Part shown: piece after piece, positions 1 to 64,000 of the stretch
Layout: each line of letters begins with the position of its first letter
Numbering within the stretch: position 1 is the first letter of the stretch
Origin: Owenia fusiformis
Taxonomy: Eukaryota > Annelida > Polychaeta > Sabellida > Oweniidae
Assembly: GCA_903813345.2 (NCBI GenBank)
Contig: CAIIXF020000007.1
Location: forward strand, 16,724,714-16,788,713
Length of the DNA: 64,000 nt
Reading direction: 5' to 3'
Made by a program: the position numbers and the translations under genes
Notes under the pieces: model-generated
Seen by the model: the letters and a program-made list of their open reading frames with translations, nothing else
Told to the model about the DNA's origin: nothing
The model's database searches: none

Positions 1-765
1 AGACTTCACTACAGAGCAGCCTGCCTGGTCTCTGGGGCTATACATGGTTCCAATACTATCAAAGTTTTAAACTCTTTAAACTGGAAACAGCTAACAACCA
101 GAAGAATTGAGCACTTAAACATGTTTACTTTTAAATGCAGGTATAACATTAATCCTCCATTTATTTGTGACTTACTTCGGAAATATGAACATATACCGGT
201 CCGCCCCTTAAGACATCAAAGAGATTATGTTCTCCCAACTCGCCTTAGCTTCTCTTTTAAAAAAACTACCATCTTCCAATCTATAACTTTATGGAATAAT
301 TTGCCATCAGATACTAGAATGGGTCAACCTATTTCTAGGTTTAAAAGATTAGTAAGAGAACACAAGAGCCCAGTCTCTTTAATTCCAACTTCTAAATTGA
401 ATGTGACCTTACCCAGACATATTGAAATACCTTTTAATAGACTCAGGTGTGGCCTTTTACTTAAAGCACACCTTTATGCACATAACTTTAATGACATTAG
501 TGACCCTTTGTGTAAATGTGGTGTTCCATTGACTACCTTGCATTTTCTTTTAAATTGCCCACTGCTCCATGATGAAAGAATCAACCTCATTGCAGGCCTT
601 CATACTTACAATTTAGGAAACCTGTTTAACAGCTACAATTTGAATGATAAATTACAATTTTTACTTTTTGGAAAAGATGATTTAGATGCATCAACAAATG
701 AAGAATTAATTCATATTGTTAGTTATTATATATACACGAGTTTCACTATCATATCACGTCTGTGA
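1..765 (+). CDS. LINE ORF2 C-terminus (reverse transcriptase thumb/connection and zinc-knuckle), partial
   Basis: The frame is open from base 1 with no ATG needed; the first ATG at 121 is internal. The reading frame starts with a segment around RLHYRAACLVSG and an RRIEHL motif, then TLWNNLPSDTR, both typical of the region after the RT catalytic core in invertebrate non-LTR elements. A Cys-rich C-terminus follows: CKCG, a spacer, then HFLLNC, a C-C-H-C knuckle seen at the end of many LINE ORF2 proteins. The RT catalytic motifs (YxDD box) would lie upstream of the window. No frameshift or internal stop is seen in these 255 codons, so the copy may be fairly young. The clade (Jockey, CR1, RTE-like) cannot be fixed from this tail. 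Confidence 0.85.
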   Translation, partial: RLHYRAACLVSGAIHGSNTIKVLNSLNWKQLTTRRIEHLNMFTFKCRYNINPPFICDLLRKYEHIPVRPLRHQRDYVLPTRLSFSFKKTTIFQSITLWNNLPSDTRMGQPISRFKRLVREHKSPVSLIPTSKLNVTLPRHIEIPFNRLRCGLLLKAHLYAHNFNDISDPLCKCGVPLTTLHFLLNCPLLHDERINLIAGLHTYNLGNLFNSYNLNDKLQFLLFGKDDLDASTNEELIHIVSYYIYTSFTIISRL

Positions 766-984
766 CAACAGGTTCCGTTTCTTCATTTTTCTGCTCTTTC
801 CTTTTTGTCATCATCCCCGCCCATGGGATTTCCTTGATTCAGTGATTTGGAATTAAGAATATATGTAAACCTTTTGTATTTTATATTATATCTATTATTT
901 CATTTATGTTATATTATTTAATTGCCGCTAATGTTGCAAAACTTTGGCAATCAGCTAACTTTGTACATCTATGTTATTATTTGA

Positions 985-1011
985 AATAAATCGATAACAT
1001 GAAAAAAAAAA
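985..1011 (+). terminator. LINE poly(A) signal and A-tail
   Basis: AATAAA at 985-990 is followed 12 bases later by a run of A that grades into AT-rich host sequence. This marks the element's 3' boundary. Confidence 0.7.
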
Positions 1012-3583
1012 ATATATAATTCATTCAACACAATTAATTAATTAATTGTATAAATTAGTATTTGTCTTAAAATATAATTTCGATTACCATAGGGGTCAAA
1101 ATCATCATTTACCAATTGCTGAATATATACAGAATGCCAAGAACTGACCAGACATAACCCCTATGATTGTCAGTTTAATACAATTTCTCCAGAACGTGGA
1201 TGAATACAACAAACAGTTAGAAATGATAACTGTGACATCTATGATAGAAAAGGAATAAAAAATAGGAGCCATTACAAAATTACGGACACAAAAATTGGAT
1301 ACAGCAATACTCAATTGTAGAAATTATGTCATCAAGAAATAACTGATCCATTCCCTAAAAACAGACGTGGATACTACAGATCAAAAAGAATGCATATCAA
1401 TTATTCATGGTAACTAAAATTATAATGTAATGGTGCCACAATGACTGTGGAATTACCTTTAAACATAACTTGACTAAATGTGCACGGGACCAACAAAATC
1501 GATACCTAGAAATTCTAACAAAATAATATGTTATTTATTATATAAATATTATTTATTATGATAACCTGTACTGATGTACATTATAATTCATATTCACTGT
1601 AAACTGTGTGTACCTCACAACAAGTCACATATTCAAGTGTGTGGATCCCACACCACAGTGTGTGGATACCCCACACAACATATATTCAACTGTGTGTACC
1701 CCACACCACATATATTCAAGCGTGTGTACCCCACACCACATATATTCAACTTTTTCAAAGTTAATGCACTGATAATGAAATGTCTCCATTAAAACCCAAT
1801 TATTTCATTACTAGATGAATAACAAGAATCATCAATTTGCAAGGCGCGATTTTGAAAGTCATTTCATTATTTTCATTGTATCAAACACATTCAACTAATA
1901 ACAGGTGCACTAAAATATGAGCCTGGAAAAATGTTTCAACACCAGTGTGGTTAAAATCAGTGTTAGTTCATAGGACTTCCACAAATACAGTCTTCTACTT
2001 CTGATGACCCCTAAAATAGTTCGTAAATGAAATTCAAATATATGCATGCTGAAAATGCATTCATAAGATGTCACTCCATAGCCTCCAATGACCTTATACC
2101 AAGCCATTCCCTCAAAGCCTTACGCATGATTCAATTCAGGGTACAGTATTGCATGATCTCCCAAGACAAATACATTATTATTTCAATTTACATTAAGAAC
2201 AAAAAAAATACCAATTATGTAAATAAAACATAAGATCATAGAACTGGTTCATAATTTAAATGGCATGAACATCTAGAACAATATATAGTGTCAAGTGCCT
2301 TACATGCTGACATGCACAGTTTTCAATGACCATAGTCAAACAGATGATATGAAAATGTGGAGTACGTCAACTGAGTTTTAGTTAAGAACAGGAGTCATAT
2401 ACTGTGTTATATACTTATATGTACATACTGAATGGACAGTGCTTCTTTGATTTAACAGTGTGTCTTATATGCATACATTAGAATAGCCACTTTACACAAA
2501 TATATACAACTAATGCGAGCACACATAAACGTTAAATAAATTCATCGATTATATACATATACTATTTACAATAAATATGCACCATTGTTGTCTGTAAAAC
2601 TACACAACTTGTACAAAATATTTCATGATAGTCAATCTGGATGGCTCAAAACAAGAAAAACCTCAAGGTTTATACTACTCATAATTTAGCATAAATATAA
2701 GAACTATTACAGTCTAGGGCAGGGACACAGAAAACATATTTTAAAGAGGCTTTGCATAAGCTGAATAACAAATCATAAATTAATTATTAAGAATAAATGA
2801 TATCACTAATAAATATAACAAGTAATCCCAAAAATGAGAAATGTTATTTTGAGAAATCGCGGGAATACCTTGGTTGACTATCATGAAATATTTGGATGTC
2901 ACATGATTTGTTAAAGGCTCCTTTCTTGAGATATTTGAATAAAATCCTGTGTTTAAATTTCTGTTTTTTAGATACCTTGCAAATATATACACCTCTTGAT
3001 ATGAATATATACATCTCATGAAAATTATTTCACGTTATCTTCAGTATTTTGCTTAAACAGGCATAGTCTTGTATTAGGTTGCATTGCCCCCTCCCAGGGG
3101 AAAGCATGGGACACAATGGAACTGGATACAAGACTAACATATAGAACTTTTTAATTGAAAATATACAATGCTTGTAAAATAAGAATCTCAAGTGATGTAC
3201 AAAATAAATGTTTTTAATATAATCTTAACTACTGGTGAATAGTGTTCATTGGTGATTGGTGCTTCTTAATCACAATATATAAGTATATTTTGCTGGTGTC
3301 AAAATGGTCACAGAATTTACCATCATTAAAAGCACAGAAAAGTAGTGTGTGTAATGTTTCTCTCCAGAGGTTTTGCTATATACATGAAATACACTCATGA
3401 TATAACACAAATAATTGTCGCTACAAAAGTGTTTCTCATTTTAAAATTGCATAAAATCTTACATTCAGATGTAGTGTCTGAAATATTGCTTTTTAGGTTA
3501 AATAGTAATGTACAAATACAACATACATACTTGCATAATCATGTGTTGTCTGTGGGTATAAACAAGACACACAGTGATAAATA
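1012..3583. other. Intergenic, no gene seen
   Basis: AT-rich sequence with only short chance ORFs (60-100 codons, no splice-site support or recognisable domain). It holds the minisatellite at 1625-1758. Nothing else with structure was found. Confidence 0.6.
1625..1758. repeat. Minisatellite, 30-bp unit, about four copies
   Basis: A unit built on GTGTGTACCCCACACCACAT plus TATATTCAA recurs; the word TATATTCAA starts at 1681, 1711 and 1741, giving a 30-bp period. The first copies are degenerate. Each unit contains a GTGTGGGG-like imperfect palindrome. The overlapping short ORF is only a by-product of the repeat. Confidence 0.9.
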
Positions 3584-3857
3584 TCGCACTTTGAAGAGCA
3601 AACTGGCCACCATGCAATTTACCCAGCATGGCCAAAACCTAATCAGACCTTGGCACTAGTCTGCTCTTGCATCTGTAAACATTTCAAGTTGACAAGGTTA
3701 GCGGTTTTCCTGCAATTTTGATGACAAGAATTAATTTGTAGTCTTGAACTTTGGGAAAATTTAGATAACATTGTTTGTGACCTAATTTGATGACCTTCGA
3801 CCTTGAAAATTTCACTTTTTCAGACCTCAGTAGGTCTTTTGTAATTAGCTGACCTAA

Positions 3858-4651
3858 AGGATCTTGTACACCTGCCATTATGATCTCCCCATGAACAAAA
3901 TGAATCATTTTTAGGTGTAATATAAAGAATACAATGTTACATAATACTTTGGAAAATTTTTTAAGCGTTTGGCCCCACATGGGCTTAGAGTGGGGTCATT
4001 AAGTTCAGCAAGGGTGTATTGACTTGACATTGGATGTGTTCTATTGACTTAACATGTGGATACCATCAGATTCCAATGGAGGCCATTGGTTTCTATTGAT
4101 TTTCACAAAAACTCCTAAAATACACTATGACCTGAATCGATTGCAAATTAAATAATTTCACAATATGACACAAATGGTATTTCAGATCAGATGTGCAAAT
4201 ATAAAGTTTGCAATCGATTCAGGTCATACTTCAAATTAAAAGATTATTCATTTTTTCATCATTTTTTTCCTACAAAATGGCTATAGAAAAATGCTTCAAA
4301 AGCAACTTTTACACTTATGAAATCCCATACAACTTTGTAAATCCAAAGATTATACTGTTATGATTCATTAATTAATAACATATTTTGATAAGATGTAGGG
4401 ATGTGTAGGATGCAAATGGATTTTGACAGACACAAAAAGACTTCCTGGTTTGGCATCTCTACCCCTGTACACTTTATGATTGAATATTGCCCTAAAAAGT
4501 GGCCCATTCATGAATACAGTGCTGAATATAGGTCAACAAGATACTAGTGTACATATAAATGTAATAATAAAAGCAGTATATTTATTTTGAAAAATCAGAT
4601 GAATTTATTTTTGTTCATGGGGAGATCATAATGGCAGGTGTACAAGATCCT
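3858..4651. mobile_element. Fold-back MITE nested in the 2.2-kb element
   Basis: The left end AGGATCTTGTACACCTGCCA and the right end are inverted copies over about 40 bp, continuing through TGATCTCCCCATGAACA. An uninterrupted version of the target exists in the neighbouring repeat copy at about 5245-5265, so the boundaries can be read directly. Flanks are CTAA and TTAA, suggesting a TTAA-type target. A smaller inverted pair lies inside at 4127-4147 and 4207-4227. Confidence 0.75.
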
Positions 4652-5730
4652 TTAAATCCAAAATATCAATTTAGAAAATCAAATTTTTGACCTTTTCAAG
4701 GCCACTGAAGGTCAACGAAAGGTCAAATCTGAAATCTAAGGTCAGATTTGAACTTCTGAGAACTTGTAGATGTTTTTAAAAAAAAAATTTGGTCAATTTG
4801 GAGCAAGTTGAAAAATTCAAAATGGCCGCCAAATTCAAAAATTCAAAATAGCCACCATGTAATTCAGCCAGCATACCCAAAACCTAATCAGATCTTGGCA
4901 ATAGTCTGTTCTTGCATCTGTAAAAATTTCAAGTTGAACGGATAAGTGGTTTTCCTGGAATTTTGATGTCAAGATTTGTTGAAAAATTCAAAATGGCCAC
5001 CACGTAGTTTACCCAGCATGCCCTTAACCTAATCAGATCTTGGCACTAGTCTGCTATTGCATGTGTAAAAATTTCAAGTTGAACAGGTTAGCCGTTTTCT
5101 TGGAATTTTGATGACAAGAATTGATTTGTAGTCTCAAACTTTGAGAAACTTGGATAACATCATTTGTGACCTAGTTTAATGACCTTGACTTTTGACCTTG
5201 AAAATTTCACTTTTTCAGACCTCAGTAGGTGTTTTGTAATTAAGCTGACCTAAATTTAAATCCAAAATATCAATTTAGAAAATCAACTTTTTTGACCTTT
5301 TCAAGGTCACTGAAGGTGAATGAAAGGTCAAATCTGAAATCTTAGGTCAGATTTGAACTTCTGAGAACTTGTAGATGTTTTTAAAAAAAAAATTTGGTCA
5401 ATTTGGAGCAAGTTGAAAAATTCAAATTGGCCGCCAAATTCAAAATGGCCACCATGTAATTCAGCCAGCATACCCAAAACCTAATCAGATCTTGGCAATA
5501 GTCTGCTATTGCATCTGTAAAAATTTCAAGTTGAACGGATAAGTGGTTTTCCTGGAATTTTGATGACAAGATTTGTTGAAAAATTCAAAATGGCCGCCAC
5601 ATAGTTTACCCAGCATGCCCTTAACCTAATCAGATCTTGGTACTAGTCTGCTCTTGCATCTGTAAAAATTTCAAGTTGAACAGGTAAGCAGTTATCCTGG
5701 AAATTTGATGACAAGATTTGGTTTATGTCC

Positions 5731-5754
5731 CGCCCGCCCGCACGCCCGCCCAAC
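5731..5754 (-). other. Potential G-quadruplex motif in the transposon's right end
   Basis: The plus strand has five C3 runs in 24 bases (CCCGCCC units), so the minus strand carries five G3 tracts separated by 1-4 bases, meeting the usual G4 pattern. It stands out in an AT-rich window. Confidence 0.6.
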
Positions 5755-5795
5755 AGCACAAGACGACGACAATATAGCACTTTTTCAAAGTGCGA

Positions 5796-6431
5796 TAAAA
5801 TTGTGTTTCTCTGAACTCCAATCAAAACTACTTGTCATTATCTGTTTCTCATTTAAAATATAATTTTAAATTACATTCAAAAATCATTTACAATCATACC
5901 AATAGTGTTAAACACAATAGTATGTGTTTTATTTCAAATGTACTTTTTTATTAGTGTGTTTCTGCGTTTCCATGTGTATTGAATATTGATTTGTTTTTCT
6001 CTATTCATTTACTCATTTATATTGCATCTTAGTATGATACATACAATCCAATATTCTGGATACAATCCAAGTGCATGTGTATTAGGAGTCCATTAGAATG
6101 TACATTAGAGTGATTAAACCATTCAAGATTTTGTAGTCAAATGGGTCTGGATTCAATCCATAAATCTGTTGTAAAATGTCCTCATTATATTTAGTATTGT
6201 GCAAAATGCCACCTATACTATCATTATATGTATGGTTATAACAACTGATTAAGGAGTTCTTAACTTTACAACATGAGCCAATATTTAGATTTAACCCAAA
6301 AAGCATCGCTAGATAATAGAACGCTGTACATGTTGGAACATACATGATGCCGTAAATATCAGTGACAATTCTACTCTGTTGCCAATATATCCTAGCACTT
6401 CTACATCCTGGTATCTATACATCCTGGCACT
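5796..6431. other. 3' flank / possible 3' UTR of the cordon-bleu gene
   Basis: No ORF of interest. On the minus strand an AATAAA lies at 5952-5947, about 480 nt after the TAA of the possible terminal exon, and could be its poly(A) signal. Confidence 0.4.
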
Positions 6432-6514
6432 TTACAACTTGGTATCGTACACTTCAGAAGGATCTTCCTCCACAGTGTTTCCCGTAGCTTGTACACTGTC
6501 TGGTATACTTTCTC
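6432..6514 (-). CDS. Possible terminal coding exon of the cordon-bleu gene (alternative C-terminus)
   Basis: A clear acceptor (TTTTCAG at the 6514 border) opens a phase-1 exon of 26 codons ending in TAA at 6432-6434. The peptide contains ESIPDSVQATGN and ends PSEVYDTKL, acidic and hydrophilic. The phase equals that at the end of exon 7 and of the potential exon 8 donor at 7317/7316. Reached from exon 8 it would lie just behind an in-frame TGA; reached by skipping exon 8 it is translated directly. Not proven to be used. Confidence 0.55.
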
Positions 6515-7316
6515 CTGAAAAGGAAATTACATAAATTAAAAGAACTCATTTACAGTAAAAAATGAACCCCTCTCACTTGTATGTATATTTTATCACAACC
6601 CAATTCATTTTCCATTTACTCTTACATAGTTCATAACATTCATTTACCACTAACTGGCATGCAATACATATACACATACATGCAACAGTAAACGTAAAAA
6701 GAACATGGGTTCATATGGCTGCATTCATTAAATATTAGGCAAAATCAGGTCAAATAATCAATGTTTACAGTGTCAGAAATGTTAACCCATTCCTTCCATG
6801 CAGACAGCTGGAAAACATGTACATTCGATGTAAAAAACCCTAAACCAACAAGACATGACAACTACACCTTGATGATTTGACCATGTAGTCTCTCTTGCAT
6901 CTGAGATTACAAAACAGCACAGAGATGAAGATAACAATATGCTTTCAGAACATTCTTGATTTGAAAAATTGCTAAATCATGGACAGATGGATGCAAGAGT
7001 GTATCTTTTCTTGAGAGGGTGCCTTTGTGTTTCATTATGGGGTGGGGGAAGCAAAGCAGGGAATCCATGAAAAGTGCATGTCTTAATCCACATACATATC
7101 TCCATGCTTCACTGATGTAAACATTGCCTACTCCTGAAAGATGAACACTGCACATTAAAATGTTGATGAATCAAATATTGAAGACTACAGATATAATATC
7201 AGTAAAATGACATGTCTTGTTCTTGTAAATGAACGTTATGTGATAATAACCAAGTATGAAATTGAAAATTATTCACAATTTATAGACTTGTTTTAAGAAT
7301 ACATACCTCATATTAC
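6515..7316 (-). other. Intron or 3' region between cordon-bleu exon 8 and the terminal exon
   Basis: No further phase-compatible exon was identified. A decent acceptor at about 7139 opens a short frame, but it has no matching partner. Confidence 0.4.
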
Positions 7317-7317
7317 C

Positions 7318-9659
7318 TCATGTTGTCACTTTTCTGAGTGCACTTCTGCCTCCAGTGTTTCTGATAGCAATCATCAGCTCTTCACGAGGGTCAAGCTGGG
7401 GCTCAAACCTTGGGTTCACTTTCCTCGGCTTAGATGGTTTCAACATTGATTGAGGGTTTACTGGAATGTTTATTTCAGGGGCAGGTGGTGGGGAGGGGGG
7501 CTTGCTGGGTACACTCTGGGACCTGATAGCCTGAGGTCTGTTAAACGAGCCTGAAGGCCTCAGTATTGATTGTGGGTTATCTGGGAGGACAACTGCAGGT
7601 CTACCACCATTACTTGCATGTGATTTCTTTGGCTGCCATTTTGCGTCTGGTTCTTTTTTCTGTGGGGGTTCCCATTTGGCATCAGCTTCCTTTTTCTTTG
7701 GGGGCTCCCATTTGGCATCAGGAGTTTTATGTTCAATAACAGATATGTGCTTCCTTTGTGTTTCAACATTAGACACAGATCTCTGGACAATTGGCTTATC
7801 TGTTTCTTCAACAGGAGTTCGTGGCTTGATGAAGGGTATAAGGAATGATGGTGAAGGGGGTCTAGCAAATGAGCTTTCCACTCTGCTCTGAGATATTGCT
7901 GGTTTAATAGAAAAGCCTGTATCGTCACGTACACTGCTTGGCCTCTGGAGGCTTTTAGCACGTGTTGGCTTTGGTTCAGTCTTTGGACCAGGTCTTGGTA
8001 GTGTATTTGGTGGGTCATTAATTTTATTTGGTGGGTCATTAGTCTTTGTGGTAACTGTCACGTTACTATAAGTGCTACTTTGAGGTGGGGATATCTGAAA
8101 TTCGGGTTCAACCCTAGATGATGTATTTATCTCTATCCTAGATGCATTAACAGGAATTACTTTCTTTTGGGTAAAGTTTTCCTGTTTTTGTGGTGCACTA
8201 TCTGGCTTCAGATCTTGCATATTTTTCTCCAATTGTGACATCATCTTCTGTTGCATCTCAACTCGTTTCTGCATGGTTTGCAACTGGGAGGAGGAGGAGG
8301 GCACAATTTGCTTCTCTGCAAGTAGTTTCTGGTTTTCCAGTAGCTGATCCTGCCACATACTAAATTGCTGCTGTAGCTGGTTATATTGCTCCTCCAGTTG
8401 CTTCTGCTGGTCTGTTGTATCAGGCTTCATGGTTGTCACTGGCTCTTTTGATTGGAGCATTACTGGCTTGGGAGATGTCACAGGCGCTAGTTTTATTTCA
8501 GTTTCAACTCTGCTTCGTGTAGGACTTGCTGGGGGTTTTTCATCATATTGCAAAGATCTTTTATTGTCTATATTTACATTTATAGTGGTGGGTTCACCTT
8601 CTTTCTTAACAGAAGTAGTGTCTAAAGCAGGGAGTGCTATTCGAGATATAGACTTCTCTGATAAGACATTTTCCTGTTCATTTTCAGTGATATATTGAGC
8701 ATGCTGAGAAGCTGTACGTCGTACAAAGCCTCGATTGCCTCGCATAGACTGAGGTTCCTGTACCTGACCCCCTATACGGAAAGTAGTCCCTGGGGGTGAG
8801 GGCTCAGAATTATTGTATGATGAGGTATCCTTAGCACCATTCACTTCTGATCTTACTGGCTCAGAGCTAGAATCATAACTGTTTGTTTGTGTAGCAGGCA
8901 CTTTCTTAACAGCCTCAGCTTTAGGAATCGTGCTCACAACTACATAATTGTCTTTGGGCTTATTATTCACAAATGTCACTTGTTCTTTTTCAATTATAAA
9001 TTCCTCTTTAGCATTGTCCAATGTGGTGTCATCTGTTTTATCCCTTTCAGTAGCTAAATGATCCATTGTAATAAATATTTCCTCGTTAGGCCGCAAAGAT
9101 TGAATTCTAGTGTCTGTCTCAGATTCAGATGTTGTAGTTTCATGTGTCGGGGTATGCATGGCAACAGCATATGTTGCCCTAGCGATGATGAAATCATCAT
9201 TGTCTGTGTAATCTTGGCTGGAGGAATCCTCTTGGACCTCGGGTTTTATAACAGTTGTTGTTTCACGTCTGATCTCAACATTATCTTTTATTATATTCTG
9301 CCCTTCAATTTTGACAATGACAGGTTCCTGATTGGGAACATCTGATAAGGACCTCTGTTTCACTAGTTTTATCCCGACTCTATCTCTTGTCTCCTTAAAG
9401 TCAGCTAAGTAATCACTCTCAGAATCAGACGTAGCTGTATCTGTGTTCACTGTGTACTTATTCACAGAGCTTATATCTGATTGGTTGTCGGATATATGGA
9501 GCTCACGATCTGAATATGCAGAAGTTTCCGAGTCCCGGCGTTGAACACCAGCTGGAGGGACCTGGAGTGTTTCAGTGTCATCATTTTTTGCACTCTCTGT
9601 CAACTTACTTATCTCCTCGACAAAGTGGGAGATCTCCTCCTTTGTTTGTTGACCTTGTG
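7318..9659 (-). CDS. COBL-like: Cordon-bleu coding exon 8 (large exon, coiled coil, WH2)
   Basis: Acceptor TTTTACTTTCAG at 9660. The 780-codon exon is long and low in complexity at first (Ser/Thr/Asp-rich), then has a Gln-rich coiled coil with QLEEQYNQLQQQ, three DAKWEPPKKKE-type tandem repeats, two NPQS(I/M)L(R/K)PS repeats, a proline tract SKPPSPPPAPE, and the WH2 motif REELMIAIRNTGGRSALRKV two residues before the TGA at 7320-7318. The TGA is followed by G|GTAATA, a possible donor in phase 1. Confidence 0.9.
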
Positions 9660-12600
9660 CTGAAAGTAAAAGATTAATAATAGTTAAAATATGTTACTTT
9701 ACTTTTCTAAATTTCAACATGTGAGTGGTCAAATTAATCAATTTCTGATGTTAACATCAGGTTTCCCATCATTTAACACTGAAGTGCTATGAACATTTAC
9801 TTGCTATAATTCTATAGTACTGTATTACAACCTATTTTTTGTGCCATACTGAATCATATACAGTAACATGTATGTTGTTTTCATAAGATATTTCATTTAT
9901 ACTACCTCTCAGTCTCGAGGTGTGGTATACTCATAAGTATACTCAATATGAAATAAAACTTGTTAAGTATGAGACAATGTACATTCACTACATGATTCAA
10001 ACCTAAAGTATGTGTCTGGATATATGCCCTTTCGGTCCCTCAGTCAAATGAATGTGAAATATGGTTCTTATTACTGTCCTACTTATACATACACCAATGG
10101 CAACATGTGTGACATACAAAGAAGAAATAACTTAAGACCCATGAAGAATTAAAAAGAAAATCATATTTTTGAAAGATATTTAAGGATTAATTTTTTTTCA
10201 AATTTTTGAATTTCCCGCCAGTTTAATTTGAAGGGGGAAAAACAAGATGGCTGCCATCTGATGTGAGAAATATCAGAAAAAAAAGTTGCTTGACTTTTAG
10301 TTTTCACAATGAGCAAAATTTTCCAGTTTAGGTTTTTTGACTGATTCTGACTCCTCATCACCAGGGTCATGTATAGAGATTATAAAATTGAAACCAAAAT
10401 GTTGCGCTCAGCATGAATTTGACTGAAATATGTGTAACTTCACCAACACAATTGGAGTGCCAAAACTGGATGCTCAGTAACTTTGAGTGACTATCATCCC
10501 TTGATTACCCAGATAAACACCAATTCACTTATCTAGAAATACCATTCAGTGTCTATAAAAAGAAAGTAAGCAATGTTTTGGAGGATGTGTTTCAAACTTT
10601 TTGTAAAAACAATTCATTTAATATTTGCCATTGATTTTTTTTCAATTCTAGCAAAGTGATATGCATTGTCTTTGATGCCAATATTCTTCATCAATTGTGA
10701 TACAAATTGATATTTTTGTAATCTCAAAAGAAGGATAAGATATTGAAGTTAATAATATGTGTGATTCAGTTGGTTTTTCAGACATTACAATTTTCAATAT
10801 TTTCTAAGTCGATACCCAGACTCATTCCCAGACTCATCCTTTGTATCTCTGACACAAAATATACAGGGATCAGGCTTTTAGTTTCTATAACTGAAGCCTT
10901 TAAATTTTCTTGAAATGATAATAGCACAGTGAGTCAGTGAGACCAGACAGAGCTCTTTGGGGCTACTGGAAAAGTGGTTATTTTGTTTATTTACACATTT
11001 CCGTTAAAATCATTCTAAAAGATGACGTATGATCATCTCCTTTACCTCGAGACTCTACTTCAATGGCATGTTCTCCAGATGCAATTGCTTCATCGAAGGC
11101 CATGTTGATGTCATCAATGGTATCATTGCTACAGCGACTACTACTGCGAGTTTGAACACTAACACTACCATTGAAACTTCCTGTAAACAAAATCGTGTAA
11201 TTCTTGCATGAAATAATTCAAGTTAAAGAAATGAATCTTTGTTTAATGTCAAACAGTGTTATAGCATAAAAACTATTCACTCTAAAGAGTGTTGGTTATG
11301 TGTTTCTGATATAAAAATAATGGAGTTCTTTAGTTCAGTAATTGAAATAAAGTACATCAGACATTATAGCATGCTTGACTTAGATCGACCTATAAATTGT
11401 ACATTATACACTCAATATCCAATGCCAATTTCATCGGATGCCAATAAACACAATATATCTAAGTATTTACTTATCATATAAGCAAAAGTTTTAGGTATAT
11501 ATGTATTTAAGCTCTTAAATATAAAGTATAAGCTGATTCTACTTTTAAATATGAAATACATGTATAACATACAAGAAATTGAATCTTGTACAGGGTGACC
11601 GGAAAAAAAGGAGACCATTGAAGTAATCAATTTCTCCTAAACTAGACAAGTGCCATCAATGAAATTTTGCATACACTGGAACAGTTATATGGAAATTTGT
11701 TACTGAAGGTTTCAATACAAGCATTCAACTGGTTCAGGAGCTATGATCATTTACATAACATGCTCCAAATAGGCACAATTGAGACCAACGCAGAGTTGGA
11801 TTCATATGGCAAACTACCCTTACATGTTCTGCCCTCTATGGCATTATTATGGCATTACATATAGCAGTGATTGCCTTCTTTAGGTCAACAATAGTCTGAG
11901 GATTGTTTTGGTATAGATTGTCTTTCAAATATCCATACAAAAAGAAATCAGCAGGATTCAAGTCTAGGCTGTAATGGCAATGAAGGGTTATCTGACATGT
12001 GGTTCATCATCCTGTTGCCAAAGTGCTGATTTACCCAATCTTAAGAGTCACTTTAGGTATTGGGCATAGTGCCATGTTACTAAAACCACTATATGGCACA
12101 ATTAAATCCCATATGGAAACCAAGGGCTGCCCAAAACCTCCTTAGGATGATACTGTAACTGAGTGGGACCACTGAGTCAGAAGCCATAGGTCAGATAAGC
12201 TTCGTTTCCATACACCTCAAATTTGAATCCACCTGATTTCTTTTTGTGGGGCAATTTGAAAGACAATGTGTACCAAAACAATCCTGAGACAATTGCTGAC
12301 CTAAAGGTGGCAATAAATGCTAAATGTAATGCCATAACAAGGTCGGAATATGTAAGGGTATTTGCCAAATGTATCCAGCTCTGCGTTGGTCTCAATTGCG
12401 CCTATTTGGAGCATGTTATGTAAATGATCATAGCTCCTGAACCAGTTGACTGCTTGTATTGACACTTTCAGGAACAAAGGACGATTCTCGGTTTGGAGAA
12501 CAAAGTTCATCAATCTAAATGAGCATTATCCCTGCTTCGGACAAATTTGATTTTTTTACATAATATAGATTTGAATGTCCTCTTTTGAATAGTAATAATT

Positions 12601-15600
12601 TATTTTGGGTAATATTTCTAGATTTTTCTCAAAAAAATATTAGCGCAGTACACTGATGAACTTCTTTCCCCAAATCGAGACTTGTATTTTATTAAAATCG
12701 GTCTAATTGAGCGTTATCCCTGCTCCAGACCAATTTGATATTTTTACATCTTGTAGATTTAAATGTCCTCTTTTGAATATTCATAGTTTAATTTGGGTAA
12801 TATTTCTATATTTTTCATGAAAAAAATATTAGCCCAGGAGACTGTTCTCCAAACCGAGAATCGTCCTTTCCATAGAACTGTCTTGATGTATGCAAAATTT
12901 CATTGATGTCACTAGTCTATTTTAGGAGATATTGCCTATTTCAATGGTCTCCTTTTTTTCCGGTCACCCTGTACATTAGGATAAAATAGAATTAAGTTAA
13001 AACCTCTACCGTAAGGTACATGTATATATGTTAGTGACCATTTACATTGATTTGCATGATCTCAAATCAATCAGTTTTATAACAACCCATGCTTAAAATA
13101 TTACCTTACTTTCAAATATCCCTATGTACTATAAAACCTAGTTTTCTTAAAGTTTACTTGCATTTTGAGTCAAAAGGAAAGGATATAAGTCAATACCAAT
13201 TAAATCAATTACTATTTTGTTGATTCATTTTTCACATTATGTTATTTCACTTATAAGGATTGATTGTCAAAAGACAAACAATTAAATTCATTGACAAAAT
13301 AATTCAAGGTGGGGTCTTAAAGCACAAGTGCACACAAATACAACATTGAAGTGTAGAAACTCCCCGCGCATATCGTACACCAACCATACCTAATTGTTAC
13401 ATTTACTCTTCAAAATATGAATCAACCAGACAATTTTTGAAATTTTGACAAAATATAGTCTTCACATAACATTTGCTTAACTAACAACTGTATATTTCAT
13501 TTCACTTTTGCTTTACTAATAACTGGAAATTATGACCAATTGTGATTTTTCATTGACACAGTTGTTTGTTCATCGGGCAAGGCTACAATAGGCCCTCCTC
13601 AGATATATCAATGGAACATGTTAAGGTTTAAAGCAGAAGAATTAACTCTATTAAAGTGACCCATTTGTTTGGCAAAATGTTTTTGTTCCTTATTTATATG
13701 AAACTGAGTAAATATATATTTAGGGGAGTAAGGTACTAAAGGCTATTTTACTTTGTGTCAATGTTAGATTCTTTCTCAATTTTGATGTGTTTGGGTGTGA
13801 CCTCTTTGACAAGTGACCTCTAAAGGGACATTCCTGGCCAGACCATTATTGTTCTGATATGATAGCTATAACCATATGTATATAATTCTTTCCATATTTA
13901 GCAAAACACAGGAAAATGTTTTAATATAGTCAATATTGATCGTTTAAAAATGTAGTGTTCATTTCCAGTAAGCTGCCATCTTTTAAGATTTCACTCAACT
14001 TACATAGCCTTGCCTGTAACAATATAAGAAAGTAGCTAAAAATCACTCCAAGGCAAGTACTCCTTACTTTATGTCCAAACTATTTTCAGAGCTTGTCAGC
14101 TTGGAATAAACTTTAAGAAGTATTAAATCCTAGCAAAATTGAAAAAGAATATTCAGCTGGTTTTGTAATTCTTAATAGCTCCTTACCAAAAGTTGACAGT
14201 CGATGACATCACTTCCTAAGTGAAATCTTAAAAAATGGCAGCCTACTGGAATTGAGCACTACAATTTTATATGATCAATATTGACCATATCAAAACATTT
14301 TTCTGTGTTTTGCCATAATGGAAAGTATATATATTGTTATAGCTACCATATTAGGAGATAGATGGCCTGCCAAGGAATATCCTTTTAAGTCCCTTTAAAT
14401 CCCTAAAATAACATGTACTTCAAATTTTAAGTCAAACATTATGAAAATGTTTTATTAACACCTACCACTAAATGTTGAATCTTTATTATCAGAATCTGGG
14501 GAGCCATACTCTATATCAGAGACTCCAGTTGACTTATCCTCCATTATGGACGTGTTTCCTCCATAGTATTCCTTGTGAAGACTGTCAGGAGACTCCGGGG
14601 GTGGGGGACAGTCAGGAGGGGGCGGAGCTACGAAAGATGCAGGACGCAGTTGCGGTGATTGTCTATAAAGCGAGTCTGTCACCTCAGCTGCAATATTTTT
14701 TTCTACCCCAGCACCTAATGGAGGAGATGCCTCCTTGGCTAATTCAGGAGTCCCCTTGGCTGAAGGAGTTTCCTCCTTGGCTATAGGAGTGTTCTCCTTG
14801 ACTGCAGCCTTACCTAGAGAGAGGAGAGTAAAGCTTGGAAACATGCAACCACCACAGATAAAGGAACTATCAAAACATTCCATGACAGTCAAGATTTATA
14901 CCAATTTTCTCTTAATTCTTGCCTTAGCGACTTATCAAATTAATGACTGTTCAATGTTTACAGTACATATTGTACGTTATATTTTGAGTGTCATGGTATG
15001 TTTTTGGATTGAGTGCAACTCTTTGACACCTACAGCAGCTAGAAACACTCCCACAGCCAACCAGATTGATTGGGTAATTAGAGTCATATAATTCATACAG
15101 GACTGTCATGCTTCAAATCCAACACATAATTTCCCTAATTGATCAAATCTCTCATTTTTTATATCAGGTGTCAAAGCGAAGCTCTACTGTATAGGCATGA
15201 ATGCAAATCTTACAGATCACCTGTGCTTTTGTGTACCCTTAAAAATGTCTCCAATATGATCCCAAATAGAATAATAACAAATCTCATTCTATTTCCTATG
15301 TTTCTGACACAAATTGATGCATTTTTAGGGGTACATGTTTAGATGACACATAAAGGTGAAACATAACTATTATACTACTATCATAAAGTGAATACTTCAT
15401 CTTTTAAATCACTAAGATTTATAAAAAATCCAAATTCCATTCTTTCACCATTTTCATCACCTTATTTACACCTACATAAACCCAATCCACATTCTAAAGT
15501 TTTACAGGTGTAAGAAATGAAAACTAAAATGATATAGTATTTAAAATGATTGTTCTAAATTTACAAAGCAAGGAACCTTCCCAGAGCTTTACCTACATAA

Positions 15601-18600
15601 ATATACACAAAACTTATAGAACATGCCAAAGATTAACTCATGACACCAGACAGTGAACACATGCCATTAATATATTCAAACAGTTCAGCAAAGCGAAAAA
15701 AATCCATTAATAATAACAGCAAAGAAAGATGAAGTTAACTTAATATTTCCTAACTTTTTATCTGAAAACATTTAATGCACTCACCAGGAGGCAGAGGGGC
15801 TCTGCGTTTTTTAGGTGTCGGTTTTTTCTTTTCTTTATCAAGATTTTCTTGTGATGTCCTAACTTCTTTTACCATACTGAGCGTCGGTAGTGGCATTGTA
15901 TCTCCTGATTCACTCATAATATCTCCACTTTCTATCGAAGTGCCATCTATACTCATAACATATGAACTCTTTTTTGATTCCCGGGAGGAATTCGGGGATT
16001 GTTCTGATGCGGCATTTTCATGATATCCACTAGAGTCTGAACTGTTTCTGGAGTGGCCACGTGGTTTCCCACTGTGATGTGTATCAACAGATAACTCTGG
16101 AATGATGTTTAATGGTGAAGGACCATTAGAAGAAATCACGGAATCTGCTGGAGACTGTTGGGTGTGAAGTTTTCCTGGGGGTGGGGGTGGAGCATGACGT
16201 TTCTTTGCAGCTTGTTTTTGATTCGGTGTTTGTAAAGATGGCGCATCTGTTGAGTAGATGGTGTTGGGTCGTACTTGCTGCTGCGGTTTCACCTCAGCCT
16301 GGGGCTTCTGACGGAGATTAGCTGGCTGATGTGGCGCAAGAGTAAAGTTTGGATCTTTGTTCAGTTTAAGTTCCTGGAAGTGAATATTTCTATTATAATA
16401 TGACATGCACTTTTAATCCATTTAGGTTACAGTGATATTCATAGGATATCGTGTCAAAATAAATAAACAAGGCATTAACATGCAAAATGTCACCACCTGT
16501 TGTTACAGATACCAAACACCAACCACCGATAGCCAACCATCAAAAAGTGTCAACAAAAAAAGTTGGAGACGATAACAATATATCACCACTTCTGATATTG
16601 ACATGAAAATGATATTGTTTTCGCCAGTTTACATTATGTAAATCCTATAATTCTTTAGTATTGATGACAATCTTTTTATTATTCCAGTGCAGTGTATTTT
16701 ACAAACATGAACATTGTATCCCTCTATGATATAATCAAATATAATCAAAAGATGGATAATGTATAAAACAAAAACTTACTGATTTTGATTTTTTATCCCT
16801 CCGTAGGAATGAAAAGAAGCCCTTTTTCTTTTTCTTCTCCTTGCTATCAAAACCCTCCACAGCATTTGGAATATCGGAGGTTGAGTGGCGAAACATCGTG
16901 CTGTTGCCTAGAGGGCTATTACTAACTGACGAAGGGTCTAGAGGTTTCCTCACATCTGCAGAAGCTGCAAGCACAGAAGATTTCTTAAAATATTTAAACA
17001 TTTCTTTTAATTTAGAACTTTCCATTATAGTTTAGGCTATCTCTTCCCAATATAATGCATTATCTCTTCCAAGTGATTTTTGGACTGGTTTGCCCATACA
17101 GTGTACATTGAAGACAAATCAAGCAAAGCAGTTTTCTGGTATACATACATGTATGTGCCTTTCATTCAAAGTGATTTCAAAATTATAGTCATTGAAAGTT
17201 GAAATACCAACTAAGGTCCAAACTACTGTTAAAAATAAATGTAGCTTATGAGATACATATTTTAGCTGATAATATGAATGGACAGTCCCATCAATAAAAT
17301 ATTACGACAATCCTAAACATGGGAGAATTCTAGAGGCTCGAGGTAGAACAACCAGAAATAAAGCCAGACCTACACAGTTTATTATGTGAGGAAAACGGGT
17401 GAGAAAATGAAACTCGTCATTCATGATTTAACTGGAAGAGTGAATCCTCAACGAATAGGTATGGTTTATTTTATTCTAGGTAAGGAATGGATGTGATGGC
17501 CAAGTGGTCCCCTTGTAAACCCTGTTTAACATGGACATCAGTTTGTTTTTAATGTAAAACTAACAGCCAAATATGTTCATAATCACTTATCTCCAATATG
17601 ACTTGTGTTGTGCAGGCCTATCTACTTATATGTATAAAATATAAACTCATAGCCAAAATTGGATTCCATTGTTCATTTGTATTTATTTTGATAATCTTGG
17701 TATTTTGTTGGATGGTACAACATGAATCTCAAATATTAAATAAATAGATCATTTGTATGCTATATATACATGAAATAAAACAGTACTGATGATACTTATA
17801 CAAAAACAAACACAAATTCAAGCTCCTTAAAACCATATTGAAATATCACCCTGGATTCTAAAACCATCTGCTACATAAAATTTCTAATCCTAACTTTTTT
17901 TATTATGTACATGTATGCCTACCTACCTTTAAAACAGTATCTAAGTGATTGACTTTACAATTTACAACATCATAAAATCGTAATCATTGCATTCCTTTAC
18001 TACAGAACACTTAACCTCTGGTCTGTTTTACTTTTATATGCTGTAAGAAACCACAGCATACCGATCCCTTTTCTATTTTTCATGCAGTTCATTCATAATT
18101 CTCCTTTCACTACTTCATTCATAAACCAGTCCACTTTCAAGTTTCTCTAAAAGTTAACCTTTTGTTAAGATGCGATTGGCCTAATGATATGATTCAAATA
18201 TCCCACAAAAGTCCTTAAACTTGAGCAAATATGACCATTAAAGATTTTTATGAACACAGATTGAATAGGATATATTGGTATAATACGAGACATGATGATC
18301 TGCTACATCTTGATTCTTAATAGTAAATTTTCAATATGAACTAGTGAAATAGTCTCCAATGCAAAACATCTGTAAAACATTTTTTATATTTCTCAATAAA
18401 AACTGATACAAATACTCATATTTTGGTGTGTGCACATTGTACTGAATTTTGAGGTATGAAACTTATGATTCCTCTGTTTACTCCTTGCTAATTCCTCTCC
18501 ATATGACAAGGAAAAGGAAAATTTTATGCATAGGAGTGTCTGGCCTAGATTAATGAGGCTATAATTTTTTATATACAGGAACTTTTGAAAAAGTTAAATT

Positions 18601-21600
18601 CAAAACTTTTTGTTTTATTTAGATAGATGGGCACATTAAAAAGCTAGATATCCTACATCTTAACTGAAAACCATCATCCGTGCATTTCAAAATCGACAAA
18701 AAAAGTCAAAATGAACCTACTTAGATGTATACATACACTATGAGATGCAAGAGTTTCATTGGTGGGCATGGCACATACTCCATCTATTTAAACTCTACTT
18801 ATTTACTCTGCCCTTCTTCACCATCCCCTGTATACAGGGCTATAGAAATTGTTCTGGATCTTAAAGCCCAGTGATCGGATGAGGCTATTTAACCTTCTTT
18901 TAATTTTCAACTCTAAACCATCTACATGACAGTGTATAGTACTGGGCCACCTTGATCAAAAGGTGGTATCATACACTTGTGTAGAAGACTGGAATATGTC
19001 TTACTTTTGGCATCTTTGGAAAAGGATAAATTCAAAATGAACTCGCCATGTCCTGAATTGAATCAGTAAGAAGGGGATGATGAGTAAGCTCCACATCCAG
19101 GTCAGCATGGACAGGTTTATTACGTCATAATTATTTGGTTTAAAAACTTTCTCTTATGATTCAACATTCATATATGTGTATATTTAACTTATGCCCTTAT
19201 CATCAATAAGTTATGAGATACATGTACTCACTGCATAATTTGAAAGAAATATTCACAAAAAACACCATTTGAACATGTAAGGCGAGTCAAAATGTTGGAT
19301 TTGTGAGTCAATTTCCAGAAGAAAGCCAGTTTACTCTCCCTTCCCTCCCAAAGTGATATTATTCAAATATTTCATACTATTGAGGTAAATACCTGTTCAT
19401 CTTTCAATGATTCTAGCAAGGTGTATTCCTCGAAGCTCGAAGGGCTGGGGAAAATACACCTTGCGGAATCATTGAAAGTGCAACAGGTATTTACCAAAAA
19501 TAGTATGAAATATTTGTTTTATTATTCACTGATATATTCACCACTCTCTTACTATTGAGAATGTGTTTTAAGAACAAGATATATTTTCGAAACACTTTCA
19601 GATTTACGCTGGATGAAATGGCACACCTGGTGAATACGCCCGTTGAATACGCTTTTTTCTGATGTCACAGTTATGACCATTGAATACGTCTTGTTATGTT
19701 CATGTCACATGTAATGTGTATACCAATGAGAGAGTGGGGAATATGACAGCGATATAATAATACCACTTATAGCATGACAGAGGACATACTGAAAACTAGT
19801 ACAAATCAAATAGTTTGGTTTTGGTCCCTTTAAAAGAGAGCTTTGTCTACATGTGCTAATCTCTGACACTTTGGTTGAAACTCAGAGGCTAGCAGGAAAA
19901 CTCTAGTAAATGAACCAATCCTTTGCATCCACAGATGCAATGTCAAACTCTACCCATTCCTCCATTTATACATATACTTCACTTGACTGACGATGCTTTT
20001 AAGACACTGTGAAATACACTGTATCCATATATTCATAAAATCTTTAAGTAAAACTCTTACTCTTGAATGTTTGAATTTCAACCTTCGTTTTCTTAGTTGA
20101 TTTTGATTTTAATTCACCATAACAACAAGAATAGTGGAAACAATGCTTACCTGCTATAGCTCGTCTATCAGGAAAACTCGAGGAAATATCTTGACATGTA
20201 TTAGCTCAAATCTGATCCTTTACCTGATTTTACAATAATCAAGTTTGAACAGTAAACTCTGAAGAGTCAAACTCAAAATCACCAGTAAAAATATTACCAC
20301 ATTGGTTATATGGTTTTGTTGCAAAATATGGTAAAAAATAAGAATTCTCCAGAAATCAAGTTCACAGGGGAAAAGAATACGAACTCAATCACAGTAAGAT
20401 TTCTTATAATCTAGAGCCTGACTCAATTTCTATGATATAATTAATTACATTGTACACACTTGGTGAAATTATTTCAGGGAAGAGCTGTACCAATATATGC
20501 TCACAACAAAGCTTAGCAATGAGAGTATTTCCTCAGGTTCTATGAGCAACTTGCGTCTATTTAGACTACAGATCAAGTACTTTTATTTCACTTACCTTGC
20601 TTACACCAAATAATTTCAGCACATTTGTGAAAATAATCATTTGGGTTCGCTTAATAAATTGAAAGAAAATCCTAATTTAGTTAGACTGCTAAGGAGAGCA
20701 CGGTGTACTAACATTCCAAATAATAACAACAAGATAGTGCATTCTTCATCTTTTTCATAGACAAACAAACTGTAATTTTGTAATAGGTTGTTTTCATGTT
20801 AAAGTTCTAATATGACTCTATTATGTCTGTAATATGGCAAACAGTCAGTTAACTCTAACTCTAAATGTGAACCTTAACCCAAGCCTAAGTTAAATGTATT
20901 ATTTATTGCATTCACTGACATACAATAGCTCCATAAAATATTGATTACTTTAACTATGGATTGTCTTGCATTAAAGGGACCCTCTGCTGATTTTCCTAAA
21001 GAACTCCTAAGAAGACTCTTTAAGAACTTGTGGAATCTTACAAACTAATCTGGCCATAAATACACTAATGTACAGTTAAACCCGACTTAGTGAACATCTC
21101 TCTCTATAGTGAACACCTGTGTTTAGTGAACACCTCTCTCTATAGTGAACACCTGTGTTTAGTGAACACCACTTTACTATAAACAGGTTTCACTGTCTAT
21201 TATTAAAGTTTTAGAGTAAAATAAGTGTTTTTTTCTCTATATATTATTAATACTAAAGGTTGGTTTGACTTGCTCTGACATATTTGATGATACATAATGG
21301 GTGCAAAAGTACAAACATAGAAGAAAAGCACATGGCATAGTTTGTTATCAAAAAACTGAATTATGATATTTTTGAAATAATTATTTATATTCATTCTCCA
21401 TATATAGAAGAAAATAAATCCTTTTTATGCTTATTAGTGTTAGGTTTTCTGACATTTTTCTCTTGCACATTCAACAGGTAACTTTCAATGTTATCCTTAA
21501 TAATAACTATAAAATCACAATCTTCTTTCTCCATGTTGTGTTTACAAACCATGATGACAATTTGAGGGGTGACATAGTGATCTGAATATAAAGCAGGTAT

Positions 21601-24600
21601 GCAGGCAGATAAGTGAACCCTTACAAAATATTACAAGAATATTGGTTACCATATCAGATAACCTGAAATACTTCTACGTTTTAAAATAATTCTAATTCTG
21701 AATGCTTCTGAATAATTCTGATTCTAATTCTAATAATTCTAATATAAAAGAAAATAGACATGAAAATTGCATAAATAATTCTAGATGCAGCTCAAAAAAT
21801 GAAAAAAAAAAACCAAACAGTTTTTAACTTATTGACAAAAGGGACGGAATGCTATGAAATATTTAGGATGGGAGCACTTAATATATTAATATATCCACTT
21901 ATACATGTAGTCCATCTCATAAGTAGCAATCAGATAAAGTGAAGATGACAACATATTTCACCTAAGCTGATCTCACTATGTACTTATTTTAATAACTTAT
22001 TATTTGATGATCAAATCAAATTAAAGTTACAGTCATCAATGTCTAACTAATTTCCTATTTCAAATGACATTAAGTCTTTGAGACACAAATCAACTTGAAT
22101 TCATTATAATACATTGACAGTCCAAAGATATCTCCAAATTGTGATGTTTTTCTTCATATATATAGTAAGTTACACAATATTGGCCATGATTTCTTGAGGA
22201 AGTGCACTAAACTGTAGACTGTCGCATTCTGATTGATGAATAATGGAGTGGGACAGGTACATGTGAATAATGATGACTGTAAAATTCTCCAAACCCATTC
22301 TGATACTCATAGCATCTCTCTCTGTTCCATCGCAGAAGGATAGAGATGGAGAGGACGTGGCTTACCATGATGCTCCAAACCATTCATCCTCCAAAACAGG
22401 GCTCATCATTCACCATGTTCCTTACTTCTTAGAAGAGATGGTACAGGTTCTGGAGGCCTGCATTCGGAGGATGCAAACCACTGAGCATATCTTATATTTC
22501 ACCAACATCTACTCATGTGCCAGTCTGACACAAGACTCTAAGAAATCAGAGCATATTTAAGAGTATGAAGGAGTCACCTCATGTTGAGGTATCTCTTTGG
22601 AGTCAAAATTAACGATTAAATTTCTTAATTAAAAAAATAATTACCAACTTTCAAATGCTTTAAATTTACGCTCTAATCAACTACTGAATCTAAAATAAAA
22701 AATTGCCCTAACACAATGCATGCACCAAGAGAACTTTATTTCAAAAACACCAGTACAATCTATATATCAGGTACACAAGCTGTGAAGATCATGTGAATTT
22801 AAACTATTTAAAATGGTTCTCACATGCAAACAAAATAAAATCTGAACAAATATTTGGTGACAAGACACTTAAAAAATATTAAAATCCTCATTAAAAATCC
22901 TAATTTATGGTTTAGGAAACATGCATAGGTTAAGTACTGTATGATATGATGAAACTTTCTCGTAAACACCTATGCGATGATACCTCGCATTGACTCCATC
23001 GTTAACAATATTTCAAAATAGAAGACTGAGGTTTCTAAACATGAAAACCTTAATAAAACATAGAACGTTTTGGCAATTCTAAATGAGCCCCAAGGCTTAG
23101 AAGCTGGAAGAGGATGAAGCTATCTTTTAAGATGCAAAATCAATCTCAGAAACGGGTTTTCTAAATGGTGCTTTAAACATGTACATTTTCAATCAACTAA
23201 AACTGGGGGAGCTACATTATGGGAAGAGTTGTCTCACAAATGTTAGATAACTTTAATTTTAGATGATAAAGTGGGACTCTGATCAATCTGAATGGGAGGG
23301 GTAGGCTATATTTAAATACTTGTAAAAATCCCCAAATAAAGGTAATAAAAATATTTTATTCTTGTCCATCAAGTATCTGAGTGCCTAGATCCTCTGATAA
23401 CCTATTTCACCCAATCCCTAGAATAAATGAAGTAGAATTCTCTTCCAAAACGTCTCTTTTAAAAGTCTCTTGTAAGTGAATTCTCTCTCTACTCTTCATG
23501 AGAATTTCAAAATCTGTGTACAAAATTAATTTCTCCTTCATTATTGTTATTGTTGTTTGTTTTGAGCATCATTTGGCATGTTGAGGTAAAAAAAAACGTT
23601 AACAGTGTATTCTTATAAGGAAGAAGAAAAATCACTTAATTGAGTTATAGATTGAGAAGGCAGGATATGGTCTATCATCATCAGAGTCTCCAGGCCACTT
23701 TCAATATGTTCAATGTAATTGCTTTCACTAAACCATCAATGAGGAAGTAGTCCAGTATATTGTGAAGGATGCTATATCACTGAAAATGCCATTAAGACCC
23801 ATCATACTGTCAGCTTGCTCATGGTATGATAGCTGAGGGGCTACATGTATCAGGAAGTTAGGCCCCATGAGCAAACTAACTGTATGGGGGTCTGGATAGC
23901 AGTAGTGCAGGAGCCATGCATGAGTTATTTACCTCCTCCCCTTGCTATCTTTTTCTCAGATTCAGATAATCTCCTCAGGTAGAAATTAGGGATGTTAACT
24001 GGGGATTCAATCATCATCAGTTCAAGGATTTCCTATTATGTTGTATGATACCAAGCTAGACAGAAGGATGGGAAGCAGATGATGTCTGTCTGGAGTATGC
24101 AAAGGGATTGTGTCCAAATACCAAAACTTGTCAAAAACAAAGTTTGGCTTTAAAGCCCTACCCTCATTACTAAATAATAATTTAGTTTTAATTCCAAAGT
24201 CAGAGGATTTGGGTGAGAAATCAACATTTCGCAAAACAGAACTGGTTTACCCCCCTCCCAAACCAATATTATGATACTCTCCCTGACACAGGTTAGCATT
24301 GTAACTTCTCTATCAGTCATAACAGACCAGTAATCATTAGTTCACTAAATTGTTCACATTTTAACACTCTTAAAATAGACCACTTCCTAATTAATGGATT
24401 AATCAGCTCATCAAGAAATTAATCAAATCAATCAATTTATCATACAATTAATCACACTATCTCACTAGCTGCCCATTGCCTTGGCTCTATTAAATCATTT
24501 TAACACACACATATATATAGATAGAAGACAGCCCCCCCCCCCCAGCAAAAAACTGGCTTTGGGCCAATATGGTCAAATGTGACCCCCCTCTAGATTTTTA

Positions 24601-27600
24601 AAAAGTGAAACCCCTTTACAAATGCTGGCTACAGACATTGATAAACTAACACATTAATTTCTTTTCAACTTACAAAAAGATTCTGTTGACCGTAACGACT
24701 TCTTCTTCCCGAAGGTAAATCGAGGTTTTGATGCCCCATAATCCGCTTGGTTCATTGAATATGTCCTTCGTGGCATGATGATTTTTATAACTTAATACCC
24801 TCCAATGTTATCCTTCTAATTTTGTCAATTTGTCTTTCGCTATTACTTGCATGTATTTCATGTATCCATTACTAAAATGTTGATTTTGTTATTTAAATGC
24901 AGCATAAGGTTACCACATGAGTTGTCCAGGATTCAGTGTGACTCGGGTGAGACTAGAAGGCATGACTAGCAGGCAAATCCTTGTTTTGGGTGTTAGTTAT
25001 ATAACCGCTTAAAGCCCAAATACTTCGATTATTATCTTTCCATTATTTCCTTGTCCTAGTTTTATAAGCTTTATTGTACATTTGTTGATATTATGGCTTG
25101 AAAGCTGTTAACTATAACTTGATCACAATCAAATGAAAAAGATTAAATTTTTCAAATATTCCGCATATCAATTTCCTTTCAATGTTGAGCCAGTTAAACC
25201 TCACGCATGTATGATCCAGTGCATTAAAAACCTAAAGTGATCTCATGGCCATTGATATCTATTAAAATCAAGTCCAAATTGTTTCAAATCACACAAACAC
25301 AAAACAGGATATTTCCGCTGTTTCCACGTCCAACTTCGTGGGTGACTTCCAAATATGATGCGTAATCAACAAAAAATCTCACAAAAACTGAAATTGACCC
25401 CCTCCATGCAATGTACATGTATTATATGATTTTGGCTATATATTTATCTCACCATGCATAAGGCCCAACATATGAAAATACAAGCAATCAAGTGGTATAA
25501 TTTGAGCAGTATCCTATTGAGGGTTAAGAGTTTGGCAATATGTTGCATGTACCCATATTTAGAACAGCCCCTCTATTAAAGTTAACCCTATCATGACTAC
25601 TACAGTGACACTAAAGACACAATATGAACAGATACACATGCTACTATCAAGAAATAATAAGCAAATCTTTTCACAAAAAATATCTAAATGCGTGCACATT
25701 TTCAAAGACAAATATTTTAAGAATATTTTGCGCCAAGATCACAGTTTTGTTACTTGCTTATTAATCTTTTGCTTGAATGAAATATTAAAAATCACTTGAT
25801 TTTGATTTTGATTATTTTGATAAATTAAGCATGAACAAATGATGATCAATTTTCACAAGGTGGTTTATTATAGAGGAAAATGTTACCTTTTAGATGAAGC
25901 TCTCTTTTAAACAACAAAATCAATCTATTAGAGGGTGGAAATATGTGGAATGTCACTGGTAAAAAGTTCTGATATTGCGGGTCTTCAATATTCTATGATG
26001 GGAGTCATGTGAGGAGATTTTTTATTAGTGAGATATTTACTTTTGGGAGTGTTCATATAAGAAAGGTGTTCATTTTCATAATTTTTACCTAAATATTTTC
26101 AAAGTTGTTCAAAAAACTAATGAAGGGTTAAGATTGCTGGCTAAGTAAAAATGTCATACTGTGATTTTTAATTAGTGTAAAATGAATAATCTTCGTTTTT
26201 TACTTCACCTTTCATGTCTAGAAGCTAATAACATTAACATAGAACATATTTACTAAAGTAGTAGCTTTGAAAAGATCAACCATTTGTTTGGAACAGCAGG
26301 GTCACAGTGAATACATTTCTCATGCAGATGCGAAACTTTTTACGTTTTTTTGCAAGGCATGAGCTAACATGCATACCGACTTAATTCCCCATTTAATTAA
26401 TATCTTAACTAAACACTTCAATACAGAAAGGTGAATGCATGAAAGTTGGAACTGTGATCTTGATATCGAGAATGCTTCTATTTTCATGTAGCTCAATGCA
26501 GGACAATGCTGTTTGAATTTAATAAAATGTGAATTAATATAATTGCAATCAGAATATTCATTTATAATACCACAATTATAAATACAAAGTACAATGTACT
26601 CAAATTTCTAATATATTTCAATGTTTACTTTATTGATATATTTGCATGAAATGCAGTCAAGATATTCATTAAAAGTATTACACGGCCTGTTATAAATCTC
26701 ACATTTTTAAGCCCAAAGGCCCGTATATAGTAGAGTCCCAAAGTCCAGGTGAATTATAAAGCCCTTAACAGACGTCCCTACAATGTTTGACATGTTCACA
26801 GGGCACAGCTTTATCTGCTGGTTATATTGAATAAATTGTTCAATTCTCCAAGAGGCAATATTAAGCAGTGATACCACCACTATGAAACAAGTTGCTTCAC
26901 TCTCTGGAATTTGTAACCCACTTTTGAAATACTGTACCACCATTATTTCCATTTGCTTTAGCCACCACTTATTAAGTAAAAAAAATGTAGAGATCCGTGT
27001 TTATATTTCAAAGGTTTCATGGCCATAAATCAAACAAGGCATTAACATGCAAAATGTCACCACCTGCCCTTTGTTGCAGATGCCGACCGCTGTTACAGAC
27101 ACCGAATACCTACCAGCGAACACAATCAACAACAAAAATTAGAAACCATGGCAATTGAAAGTAGACTAGCCCATGATCCAACATCCTCCTAAGCAGGTAT
27201 CCAGAATCCGTACCTCCTTCTTCCCCCTGCTATAACCAATTTGGAGGCGCCCGATTAAACTGAATCACGTGATCTAATTATGCGCAATGACTTATACATG
27301 ATTTCTGTCGCAATCAGATTGCGAGTTCTTAATCGGGGAAATGCTGCTTATAGCAGGGTGTAAAAAGAAAGAAGATATTCTGGATTTTGAAGCCCTGTGA
27401 TCGGAGGATGATGATCCAATCAATGAAAGAACTGAATGGTCAGAACTGAATGCCATGCATGCCCTGCCATCTTTAGTTAAAATTTTGAATATTAATGCCA
27501 TGAATGTGCTGCCATCTTTAAAAGATGAAGGTTTCATTTTAATGTAGAAGTGAAGTATGTATACTTTTAACTTGCCCTTGATATAATCTTGCTGTCAGGC

Positions 27601-30600
27601 ATCGTCCTAAAGGATTTAGATATAAATCTCCTCATTAATAAGCTGCCTAACCTGTACTTAACATATAAATTGCTCATGGTGATTTTGTGCTTTCTTATAA
27701 ATTTTCATGATTTCTTTACAATCCTAGCACAGTTTGAGACTACTGACTACTTTTGATTCATGTTTTAACTTTTTATGTGTATGTACATGTGTATTCACGA
27801 TCAATATTTTAAATATAATTTAATATGGCCACAGTCTCATTTCAGATGTAGGTGATCCATGATAAAAATATATTGCTAACATACTTGACCAGCTAGCAAT
27901 TACTGTTTCAGGAAAACTACTTCAATGACATTTCAGTACACTTGTACTGTAGTTCTGTACCTGTCATTATGTAATCAACTCAATTTTCTGTGCCAATGTA
28001 ATCCAAAATAGCTTAACAAACTGTTCAATCATGCCTCAGAGAAAGAAATTTAGTGAATGAAAAAGCCTCTATGTGAGCGAAGATGACATTGATCCCAAAG
28101 ATCATTGATAATATAGTGTACGAACCTTTTATGTTAACAACTGTAATCTCATTAATGTTGTACTCTGCTAGGGGACGTGCCATATTTAAGGGCTCGTCAC
28201 GATTCTTTGGGTGCTGTAACTCATATTTGTATGGGTCAAGATTCTTTTCCTCGCAAATTCTTCGGAAAATCTCCGCTAGCGTTGATGCATGACTTATCCG
28301 CATGATCATCTTCTGGTTGCGCGGTAGGTTCACCACGAGCCTGTTAGTTACCTGTAAATATAGATGGCAGAACATTCTTTTACTAAACAAAAATCTTCAA
28401 GAAAAATCATGTGAAACTAGACTTTTACTTAGACACATCTGGGCAACTGGTGAAACTTTTGATTGATTCAGCTTCAATTCACAATGAAACTAGCACAAAT
28501 CTGAAGTTTTCCCACATGTTTTTATGTAAACTGTAAATATTTATTCACAGTTAAATACCTTTTACTTTAGATAAAAGATACATTCGTTAACCGCAAAAAT
28601 GACTGGAAAAAGACAACTGCCTATGTTAGTTTCAATAAATGTGTTTTCTAAGATAATTGCAGTGTATGTTATTGTTTCTGCCCTGTGATCTCAGGTACCC
28701 CAGCTAACATATACATGTACAATTGCGTTTAACATATCTCAAACATCATGCCTTGAAAAAATGTGAGTTTTGTGCTACTAGGCATGATGTTTGAGATACA
28801 TTAAATGCCAGTGATATAAGGCAAAACAAAAATATTGAGAAATTTTTTGAATAAAGCTTTTAAAAAATATATGTGGACCCATCTTTTTCTTCAACATTCA
28901 ATTTTTTGCTCCTAGAAACTAGTTTCGATAAGTGTCTCTAATAATAAGTTAGGATTAGCTAGGTCATGTTCTTAAAAATACAATTGTTTTAATCCTTTAA
29001 GTGCACAGTCACCTGTCCTGATCAAATAAACTTTAAAAGAACACATAAAAGCTAAAAATACCTCAAATGATATTTTAATGACATTGGCAAAGATTGCAAT
29101 ATAAAAAAAACAGCCAGAACATTTAAATATCTTCAAGTGATCCCTCCAACTTGAGGTGAACTTTTCGAGTCAAACCAAAAACTGACAAAATATTCATTTT
29201 ATCTCATTGACCTCCTTTCTCAAAGTATATCAAGGAAATGCTTAATATTTCAGTATTTCAGTCAATTTAAAAAAGTAGTGTTCACAAATGTTCTCTCTGA
29301 CCTTACAATCTGAATTAAACTAGTTTTTAACTCATTGATATGAAAAATATATGTAGAAATGTACATGCACAAGATGTTTTAAGGCTTAGAGGCAGGGTGT
29401 TTAATTACAGGTTGCCAAATTTTATTCAATGTTTACTTTCTTTTCACAAAATATTTGTTTCCCATGGCGATTAATTCTACATATATATGATTTTGAAAAT
29501 GTCAACACGCATATGTTTGATGTTATTAGAGTACTTGATAACTTTTATTAGCAATATGATATCTTGAGTCATAGATGTGATATGTATAGTCTTGTTTCAA
29601 CCCATTGTGACTCCAATTCACCTTTCATTATTACAACATGGGAAGTGTGAAGTCTTGAGACTTATTTCAGTTATCCTTGAATTCCAGTGAGGAAATTGAA
29701 CTTATATGTACAGTTAAAGTATAGAAATAGGACGTATGTTTTGTGTTTAATTCCTGGACCTTGTTTTCTCGAGTTAATCTGCTTCAATAGGTGAACCGCT
29801 GATTGATCAGTTATGCTGTATTTCTGATCATGTCCACTGAATTTCCTTTTGGACATGTTTCATTTAAAGCTCTATGATTTTGAGTAATACTTTAAAATCC
29901 CTTTGATTCTTGGGAATGGCTTATGCCAATCATGTTATATTTTAAGATCTGACGCTCTCTCAAAATTTGAACCGTTAAATACGTTTTTAAATAAACAAGA
30001 CATTCAAAGACAATTACTGGCAGGCTTTCTATGTTTAAAATCTCCTTGTATTTGTAGAAAAGCTCAGTTCCAGTAAAACATATTAATACACATGTGGTCA
30101 TATCTCGTTCAGGAAATTTTCCCCCAAAAAAGTCATTTTAAATATATTTTTTTATCATTTTAAGTGTCATATTATTTTGTCTATTCATACCATTCTTTGC
30201 TATAATTTTCTCTCAATAGAGTCAAATTATCTAACATATTGTGTATCAAACCTGACCTTGATATTTTGTATGGGATTCAAGATCAACAGTCAAAATTTGG
30301 CATACTGTATTTCCCATGAAGATAATCATTCTTGGTCAGGCCTTTTTTATACATTTCCTCACTATATTTGATTGAAATATTTAAATAACAAGTATTTTTG
30401 TATAATCTAAAGTGTATTCTACAATCTAGTTTATTTTAGTTCTTGCTAATTCCATCCCTTTTCACTTTATTTTGCATTTTAAAACGTGACCAAGATGATA
30501 ATAGTTCATGGTTTCCTTTTCACCTAATCTATTTGTGATTGTGAATGGAAGTGAATTAATGTAGGCAAACATTGAACTGTATTTATGAAGAGTTACATAA

Positions 30601-33600
30601 ATCCTTTATTTAAAGTGCATTGAGTATTTGAAGCCAAATCAAGATTACTTGTATGTGTTTTTAGCAGATAAGTAAAAGATGTGGATGGTCCAAGACAACA
30701 TACTGTTATACCAGAGTATCATTTCAATCATATACTTGTAATACCTTGATGGATCAAGATGGCCAGACAATGAGAAAGCACAAAAATTGAGCACTGAATT
30801 AACACATTTTGGATACTATATCTAGTTTTCATACATGTTAACAGTGTTCGCGTTGACGCCGTTTTTTGCCATTTTTACAGAAATTTCAGAAGGTTGGACG
30901 TAAAAATCAAAATGAACTTACGTCCCTAGGACGCAAAAATTATAAACTGCTTCAAGATAACTTTTACTGCAGCACAGTAGCGGTGAAACATGATTTTCAT
31001 CAAGATTTTCAAACTCACTACCTTGATATACGAGCAATGATTGAGCAACACATTGAGGTGATCCGATAACACATGAAAGAAAAAAAACTAATTACTGAGC
31101 TTCGAAAATTCATGTCAACTTGTTCAAACCTGATTACACACTTCATTTGGTTTCAATGAAATATACACTATTCTAGATGATTTAGTATAAACTTTCAATA
31201 GCTTTTTTAACTTATGTATAAAAAATTTTGTGAGCATGAATAAAAATCATTCTCAACACTTTTTTATGAGCTTATTAACCAAGTTCGGAGACACATGACA
31301 CAAAAGAAAAATATTAAATCAACAGTTTACGACAAAATTATAGTCAAAATCGTTTGTGTAAATTACTTTAACAACTTGTATGTCTTAACCTGCTTTAAAA
31401 CTGATGACAGATTGAACAATGATTTTGATGTTTTTTTTAGTTTGACGTCATGTCATGTGTACATTGACTGTTGACATTCTGCACAATTAAATAAGACATG
31501 AATACAATGCAAGATGGTATTGGTTTAAAGCTGACCATACTCTAAAGTAACCAGATTGACATTCAAGGTTACAACTAAGTTCCTCTGTTGAACATACTAA
31601 CATTATACTGCATTATTTGAATTAGAGTGGACTTCAAACTAGAATTTATGTATTCATGTTTAGATTAACAAAAACCATTCTGATATTCATCATATCTTTC
31701 TGTTTCACCAAAAACATGGCTAAGGAGAGATGAGATGTCATATGGTTTATCATGATGACAAAAAATATTTTTTGAGTGAAAGTGAAAACATTTGACCTGC
31801 ACATGCTTTGCCAGCTTGGTCTACTGGAAATTGAACAATTTAAGAATTTCCACCTTGAGACTGATTCTCTGAGCAAATATTTCCCCCTATTGGCGAAACA
31901 CTTGTTGCACATGTAAATACTTCTGAAGAGTCAGAGATTTCAATCTTCAAAAGAAATACAAGCCTAAGTTCAAACACAAATTTCTTTATTGGAAAATGAA
32001 ATATTTGCTTGGCATTGACTTTCCATGTATTCTTTGTAACAGTCCTAGAAATATCCACAATGGTCTGCTGATACTTAGCTTATTTTTATACCAGGGATTT
32101 TATTTTATATTATATATCTGCTTATGTCCTGCATGGGTCAAATTATCGATAGAATCAAAATGTTTTTTTGAAAAACGAATTACTTTAATTAGGACATACT
32201 GAACATTGATGCTTTTGGCCATTCCAAGATTTTTATTATTATTTTGTGAGCAATTCAAAAAAAAGTTTTTGTTTTTCCCCGACACTTGGAATCCTATTTG
32301 AGTATATCAATCTCAATGATAATTACACTCAATGGGTATTCTTACCTCAAAGGGTTTCTTTCCAGATGAACGTTTTGGTTTCTGGACTGTTGTTGTTTTT
32401 GGTATGAGATATATAGTGCTGACCCCTAGTGAGGCAATTGTGTGGCTCGCCTTATAGTCAATTGGTCGATTTGTTTCTTCTGATATTGCATTGATCACAT
32501 GATCACTGGGAGAGAGCTTATTAGCTGATGTTATCTGGATGAGAAGATCCATAATTGGCGTCCTGAAAAATAAAACAAAAATAGAAACAGAATTCAAAAT
32601 CCCAATCTTCTGGTGATTGTATCTTTGATATACATGAAAACATTTGTGGGAACCATTTCCAGTTATATCTGCTGAAAGTTAAATTACATTTTGAAAGAGT
32701 GGGTTATTCTACTTTAACAAGTTTTACTGTAATGGAAAAACAACAGACTGCAATTTATTGGTTTTGATGTAAAGCATATTTTCATAGATAACCTGTTACC
32801 ATGTTTAATATGATATATCACATTCTTAACATTTCACACTTGAAGATTATATTTCATAAGTTAATAGCATATTGATGTTCATACAAGAGAACATACATTG
32901 AACACTGTAACTTATCCCAGCTTTTCAATAAAGTAGAAAATCATACATAAAACATATTGATATTATAACAGTTTTGCATAAATTTCAATGCAAATTATTA
33001 AAAGTGCATAATGTAGCAAATCATGCATTATTCCTCATAACAGATGATTAAATATTAAAATAAAAATTGAGATGAAACCCCGAAAGAACTAATCTACTAA
33101 ATAATTTGTTCATTGGGATAATTAGAATTGTTAGAATCAACCAGGCATATTAGATCATATTCCCCACCTGACTTGGTAAATATCTAAAGATTACATGTTA
33201 CATGCTAAGTTCAGGTTTTATGGGTATAAATGAATAATAGGCACAATGTAACACATAAAAAGTAAGCACAGTAAAGCCTGTCTTAGTGAACACCTCTCTC
33301 TAGTGAATACCTGTGTCTAGTGAACACATCTTGACAGTGCATATATAGACTATATAAAATTGCCTTTGTGGTGAACACCTGCCTTTTTCTGGCTCTTTAG
33401 GTGTTAATTGTAAGCAGGTTTTCCTACAGATGATGATTGATTGGATTGGATGGTCAACTTAATACCCCAAACTAATGAATATTTCAGAAGAGAATGCAAC
33501 AGCAGCAACAACAATATGTTTGCTTGTGTAGTTTCCCACAAATGTGCACTCGATCAATAGTTTAAGATGGAAGCCCATGTTTAAAGCAATTACGAGTCAA

Positions 33601-34240
33601 GTAAAACAATTTATATTGACAGACTCTGGTGGACTATTTAATTTAAAGATATAGCTGTTGCAGCAAGATAAATATTGCCATTCACAGTGAGTTTCTTGAT
33701 TTGATCAGCAGGAAATTATAATGTTGCAGAATCTTTACAACAGTACTTCTTGAGTGAGTCTAGGTTGCCTATATTCTTCAAAAAAAGCTTCTACCATTTC
33801 GAATGAATTGGGAGATAAATGTATAAAATATAAAGTAGATTCAAACATGTATTGCCATTAACACATTACTACCCCCTCCCTTCCCTCAATATAACATCCT
33901 ACACCTGCTGGAAATGTTGGGAGGAGAAAGGCAGATATTTCATACAAAACTACATTAAACTGCATATTTAAGATATATACTTAAGCATTTTTGACAAAGA
34001 AGGCAAGGACAGTCCAGTATGACAGGCCCTCCCCCTAATCTAACAAGCCTGCTTCTGTGAAACTTACTGTGGGTCGACCAGCATCCTGATGGATCGTCTA
34101 TCTGGGAGTATAACTGTCAACTCCAGGGGACCACCATCCTCTGAGTCTTCTATGGAATGTGCTGGGGAGTAAGATGTGTGTTGATGGAATGTTTCTGTAT
34201 CCTGGGACCTCAGTCCCCTGTCCGCTATAGCTGTACTCAT
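7318..34240 (-). CDS. COBL-like: Cordon-bleu (COBL/COBLL1) homologue, actin nucleator; full multi-exon CDS
   Basis: Exons in transcript order: 34240-34068, 32562-32346, 28351-28126, 16964-16780, 16373-15785, 14813-14466, 11180-11046, 9659-7318. All junctions are GT-AG and in phase, summing to 4215 nt, 1404 residues plus stop; human COBL is about 1260. Domains seen: ubiquitin-like N-terminus (about 40-120), the Cobl-family domain (131-205), a poly-Lys stretch followed by GFFSFLRR (about 248-262), KRAP-type motifs KKRHAPPPPPG (about 324) and KKRRAPLPPG (454-463), Pro/Ser-rich disorder, coiled coil (about 1042-1108), three DAKW repeats (about 1272-1298) and one WH2 motif with AIR and LRKV (1383-1404). 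In vertebrates COBL proteins bind G-actin through WH2 motifs and build filaments at the cell cortex; KRAP motifs bind partners such as syndapin. One WH2 resembles COBLL1 more than COBL. Confidence 0.9.
9660..11045 (-). other. Cordon-bleu intron 7
   Basis: No coding exon or clear element seen; ordinary AT-rich intron. Confidence 0.6.
11046..11180 (-). CDS. COBL-like: Cordon-bleu coding exon 7
   Basis: 45 codons, phase 1 at both ends, acceptor TTTACAG, donor CGAG|GTAAAG. The peptide contains CSNDTIDDINMAFDEAIASG, an amphipathic acidic helix, and can be skipped without a frame change. Confidence 0.82.
11690..11880 (-). pseudogene. Second mariner transposase 3' fragment, opposite orientation
   Basis: Reverse complement of this stretch aligns by eye with 12310-12475, sharing words such as CTGCGTTGGTCTCAATTG and GGAGCATGTTATGTAAATG. 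Frame is not maintained over its length. Confidence 0.75.
12190..12423 (+). pseudogene. mariner-family transposase C-terminal fragment
   Basis: The plus-strand frame contains NPPDFFLWGNLKDNVYQ and ends CAYLEHVM, the tail of mariner/IS630-type DDE transposases, where the PPDFFLWG segment carries the last catalytic Asp. The N-terminal helix-turn-helix and the first two catalytic residues are missing, with stops and frameshifts upstream. Confidence 0.75.
12479..12866. mobile_element. 388-bp MITE, copy 1 (nested in mariner relic)
   Basis: Ends are GGACGATTCTCGGTTTGGAG and its inverse. The two halves of the element resemble each other (two blocks with GTAATATTTCTA and GTCCTCTTTTGAATA). The empty site is preserved in the mariner fragment at about 11690-11695, which shows insertion between AAA and TTT with no obvious target duplication. 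A same-length copy is at 56291-56678. Confidence 0.85.
12972..14465 (-). other. Rest of cordon-bleu intron 6
   Basis: Ordinary intron sequence apart from the inverted-repeat element at 13821-14397. Confidence 0.55.
13821..14397. mobile_element. Palindromic MITE with AAAGGGACATTCC-type ends
   Basis: TAAAGGGACATTCCTGGCCAG at 13821 has its inverse near 14365-14397, with long inner arms (GATAGCTATAACCATAT against ATATTGTTATAGCTACCATAT; TGCCATCTTTTAAGATTTCAC against its inverse at 14219). About 577 bp, no ORF. Confidence 0.75.
14466..14813 (-). CDS. COBL-like: Cordon-bleu coding exon 6 (proline-rich)
   Basis: Acceptor CTCTCTCTAG, donor AGTG|GTAGGT, both phase 1, 348 nt and so frame-neutral if skipped. 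Contains imperfect AKE(E/G)TP repeats and APPPPDCPPPPESP, a profilin/SH3-type proline stretch. Confidence 0.85.
14814..15784 (-). other. Cordon-bleu intron 5
   Basis: No exon or mobile element recognised. Confidence 0.5.
15785..16373 (-). CDS. COBL-like: Cordon-bleu coding exon 5 (KRAP motifs)
   Basis: Acceptor CACTTCCAG, donor CCTG|GTGAGT. It carries both Lys-Arg-Ala-Pro type motifs, KKRHAPPPPPG and, at its very end, KKRRAPLPPG, with Ser-rich sequence (HSRNSSDSSGYHENA) between them. In vertebrate COBL such motifs bind SH3 proteins. Confidence 0.9.
16374..16779 (-). other. Cordon-bleu intron 4
   Basis: Holds a short dispersed repeat at 16455-16568 (shared with 27020-27143, word CAAGGCATTAACATGCAAAA). 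Confidence 0.6.
16455..16568. repeat. Dispersed repeat, copy 1
   Basis: Shares CAAGGCATTAACATGCAAAA and GTCACCACCTG, plus GTTACAGA(T/C)ACC(A/G)AA, with 27020-27143 in the same orientation. About 110 bp; family unknown. Confidence 0.7.
16780..16964 (-). CDS. COBL-like: Cordon-bleu coding exon 4 (basic linker)
   Basis: Acceptor TGTGCTTGCAG at 16965; a second AG nine bases on (TCTGCAG, border 16955) keeps the frame and drops three residues, so NAGNAG-like choice is possible. The exon contains DSKEKKKKKGFFSFLRRDKK, matching the KKKFLGFFK stretch of vertebrate COBL. Donor TCA|GTAAGT, phase 0. The frame is also open upstream to an ATG at 17025, see findings. Confidence 0.88.
19340..19770. mobile_element. 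Palindromic fold-back element
   Basis: Core arms AAATATTTCATACTATT...GGTAAATACCTGTT at 19365-19429 pair with 19450-19516, including GCAAGGTGTATT against AATACACCTTGC. Outer sequence with GATATATTCACCACTCTCTTAC pairs loosely with GAGAGTGGGGAATATGACAG at about 19730. No ORF. Confidence 0.7.
21073..21195. repeat. CAGTWAAACC family MITE, copy 1
   Basis: Starts CAGTTAAACCC and ends GGTTTCACTG. Inside, a 40-bp unit (TTAGTGAACACCTCTCTCTA, then TAGTGAACACCTGTG) is tandemly repeated. Relatives at 33269, 44445 and 50866. Confidence 0.75.
24674..24776 (-). CDS. COBL-like: Alternative first coding exon of the cordon-bleu gene
   Basis: An ATG-initiated 34-codon frame (starts MPRRTYSMNQADYG, ends KKKSLRSTESF) ends in a strong donor, TTTTT|GTAAGT, in phase 1, the same phase as exon 3. 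It could therefore splice to exon 4 and produce a 1233-residue isoform without the ubiquitin-like/Cobl domain. Basic and Ser-rich. The absence of any acceptor need and the good ATG argue for a promoter inside this intron; transcript data are lacking. Confidence 0.6.
27020..27143. repeat. Dispersed repeat, copy 2
   Basis: Same family and orientation as 16455-16568; contains an extra 25 bases (around GCCCTTTGTTGCAGATG) absent from the other copy. Confidence 0.65.
27198..27395. mobile_element. Small inverted-repeat element
   Basis: TATCCAGAAT ... CCCTGCTATA on the left pairs with TATAGCAGGG ... ATTCTGGAT on the right. The right-end word TCTGGATTTTGAAGCCC recurs, diverged, at about 18860 (TCTGGATCTTAAAGCCC). 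Confidence 0.55.
28126..28351 (-). CDS. COBL-like: Cordon-bleu coding exon 3 (Cobl-family ubiquitin-like domain)
   Basis: The strongest family evidence: a 75-codon exon from VTNRLVVNLPRNQKMIM through ICEEKNLDPYKYELQH to NEITVVNIK. This is the conserved Cobl domain. Acceptor ATTTACAG, donor AAAAG|GTTCGT, phase 1. Confidence 0.92.
28352..32345 (-). other. Cordon-bleu intron 2
   Basis: 4 kb, AT-rich. No exon seen. Contains the 84-base hairpin at 28725-28808. Confidence 0.55.
28725..28808. other. Intronic hairpin with 29-base arms (pre-miRNA-sized)
   Basis: Arm 28725-28753 pairs with 28780-28808 with three mismatches, including 19 perfect pairs (TATCTCAAACATCATGCCT). Loop of 26 bases. It is on the transcribed intron of the cordon-bleu gene. 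It could be a microRNA precursor or a tiny palindromic MITE; I recognise no known miRNA seed family with confidence. Confidence 0.5.
32346..32562 (-). CDS. COBL-like: Cordon-bleu coding exon 2
   Basis: Acceptor TTTTTCAG, donor GAG|GTAAGA. The joined peptide reads TPIMDLLIQITSANKLSP and continues the ubiquitin-like fold, in line with the MMDLLVELC stretch of vertebrate COBL. It ends with a basic segment (KRSSGKKPFE) on a codon boundary. Confidence 0.9.
32563..34067 (-). other. Cordon-bleu intron 1 (between coding exons 1 and 2)
   Basis: Contains a CAGTWAAACC-family copy at 33269-33427; otherwise no feature. Confidence 0.5.
33269..33427. repeat. CAGTWAAACC family MITE, copy 2
   Basis: Starts CAGTAAAGCCTGTCTTAGTG and has GTGAACACC words; right end GCAGGTTTTCCTA is diverged. 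Confidence 0.6.
34068..34240 (-). CDS. COBL-like: Cordon-bleu exon 1 of the coding sequence
   Basis: ATG at 34240 is preceded by a likely acceptor (CTATTTCAAG ending at 34248), so a 5' UTR exon lies upstream. The exon encodes 57 codons plus two bases; the end, LELTVILPDRRSIRMLV, matches the start of the first ubiquitin-like fold of COBL proteins. Donor CACA|GTAAGT at 34067. Confidence 0.85.
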
Positions 34241-34738
34241 ACTTTAGCTTGAAATAGAAAATGAAACTTAAAGAAATGTGTATAAATTAACATAGTGAGT
34301 GTTTTCATCCTATAGATACTTTTAAAAAATGTTGCCACAAAAGTATCCTCCCTTTCGTGTTTGTAATTTTTAAATTACAGTATATAATGAGGCATTGAAA
34401 TGTCAGACCTTGGAAATTCAAATTGAAGACGTATGAAAGGTTATACCAGTATAACAAAAAGTAATCAACATAAGAGAATCATTTGATCACTGTAATACCT
34501 AAGTTTCATAATATTTCCTGCCATTGCATCACAGGTGCATCAATATGAAAAGTTTCAATAAGCCCCTATAATAAAGTCTCAAATTAATAATCAATTTCAA
34601 AATACACAATATGATCCATCTTGCTAGCCTTTATCAAGCTTCTGGCCAGTAGAACATAGTGATTGAGCGTGGGAATCAAAGATGAATATGATTGGTTATT
34701 GCACAATTCATAAAAGGAAATACCTCTTGTATAATAAC

Positions 34739-35110
34739 TAGAGATGTCACGGAACAAAAAAATTGGAATGGTTCGGAACATTTTGCTTCGGAACGGAACA
34801 ATTTCGGAACGGTTCAGAACAGAGTGACTGCGTGTATTAGATTAAAATAATCTGATCATCTAGGTCTATTTGGTAGCGAAAAGCTCTTCAAAACTCTTCA
34901 AAAAGAAGGAGTAAAAAGAATGAACCTCTTTTGATACAAAATATTGAAAGAAAAATGCTGTTTTGTGGAGATTCAAGGACCAGAAGTTGTGAAAGGGTAA
35001 AATGTTCTTGTTCCGGAACCGAACCGAAATTCTTAATTCTTGTTCCGTGTATATTTCTGAGGGCATAATTCCGCGAATCGGAACAAAATCGGGTATCTGT
35101 GACACCTCTA
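34739..35110. mobile_element. hAT-type MITE with CGGAAC subterminal repeats
   Basis: Ends TAGAGATGTCAC ... GTGACACCTCTA. Next to both ends the word CGGAAC recurs in direct and inverted form (TTCGGAACGGAAC, GTTCCGGAACCGAACC), as expected of transposase-binding arrays. Flanking 8-mers ATAATAAC and ATAATTGT match at five of eight positions, a decayed target duplication. Confidence 0.75.
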
Positions 35111-38100
35111 ATAATTGTATAATTGTTATAGTATTTTCACTTAATTAAATAATCTATTTTTGGGAATTCTATCTTTTACTTTTTTCTTTTGGATATGATT
35201 CATATCTTTCCCTTTTACATAAATCTTACAACATTAGAGAAACATTAGATGCAATAAGAAGAGCATCTAGATCATAAAGTAAAATCCCCAAGCAAGGAAT
35301 CAATTTGTGAAGATTCTACTTGAGTTATAACTTGTGCTAAAAGTCTGATATGAACATAAGTATATGATCAGTCTATCTGTGTCCTTTCCCTTAAAGTTGC
35401 ATATAAGATTTGATTTCTTGTCATTTATATACTATATCTCTATCCTCTTTGCCATTGTATATTTCTATTATAACTTCCAGTATATTTAAAAAGATGAATT
35501 ATGATCATGTTCTTTTATTGTAAGGCTTGAGTTTTATTCATGAGCCTTACTACTTTTTGACTACTTAAGTCGATCTACATCATTTTTATCTCAAAAAAAA
35601 TTCCTTTTGCCTTACAGACATAAACATAAACAGTACGAACATGTTATTTTAAATTTTCCTTATTTCAATGATAATTATATCATTTCATGCAATCATTCCA
35701 GAAATGTCATCTACATAAATATTCCTTCTATTTTTGTGTTATAGCCATTGGGTTAGATGTCTCATTTCCTCATCTAGCCTGTATTCATGAAATATGGAGT
35801 TTCCTGAAGCAGTAAATTATTTATCGAAATACATCTTTTTAATATGAACACAACCAAACTCTGATTTCACCAGTGTTCACATTTTTAAGTTTATATGTTC
35901 ACATATAAGCGTTCACATTTTGTTTTGAAGATGCCTACTTTGGCGATTGATTCTCAACATAATTTTCTGCAATTTCCATCGATCATCTTGGTGCGAAGTC
36001 CTGATTTTCAAATTTTGAACAGATTACTGCACCCAGTTGTTCTGATGTTTGAGTGATCATAATCATACATGTTTTTACATGTCATAAGTGCTTTAATGAT
36101 GCATTATTGGCTAATTAGCCTGGAAGAAACTATATTATCACATAATAATGTCACATGGAAGGTTTGACATGAAACTTGATAAGGGACCCTAGAGGACTGG
36201 TCCATGATGTTGATTTTAGTCACTAGATGAAGACACAACATGAATATATAAAAGATACCATGAAAAATGTCAAAAAGCTAAATGAGAATCTTTGTATGTG
36301 GTTGTTCACTTATTTAGAAGAACAACGAAGTTACTCTACAAAATGGCATAATCTGTTTCACTAAATAAATTTAAAATTGCAAAAAATCACATTAAAAATT
36401 AGGTAATAAGTAATAGGTTGGCTAACATGGATGTAAGCAATAGATATTGTGTGGAATACAGAGCAACATTTTTAATAGAACCCCCAACGAGAATCAGCAA
36501 CTTGGGAAATCTGAAATGAATTATCCATGACCATGTTTACCAGGTTCTTATTATTACTTACCAAAGGGCCCAATTTATAATATGTATTCCCTTACCTACC
36601 CAGGTATAAATAATCATGGGTGAATTTTTGAGGAAAGCAATGAAAATTGAGTAGAAAAGAACTCGGAGATATTAAGCCAATCAAAAAATATATAACTGAC
36701 CACCAACCAAGAATACATGGCCGGCACTTCTCCATATTTTACAGTAGAGATTTACCAAAAACTGAGACATCTGGATTTTTTAAGGGTAAATTCTTATTAA
36801 AAGAGTGCTCTAGGGTCATACTAAGTCAAAAGGTGATTTACTGTCTATATACAACCCCAAGGCTATTAGTGATTTTGAATATTTTTTCTGAGATTTAATA
36901 GCTTAAAAACCATCTAGCATATTAAATAGTAGATACACTAAAAGGTCAAAACTGAGAATATACACACAATTAACATGTATATTCAAGATGTTAAAGATAA
37001 CACAATGATTGTTTTCTCTGGGGAGAGATACATAAATAATGAACTGATTATTGTTCTAAAAACAATCCCAACCCTTTGAAAAAACAAAAAACAAAGATCA
37101 ATTCCTTTGGGGACTGGCTGATAAAAATCAAAGCAATCAATATACCTTTACAAAATATAAAATTCTATATTATAGAACTCGATTTTATTGTGTCAAACAG
37201 CACCAAGTCACTTAGATGAATCATCATGTATCTATGCATACATTCAGCATCATGTCAATTATATAGAGATTATCTATATGAGGTAATATATCTGCCCGAG
37301 GATAGATGTATTATATTGGCCATGAGATAATCCCGATATCCTGAACCGACTATAGCATGATCTGTTTATCCCATACCAGTTTTGCTCATGTTTTTTTCTT
37401 GGCCTTAGTAGGAATTTTATATTCATCCATATTTATGTCATGGATCTTTGATTACTAACAGGGATAAGTATGCCCCTTCCCTTGTTTAAAACAGGTCGCG
37501 ATTGTCTGCATTTATTTTCTATCGCTATTTACAGTAATTATGCGAACGATACAAAATTGCACCAACATTGGAACTATATATATATAGCAAAATATTTACG
37601 TTAAGCACCATAACAGGGAGACCAGAGAACATGATCATCATCAGGCCCATAGCCAGCTTTTGTCAAGAGGGGTCTTCAAAAATTCCAGGGGGCCCACATT
37701 TGAGAATGTTAGCCCAAAATCAGTTGGAAAGTACTCAGAATGATGAAAAACTGCTTGATATTGAAAGACTCTTTGGCCAAGGGAGGATTATTCCTCCCCC
37801 CCCCTCTCTCCCTTGGCTACATGCCTGATCATTCTTCAACTTCTGCAAAAACATGTATAATTGAGTGTAACTGAAAGTGTTACAGGGCATTTATGTGCAA
37901 TATCTTGCAAGTTCAGGTTTTTCACATTGCAACCTTCTGCCCTGTCAACCCTCACGCATTAGGTGCCATGCCGAACGGCGAAAAAAAGCGAACGCATTCC
38001 GTTCGGTCTTTGCACGCGATTGCTGTTTATGTCACGCATTTGTTTCGAATATATTTACACCTACCCTTTCTCTGGTGTTGTAAGATATCACATATACCAA

Positions 38101-39304
38101 GGTTCGTTCGTATCAATATCATTTAGCATCTATCACTTATAACAATATTTCTACATGAAACAGAGTAAGCTCATCATACCACAATGTACATTTTAGCACC
38201 AGGATATACCAAATACATAATAATTATAATGCATAATTTATATATACAAATATATATGACAATGATACATAAACAATGATTTATAACCAGTACCATCAAA
38301 TGTGCGATTATATATAACCAATTGACAAAAAATACATGAATGAAAACACTTGCTTTATATACTATGGCCTACAATGAAATCATAATAAATTACGTACCTT
38401 TCACTTATAACCATAAATGTTAATGAGCTCCTCATATGGCAGATAAAATTGAATTAATACATCCTGTCAAAGTTTTATACTTATGACCTGTCAATTTGTA
38501 CAAATCAATTAGAATTATGAGGTCACAGAGACCTCAAGAATATACATGTAATAAATAAGTCATAAGTATAAAATTAAAGTGAAATACAGACATGAAGGAA
38601 TTACGTATTATTAAAAACTTACTGTACTTTGAGCCTTTTAAGGGTTCGGCCTGTCTTGTTTTGAGATTTCTCACATAAACCATTTATATTTGAAATTCTT
38701 TTTATAGTCATGAATGAACACATCCCAAGAAGATGTCAGCATGATCAAAAACTCCTACCAGTTTCCGTTCTAGGTGTTAAATAGAAATATGTGACAAGTA
38801 TCAGAATGAGAAAACCTAGTCAATTACGAAAAGTTCCAGATTGCCTCAATTTGACTTAATTCTTACTTCTTAACATAGAAACCCAGTTTAGCGATCGTGA
38901 AATCTGAAGTTTATCTTGAAATATTTTCTCCTATTTCATAGTTATCTTGAGTTACAATGACATGGTGTGTCACAACTTAAAACTTGAATGCCACTCAAGA
39001 TCTGATATAAATGTCTGAATTTTTTTTTAACTTGAAATCCAAATATCCAAATAAAAGATCAGTTTTAAAATCACATTCATTTTGCCCATCATGGTACTCT
39101 ATATGGTAATTTCAATCCATAAGGAACATCCTCCAAATGCAGGGATATACAAAGTAGATGATGTCTGGACCCCAGCATTCAATGGATGGAAAGGATATGT
39201 GAGGAGTATCAAAATGATATTAGCTGATGAGCTTTTGATCAGTATACAGTGTGGCACCATACAGACAGTCTAATGCAATGCCCAATAAATAAAGGCCAAT
39301 AGAC

Positions 39305-39890
39305 TAGTGGTGTCAATTAACCGCTTGAGCATTAACCGGTTAACCGGGGGTTTTTACCGGTTAAAGTCGGTTAACCGGCGGGAAATTTGAACTGATAATT
39401 TCAAATGAAATCTTCATCTTCGATCTTGAAAGTTGAAACAAATTGGAAAAGTGATATATCGGCGTTTATTTTTTACGTTCGTCAAGCTTTACTCTATTCT
39501 ATGTAAGTAAGCGCGGGAAAGCAATGTGGCAGGGATTAAAGTTGCTAATTGGATGTTTGTAAGGAATTATCGGACCTATCACATGTATGAGTAGCTCACA
39601 TGAAACTGACGCTTGAAAAACAAACAGATTAAAATGCAAAGTAAGCGCGGGAAAGCAATATGGCAGGGATTAAAGTTGCTGATTGGATGTTTGTAAGGAG
39701 TTATAGGACTCATGACATGTATGAGTAGCTTACGTGACACTGACACCATAAAACCGAACGGATTAGCATGCAAAATAAGCGCGGGAAATCACAGAATTAT
39801 ACACGGTCAACTAACCGGCCATAAAAACACAGACCGGTCAAGGCATTATCGGCGGTTAACCGGTCAACCGGTTAATACTTGACACCTCTA
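39305..39890. mobile_element. hAT-type MITE with perfect 8-bp target duplication
   Basis: Ends TAGTGGTGTCAA ... TTGACACCTCTA, flanked on both sides by CAATAGAC (39297-39304 and 39891-39898), the 8-bp duplication typical of hAT transposons. Subterminal arrays of ACCGGTTAA words occur at both ends. In the middle a unit of about 135 bp beginning GTAAGCGCGGGAAAGCAAT is present twice in tandem. 586 bp, no transposase. Confidence 0.9.
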
Positions 39891-39952
39891 CAATAGACTA
39901 GGTGCAAATAGAAATAATTTTGATTTTCGTCATAAATACTCAAAATTCCATT

Positions 39953-40263
39953 GAAGTGATGTCATATCTGAAATCTTTATGTAAAAGTACATCTAGATAT
40001 ATGGTTTCGGAAATTGTTTATCAGCTTTAAAAGTTTAATTTTTTTTGAAAATGTGACTTCTAGTTGGGGGATATTCCCCATAGGCCCCATGTTATAAAAT
40101 CACAAAAAGTGAAATATCTTTTCTTGTATTGGACAGATAACATTTTCATTTACTGGAAATATTTTAATTTGCATAACTATTAGATACATAAGGGTGATAT
40201 AAAAATTGAGCAACAAAAACAGATGAATATTTAGCTAAAGGGAACTTTCTCCTATATCCACAA
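39953..40263. repeat. Dispersed repeat, 300 bp, copy 1
   Basis: Shares words GAAAATGTGACTTCTAG, TATCTTTTCTT and AAAGGGAACTTTCT, in the same order and spacing, with 55058-55352. No terminal repeats recognised; family unknown. Confidence 0.75.
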
Positions 40264-40454
40264 TGCTATCTGACCCGAACAATCTACCTAGTGGTGAAAT
40301 ACTCATCTAATGCATTAGGTAGTGTCCCAAAGGCATTTCTTTGGTCTTAACATAAACCTCAGATCAGTCTTGCTAAAGCCCCTGTGACCACCGCCATTAC
40401 ACACAAGACTGGTGTTGAAGAAGAAAAAGAGGGGGGAGAGGCTTGGAGCAATAC

Positions 40455-40702
40455 TAAAGTGCGCACCATAAATAAATGACACCTGGATGTTATATCACCA
40501 TTTCCAGACCATGGTGATTTGAGACTTCATACTTTCCAATAATGTCTAGATACACATCTTTACATTAAGTTTTGTATATTTTACATTTTGTACACTCTCA
40601 TCTACTGATGTATTAGCCTCTTGAAAATTCTCTTCTTTTTTAACATGGGAAATCCTCACTTCGGCAAATCCAGGTGTCATTTATTTATGGTGAGCACTGT
40701 AC
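40455..40702. mobile_element. MITE with long terminal inverted repeats
   Basis: GTGCGCACCATAAATAAATG ACACCTGGAT at the left is mirrored by ATCCAGGTGTCATTTATTTA TGGTGAGCAC at the right, about 30 bp with one mismatch. Flanks are TA-rich. No ORF. Confidence 0.8.
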
Positions 40703-40832
40703 TTCAGAGCAATTCTCCCAAAATCAGAAAGAAGTGAGATATGCAGGTCAAGTGCCAAAACATTCTTTAACATCTCAACATATACATTTAACTCCATTCT
40801 CTAGACTAAATATATGAGCATAAGTACCAATA

Positions 40833-41037
40833 CAGTGATCTCCCCAGCATTAAAGCAAGTGGGCGCAGGCACCCACCTGAGATTTTGGAAATAGGCTTGC
40901 ACCCACCTGAAAATCTATTTGCACCCACTTGAAAATGAGAAATATTATGAAAAATGGGCATATTTTGACCAATTTTGGTCTGAATTGTGAAAATGAGAAT
41001 TTGCACCCACTTGAGAAGAATCCTGTGGAGATCACTG
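40833..41037. mobile_element. 205-bp MITE with 5-bp target duplication
   Basis: Ends CAGTGATCTCCCCAG ... CTGTGGAGATCACTG, flanked by CAATA at 40828-40832 and 41038-41042. Internal word GCACCCAC(T/C)TGA(G/A) recurs four times. Confidence 0.85.
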
Positions 41038-41423
41038 CAATAGATGAAGGACTTAAAAGAGCATTACAAAGCACAGTAAGTAATATCCAAGTGCACATCC
41101 AATCATAAAAGGAAATTAACACCTTGGTATTCCCAAACTATGAGCTAATTCACATTTCAAAGAGAAGTGAGAGCCCGAATAGCTAATGGTATGAACTAGT
41201 CAATGTAAACTCCCCACACTCATGTGGCTGTACATGTATAGCCCGGGATGCATAGTTGAATACTATCTCATATTAGCTACCAATTGCTTATATTAGTCAT
41301 ATGAAATTCATCTATTGATCAATTAATGACCTATGACTTACACTTTAATTCATCTTTATATTTACTAGTATTGAGATATTCAGATCATATTAATAACAGA
41401 AACACCTGTCCTTTCTCTCATTG

Positions 41424-41457
41424 CCATATAAGGTATTGAAAATAATACCTTATATGG
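41424..41457. promoter_or_regulatory. Inverted pair of CArG (SRF) boxes in a perfect hairpin
   Basis: CCATATAAGGTATT, six bases, then its exact inverse AATACCTTATATGG. Each arm contains a consensus CArG box, CC(A/T)6GG. SRF/MRTF controls many actin-regulator genes in animals, and the nearest gene here is an actin nucleator, but the hairpin may also be a small mobile-element relic. Confidence 0.45.
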
Positions 41458-44444
41458 AGTTTGTGAATGTATAATAAATTCAAAATAATTTAAAACATAC
41501 CTTATTTAGACTCCTTAAATCCTAATACTACTGCCTTTATAAATGACTCAGATGGAGAAATAGCCACCAAATATTACTATGCGTCATGCTTCAGTTCGCT
41601 CCCACAACTCTATCAACAAATATCACATAAAAATCTAAGTTTCATTAAACAAATCACCCAAACTCCGGAAATTAAAACTTTAAAGGTCCTTGAGAGTTTT
41701 ATTCAAACAGAATCCTATGTGAACGTTCTAAACACTGAGAGCGTAATCCATATAAATACAACTTCTTTCAGTAACCACAAAAAGAAATATTCAATAATTT
41801 ATATTGCTTTAAAATTTAAATGCCCACTTTGATAGTTCCTCAGAGCATATAAACATTTCATATTAACAAGTACAATAATAAAAATAACTCTTAGCTATTC
41901 ATAAATATTGATATAAACAATACACAAAGAACAATATGCTACCAAATTAACGAGAATATCATGTCTTTATCAATATTATCACCCGTACAGCTGGCATATA
42001 AATTACATTTCAATATCATTATCATATCCATCACCTAATGTCCAGTCATATGCAGACATTAATAGGTTAAATCATTTAATCTTCTTACTATAAAAGTCTA
42101 CATGTACTCCATCAAGTTTCCATACAGAGAGTTGGTTTTATATCTATAAAGAGACCTAGTAGATACTAGATATTTCAAGATGTTCACATTTACTAAAAAT
42201 TCAACAAAATCAAACATTATGACTTGCAAGTTATGTTTCACTCTCACCTTTTCAGATCGAAAATCATCATTTACTTTTTTGTTTACTCCATAGATCCTCG
42301 CATGGTATAATCTGGGACATTCCAATAATAAACAGCAAAGAGAACCTCACATATTGATAACATGACGTCATACATACTTTACAATCAACACAACTTATAA
42401 ATAAACAGATAAATAAATTAATAATTGTGGCACAAATTATCAAATAATGGGAATTTTTAGAAAATTCCATATTTGAACCTGAGATAAACAAAAAACATGC
42501 AATCCTGCAGTATTATTTACAATGGATTGCTAATGTATCAAGAATACTGAAGTTAAGTATGATACTTATGTCATGGTTTACATTCATCCAAAAAGCCCTG
42601 CAGTTGTTAAAGCGTCGCAAACTATCAATCTTTATTGTCGCTAGAAGAGACAAATAATCAATAAAACAATGAATCTCTTCTTCGTCAATTGTTTCAAAAC
42701 ATGATAACGATGTTTACATTTTCCTTTTAATATCATAATGTAATTTATCAGACTTATCATTAGCATCCACGATCAATTGCTGATCTACATTGTATCTAAA
42801 TGAGGCAATGTCCTTTTAATCTCCGAGCATTGAGTTAAAATGTAAGAAATATTTCTATGGAACATTCAACTTTTCAGACGTCTTACAGACCTCTAATCCA
42901 ACCTCATTTTGCCTCCATTTTACCACGAGGGTCATGGGAGTCGGAAAAATAAGACTTTCTGCTTGGCATTAATACAGGCTGTCAAAAATGCTACTCTGAT
43001 GCAACATGAAATAAAATGCCCTGTTGTATTATACCATAATCCGTAATATTAATATTAGAATAGTATGATGGCATACAGAATCTGATGACCAAACATAAGC
43101 CAGATATGTGAACCACAATCATGCATTACCATAACCCTAGGTTCATATATATTATGCCTCTCAGGCCATGTTTAACAACATTCCTTCTTAATAATTTTTG
43201 AAATGAAGGGCCAGATCTTACGCCAGATTTTTCAAATATGTTTAGAAAATGTATCTGGTCTGGTCATTGTGTCTGTTGTGTTCGGTCCATGAACCAATTC
43301 ATTATTTTTGATTCAAAACAAGGCCTAAATATATAACAATTTGGATTGACTGAATATAAACTCTTATCTGATTGAAAAACGAATTGGCAAATGAGTACAG
43401 TTACGGGTATGCCGATGCAATCACTAATGAGAAAAGTCAAGATCCTTTGCAGGAGGAATCAATCAATCAACAGGTATGCTTCAATCAAAAACTTTGGATC
43501 AATTGTGATGGAAGGAAGATTTGTTTAAGAGATAAGTTAGAATACACTTACCAGAGCTTATCTAACAGCCTGGATCTGTAGCTACTGATAATGATTCCAA
43601 GAGCCTCACAGAGAAACTTCAGAGCTTCTTATTATGCTTTTAGCAATTTATTCCTCCTGGCTATAATCTCTTACCTATCTTTAGAATCTATGGAGATTCA
43701 AATTATATTCAGATGTAAAAACAAGATAATTAATAGCTTTTTATTAATCAAACTGACTTGTTTTCAGGTTTAAACTGAGTTAACCTGAGACATGTAAAGA
43801 CACTTATATCTTATCAATAGTTTAGTTGATACAAGTACATGTATGTGATTTATAATTTTGGATATCGACTGCCAAAATGCATCATAAATGTATAAATCTC
43901 GTGAAGTTGTTCAGAATGTTGAAGATTTTTTTTTTCAATTCAATTCAATTTATTCATTCAAAATTACATCATACAATATTTCATCAATAACATGAAAAAG
44001 ACACTCCAAGGGGCGTATATATTCCATGGGTCATAATTTTTAATAGTATTTGTTTTAGTCATAGATCAAAAGCTTAAGATACTAGATATAGTACATGTAC
44101 ATACAATATAACCTTGGGAGATTAACAAGTTCCTGAAGTGAGTCAGTACCTACTCTCAATATCTTTGAGCCAATTGTCATTCAAACAATACTGATAAAGT
44201 ATTTGTCATGTAAATAATAATGTACCTAAAACTGTCATAATTCTCGATCAAATTCAGAATTAAGTATTGCTTCAAATTCAAATTCTTCTTAGCGGTGTTA
44301 GATCATAGATTCGTATACAGGTCCCTGGTCAAAGGTAAGTATACTGTGGATGTTGACAATAATAATTTGGCATTGATTGTACATTCTTCAATTTTAGTTA
44401 TATATCAATGGTTATATTCATCTATATATGTGTCATCTATATCA

Positions 44445-44636
44445 TAGTAAAACCTGTCTAATCTGGGCACCACTTGGAACAGCAAAAAGTGTTCAGATTG
44501 GCAGGTGTTGGTATTTTGAGTTTTCTTTAACATACAATAGAAAATTATGGCATATCAAAAATATGGGATGAGAAAATCGTTCATATTTACTTAGAGATGT
44601 TTAGCTTATAGAGCTGTTCAGATATACAGGTCCTTT
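44445..44636. repeat. CAGTWAAACC family repeat, diverged copy
   Basis: TAGTAAAACCTGTCTAATCTG with GTTCAGAT words; right end ACAGGTCC. Weakly supported. Confidence 0.4.
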
Positions 44637-45813
44637 AGCCACTTATCATTTATTTCTATGTCCATGTTGTACCTATGGTCACCTTTATGACAGATAAATT
44701 CATTATAAGTAACCTTACAAGTGACACTTCAAATAAAACATCACCAGATCATGTTGATGACACAGAAAGTTGAGATCCACACCTAAAAATATTTTATCAA
44801 AGATTCATCTTACCATCAGCCATAAAATAACACAAAAATGAACACTCTAACCACAATGTTATCAGAAGCCATCCAAAATCAATATTAATTTTACTCAAAG
44901 TTCTCTTGACAATTAGATTGTAGCCTTCTTATTAGATTATTGGGCAATTCTTGTGGAAATTAATTTATATTACTGTTTTATTCTACTTCCCACTGGAAAC
45001 ATGACACAATTGTCTCAATGAAATGTGATTCTTATTTCGTTTTATTGTAAAACTCGCGTTTGTTTAGAAAAGGAGGGGATTTGGTATGTGATCTCTCTTT
45101 TGCATACAAACAGGCCAATATAAAGGAAGATTTGAACAAATATTTGATTTCTTAAAATACTTTCAATACATATGTTATACCCCCAATAAAAATTCAACGT
45201 CAAACAGTTTTCAATTTAACAAGAAGACTCTCAACATTTTTTGACGATTAGTTTTAGAATATACAATAAATTGTGTTGAAGTGGCATAATGCCGTGTTAT
45301 GACTGACAGCTGAATGACGACACCTAAAACACCCTAGCAGTTCAGTAACATGGGTAGGGCATGGTTTTACATCAGCATTGTACAGCATTGTTGAAAAAAG
45401 AGAAATTAATGAAATTTGACCCTAAATTGTCCATAATAAGAGAGTAAGAAAATGAAATTGCAGAGAAAACCAGGAGACTATTAATAACAAGTGAAACAGG
45501 GCATACCCATCCATCTTCCTCAAGACATATCTAATCTCACCCAGATTGAAGTCCAGAGAATTAATTGATTAGAGAAGTACATACAGTTTTATACACAGTC
45601 AGGGAAAACATATAGTTATTGCCATATAAATGTCTTTGGGAGTAAAGACATTTCGGTATAATGTCCAGCAGACTGTAGTGCTATACAGGGACTAGTAGAC
45701 TCCCCTGGATGAGACCAAATTCAAATGATCATTGTGAACACCAACTTATGACATTTTGCTACAACTCTTTGGATCCCTCCATCTACTTCACCAGAGTGGA
45801 GATATGTAGTGGG

Positions 45814-45919
45814 CATAGGCCCCGGGAACATGTATAAAATAGCGAGTCTACATCTACTACTTCTCAAGTAGTAATACAGATGTCGAATCGCTATTTTATA
45901 CATGTTCCCGGGGTCTATG
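45814..45919. other. Near-perfect 106-base hairpin
   Basis: Arm starting CATAGGCCCCGGGAACATGT pairs with the arm ending at 45919 over about 50 bases; the inner segment differs by a few substitutions and a short gap. Innermost ACTACTT/AAGTAGT closes the loop. It could be a young palindromic MITE or a small-RNA source. Confidence 0.7.
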
Positions 45920-48900
45920 GTAGTGGGTTAGTCTCAAGGGCTTGAAGCAAGACTTCCTACCAATTTCTCTATTTATATTGAAAATCAGACACTTCAGTCG
46001 TGATTCTGAGTTAAATATATCACATGAACAAGGTGCATGATGACACACAACTGTAAACATTTGCATATAATATCAAAATTCAAAGTGTACTTGGCTATTG
46101 TCTCCCAAACTGATAAAAAAACATCTGCCTAACTTACTAATAAATCCTGAATGTGATACAATATTGTTATATCAGTCAAATGGAAAGTCACAAAAATTCA
46201 GCTTGAAGCAAACTCTCCATTTATTCAAATCAGTCAATCAACACATATATGGTTATGTTATCTTTGAGCTAGCTGTGCATTGTACTGAATATGCACACCC
46301 CTTTGGTTTACATAAATACAGCAATGACATTGTATTGTATTCATCACATTTTTTACTTCTAACCTTCAGGCCAGTGACATCATATCCTACATCATTATAT
46401 TACAATAGTCGTCAAGAATAAAAACCCAATTTTTTATTTGTTGACTCATGTACTAGTTTTATACAACAAGAGATTAAAGGAATGTTAAAGTATAACAATA
46501 TTGTGTTTACATCTAAGAAGCTTTACAAACCACAGAAATTCCTGATATAAATGCCTTAGAATGTTATAGTGGATTCCTGTTTATAAAAAGCATCTTAGAT
46601 CACCTTAAAAATGATTGCTAAGAATTGTATCCACAAGCAAAATTACTTACGAATCTTTATTGTTTGTAGGGAAAAAGTTATAAGTTCATTTTATACTGTA
46701 ATTGCAATAATGGCAGAGCTGTTAAAAATACAAGTTATTTTGCAATATGAATGATCAATGAATGAAGTCCCCGGGCCTTTCAAGTCAAATTCACTGGAGT
46801 GTATCTTCATGCAATATCCATTGAATGAGTGAAAATACATGTTTCTTGTTCAAAAAATAAATGTAAGGAAGTCCAGTGCTTTATTCGGTAGGCGCTTTAC
46901 ATGTATGTGAAATCAACTGTGAAATGTTAACTACAAAATGATTCCACATGCAAAATTGATGTTTATTCAACTGGCACAAAACAAAGATATGAAGGTCAAG
47001 GGCTTTCCAAATAAACTGTGTATTGGATAAATAGAGAAATATCAACCTTGAAGTGCAACTAAGTTGTATGAAAATTTAGCCCAGGATTATAATCAAATGA
47101 TATCCCTCCAGTATATAAAAATATAGTTTTAACAATCGCAAAATTAGATCTTTAGAAAAGGGTTTTTGTCAGGGGAAGGCTGTTGTCAAGGGGATACCAC
47201 TAAAGATTAACTGGGAGTATGTGCATTCCACAAAGATTCCCCTCAAGAGTGAAATACTGACCTATTCTATTTTCTAATATTATATTATAGGTCCCATTAT
47301 AACAAAGAATTAATTAAATCAGAGACATGTGTGTTTTATATGTCTCTGATTAAACCCTTGATTCTTTCTATTGATTGTTGTTCTCTCTCATCAAAATACA
47401 ATTTTCAATATGCTATTTTGATGATGTCTGATAGAAAGGTTTTGAAACCCCAGGGACATAATATAGTAAATTAACACATGCAAAATGCAACTAAATTACT
47501 CTACTGTATACATAACAAGTTATTTTATAACAAGCAGTTAAAAACAAGTGACAATCGTCATAAAATTGATCATTGTATGTTTCACTTTTAAATCAAAAAT
47601 ACTATTCTTATAAGACCATTTCTTATTTATCCACAAGAGGCAATGATATGGAGATTTGTCCTATGCCAAGTAGAGTTTTAGGGAGATAAGTTAATAATAT
47701 ATATCCCATATCCTGATTTTGAGGTTTTCATATCTAGAACCTTCATATCTCCCGCTTCATGGCATATCTTCACGCTTTGTTTAAAAAGAAATTTGAAAAA
47801 AAGTTAAAATAAAATTTGAAAAAATGAAAAATTTATGCAGTTATGTATGGTGGGTTTGGATATGGGGTTTATCCTTCGTGAGATATGCACATGTACCTTC
47901 GGTCCATACAGTCCCTCAGGTACATGACATATCTCCCTCTGGATAAACTCCTTATCCAAAACCTCGCAGTATATAACCTATATACTAGTATATCAAGCTC
48001 GTTTAGAGAACTTTTCAAGTGACTTCGGGCCAAAGTTGTCAAATGTAAACCCCATGAATGGAATCTTTTGAAAATTGGCAAAAGCTGGCTACTGGCCTGT
48101 AAATTGGATGACTTTAATAAACCTCACCCATCAAAAGTTGTCACAATGAGCTAAACTCTAAGTTTTATGTCTCAAACTTATCCAAACGGTAGAAAAATAA
48201 TTCCTGTTCACTCTAAGTAGCACAATAAATGAATCCAAAGCTTCATACCTGTAAATGATGGATAAATTCCTACCAAATCGAATGAATGTTTTCATGTATC
48301 GCCATTCTTATGATCCAAGGAGGATTAGCTCCCAGAAATAAACATCAGTTAACCTTATTTACCCATAACTGGTTTCAAAATGGCAGAATTGCATTTTGAA
48401 AGCTGTCACATATCATGTTGCATTCTGGGAGCCAATCCTCCTTGCGTAATCGGGCTCCAAAATCACCTCAACATTTGAAGAGTCAGCATTAACATGTGAA
48501 AATCACTTCAATTTTTTTAGTTCCCAATTGTCATTATGGACACAAATTCCACTATATTTGTACATTCCAGGACAGAGAAAATAGAGCACTCAATTTACTG
48601 AGGTAAGAATTTATTACACGTGCGACAGAATGTGTTAGTCATTATTTATGTTCCCAACTTTACATCAGCACTGAACATGAACTTCTGGAGATTCCATGAA
48701 TTTCTATCGTGACTGCAACTTTGGTTCCTTAGGAGGAAACCTTAAAACATGTGATAATGGAACTCTTGATCACACAAAGAGAGTGAATACTTTCAGGTTC
48801 CAAAGCCTTATAGTGCGACCACATTGATACCAATGGTGAAGGAAATGTTTGGGATTAGAGAGACCCAGTTCAGTATCTCAGCTTTAAAGACTGATGAGTC

Positions 48901-49238
48901 TGTAGGAGGCGAATAGCTGGAACACAAGGCTGTAATGAAAATTAGCCTCCGGTGTGCCTGATGTTCACTCGTGCTGTCTTCCCAACCCTACTCCACAGTT
49001 GCATGGCCTCGTCCTATACTCATCTATTATAAATATGTTGCATCTTAGGCATTTTATTTCAATTATATATCTGAAAACTCAAATACATCAACAAGTTCAT
49101 GATTCTCAACAAATATCTGACACTGTTGAGCTGAGCTGGTGAAAAAACCCTGTTTGTTTTTGAACTTCCAAACACTGAAGATGGTACACAACATTATATG
49201 GTTAATTTCAATAAATATCAAGTTAATATAGAACTTAC

Positions 49239-49370
49239 CTATCTGTTTTTTGTGACTTTATTAATCCACACGTAACCCATATCGGGGAAAATCCAACTTT
49301 TTGACGGAGATTTGTAACAGCTCAACTTTTTTTATGAATGGAAGCTAGTCACGTGACTAAGTCACATGAC
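49239..49370 (-). promoter_or_regulatory. Candidate non-coding first exon and promoter of the cordon-bleu gene
   Basis: A strong donor, ATAG|GTAAGT, sits at 49239/49238 on the minus strand, and the ATG exon at 34240 has an acceptor just upstream, so a 5' UTR exon must lie further up. Here two E-boxes, TCACGTGAC (49349-49357) and GTCACATGAC (49361-49370), stand about 110 bases above the donor. The link is inferred from position and orientation only. Confidence 0.35.
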
Positions 49371-50865
49371 CAACCAACCAAAAATGCATTACTACAAACC
49401 ACGATTTCCGTAGTATTTCGCCTCTGAATAATAATATCTAGGTATTTTACAGAAAGATATATATACTTAGGATACAACAGCGGCTTAAAATATCTGTCAA
49501 ATCTCCATGTAATGGTGTTATCACTAAAAGAAAAAATACAATACAAAAATTCAAACTTTAAATTTTACACTGAACGAAGCATATGATTCAAAGTGCCTGA
49601 ACTGCCCGGGGATCTTAAGAGTGGCCCTGCCCCTAAGTCTTATATTGTCAGATGTTAACATCCTGCGCTAAAATATAAAGCTGAGTTCTGCTAATTCACA
49701 ACTGGTATCAAGAAGGGGTTAGAAGACAAATTACCCTTTCACCTTAGATTACAAAATAAACTGGAATCATTTGCCGGACACTTGCTATTTTTTCAAATTT
49801 TGATTTACGCATTCATGGCTCTTGGAGAACATGTCAGTGTTTGTTCATGTCCTTCAAATTGATTATATGATGTATCGACTGATCTATATGTAATCCTAAG
49901 CAGTGAATATTAATCATTTGATATAAATTATAATTTCTTATGGGAGCTATTCACCCAGGCTAATCACTTCTTCTGGCCCTCGTTGGCAAAACAAGTAAAT
50001 TACTTGAAGTAATACAATAGACCGAGATGACATCTATAAATAAGACTTTAAAGCAGAAATATGTATCCTGTACCTGTAATGGGGATTTGAAATATTTAAT
50101 TGTTTTGTATATCCTCAGTTCTCATTACTAAATCAATAAAACATATAAGTGTTTTTTCATTTTATATATAATTTATTATCATCATATGTCTTGCGTAACA
50201 AAAGCAATGGCATTCTATATAAATATATTGTAGAGAATAGACCAGATTTAGACTCTTGAAAAATTACAATTTATTCTCCCTTAAATCTTGCTGGTCCTTC
50301 ATTAACCTTATTAACAGTTGTTGTGTATATCACTTTTGAATACTTTTAGTAATGCATACGCTTAGCACCTTGATTCTTGAAACATCTGTAGTTTCTAAAC
50401 AAAAAAAAATATCTAAATAGTCATGAATAGTCCTTGCTCTTTCTCACATAGGTAAAGACTAAAATAATCATATTATTAATACAGTTAAACCTTTGTAACT
50501 GGAAAAACAACATGACTCATCAACAGAACAATAATCACAGTAAGATGGAGAATAAATCCCCTTAATCACAGTTAATCAAACAGCTGCATGATATTGAAAG
50601 TTTCGGGGCTTCTATAATAAAATCACAGATTATAAAGTCTAAGCATGTCTAACCTATTAATCACATACATGCAGTGTTAATAATAATTATATCCTCACTT
50701 AAATTTACTATTTTCACTTAAAAGTATGTTTTGCTAAAACTTATTAAACTATAAAATGTCATGATAAAATTTCATGATATCTTTAACAGTACCTTTTTAA
50801 CTAATACATAATCTATGATCCCATTTGGCAATAGAAAATAAAAAACAAAATATTTCATTTTAATA

Positions 50866-51018
50866 CAGTTAAATCTGTGTTTGTGAACACCTATTTTAAC
50901 TTAACACATAATGTGAATACTATTTTGGGCTCATTTGAAACTCCTTTGACTCATCAGCATCTAATGATAATTTGTATTCAAGTATTCAAATAGTGTTCAC
51001 TTAAGACAGGTTTTACTG
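50866..51018. mobile_element. CAGTWAAACC family MITE, copy with intact ends
   Basis: Starts CAGTTAAATCTGTGTTTGTG and ends CACTTAAGACAGGTTTTACTG, flanked by TA on both sides. This copy defines the family's terminal inverted repeats and TA target. Confidence 0.8.
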
Positions 51019-51431
51019 TATTGGTATATGTATATCACATTGTTAATCACCTAATATTTTTAACAATGGAAAAATATTGGTATTTTGGAATGTAAAATAT
51101 AAAATTCGGTATCTGTAAAATGACATGTACTGCATTCAATTCCATCTGTACTAAATATATATCAGGCCACTTAAAAAAACAGTTGGGAATACATGTACAA
51201 TGTATATATAATTTTCATTTGCATGCAAAGGAATGCATTATTTGGCTATAATAAATACATGTATGACACAACTCAACTTGATGCTGTTTCAGCCTATCAT
51301 CCAGTTGAAGCTTTTTCTTCAACAACTATAGATATTTCATTAATTAAAAAAAAAAAGTGTAATATTGGTTTCATTTGATGAGGACATGATGGAATGATTA
51401 TACTCAGGAAGTCACAAAATTGCAACTCTCA

Positions 51432-51676
51432 CATGGGCGTAGCCAGAAAGGGGGGGGGGGTGTGATGGACATCACAAAAAAAGAAAAAAAAGCAATTTTT
51501 TTTCGAAAAAAAAAACATTAACAAAATATAGTTTGAAATGCTTAGAATACACCATAATGCAAATATTTAAAAATTTTGTAGAACCCCCGAAGTTTCCTTT
51601 TGGGACTTGCTTTGCTCGCAGTGATGCAAACCCAAAAAGTTGCACCCCCCTTGACAATTGCTGGTTACGCCCCTGT
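51432..51676. mobile_element. MITE with GGGCGTAGCCAG ends
   Basis: GGGCGTAGCCAG followed by a G-run at the left; CTGGTTACGCCCC preceded by CACCCCCC at the right. About 245 bp. A diverged relative (CCATAGCCAGCTTTTG ... CCTCCCCCCCC) occurs at about 37648-37815. Confidence 0.75.
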
Positions 51677-52027
51677 CTCATGTCTCAAGTCTTCTATAGT
51701 TAAAAATTGGTGTAATTGACTAGTAACATAAAGCAACCCTGATTAAATTCATGTAATGCTTTTCTGGAGCCCTGGATTGGACCTATCATGTACAGTTTTA
51801 TACACAAGCAATACCTAATGTTAACGTAAGATATATTAAAGCTGAATATATTTGGTGGTCCACTAATCTGCTCTTAGTTTTTTGAAGTCACTTTTATATT
51901 CTGGGGTTTGTCAAATTTTCATCTCATTAGATTTTGTAATATCACCATTTCTGTAATTCAAGTTCAATGTTGCTACTCAAATATTTACTCTAATGAGCTA
52001 GGTTTCTTATCATATACTGTACTAGGA

Positions 52028-52033
52028 TTTATT
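52028..52033 (-). terminator. Poly(A) signal for the PH-like gene
   Basis: AATAAA on the minus strand 130 bases after the stop of the last exon at 52164. Confidence 0.5.
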
Positions 52034-52163
52034 TATCATGATATAATCATAGTATTGTGCCTCTGCCTCTAGCGCTAAAACATATACTTTGTTGTTTCAA
52101 TTCCTTACTGCATATACAGTAATGTAATATATAAAAGAGCCTGTTAACAGACTATACAATATG

Positions 52164-52283
52164 CTAGGACTTTTGGATCATTATATTTGCCATAGCATTA
52201 CGTCTCCTTTTCCAAACGCCGACATCAATACTTTGTTGTTTCAACTTCTTGAACCATTCCATTGTATCACTGCGGTCCTCCAT
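52164..52283 (-). CDS. PH-like gene, last coding exon D
   Basis: Acceptor GTTATTTCAG, then 39 codons beginning MEDRSDTMEWFKK and a TAG at 52166-52164. Confidence 0.72.
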   Translation of the reverse strand: MEDRSDTMEWFKKLKQQSIDVGVWKRRRNAMANIMIQKS

Positions 52284-55200
52284 CTGAAATAACATCACAA
52301 CTGTTGATTACAATTTTGCCACCATTTCATAATGAAACAAAGATTCAATAAAAAATTGTTAACTTCTTCTCAATAATTTCACAACTATTGATTACAATTT
52401 TACCATCATTTCATAATGAAACAAAGATTCAATAAAACTTCAATTTTTAACGTGTTCTCAATAATTTCACAACTATTGATTACAATTTTACTATCATCTT
52501 ATAATAAAACAAGGATTCAATAAGCGATGATCCATCTTACCATGATTTACATATTCTGAAATAAAACTTCTAAGTCTTTAACTTGTTCTCAAATTTTTTT
52601 TAAATAATTTCTGTTGTTGAAACAAAGTAAAATGCTTGTGATGAAATCCAGCAATAAATGAAAGTATCATAATTATCTATAATTATATCTTGGACAGTAT
52701 GTGAGGAAGTTATATACAGATTATTTTACTAAAAGATTACAACATTATGAAAACAATAATCCCTTTTAATCCATCCAACATCTCATCATGAATACAATGT
52801 AATCAACAAAAACAAACAAATGTTTTCAGCAAGGAAATAATCCCTTGTATATGACACACCTACTCAAAATAATGTCATGCTTGCTCAAAGTCGTGGCATT
52901 ACTACTCAATGTCATATCATTCTCTGAGAAGAGATGTCACTGTTTAAATCCCTTGCTCAAATGTCAATCAGATTTCTTATAAATACACAGGGAGATGGAT
53001 TGTGATTCATAACCTTCTGAGAACTCACAATGAACACAACAATGAAGGCATTTGACAATCTGCAAGATGGCCTGAGTGTTGTCTACCCTCTAATGTCATC
53101 CTGTGAGAAATACAAGATCCTTCAGCTTCGCACTGACTTCATGGAGGCTGCTGAGCAGTGTATCAACCTTTGTGACAAGATCCACATGATCAAGAGCCGC
53201 TACAAGCAACTGAAGCAGAGCCAGAAGCAGAAATTCTGTTACATGTATGGTCTACGTCTCAAGATGTTGAGCCACTATGAGGAGGCACTGCAAGTGTTAT
53301 ATGATGATGCCGAGTGCAAGAAGTGTAAATATCACAGTGCGATAGCTGCTGCTTGGCTGCAGTATTTATAATGAGACAACATTTCAAACAACAAACGGCC
53401 CTTTTCAGGGCCACCTTTTACTTACGAAAGAGAAACTGATTTATGATTTTGTATGGTTGTGTGTGATGTATGTGTGAAGTGACCATGTTTGATGATTAAT
53501 GTTTTCAATTCGATTCCAACTCGATATAACTTACTAAACAGAAAATCATGAATTTACATCTGTACATGTATACTTGAATTGAATTGCTTGTGCTTGATTT
53601 ACTTTTTTTACTTCAATTTCAATCAGAATTTCTGTTTATTGACAAATAACAAACTAGATTATATCCATGTTTGAAAAATAACTAATAAATAACTCAAGAA
53701 CCATCCCCCAAAAACTATATGTAACTCTGAAACTTAAGTTTGGGAATTATTGTTTTTGTAGGAAAATCAATAACCACTTTTTAAGTAAAACGTTCAACAG
53801 GGATTGGCATGTATCTCTAAATATACAGGGTTCCATGAAGTCTCCTTAGAATTACAATACAAAGTCTGTTTAAATTGACTTTATGGGACACCCTGTATTA
53901 AGTTCTGAAAATAAATATGCAAATTTCACTTTATGATGTAGACATATTGTCATTGAAATTAATTTAGTTACTCATACAGAGGTTGTAATAATTGATATTT
54001 TAATTTTACAAAATTGTTTTAATCCATCCCTAACTCAACATTATGTTTTAGTCCCTAATTTTCAACATTATGTTTTAGTCTCCTAAATTGGGTTTATAAA
54101 TTAGCAGAATTGTTTTAATCCATCCCTTTGATTTCTAATCACCTGTTATTAACATTAATTTTTATCTCTTGATTGTATTTATTTATTTGTTCATAGATAA
54201 TCTTCCTCATAATCTCCCTGTTAATCTCCTGTTTGACATGACTGCTCAAAATAATCCCCTGTTTTTTATAAACAATGCAATCTACTGAAATCGTTCCATT
54301 ATATAGAAATAATCCAATGTTATGAAGCCTACTCAAAATGATGTCATACGAGCTGCTCAATGTCTTGACATTACTACTCAATGTCATGTCATTCTCTGGA
54401 AGGAGATGTCACAAGTTTAAATCCTATGCTCAAATGTCACTCAGATTTCTTATAAATACCAAGCAGACTGTAAGGGAATCATTATCTGCATCTGAAACCA
54501 ACTGAACCATACGAGCTAGCAACCAAAATCGAATCTATCAATATGGAATCATCAAACAGTCTTGCCATTGACAACCCTATGTATACCTGTGACCCAGACA
54601 GGATTGCAGCCCTACGTAAAGCATGCATCAAGGCAGCTGAGCAAGTGGTGGCCATAAGGTACAAGATCTCCATGCTGAAGACTCGCTACAAGAGAGCCAA
54701 GAGCAACCAGAAATCAGCCTTCTGTTACAGTCTACGCCTGAAGATGGCCTGCTATGAAGAGACTATGCAGATGTTCTGTGTCTTTGCAGAGACCAAGAAG
54801 TATGAATATGACACTGCTATTGCTGAAGCTAGCCTACAACAAGCCTTTAACCAGATCTTATAATGAGACAACATCTCAAACAACCATACGGCCCTTTTCA
54901 GGGCCACAATTACTTACAAAAGGGTAAATTAGCTATGGATTTGTGTGCATTTGCTAGTGTTTTTGTTGCATTTTGTTTCCTTGGGCTGAATTCAAAATTG
55001 AATCAATTCAGACAAGATGTAGGTAGTAATCTTGATTTTAATCATTAACTATTCGAAATTCAGTCCAAGTGATATCATTTTTGAAATCTACATGTAAAAT
55101 TACACATTTTGATTTTGTTTATCAATTTTGAAAATTTAATTCGCTTTGAAAATGTGACTTCTAGGGAAGATTTCCCATAGACCATGTGTTGTAAAATCAC

Positions 55201-58200
55201 AAAAATAGAAATATCTTTTCTTCTGTTGGACAGATAGTATTTTGTTTTACTGGACATATTTCAATTTGTATAATCAGATACATAATAGTAATGTTAAAAT
55301 TGAACCACTAAAACTGATGAATATTAAAGTTAAAGGGAACTTTCTGCTACACCGCCATGACCCAAATGTGCTACCTGGTGGTGAAACTGATAACTACCTC
55401 CTGGAATCTGGTCTATTAAGATGTGAACATGTTCCTACTAGGGCTTCTTAAACTTTAGGCAATGAAGCTCTACATTAACCAGTCACCCATTGTAAAAGAA
55501 AATACTGTCCCCATGCTAAATTATACATTCAAATTACCCACAAATATGTCCTGCCACCTGGTGGACAGACCTCGTACCTACCTTGAACAAATATGTCCTG
55601 CCACCTGGTGGGGAGACCTTGTACCTACCTTGAACAAATATGACTCTTTGATTGTGTCTAATATTTCAAAAACCTCATCAAACTCTGGGTCCATGGCAAC
55701 TATGCATTTATCAAGATAGAATGGTTCCTGGAAGAAATAAAACAAATTAAAGTAGATCACAAAATCAAATCTGCACATTTATCCCATGGTTAGAAGGATA
55801 TAGATCAAATATTACGTGAAGATATATTTGATATGTGGATCAAGATATCATATTCCAGCAAAAAATCCCCAAACCATCAAATATCACATTTGAAACCATT
55901 GAATATCACTTTGAAACCATCAAATATCACTTTTTAAAAGGTGATATTCAATGATTTCAAAAGTGATATTCGATGGTTTCGATTTTTTTCAAATTTTTTT
56001 TAAAACTTTATATAAGCTGCGCTTACTCGAGAAGCTATTGATATCCACTCATGGATATAAATGATATTTTTTCAAAACCATAGGATATTCCTATAATATC
56101 TTCAATGCCATAGTCATATACAAAACAAAACTCATTTTTTATTTAAAAAAACATACGATACACCAAACAATATACGAGGGGTGATCAATAAGTAATGGAA
56201 GTACAGCGAAAGGAATAATGATGAACTATATCCTCCATTTTTATATGGTCAATAACAATTTTTAAATTTTATCAATTAAAAATATGTAAAGGACGATTCT
56301 TGGTTTGGAGAACAGTCTCCTGGGCTAATAATTTTTTCATGAAAAATATAGAAATATTACCCAAATTAAACTATGAATATTCAAAAGAGGACATTTAAAT
56401 CTACAAGATGTAAAAATAACAAATTGGTCTGAAGCAGGGGTAACGCTCAATTAGACCGATTCAATAAAATACAAGTCTCGATTTGGGGAAAGAAGTTCAT
56501 CAGTGTACTGCTCTAATATTTTTTTTCGAAAAATATAGAAATATTACCCAAATTAAATTATGACTATTCAAAAGAAGACATTCAAATCTATGTTATGTAA
56601 AAAAAATCAAATTTGTCCGAAGCAGGGATAATGCTCATTTAGATTGATGAACTTCGTTCTCCAAACCGAGAATCGTCCTTCGTAATATATTTATTGCTTA
56701 AATGAATTAAAAGAGAAAGAAACAAGTTAATAGCAATTTTAGAAAAAAATGAAAAATGATTGAAAGGAAAACATTGGCATTATTTTGGAAAAGATTGTTC
56801 TTAACTCTACCCCTTTGAAATTCCTTTAACTCATTCGCTACGAATGACGTGATATGACATCATAAAAGCACATAACGTTGACTACGAAGGACGTGATATC
56901 ACGTCCAAGCACAAACCCAATGTATTTTTTGGAATCTTGTAACCAAGACAACCTATAAAATGGGATTTAAAAACCTATTGATTCTGAAAGAGTATATCAT
57001 ATGCTTTAAAATAATATTGAACACTACATATGTATGCCCATGTTTATATTTTATATATTATCTCAGAGGTACCATATATGGCAATTTTCAAAAATTCTTC
57101 AGTATTTTAGTGCTTTTTGCCCCAGTATTGAAAGAGTTAAGCAAGAATGCAAACTAGCACAGGACAGAAACATTTCCATTCAAATGCTGATATTCAATTC
57201 TTAAACAATATTACTTCTTCAAATCTTTCATTAACCTCCCATGGAATCTAATATAAAATATAGATACAGGATAGTTTTTCATAAAGAATTTTAAAAAAAT
57301 TCTGTTACTGTAACCACAGACTTGAAGAAAGTTTTTGTTGTCATATATTATCCAAACAACAAAGGTGGTTTCCCAGCTTACCCTCAATGAAGTATATTTT
57401 CCACCCTTTTCCTTGATCAGCACCAGGGCAGCTTTTTGGACACCAGTTGACTTGGGAAACATAAGACCTCCTTTGTGAACATTTTGGGGATTTAACTACA
57501 ATAAACAAAGATACATGAATAATTAATTTGGTCGTGAATGTATATTGAGGCATCTTGAAAATGTGAACAGCCAAATGTTATTCATTAAATGTACATGTAT
57601 TGTATTGTTATGAAAAGAATGGGTATCGATATGGCAAACTTTTTGAACACATGTTTCTCTTAAACCAGTCTTCAAAAATCTCTGAAAATCTTACAAATTG
57701 TCAATTTAATGGCCATCTTTTGATTGGTAACAATATAATTTGAAATAGATATACATGTACATACTTTCATCTATATCGTTTTAAAAAACACATCAAACAC
57801 TTGTTTTGTTCTTGGTATCATGTTTCCAGAGTGAAATGAAACATCTTTCCGAACCTCATTGGAACAAAACGACATAAACACAGCATGTTTAGGTCTCTCA
57901 ATATTGTAATTGTACAAAGGAAGTTTTGGTTGATTTTAAAAAAGTATCTTGTTAATGAAATAAAAGGTTTTTCTTGATTTTTGTCTATTTTGGGGGGATT
58001 TTGTTTTAATTTTTTGAATACTTTTTTAAAATCAACAAAAAATTCCTCTGTATAACTTTAATATTGAGAGGTCTAAAACATGTTGTACATGTATATGCTA
58101 TTTTGTTCCAACAAGGTTCGGAAAGACATTTTATTTCATTCTAAAGAATTGGTAGAAAGGAGCAAAAACAATTGCACTAAAAAAACAAAAAATGTTAACA

Positions 58201-58806
58201 AAAACAGTTATATAAAATATTTCTAAATAATTTTTGCATTAAATTGGTGTCAATCAGTCAACATTACATAAAATACCATGTTTTTTTACAGAATGTTTTC
58301 AATGATTGGTTTAAGAGAAAAACATTGTTGAATTCAGTTCTCCATATCGATACCTATCCTTTGACATGAGGAATTAATTGATAATCTAATGCTGTTCTCA
58401 GTTTTAGTTTGATATGTCCTTATTTAATTATTCATTTGCAGAATGTGTCAATTACAGTGTTTTCTTGGGCTGTGTATGACTGGTGAAAGAAACTGAATTC
58501 GATGGACAGTTGTATATGAAACAAATCAAATTACAGCAATCATATCAATACAAAGGGGCGGTAAAAGTTTTTTTTTATTGAAGATGGGAGGAATTACTTG
58601 CTGGCCATAAAGTAGTATTTTATCAAAAGCTTTAAAGTTTAGAACCCTACCTTTCCCTGTGTGACTAGAAATGCATGTATAGGTGTGAACTTGAGACTTT
58701 TCCCTTTCTTGGCCCAGAGATGGTCAGTTGGTTGGGTGTAAAGCAGCTTGCCACTACTGACTATGAATGCCTCGTTCCTGTTCCAGCCTAGTGTCTCAAT
58801 AACAGT
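52164..58806 (-). CDS. Gene with C-terminal PH-like domain (possible RhoGEF), 3' exons
   Basis: Four exons read in phase 0 with clean GT-AG borders: 58806-58651, 57495-57382, 55727-55629, 52283-52164, giving 162 codons and a TAG. The joined protein has LLYTQPTDHLWAKKG, then KAALVLIKEKGGKYTSL, then FYLDKCIVAMDPEFDEVFEI, and EWFKKLKQ, followed by a basic tail WKRRRNAMANIM. The strand-rich part ending in a helix with a conserved-looking Trp is what a PH domain shows, and the layout recalls Dbl-family RhoGEFs; I infer this by pattern only. The start is missing: no convincing upstream exon was found before the terminal exon of the next gene at 60215. Two small plus-strand genes lie in its last intron. 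Confidence 0.65.
52296..52523. repeat. Tandem repeat, three copies of about 86 bp
   Basis: The block CACAACT(G/A)TTGATTACAA ... AAGATTCAATAA starts at 52296, 52380 and 52468. It begins immediately upstream of the exon D acceptor (on the gene strand), within the last intron. Confidence 0.85.
52862..52985 (+). promoter_or_regulatory. Promoter of stem-loop gene 1, with TATA box
   Basis: TATAAATA at 52978-52985 lies 45 bases before the ATG. The 120 bases above it match the same region of gene 2 (54330-54458), with shared words ACTACTCAATGTCAT, TCATTCTCTG, GAGATGTCAC, GTTTAAATCC, GCTCAAATGTCA and CAGATTTCTTATAAATAC. Confidence 0.75.
53030..53371 (+). CDS. Stem-loop gene 1: small helical protein, intronless, histone-type 3' end
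   Basis: ATG at 53030 closely follows the TATA box, so the 5' UTR should be about 20 nt. The 113-residue product is mostly predicted helix: EKYKILQLRTDFMEAAEQ, KIHMIKSRYKQLKQ, FCYMYGLRLKMLSHYEEA, then CKKCKYHSAIAAAWLQ. It has nine Cys and is rich in Lys. About 40 of 80 aligned residues are identical to gene 2 downstream. No signal peptide or membrane segment. I recognise no family; it is not a core histone (no histone-fold landmarks) and not a protamine. The 3' stem-loop and lack of introns imply processing like replication-dependent histone mRNA. It sits antisense in an intron of the PH-like gene. Confidence 0.82.
   Translation: MNTTMKAFDNLQDGLSVVYPLMSSCEKYKILQLRTDFMEAAEQCINLCDKIHMIKSRYKQLKQSQKQKFCYMYGLRLKMLSHYEEALQVLYDDAECKKCKYHSAIAAAWLQYL
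53397..53412 (+). terminator. Histone-type 3' stem-loop, gene 1
   Basis: GGCCCTTTTCAGGGCC: a 6-bp stem with the four-base loop TTTC read as in histone mRNAs, 25 nt after the stop, flanked by ACAAAC and ACC. A purine-rich GAAAGAGAAA at 53427-53436 is placed like the histone downstream element that pairs with U7 snRNA. Confidence 0.9.
53413..54329. other. Spacer between the two stem-loop genes
   Basis: No gene. Holds a tiny MITE (53826-53895). Words TTTTAATCCATCCCT and ATTATGTTTTAGTC are repeated at about 54015-54125. The last 100 bases begin to resemble the region above gene 1. Confidence 0.55.
53826..53895. mobile_element. 70-bp MITE-like inverted repeat, TA-flanked
   Basis: CAGGGTTCCATGAAGTC ... 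GACTTTATGGGACACCCTG between TA dinucleotides; very short mariner-type remnant. Confidence 0.6.
54330..54458 (+). promoter_or_regulatory. Promoter of stem-loop gene 2, with TATA box
   Basis: TATAAATA at 54451-54458, 84 bases before the ATG. Upstream region conserved with that of gene 1 as described there. Confidence 0.75.
54543..54863 (+). CDS. Stem-loop gene 2: small helical protein, paralogue of gene 1
   Basis: 106 residues from the first ATG after the TATA box. Shares with gene 1 the spaced pattern LR..(6)AAEQ, KI.M.K.RYK, QK..FCY, LRLKM, YEE..Q, AE.KK..Y..AIA.A.LQ; the N-terminal 20 residues differ (gene 2 begins MESSNSLAIDNPMY). Highly helical, basic in the middle (KTRYKRAKSNQK). The open frame despite roughly half the residues having changed shows selection on protein. 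Intronless, same strand and same signals as gene 1, 1.2 kb apart, so a tandem duplicate. Function unknown. Confidence 0.82.
   Translation: MESSNSLAIDNPMYTCDPDRIAALRKACIKAAEQVVAIRYKISMLKTRYKRAKSNQKSAFCYSLRLKMACYEETMQMFCVFAETKKYEYDTAIAEASLQQAFNQIL
54890..54905 (+). terminator. Histone-type 3' stem-loop, gene 2
   Basis: Identical 16 bases, GGCCCTTTTCAGGGCC, 26 nt after the stop, followed by ACAATTACTTACAAAAGGG; the purine block ACAAAAGGG (54916-54924) is the likely downstream element. Surrounding words AATGAGACAACAT and CTCAAACAAC are shared with gene 1. Confidence 0.9.
55058..55352. repeat. Dispersed repeat, 300 bp, copy 2
   Basis: Same family and orientation as 39953-40263. It begins shortly after gene 2, so it may have landed in the duplicated region. 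Confidence 0.75.
55542..55635. repeat. 47-bp tandem duplication across a splice donor
   Basis: Units 55542-55588 and 55589-55635 differ at about four positions. Both contain CCACCTGGTGG and, on the minus strand, TTCAAG|GTAGGT. Confidence 0.9.
55629..55727 (-). CDS. PH-like gene, exon C
   Basis: Acceptor TTTCTTCCAG, donor TTCAAG|GTAGGT; 33 codons. The donor and 47 bases around it are duplicated in tandem (next finding list), giving a second identical donor at 55582/55581. Confidence 0.78.
55871..55982. repeat. Direct-plus-inverted 21-bp repeat array
   Basis: Three direct units of AAACCATCAAATATCAC type (55871, 55893, 55914) are followed by two inverted units (GTGATATTCAATGATTTC, GTGATATTCGATGGTTTC), so the block can fold into a long hairpin. 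Confidence 0.85.
56173..56290. mobile_element. Solo mariner-like terminal repeat, plus flank
   Basis: TACGAGGGGTGATCAATAAG with TAATGG is a typical Tc1/mariner end. The partner end was not found in the window. Confidence 0.45.
56291..56678. mobile_element. 388-bp MITE, copy 2
   Basis: Same ends, same length and opposite orientation relative to 12479-12866. Flanked by AAA and TTC, again without a clear target duplication. Confidence 0.88.
56830..57136. mobile_element. TTAA-flanked MITE
   Basis: TTAA at 56826-56829 and 57137-57140 bracket ends CTCATTCGCTAC and GTATTGAAAGAG (inverted, imperfect). TTAA duplication suggests a piggyBac-type source. Contains the perfect 18-bp palindrome GGACGTGATATCACGTCC at 56889-56906. 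Confidence 0.6.
57382..57495 (-). CDS. PH-like gene, exon B
   Basis: Acceptor TTTATTGTAG, donor TTGAGG|GTAAGC; 38 codons, with NPQNVHKGGLMFPKSTG. Confidence 0.75.
57622..58354. mobile_element. Large palindromic element, complete copy
   Basis: Outer ends GGTATCGATATGG and CCATATCGATACC; arms of over 300 bp pair throughout (GTTTCTCTTAAACCAGTC with its inverse at about 58305; GTTTAGGTCTCTCAATATT with AATATTGAGAGGTCTAAAAC). It lies in the intron between exons A and B of the PH-like gene. No ORF. Confidence 0.85.
58651..58806 (-). CDS. PH-like gene, exon A
   Basis: Acceptor CTTTACCTTCAG, donor AAAG|GTAGGG; 52 codons, from TVIETLGWNRNEAF to HAFLVTQGK. Confidence 0.75.
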
Positions 58807-59049
58807 CTGAAGGTAAAGAAATGCAATGTTTGTATAACGTGAAACATAACAAGCATTCACAAAAAATCACCATTAGCAGATGGTTACAAAAGTTACAAAT
58901 GCAAATGTCTTAAATTACTTTAACTTGGATGCATAACAAGCACAATTATAATTCAAACACAATTAGAGATTATAATATACAGAAATGATTCAATACATAC
59001 ATCATTATGGACATATTATATATCTTTTATTGACTCTTTAGATGTCATA

Positions 59050-59337
59050 TCATGACATATTAGTCACTAAGGTAGAGCAGTTCTTCCCATTGTCGAGTTA
59101 AAGAACTGGTATCTTTATCCTGGCTAGAACCATAGACAATTCTAGCCAGCGCCAGCCTTTTATCGAGTTAGCAGCACTCTAGTAATCACTGGTATAGGTC
59201 AGCAGTCATAGGTCAAAGACAAATCACAAGAAGTGCTGTGACCTGGGTTTGAACCCAAGACCTCTACTTTTCAGCCTGAAGCCAGACTTCCTGCTTTTCA
59301 GACCAATGCCTTAACCACTAGGCCAACCCAGCGACCA
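59050..59337 (-). mobile_element. tRNA-derived SINE
   Basis: On the minus strand, GGCCTAGTGGTTAAGGC (A-box region, 59325-59303) and GGGTTCAAACCC (B box, 59256-59245) are spaced with a long variable-arm-like insert, as in a tRNA-Leu/Ser-derived head. The tail runs on towards 59050, with a hairpin CTGGCTAGAA/TTCTAGCCAG near 59120-59150. Exact 3' end uncertain. Confidence 0.7.
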
Positions 59338-59686
59338 CAATATAATATTGTAAGTTGGTGGATATTGCTGAATAGAGCTGTGTGTGATTCAGTTCCAAAT
59401 GAAAGATAGCTCCTCAGCATCTTTATCATAAGATATATGACTCGAAAAATGCTGGTCAACATCAAAATGCTATTGGTACCAGGCTTCATTGAACTTTAAT
59501 TTATATCTTTCAATTACCACTCAGCTCTCAACTAACAACACAGACATGTATAAAATATGAAATATATGTTTTGAGAAGAAAATCTTATAAATAATAAAGG
59601 ATTCATAACTATACCAACAATAAGCAAAATGAATTTTGACCATATTTGTGAATACATGTATTATATTAAACCAATATACAAACGGA

Positions 59687-59872
59687 TTACCATGGACTGG
59701 AAACAGTTATAACAAGGGAGCATTTTTCATGGTCAGACACTAAGAACAGATCAGTGAATGACATAATCTGCTTGTCAAGATTGAGTTCGGTAACATTCTC
59801 TGATTGGCCCTTTCGATTCCAGACCTGAGATTGGTCAGTAGGTTTAACAGCCTTGCTCCTTTTAGTTAAAAA
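59687..59872 (-). CDS. Orphan exon-like frame
   Basis: After an acceptor-like TTCTTCCTCAG, 61 codons are open to a TAA. The peptide (with KRSKAVKPTDQSQVWNRKG and IMSFTDLFLVSDHEKCSLV) looks protein-like, but its exit phase does not fit exon A, and an in-frame donor (CTCAG|GTCTGG) is poor. It might be an alternative last exon or a fragment. Confidence 0.3.
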   Translation of the reverse strand, partial: FLTKRSKAVKPTDQSQVWNRKGQSENVTELNLDKQIMSFTDLFLVSDHEKCSLVITVSSPW

Positions 59873-60179
59873 CTGAGGAAGAATCTAATATAAACGGCAA
59901 TGATTCCGATGATCTTCACTCTAACTCTCGAGCTCTCAACATGGAATTTTAAAATATGCAAACATTCTGCAGCACGCACAATTCATTGACCCCTTGGTTT
60001 AAATTCTTTAGCTTATACTTCTTAGTAATACCCTATATTTTTCTAAGAGGTCATCATCATATTGGCATCTACCTCTGTATTTCCATTTTACTCACCCCCT
60101 TCTCAAAAGTCTTATAATTCATCTGTTAAAACAACAAACCAATATTTCTTAATGTAATGTCAGTTTCTAATGTGAAACA

Positions 60180-60185
60180 TTTATT
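60180..60185 (-). terminator. Poly(A) signal after the Cys-rich gene
   Basis: AATAAA on the minus strand 30 bases after the TGA at 60217-60215. Confidence 0.5.
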
Positions 60186-60214
60186 ATTTTGTGAATCAAC
60201 CATGATTAATCATC

Positions 60215-60543
60215 TCATGGAACAATAGTAACACTGGTAAAACATGAAATATCATCAAATGTCTTTATAACATTTGGACCTGGAGCTCCACCAGAAATCA
60301 ATGTACATCTCAGGGTTTCTGTATATCCAATATCTGTTTGATTTGGAAACAAATCAACACATGCACCATATCCTACACTAGTAGACTCCGGACTAAACCA
60401 GCAATGTCTGGTAGTGATGTATTCATTGACATCATTGTACCATGCAAGTTGTCCCGCTACACCCCCTGATACTCTGTACTGACACATAATATTTGTCTCC
60501 TGATATACTGGAGCAGTAAGCGAAGAAGGGCAGCCAAAACTAA
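60215..60543 (-). CDS. Terminal exon of a Cys-rich, probably extracellular protein
   Basis: Acceptor CATCTTTTAG at 60544 (or the AG four bases on), then about 108 codons to TGA at 60217-60215. The peptide has six spaced Cys (GCPSS, IMCQYRV, RHCWFS, YGACVDLF, LRCTLI, ISCFTS), many Tyr/Trp and a potential N-glycosylation site (PNQTD), which suits a secreted disulphide-rich domain. I recognise no family. The upstream exons would lie on the far side of the LINE, so the LINE, if fixed, sits in an intron of this gene or just beyond it. Confidence 0.6.
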
Positions 60544-60690
60544 CTAAAAGATGTAATTACATGTGACTGTTAGTTAATGAACTAGATAGTACAGATAACA
60601 CATATTATATAATTCACATAGATTTTTACGTAAATCAAATATAAAAATTATCAGTATCATAAATATAACAGGTCAAGTAGTAAAGGAGTA

Positions 60691-60943
60691 GTATCGATAT
60701 GGGGAACCTTTTGAACACACGTTTCTCTTAAATTAGTCATAAAAAAATCTAAAAATTTTACACATCGTCAATCTAATGGTCATCTTTTAAATGGTAACAA
60801 TGTAATTTGAAAAATATATATATACTTTCATCTCTATTGTTTTAGAAAACACATCAAACACTTGTTTTGTTCTTGGTATCATGTTTCCAGAGTGAAGTGA
60901 AACATCTTTCCTAAAATCTCATTGGAACAAAACGACATAAACA
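60691..60943. mobile_element. Left half of the palindromic element, interrupted by the LINE
   Basis: Matches the left arm of 57622-58354 from GTATCGATATGG to GGAACAAAACGACATAAACA, then breaks where the LINE begins. The right half is not in the window. Confidence 0.8.
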
Positions 60944-60990
60944 TAAACGACATAGTACTTCCGGTGTAATGGTGGAAAGACGTGTTCAAA

Positions 60991-62094
60991 ATGTCTCAGC
61001 CATCAGATGAGGATTTACTGCATTATGAGCAAGTTCTGAACTTGCTGACTGAAGGACCCAGGAGCGAGGTCGTTGAGCAGCTGCTTCATGATGGATCCGA
61101 GGAGGAATTTGATACTATACGCGAATATTTCTTCGAAAAAGCCAAGATAAAAGTCACGGAGCATTGTAATTCGATTTTTGGACCGTTGGCTGAACGGGAG
61201 GAAAACGAAGTCCCTGTGAATCTCCAGCCTAAGAAACGTCAGGGTAAGAATAAATTAACGAACACTGTAATGGATATATGCGATTTATACCTATATATAA
61301 CTGACAATTTGGATATGTTTCCAAAGGGCGTTCTTAGTACGAACAGCTTTCTGCCTGAGGCGACCATGTCCAGGGAAGCATGTAACAATATGCACCGCAA
61401 TGATAGGGCAGCGTCCATGGATGTTACTATCACTTTGCTAACCCAGAGGGTTAAGGAGCTCGAGGATGAAAAGGGGCTTATGAAAAAGGATATTGGTGTC
61501 TTAACCTCGAAACTAGAGGAAATGACAGTTACATGTAAAACGTTACAATCTGATTTTTCTAAAATGGCCCAGAATTTGAACTCTACGCTGGAAAATTTAG
61601 CCTCAACTGCCGACCTCGCAAATCCTAATTCGACCATCAAGCAAAATCAGAAGGCTATGGCTAATTTCGCAAAATCCAGCCTTGCGGTTTTGTCGGGAGT
61701 GAGTTGCAGTAATCTGAGTAAACCCAATGACCCTAATGTCCCAGTTATTGACCGGTCAAATAATGTAAACAATAATAATAGAAACAGTAACATTGGAATA
61801 CCTATTGACCGCCCCCAAACTCCAAATCTGGCCCCAGGCAGTGATGGGTACCCGAAGTTAGATAAAGATGATCCAGCACCTAACCCAAACGCAGACACCG
61901 CTAATGCTGATGCGAACACCCAGTTAGAGTCCACGAAACGGACGTTAACCCCTGCGGAACGCCATGACGCGTTGATTCCTGATAACCCCCCAGATACTGA
62001 CACCTCCCATACCAAAGAGGACGACGCCCCCGAGACCCCCAAGAATGAATCTTGGTCTGAATACGCTTTCGGACGATGGGTCATATCAGGTTAA
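60991..62094 (+). CDS. LINE ORF1, first part
   Basis: ATG at 60991 (MSQPSDEDLLHYEQ); a GTG three codons earlier is not needed. 367 residues: acidic N-terminus, basic patch KKRQGKNK, coiled coil around LLTQRVKELEDEKGLMKKD and continuing to about residue 210, then Asn/Pro-rich low complexity. It ends at TAA 62092-62094, inside the start of the next frame. LINE ORF1 proteins bind the element RNA and form particles. Confidence 0.8.
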   Translation: MSQPSDEDLLHYEQVLNLLTEGPRSEVVEQLLHDGSEEEFDTIREYFFEKAKIKVTEHCNSIFGPLAEREENEVPVNLQPKKRQGKNKLTNTVMDICDLYLYITDNLDMFPKGVLSTNSFLPEATMSREACNNMHRNDRAASMDVTITLLTQRVKELEDEKGLMKKDIGVLTSKLEEMTVTCKTLQSDFSKMAQNLNSTLENLASTADLANPNSTIKQNQKAMANFAKSSLAVLSGVSCSNLSKPNDPNVPVIDRSNNVNNNNRNSNIGIPIDRPQTPNLAPGSDGYPKLDKDDPAPNPNADTANADANTQLESTKRTLTPAERHDALIPDNPPDTDTSHTKEDDAPETPKNESWSEYAFGRWVISG

Positions 62095-62650
62095 TTACGG
62101 CACAACGGCAACTGGCGTATGGCGCGGACCTCCCCCTAAGAGTGGAATTTGGAATGGTTCCGATCAACCTGGAAAGGAATGGCAGACCTGGATTGGCAAT
62201 AGTCAACTACGGCGACAGAAATTAGTAGCGAAACAAAAGGATTACATCAACACGGTCCCCACAAGACAGAAAATTATGCGTGACGAAATTCCCAAGAAAC
62301 GGTTAAGAGGCATCGAGTACGAGGAAGTAAGGACTTTATATTTGGAAAATATATATCAATCAAATGATGAAGAAGACGATGATACTATTGAAACTGTAAA
62401 ACGGTATGCGTTGGACAACGGAATAAGGGTGAAACAAATACATGTAGTGCATAATCGTATATCATGTGACAGAGTGGGCTGTAAAATAACTGTGCCCTTA
62501 CACCATGTCGATAAGGCCTTAAGCATCGACTTATGGCCAATCCCAATCAAATGTAGAGAGTGGGTACGACGATCACGACGCGATGTCGTCAGGAGTGACT
62601 CATATAATGACACTGACTTAAGACCGAGGTATAACTCGCGTAACTTCTAA
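62045..62650 (+). CDS. LINE ORF1, C-terminal part in the +1 frame
   Basis: 201 residues from the ATG at 62045, though the frame is open from 61976. Contains VRTLYLENIY, an acidic stretch, IRVKQIHVVHNRISCDRVGC and LWPIPIKCREWVRR: the layout of an RRM-like nucleic-acid-binding domain ending in the W-x5-C-x-x-W pattern found in ORF1 of many invertebrate LINEs. It most likely belongs to ORF1 and was separated by a shift near the C5 runs at 62027-62031 and 62036-62040. Confidence 0.75.
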   Translation: MNLGLNTLSDDGSYQVNYGTTATGVWRGPPPKSGIWNGSDQPGKEWQTWIGNSQLRRQKLVAKQKDYINTVPTRQKIMRDEIPKKRLRGIEYEEVRTLYLENIYQSNDEEDDDTIETVKRYALDNGIRVKQIHVVHNRISCDRVGCKITVPLHHVDKALSIDLWPIPIKCREWVRRSRRDVVRSDSYNDTDLRPRYNSRNF

Positions 62651-62658
62651 TCCTGATC

Positions 62659-64000
62659 ATGACTTTTTCTTCACTTTCACAACTTGTATTAGTCGTAATG
62701 GTAGTTATTTCACAGTGGAATATAAATGGCCTCAATTCATCTGAGTTATATCTAAGAGAACTTCTAAGTTCAAGTGATATTGTCGCTGTTTCGGAACACC
62801 GACTTTTTGAAGCAAATTTGCACAAATTAAAAGCTATTGATGCTGAATATGATTCCATTGCGATTAGCTGCAAAAACCTTGATTCTATGCAATGCGGTCT
62901 GACTTGGGGCCATGGTGGGGTTGCTCTTATGTGGCGTAGATCAATTAAACATGCCATATCACCGATACATAAATTTTGTAACGATAGGATTGCATGCATT
63001 AAGGTTGAGGCAAATGTGCCAATTTTTATATTCTCTGTATATTTGCCACAGATTGGGTGTAAAAATGACAATTTTGAAGACGTGTTGAATACACTTGAAG
63101 AATATGTGATAAGTTGTCATGTAGATGCTCAAATAGTAATTACTGGTGATTTTAATGCCAATTTAGGCAATTTATGTAGTACACGGCGTTGTACCACTAA
63201 TTATAGTTATAACGGTCAACTGCTGTTTCAAATGATGCAGCGTAACGGGTTAGTTGCCCTCGATATGCAAAACATAACACAAGGGCCTAATTATACATAC
63301 GAATCAGCCACTGGGTATAAATCGTATATTGACCATATTGTGATTTCTGAATCTATGCTGGAGAGTGTAATAAGCTGTAATGTTTTGTGTAGCGCATATA
63401 CGTCAATGCATGGCCATTTGGCGATTAAAAGTAATTTAGACCTGCCATCTATTAATCATGTTAAAAGCTCTACGCTCTGTGTCAAGAAGGTGTATTCATG
63501 GTACAGGGTGTCTCGCAATGAGGTAAATGTTAAGTATACAATCCCTTTGCAGTCGGATTTGGAGCCTTTAATCAGGAGTATGTCAGACAATAGCAAACTT
63601 GATTGTAAGGATATCGATAGTTTTATCGAACGTTTGATTGAAATTGTAAAATGTAGAGCTGATGATGCCATTCCTTTGAAAAAATTTATGAAGCATCAGA
63701 AGCCTTTTTGGAACAATGATCTGTCTGTTCTTAGTAAAAAACAAAAAGCAGCCTGGCATAAATGGACTAAAGCGGGGAGACCAAGGGATTCTTCTGATCC
63801 TATCAGGAAAGCTTACAAGGAAGCGAAGAAAAACTTCCGAGCTGCATTTAATCAGTCACGTGTAAACTATGAACAGAAGCAGCTTAATGATATTTACGAT
63901 GCTAATGATATGGATCAAAGAACTTTTTGGTACCTCTTGAATAAAAGTAGAAATTGTACAAGTAAGTCAACGGGGTCTATCAGATCAGATTCTGGTGATA
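62659..64000 (+). CDS. LINE ORF2, endonuclease domain and start of RT (partial)
   Basis: ATG at 62659, eight bases after the ORF1 stop; 447 codons are open to the window edge. Exonuclease-endonuclease-phosphatase motifs in order: ISQWNINGL, VSEHRL, HGGVALMWR, FIFSVYLPQ, VITGDFNANLG, YIDHIVIS and HGHLAI. These provide the catalytic Asn, Glu, Asp-x-Asn and Asp-His residues; the final SDH box is changed to MHGHLAI, keeping the His. After it, WNNDLSVLSKKQKAAWHKW and FRAAFNQSRVNYE are the usual linker to the reverse transcriptase. No stop or frameshift: probably a recently active copy. Confidence 0.9.
   Translation, partial: MTFSSLSQLVLVVMVVISQWNINGLNSSELYLRELLSSSDIVAVSEHRLFEANLHKLKAIDAEYDSIAISCKNLDSMQCGLTWGHGGVALMWRRSIKHAISPIHKFCNDRIACIKVEANVPIFIFSVYLPQIGCKNDNFEDVLNTLEEYVISCHVDAQIVITGDFNANLGNLCSTRRCTTNYSYNGQLLFQMMQRNGLVALDMQNITQGPNYTYESATGYKSYIDHIVISESMLESVISCNVLCSAYTSMHGHLAIKSNLDLPSINHVKSSTLCVKKVYSWYRVSRNEVNVKYTIPLQSDLEPLIRSMSDNSKLDCKDIDSFIERLIEIVKCRADDAIPLKKFMKHQKPFWNNDLSVLSKKQKAAWHKWTKAGRPRDSSDPIRKAYKEAKKNFRAAFNQSRVNYEQKQLNDIYDANDMDQRTFWYLLNKSRNCTSKSTGSIRSDSGD

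Follow-up and report, generated by a model that had tools for sequence, protein, structure and literature searches.

Two tandem single-exon genes of the annelid Owenia fusiformis encode proteins unlike histones and end in the 3' signals of replication-dependent histone mRNA, and, judged from genomic sequence, they are one corner of a family of about eighty genes that are single-exon and mostly clustered. The initial annotation of this DNA dealt with the pair alone and understates the case, since the pair is part of a genome-wide family. We consider it probable, at about 0.8, that the transcripts of this family are cut by the SLBP and U7 machinery, carry no poly(A) tail and are made in S phase; the signals can be read directly in the DNA, while the processing and its timing we infer from them. 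In the histone pathway SLBP sits on the stem-loop, U7 sits on the purine block and the cut falls between the two. The resulting histone mRNA is not polyadenylated; its translation runs by way of SLBP, and it is degraded as S phase ends. To our knowledge, the stem-loop signal is thought to be reserved for histone messages in animals. Metazoan histone mRNAs are described in PMC12775136 as a unique class that ends in a stem-loop and lacks the poly(A) tail found on every other eukaryotic transcript. Among the best 15 to 25 matches in the open-licence literature, as far as titles and the beginnings of abstracts tell, none concerns a non-histone mRNA or gene family with histone stem-loops.

The window, by which we mean the whole 64 kb stretch of DNA that was analysed (C7:16724714-16788713), carries both genes on its + strand. 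Gene 1 (53030..53371) is a single-exon open reading frame of 113 residues and gene 2 (54543..54863) is its paralogue of 106 residues, both intronless as originally described; 44 of 99 aligned residues are identical, which agrees with the earlier statement that about half of the protein differs between the copies. A TATA box (TATAAAT), identified by sequence and motif scan, lies 52 nt 5' of the ATG of gene 1 (52978..52984, +) and 92 nt 5' of that of gene 2 (54451..54457, +). In each case it forms the end of an upstream block (52861..52985 and 54330..54458, both +) that is 88.8% identical between the two genes (111/125 aligned bases). The corresponding identity is 62.4% for the aligned coding sequences and no more than 41.3% for the 5' UTR. 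An identical histone-type stem-loop, GGCCCTTTTCAGGGCC, is positioned 25 nt past the stop codon of gene 1 (53397..53412, +) and 26 nt past that of gene 2 (54890..54905, +), just as had been reported. Both copies exceed the 34-bit cutoff of the Rfam model RF00032, scoring 35.4 bits over 53392-53437 and 38.0 bits over 54885-54930, and in an Rfam scan of the 64 kb window this model was matched at the two genes only, with no other family reaching its cutoff. A search with GGCYCTTTTCAGRGCC, two mismatches being allowed, likewise gave two matches in 64 kb against 0.03 expected. The purine block that had been ascribed to both genes is clear in gene 1, where GAAAGAGAAA (53426..53435, +) is a candidate histone downstream element; in gene 2 it is interrupted and weakened, with AAAAGGG (54918..54924, +) as the weaker variant within AAAAGGGTAAA. 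Further downstream AATAAA occurs 3' of gene 1 at 53684-53689 and 53910 and 3' of gene 2 at 55736, so that polyadenylated forms of both mRNAs may also exist. Elsewhere in the window a Cordon-bleu (Cobl) ubiquitin-like domain is encoded on the - strand (28028-28390, E 3.8e-9), and that strand also has long open reading frames at 7-17 kb, which are possible exons of the same gene.

Protein searches of the genome (498 Mb in 525 contigs) with gene 1 and with L005, an acidic member, matched 83 genomic places, and 75 of these lie less than 15 kb from another member. For O. fusiformis PMC9977687 gives 12 chromosome-scale scaffolds and 505.8 Mb, a little above the 498 Mb searched here. Gene 1 retrieves six copies, which form three tandem pairs, all on C7 (in the window, at 16.97 Mb and at 15.85 Mb); in every pair one member is of the gene-1 type and the other of the gene-2 type, and RF00032 is matched at all six copies of this window branch. 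The search with L005 gives 84 matches that include window gene 2 (E 1.4e-5), and it is this match that joins the window branch to the large branch. Family members have in common the motif KACDQLLxIDDxxKMxxxRYxRAK...YSLRLxL. The figure of 83 results from these 84 matches less four rows (three second pieces of retained places and one 33-residue fragment), plus three places found only with gene 1, a further search having contributed none; it takes in truncated and stop-interrupted copies and leaves outside L047, a broken copy, as well as the pair L136/L137 and the group L045/L049/L063/L143. It is a lower bound, since scoring in the searches was confined to the best candidates. Profile comparison joins L136/L137 (C1:9.14 Mb), a tandem pair of 103-104 residues with a stem-loop, to the superfamily (82.6%, E 9.6e-6). 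L045, L049 and L063, which resemble the family in length and 3' end, were also considered as members, and for these the profile comparison was unconvincing (9.4%, E 0.0035). A tree of 76 distinct sequences, with few alignment columns and long branches, was used only for the separation of the window branch. A tblastn search of gene 1 against phage found no relatives at E 1.

The coding constraint on the window genes is real. The dN/dS ratio is 0.39 between genes 1 and 2, 0.31 between gene 1 and L059, and 0.21 between gene 2 and L022, which bears out the selection on coding sequence that had been proposed from the pair. L059 and L022 are the counterparts of the two genes at a third locus. Most coding changes in the window branch are silent: within the gene-1 type the values are 0.15, 0.31 and 0.35 and within the gene-2 type 0.03, 0.21 and 0.23, and across the 13 gene pairs tested they range from 0.03 to 0.39.

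The 3' signals extend through nearly the whole family. Under a rule based on the histone consensus (at most 330 nt past the stop codon, at least five of six Watson-Crick pairs) a stem-loop is present at 78 of the 83 places, and the opposite strand, the upstream regions and shuffled sequences each gave 0/83; a six-pair rule free of the consensus (at least five Watson-Crick pairs, a histone-like loop, at most 260 nt) finds it at 73 of 83, against 2/83 on the reverse strand, 0/83 upstream and 4/83 in one round of shuffling, the control stretches being shorter where loci ended and 14 of the 83 upstream regions measuring less than 330 nt. The letters of the stem vary on both sides while pairing persists. 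Thus, among the 78, the first pair is G-C in 61, A-T in 10, T-A in 3, G-T in 1 and a mismatched A-C in 3, while at the third pair 62 stems have T-A and 16 have C-G, with the remaining pairs nearly invariant. Stem types tend to track the array, and because such changes are often common by descent within arrays this covariation represents few independent events; several stem types nonetheless still pair. A purine block lies 11-16 nt 3' of the stem in 72 of the 78, a raw count taken without a shuffled control. Six places have no match to it: four carry a variant of the AAAAGTGA type, one is window gene 2, and the sixth is L084, for which the sequence stretch ended before that region. The distance from stop codon to stem-loop is 50-125 nt in most of the acidic branch, as against 25-37 nt in H1 and most of the other histone genes read. 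In L005, L026, L021, L119, L122 and L125 two or three histone-type hairpins stand in a row past the stop.

Relatives lacking the stem-loop had been named in advance as a finding that would speak against histone-type processing, and on this point the outcome is mostly favourable. The exceptions are two intact genes, L126 (C1:29.30 Mb) and L127 (C6:24.49 Mb), whose downstream sequence lacks such a hairpin over 1156 and 1197 nt, respectively, and three truncated or partial copies, L117, L128 and L130. AATAAA follows the stop codon after 275 nt in L126 and after 895 nt in L127, and these two genes are possible polyadenylated counterparts of the rest. Genome-wide, GGYCCTTHTHAGGRCCA gave 230 matches (100 of these places were listed) against 0 for its reversed control. 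In a further genome-wide search, the 100 listed of 128 matches comprised 49 behind a family member, 20 behind a histone gene as labelled by hand, and 31 others.

The promoters fit the earlier reading only in part. That the block upstream of the pair is conserved beyond the coding sequence was correctly observed, and it extends to the whole window branch, where about 125 bp up to and including the TATA box are 75-92% identical in pairwise comparisons of the six copies. It had been read as a sign of histone-like transcription, which the promoter words do not support. Of 18 dispersed H1/H2A genes sampled in this genome, 15 have ACGTCCGC or its complement upstream (for example L001, L012 and L014), and GTGGATTC lies upstream of 3/3 core array genes, whereas each of these words has no match in the 83 family upstream regions; identification of the conserved block as a histone promoter is unsupported, and so, for the same reason, is co-transcription with histones. 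A third word, GACGTC[CG]GCG, occurs in only 5 of the 18 sampled histone genes. A TATA box is present in 17 of the 18 sampled H1/H2A genes, and in the family it lies within 260 nt of the assigned start at 73 of 83 places (again a raw count without shuffled control), most often 81-90 nt upstream (51/83). Most likely the family has its own kind of TATA promoter, from which its genes are transcribed. The promoters of genes 1 and 2 (88.8% identity) are more alike than those of gene 1 and L035 (85.7%), despite coding sequences of gene 1 and L035 that are 98.7% alike, and the conservation of flanks between tandem copies may therefore be due in part to gene conversion.

No Pfam model was matched above its cutoff by any of the six members scanned (genes 1 and 2, L005, L070, L036 and L042), and the strong match to a histone variant that would have made the pair a known case was therefore not seen among them. 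AlphaFold2 predicts an antiparallel hairpin for gene 1 (helices 24-64 and 67-112, with a low-confidence helix at 3-18; mean pLDDT 81.9, pTM 0.65) and for L005 (helices 23-63 and 67-117; pLDDT 88-98 in the core blocks, below 50 at the ends and 80.6 on average, pTM 0.61); the alignments behind the two models have rows in common and the predictions are not independent. The pair had been characterised as small basic helical proteins. The helical part of this description agrees with the models, and the basic part applies to the window branch, with pI values of about 8.7 for gene 1 and about 9.0 for gene 2, and to one outlier. Among 78 translations of at least 95 residues, some with guessed start codons, 65 are acidic (pI 4.3 to 5.05), seven fall at 5.2-6.6 and six are basic. 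The window branch accounts for five of the basic ones (8.7 to 9.6), and L131 (8.8) is the sixth. Many of the acidic members have an acidic tail. On this distribution it is more accurate to speak of a family of hairpin proteins, most of them acidic, in which one branch is basic. In Foldseek comparison with the PDB neither gene 1 nor L005 had a match that reached E 0.001; the matches listed include Rop, Vipp1/ESCRT-III, Rad50 and other long hairpins, with no histone among them. A sequence search of the PDB with gene 1 alone returned nothing below E 0.37. A profile search with alignment A1 (26 sequences, L045, L049 and L063 among them) matched the BAP31 coiled coil twice (E 1.5e-4 and 1.9e-4) and, at E 0.006, a protein of Thermoplasma; these matches may reflect general coiled-coil similarity. 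Judged from the predicted fold, the product probably dimerises or oligomerises.

Three other accounts of the association between these proteins and histone-type 3' ends were weighed. The stem-loops might be relics inherited from an ancient joining of these genes to a histone 3' end, with mRNAs polyadenylated downstream or present in both forms. The AATAAA sequences 3' of both window genes, the intact L126 and L127 with AATAAA and no stem-loop, and the weakened purine block of gene 2 would all fit such a history, but unused signals should decay between paralogues at dS 0.7 to 1.1, and what is seen instead is pairing held in nearly all of the stem-loops despite changed letters, and a purine block at near-fixed distance; we regard this account as improbable. 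It is very improbable that mobile elements carried the genes and the stem-loop together, so that the association records the spread of the elements. Repeats with the stem-loop do exist in this genome, namely a seven-copy repeat without a clear open reading frame, a four-copy repeat and three Tc1-like loci; against this, nearly all family copies sit close to another copy, stem types follow the array, the open reading frames are under purifying selection, and most places have a TATA box of their own. Next to no probability attaches to the proteins being very diverged histones or linker histones. Small size, a histone-type 3' end and, in the window branch, a basic pI are what one would expect of them, but the six members scanned by Pfam gave no histone match, the predicted hairpin is neither a histone fold nor a winged helix, most members are acidic, and no histone is among the Foldseek matches listed, none of which reached E 0.001. 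Histone identity was rejected on these grounds, and the initial description of histone-type 3' ends on non-histone proteins stands.

A further alternative accepts histone-type processing and places the proteins outside chromatin, for instance in an ESCRT-III-like or coiled-coil assembly. Foldseek pairs the L005 model with the hairpins of Vipp1 and CHMP3 (probability 0.63 to 1.00, TM to 0.70) and lists CHMP3 for gene 1 as well, and the BAP31 coiled coil of the profile search points the same way. The structural match to the alpha1-alpha2 hairpin of ESCRT-III/Vipp1 is however not significant (E about 0.2 to 0.8), hairpins of Rad50, MacA and prefoldin score alike, and the similarity to BAP31 is possibly of the general kind already mentioned. 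We treat a role outside chromatin as a tentative proposal whose odds fall short of even. Our own best guess, a rather doubtful one that leans on the predicted fold, is that the protein might be a partner in chromatin or histone handling in fast-dividing cells.

The reading we prefer, that of SLBP- and U7-dependent 3' ends, can be set out as a sequence of steps. Family genes are, in genomic sequence, complete single-exon open reading frames with a TATA box nearby, and the family's own TATA promoter would start their transcription. SLBP would bind the stem-loop of the transcript and the U7 particle would pair with the purine block, typically CAAAAGAGAAATT; cleavage a few bases past the stem-loop would then leave an mRNA without a poly(A) tail. 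This mRNA would be translated in S phase and destroyed once replication stops. Its product, a predicted antiparallel helical hairpin that in many members would have an acidic disordered tail, might serve chromatin or histone handling in proportion to DNA synthesis, perhaps in the early embryo or the germline. Some of the machinery is visible in the genome, where the RNA-binding domain of SLBP is found as two pieces on C5. A search for U7 snRNA gave a best match of 24.2 bits against a 34-bit cutoff; U7 is short and variable between animals, and the missing match is for this reason weak evidence. Species-specific genes of O. fusiformis are expressed more in mid-cleavage according to PMC12550047, which would fit a role in the embryo, although the passage on this names no such genes. 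Points that count against histone-type processing are the weakened purine block of gene 2, the A-C mismatch in 3 of 78 stems and the farther stem-loops of the acidic branch.

A genome-wide survey with RF00032 gave at least 74 matches with E no higher than 0.001. Of these, 73 exceed the cutoff and 72 lie outside the window; as 75 candidates were scored the total is a lower bound. The open reading frame before each match was classed by eye, with Pfam for some. On this basis the 74 comprise 25 histones, mostly H1, 24 members of the superfamily including the two in the window, one broken family copy, four further small helical proteins, three RING-like and two SGNH-hydrolase-like proteins, three matches with Tc1-like transposase sequence, seven copies of a repeat without a clear open reading frame, and five that were unassigned.

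Several of these other loci deserve description. The RING-like genes L060, L061 and L062 (C10:29.5 and 32.8 Mb) encode cysteine-rich proteins of 92-100 residues with an RF00032 match of 37.3 bits each about 20 nt past the stop, the Pfam RING models falling below cutoff in L062. L018 (C12:29.03 Mb) and L054 (C1:55.26 Mb) contain SGNH/GDSL-hydrolase-like open reading frames, above the Pfam cutoff in L018 and below it in L054, followed by the RF00032 stem-loop after about 29 nt and about 15 nt, respectively. In L020, L050 and L068 Tc1-like transposase sequence, called as DDE_3 by Pfam in L020 and by eye in the other two, has a stem-loop of the histone type and a purine block behind it. The seven repeat copies (L030-L034, L039 and L044, with flanks L156-L162) are similar over stretches that end at varied points on both sides, and the copy that was read, L031, has several histone-like hairpins in a row and a purine block with no clear open reading frame. 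L139-L142, L144, L146, L150, L152 and L153 are repeated open reading frames, alike by eye and of up to 218 residues, with the same type of stem-loop mostly 12-29 nt past the frame (110 nt in L146); L152/L153, which reach 218 residues, have no Pfam match. L149 (C11:24.25 Mb) encodes an H1-like protein with a stem-loop and an SRSRSRS N-terminus, which we take to be reminiscent of sperm-type linker histones.

We lean slightly towards the wider reading that the histone mRNA pathway is no longer confined to histones in this animal, and that the hairpin family, the unrelated RING-like and SGNH-hydrolase-like families and some mobile elements would, through functional stem-loops, make up a second large class of mRNAs that are coupled to replication and carry no poly(A). 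If this is true, the synthesis of many non-histone proteins may keep pace with DNA replication, the histone 3'-end pathway can open to other genes, and poly(A)-selected transcriptomes of O. fusiformis can miss a whole class of genes. It would also provide a natural system in which to test the effect of the stem-loop alone, and the clustered copies offer many natural stem variants for studies of SLBP binding.

The histone genes of the same genome supply the closest comparison. Core histone arrays are found on C8 (nine to ten units) and C11 (about seven), with a small group on C10, and in the array unit read H2A lies on the strand opposite H3 and H4. PMC12153100, on the histones of O. fusiformis, reports a cluster of 35 genes on chromosome 5, another of 29 on chromosome 8 and four further genes on chromosome 7, with units in the order H4-H3-H2A-H2B and H2A reversed; the word stem-loop does not occur in that paper. 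In that array unit each of the four core histone genes shows GGTCCTTCTCAGGACC, ACC and a block of purines, with TTATGAA or TTATGAAT after it.

In protein architecture the family resembles Rop and the ESCRT-III/Vipp1 hairpin in its predicted antiparallel helical hairpin, and differs from them in that no Foldseek match reaches E 0.001 or better, so that the likeness is probably general similarity alone. The relation to the Histone3 family RF00032, the stem-loop of histone 3' UTRs, is closer: both window copies and 22 more members score above its cutoff, although the host gene is not a histone gene and the first pair departs from the norm as A-T or T-A in 13 of 78. The family is unlike the H1, H2A, H2B, H3 and H4 genes of its own genome in its unrelated protein, in its promoter words and, in the acidic branch, in a stem-loop commonly 50-125 nt from the stop. 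It is like them in being single-exon, in its TATA box, and in a stem-loop past the stop that is followed by ACC, a CAAAAGAGA-like block and then TTATGAAT.
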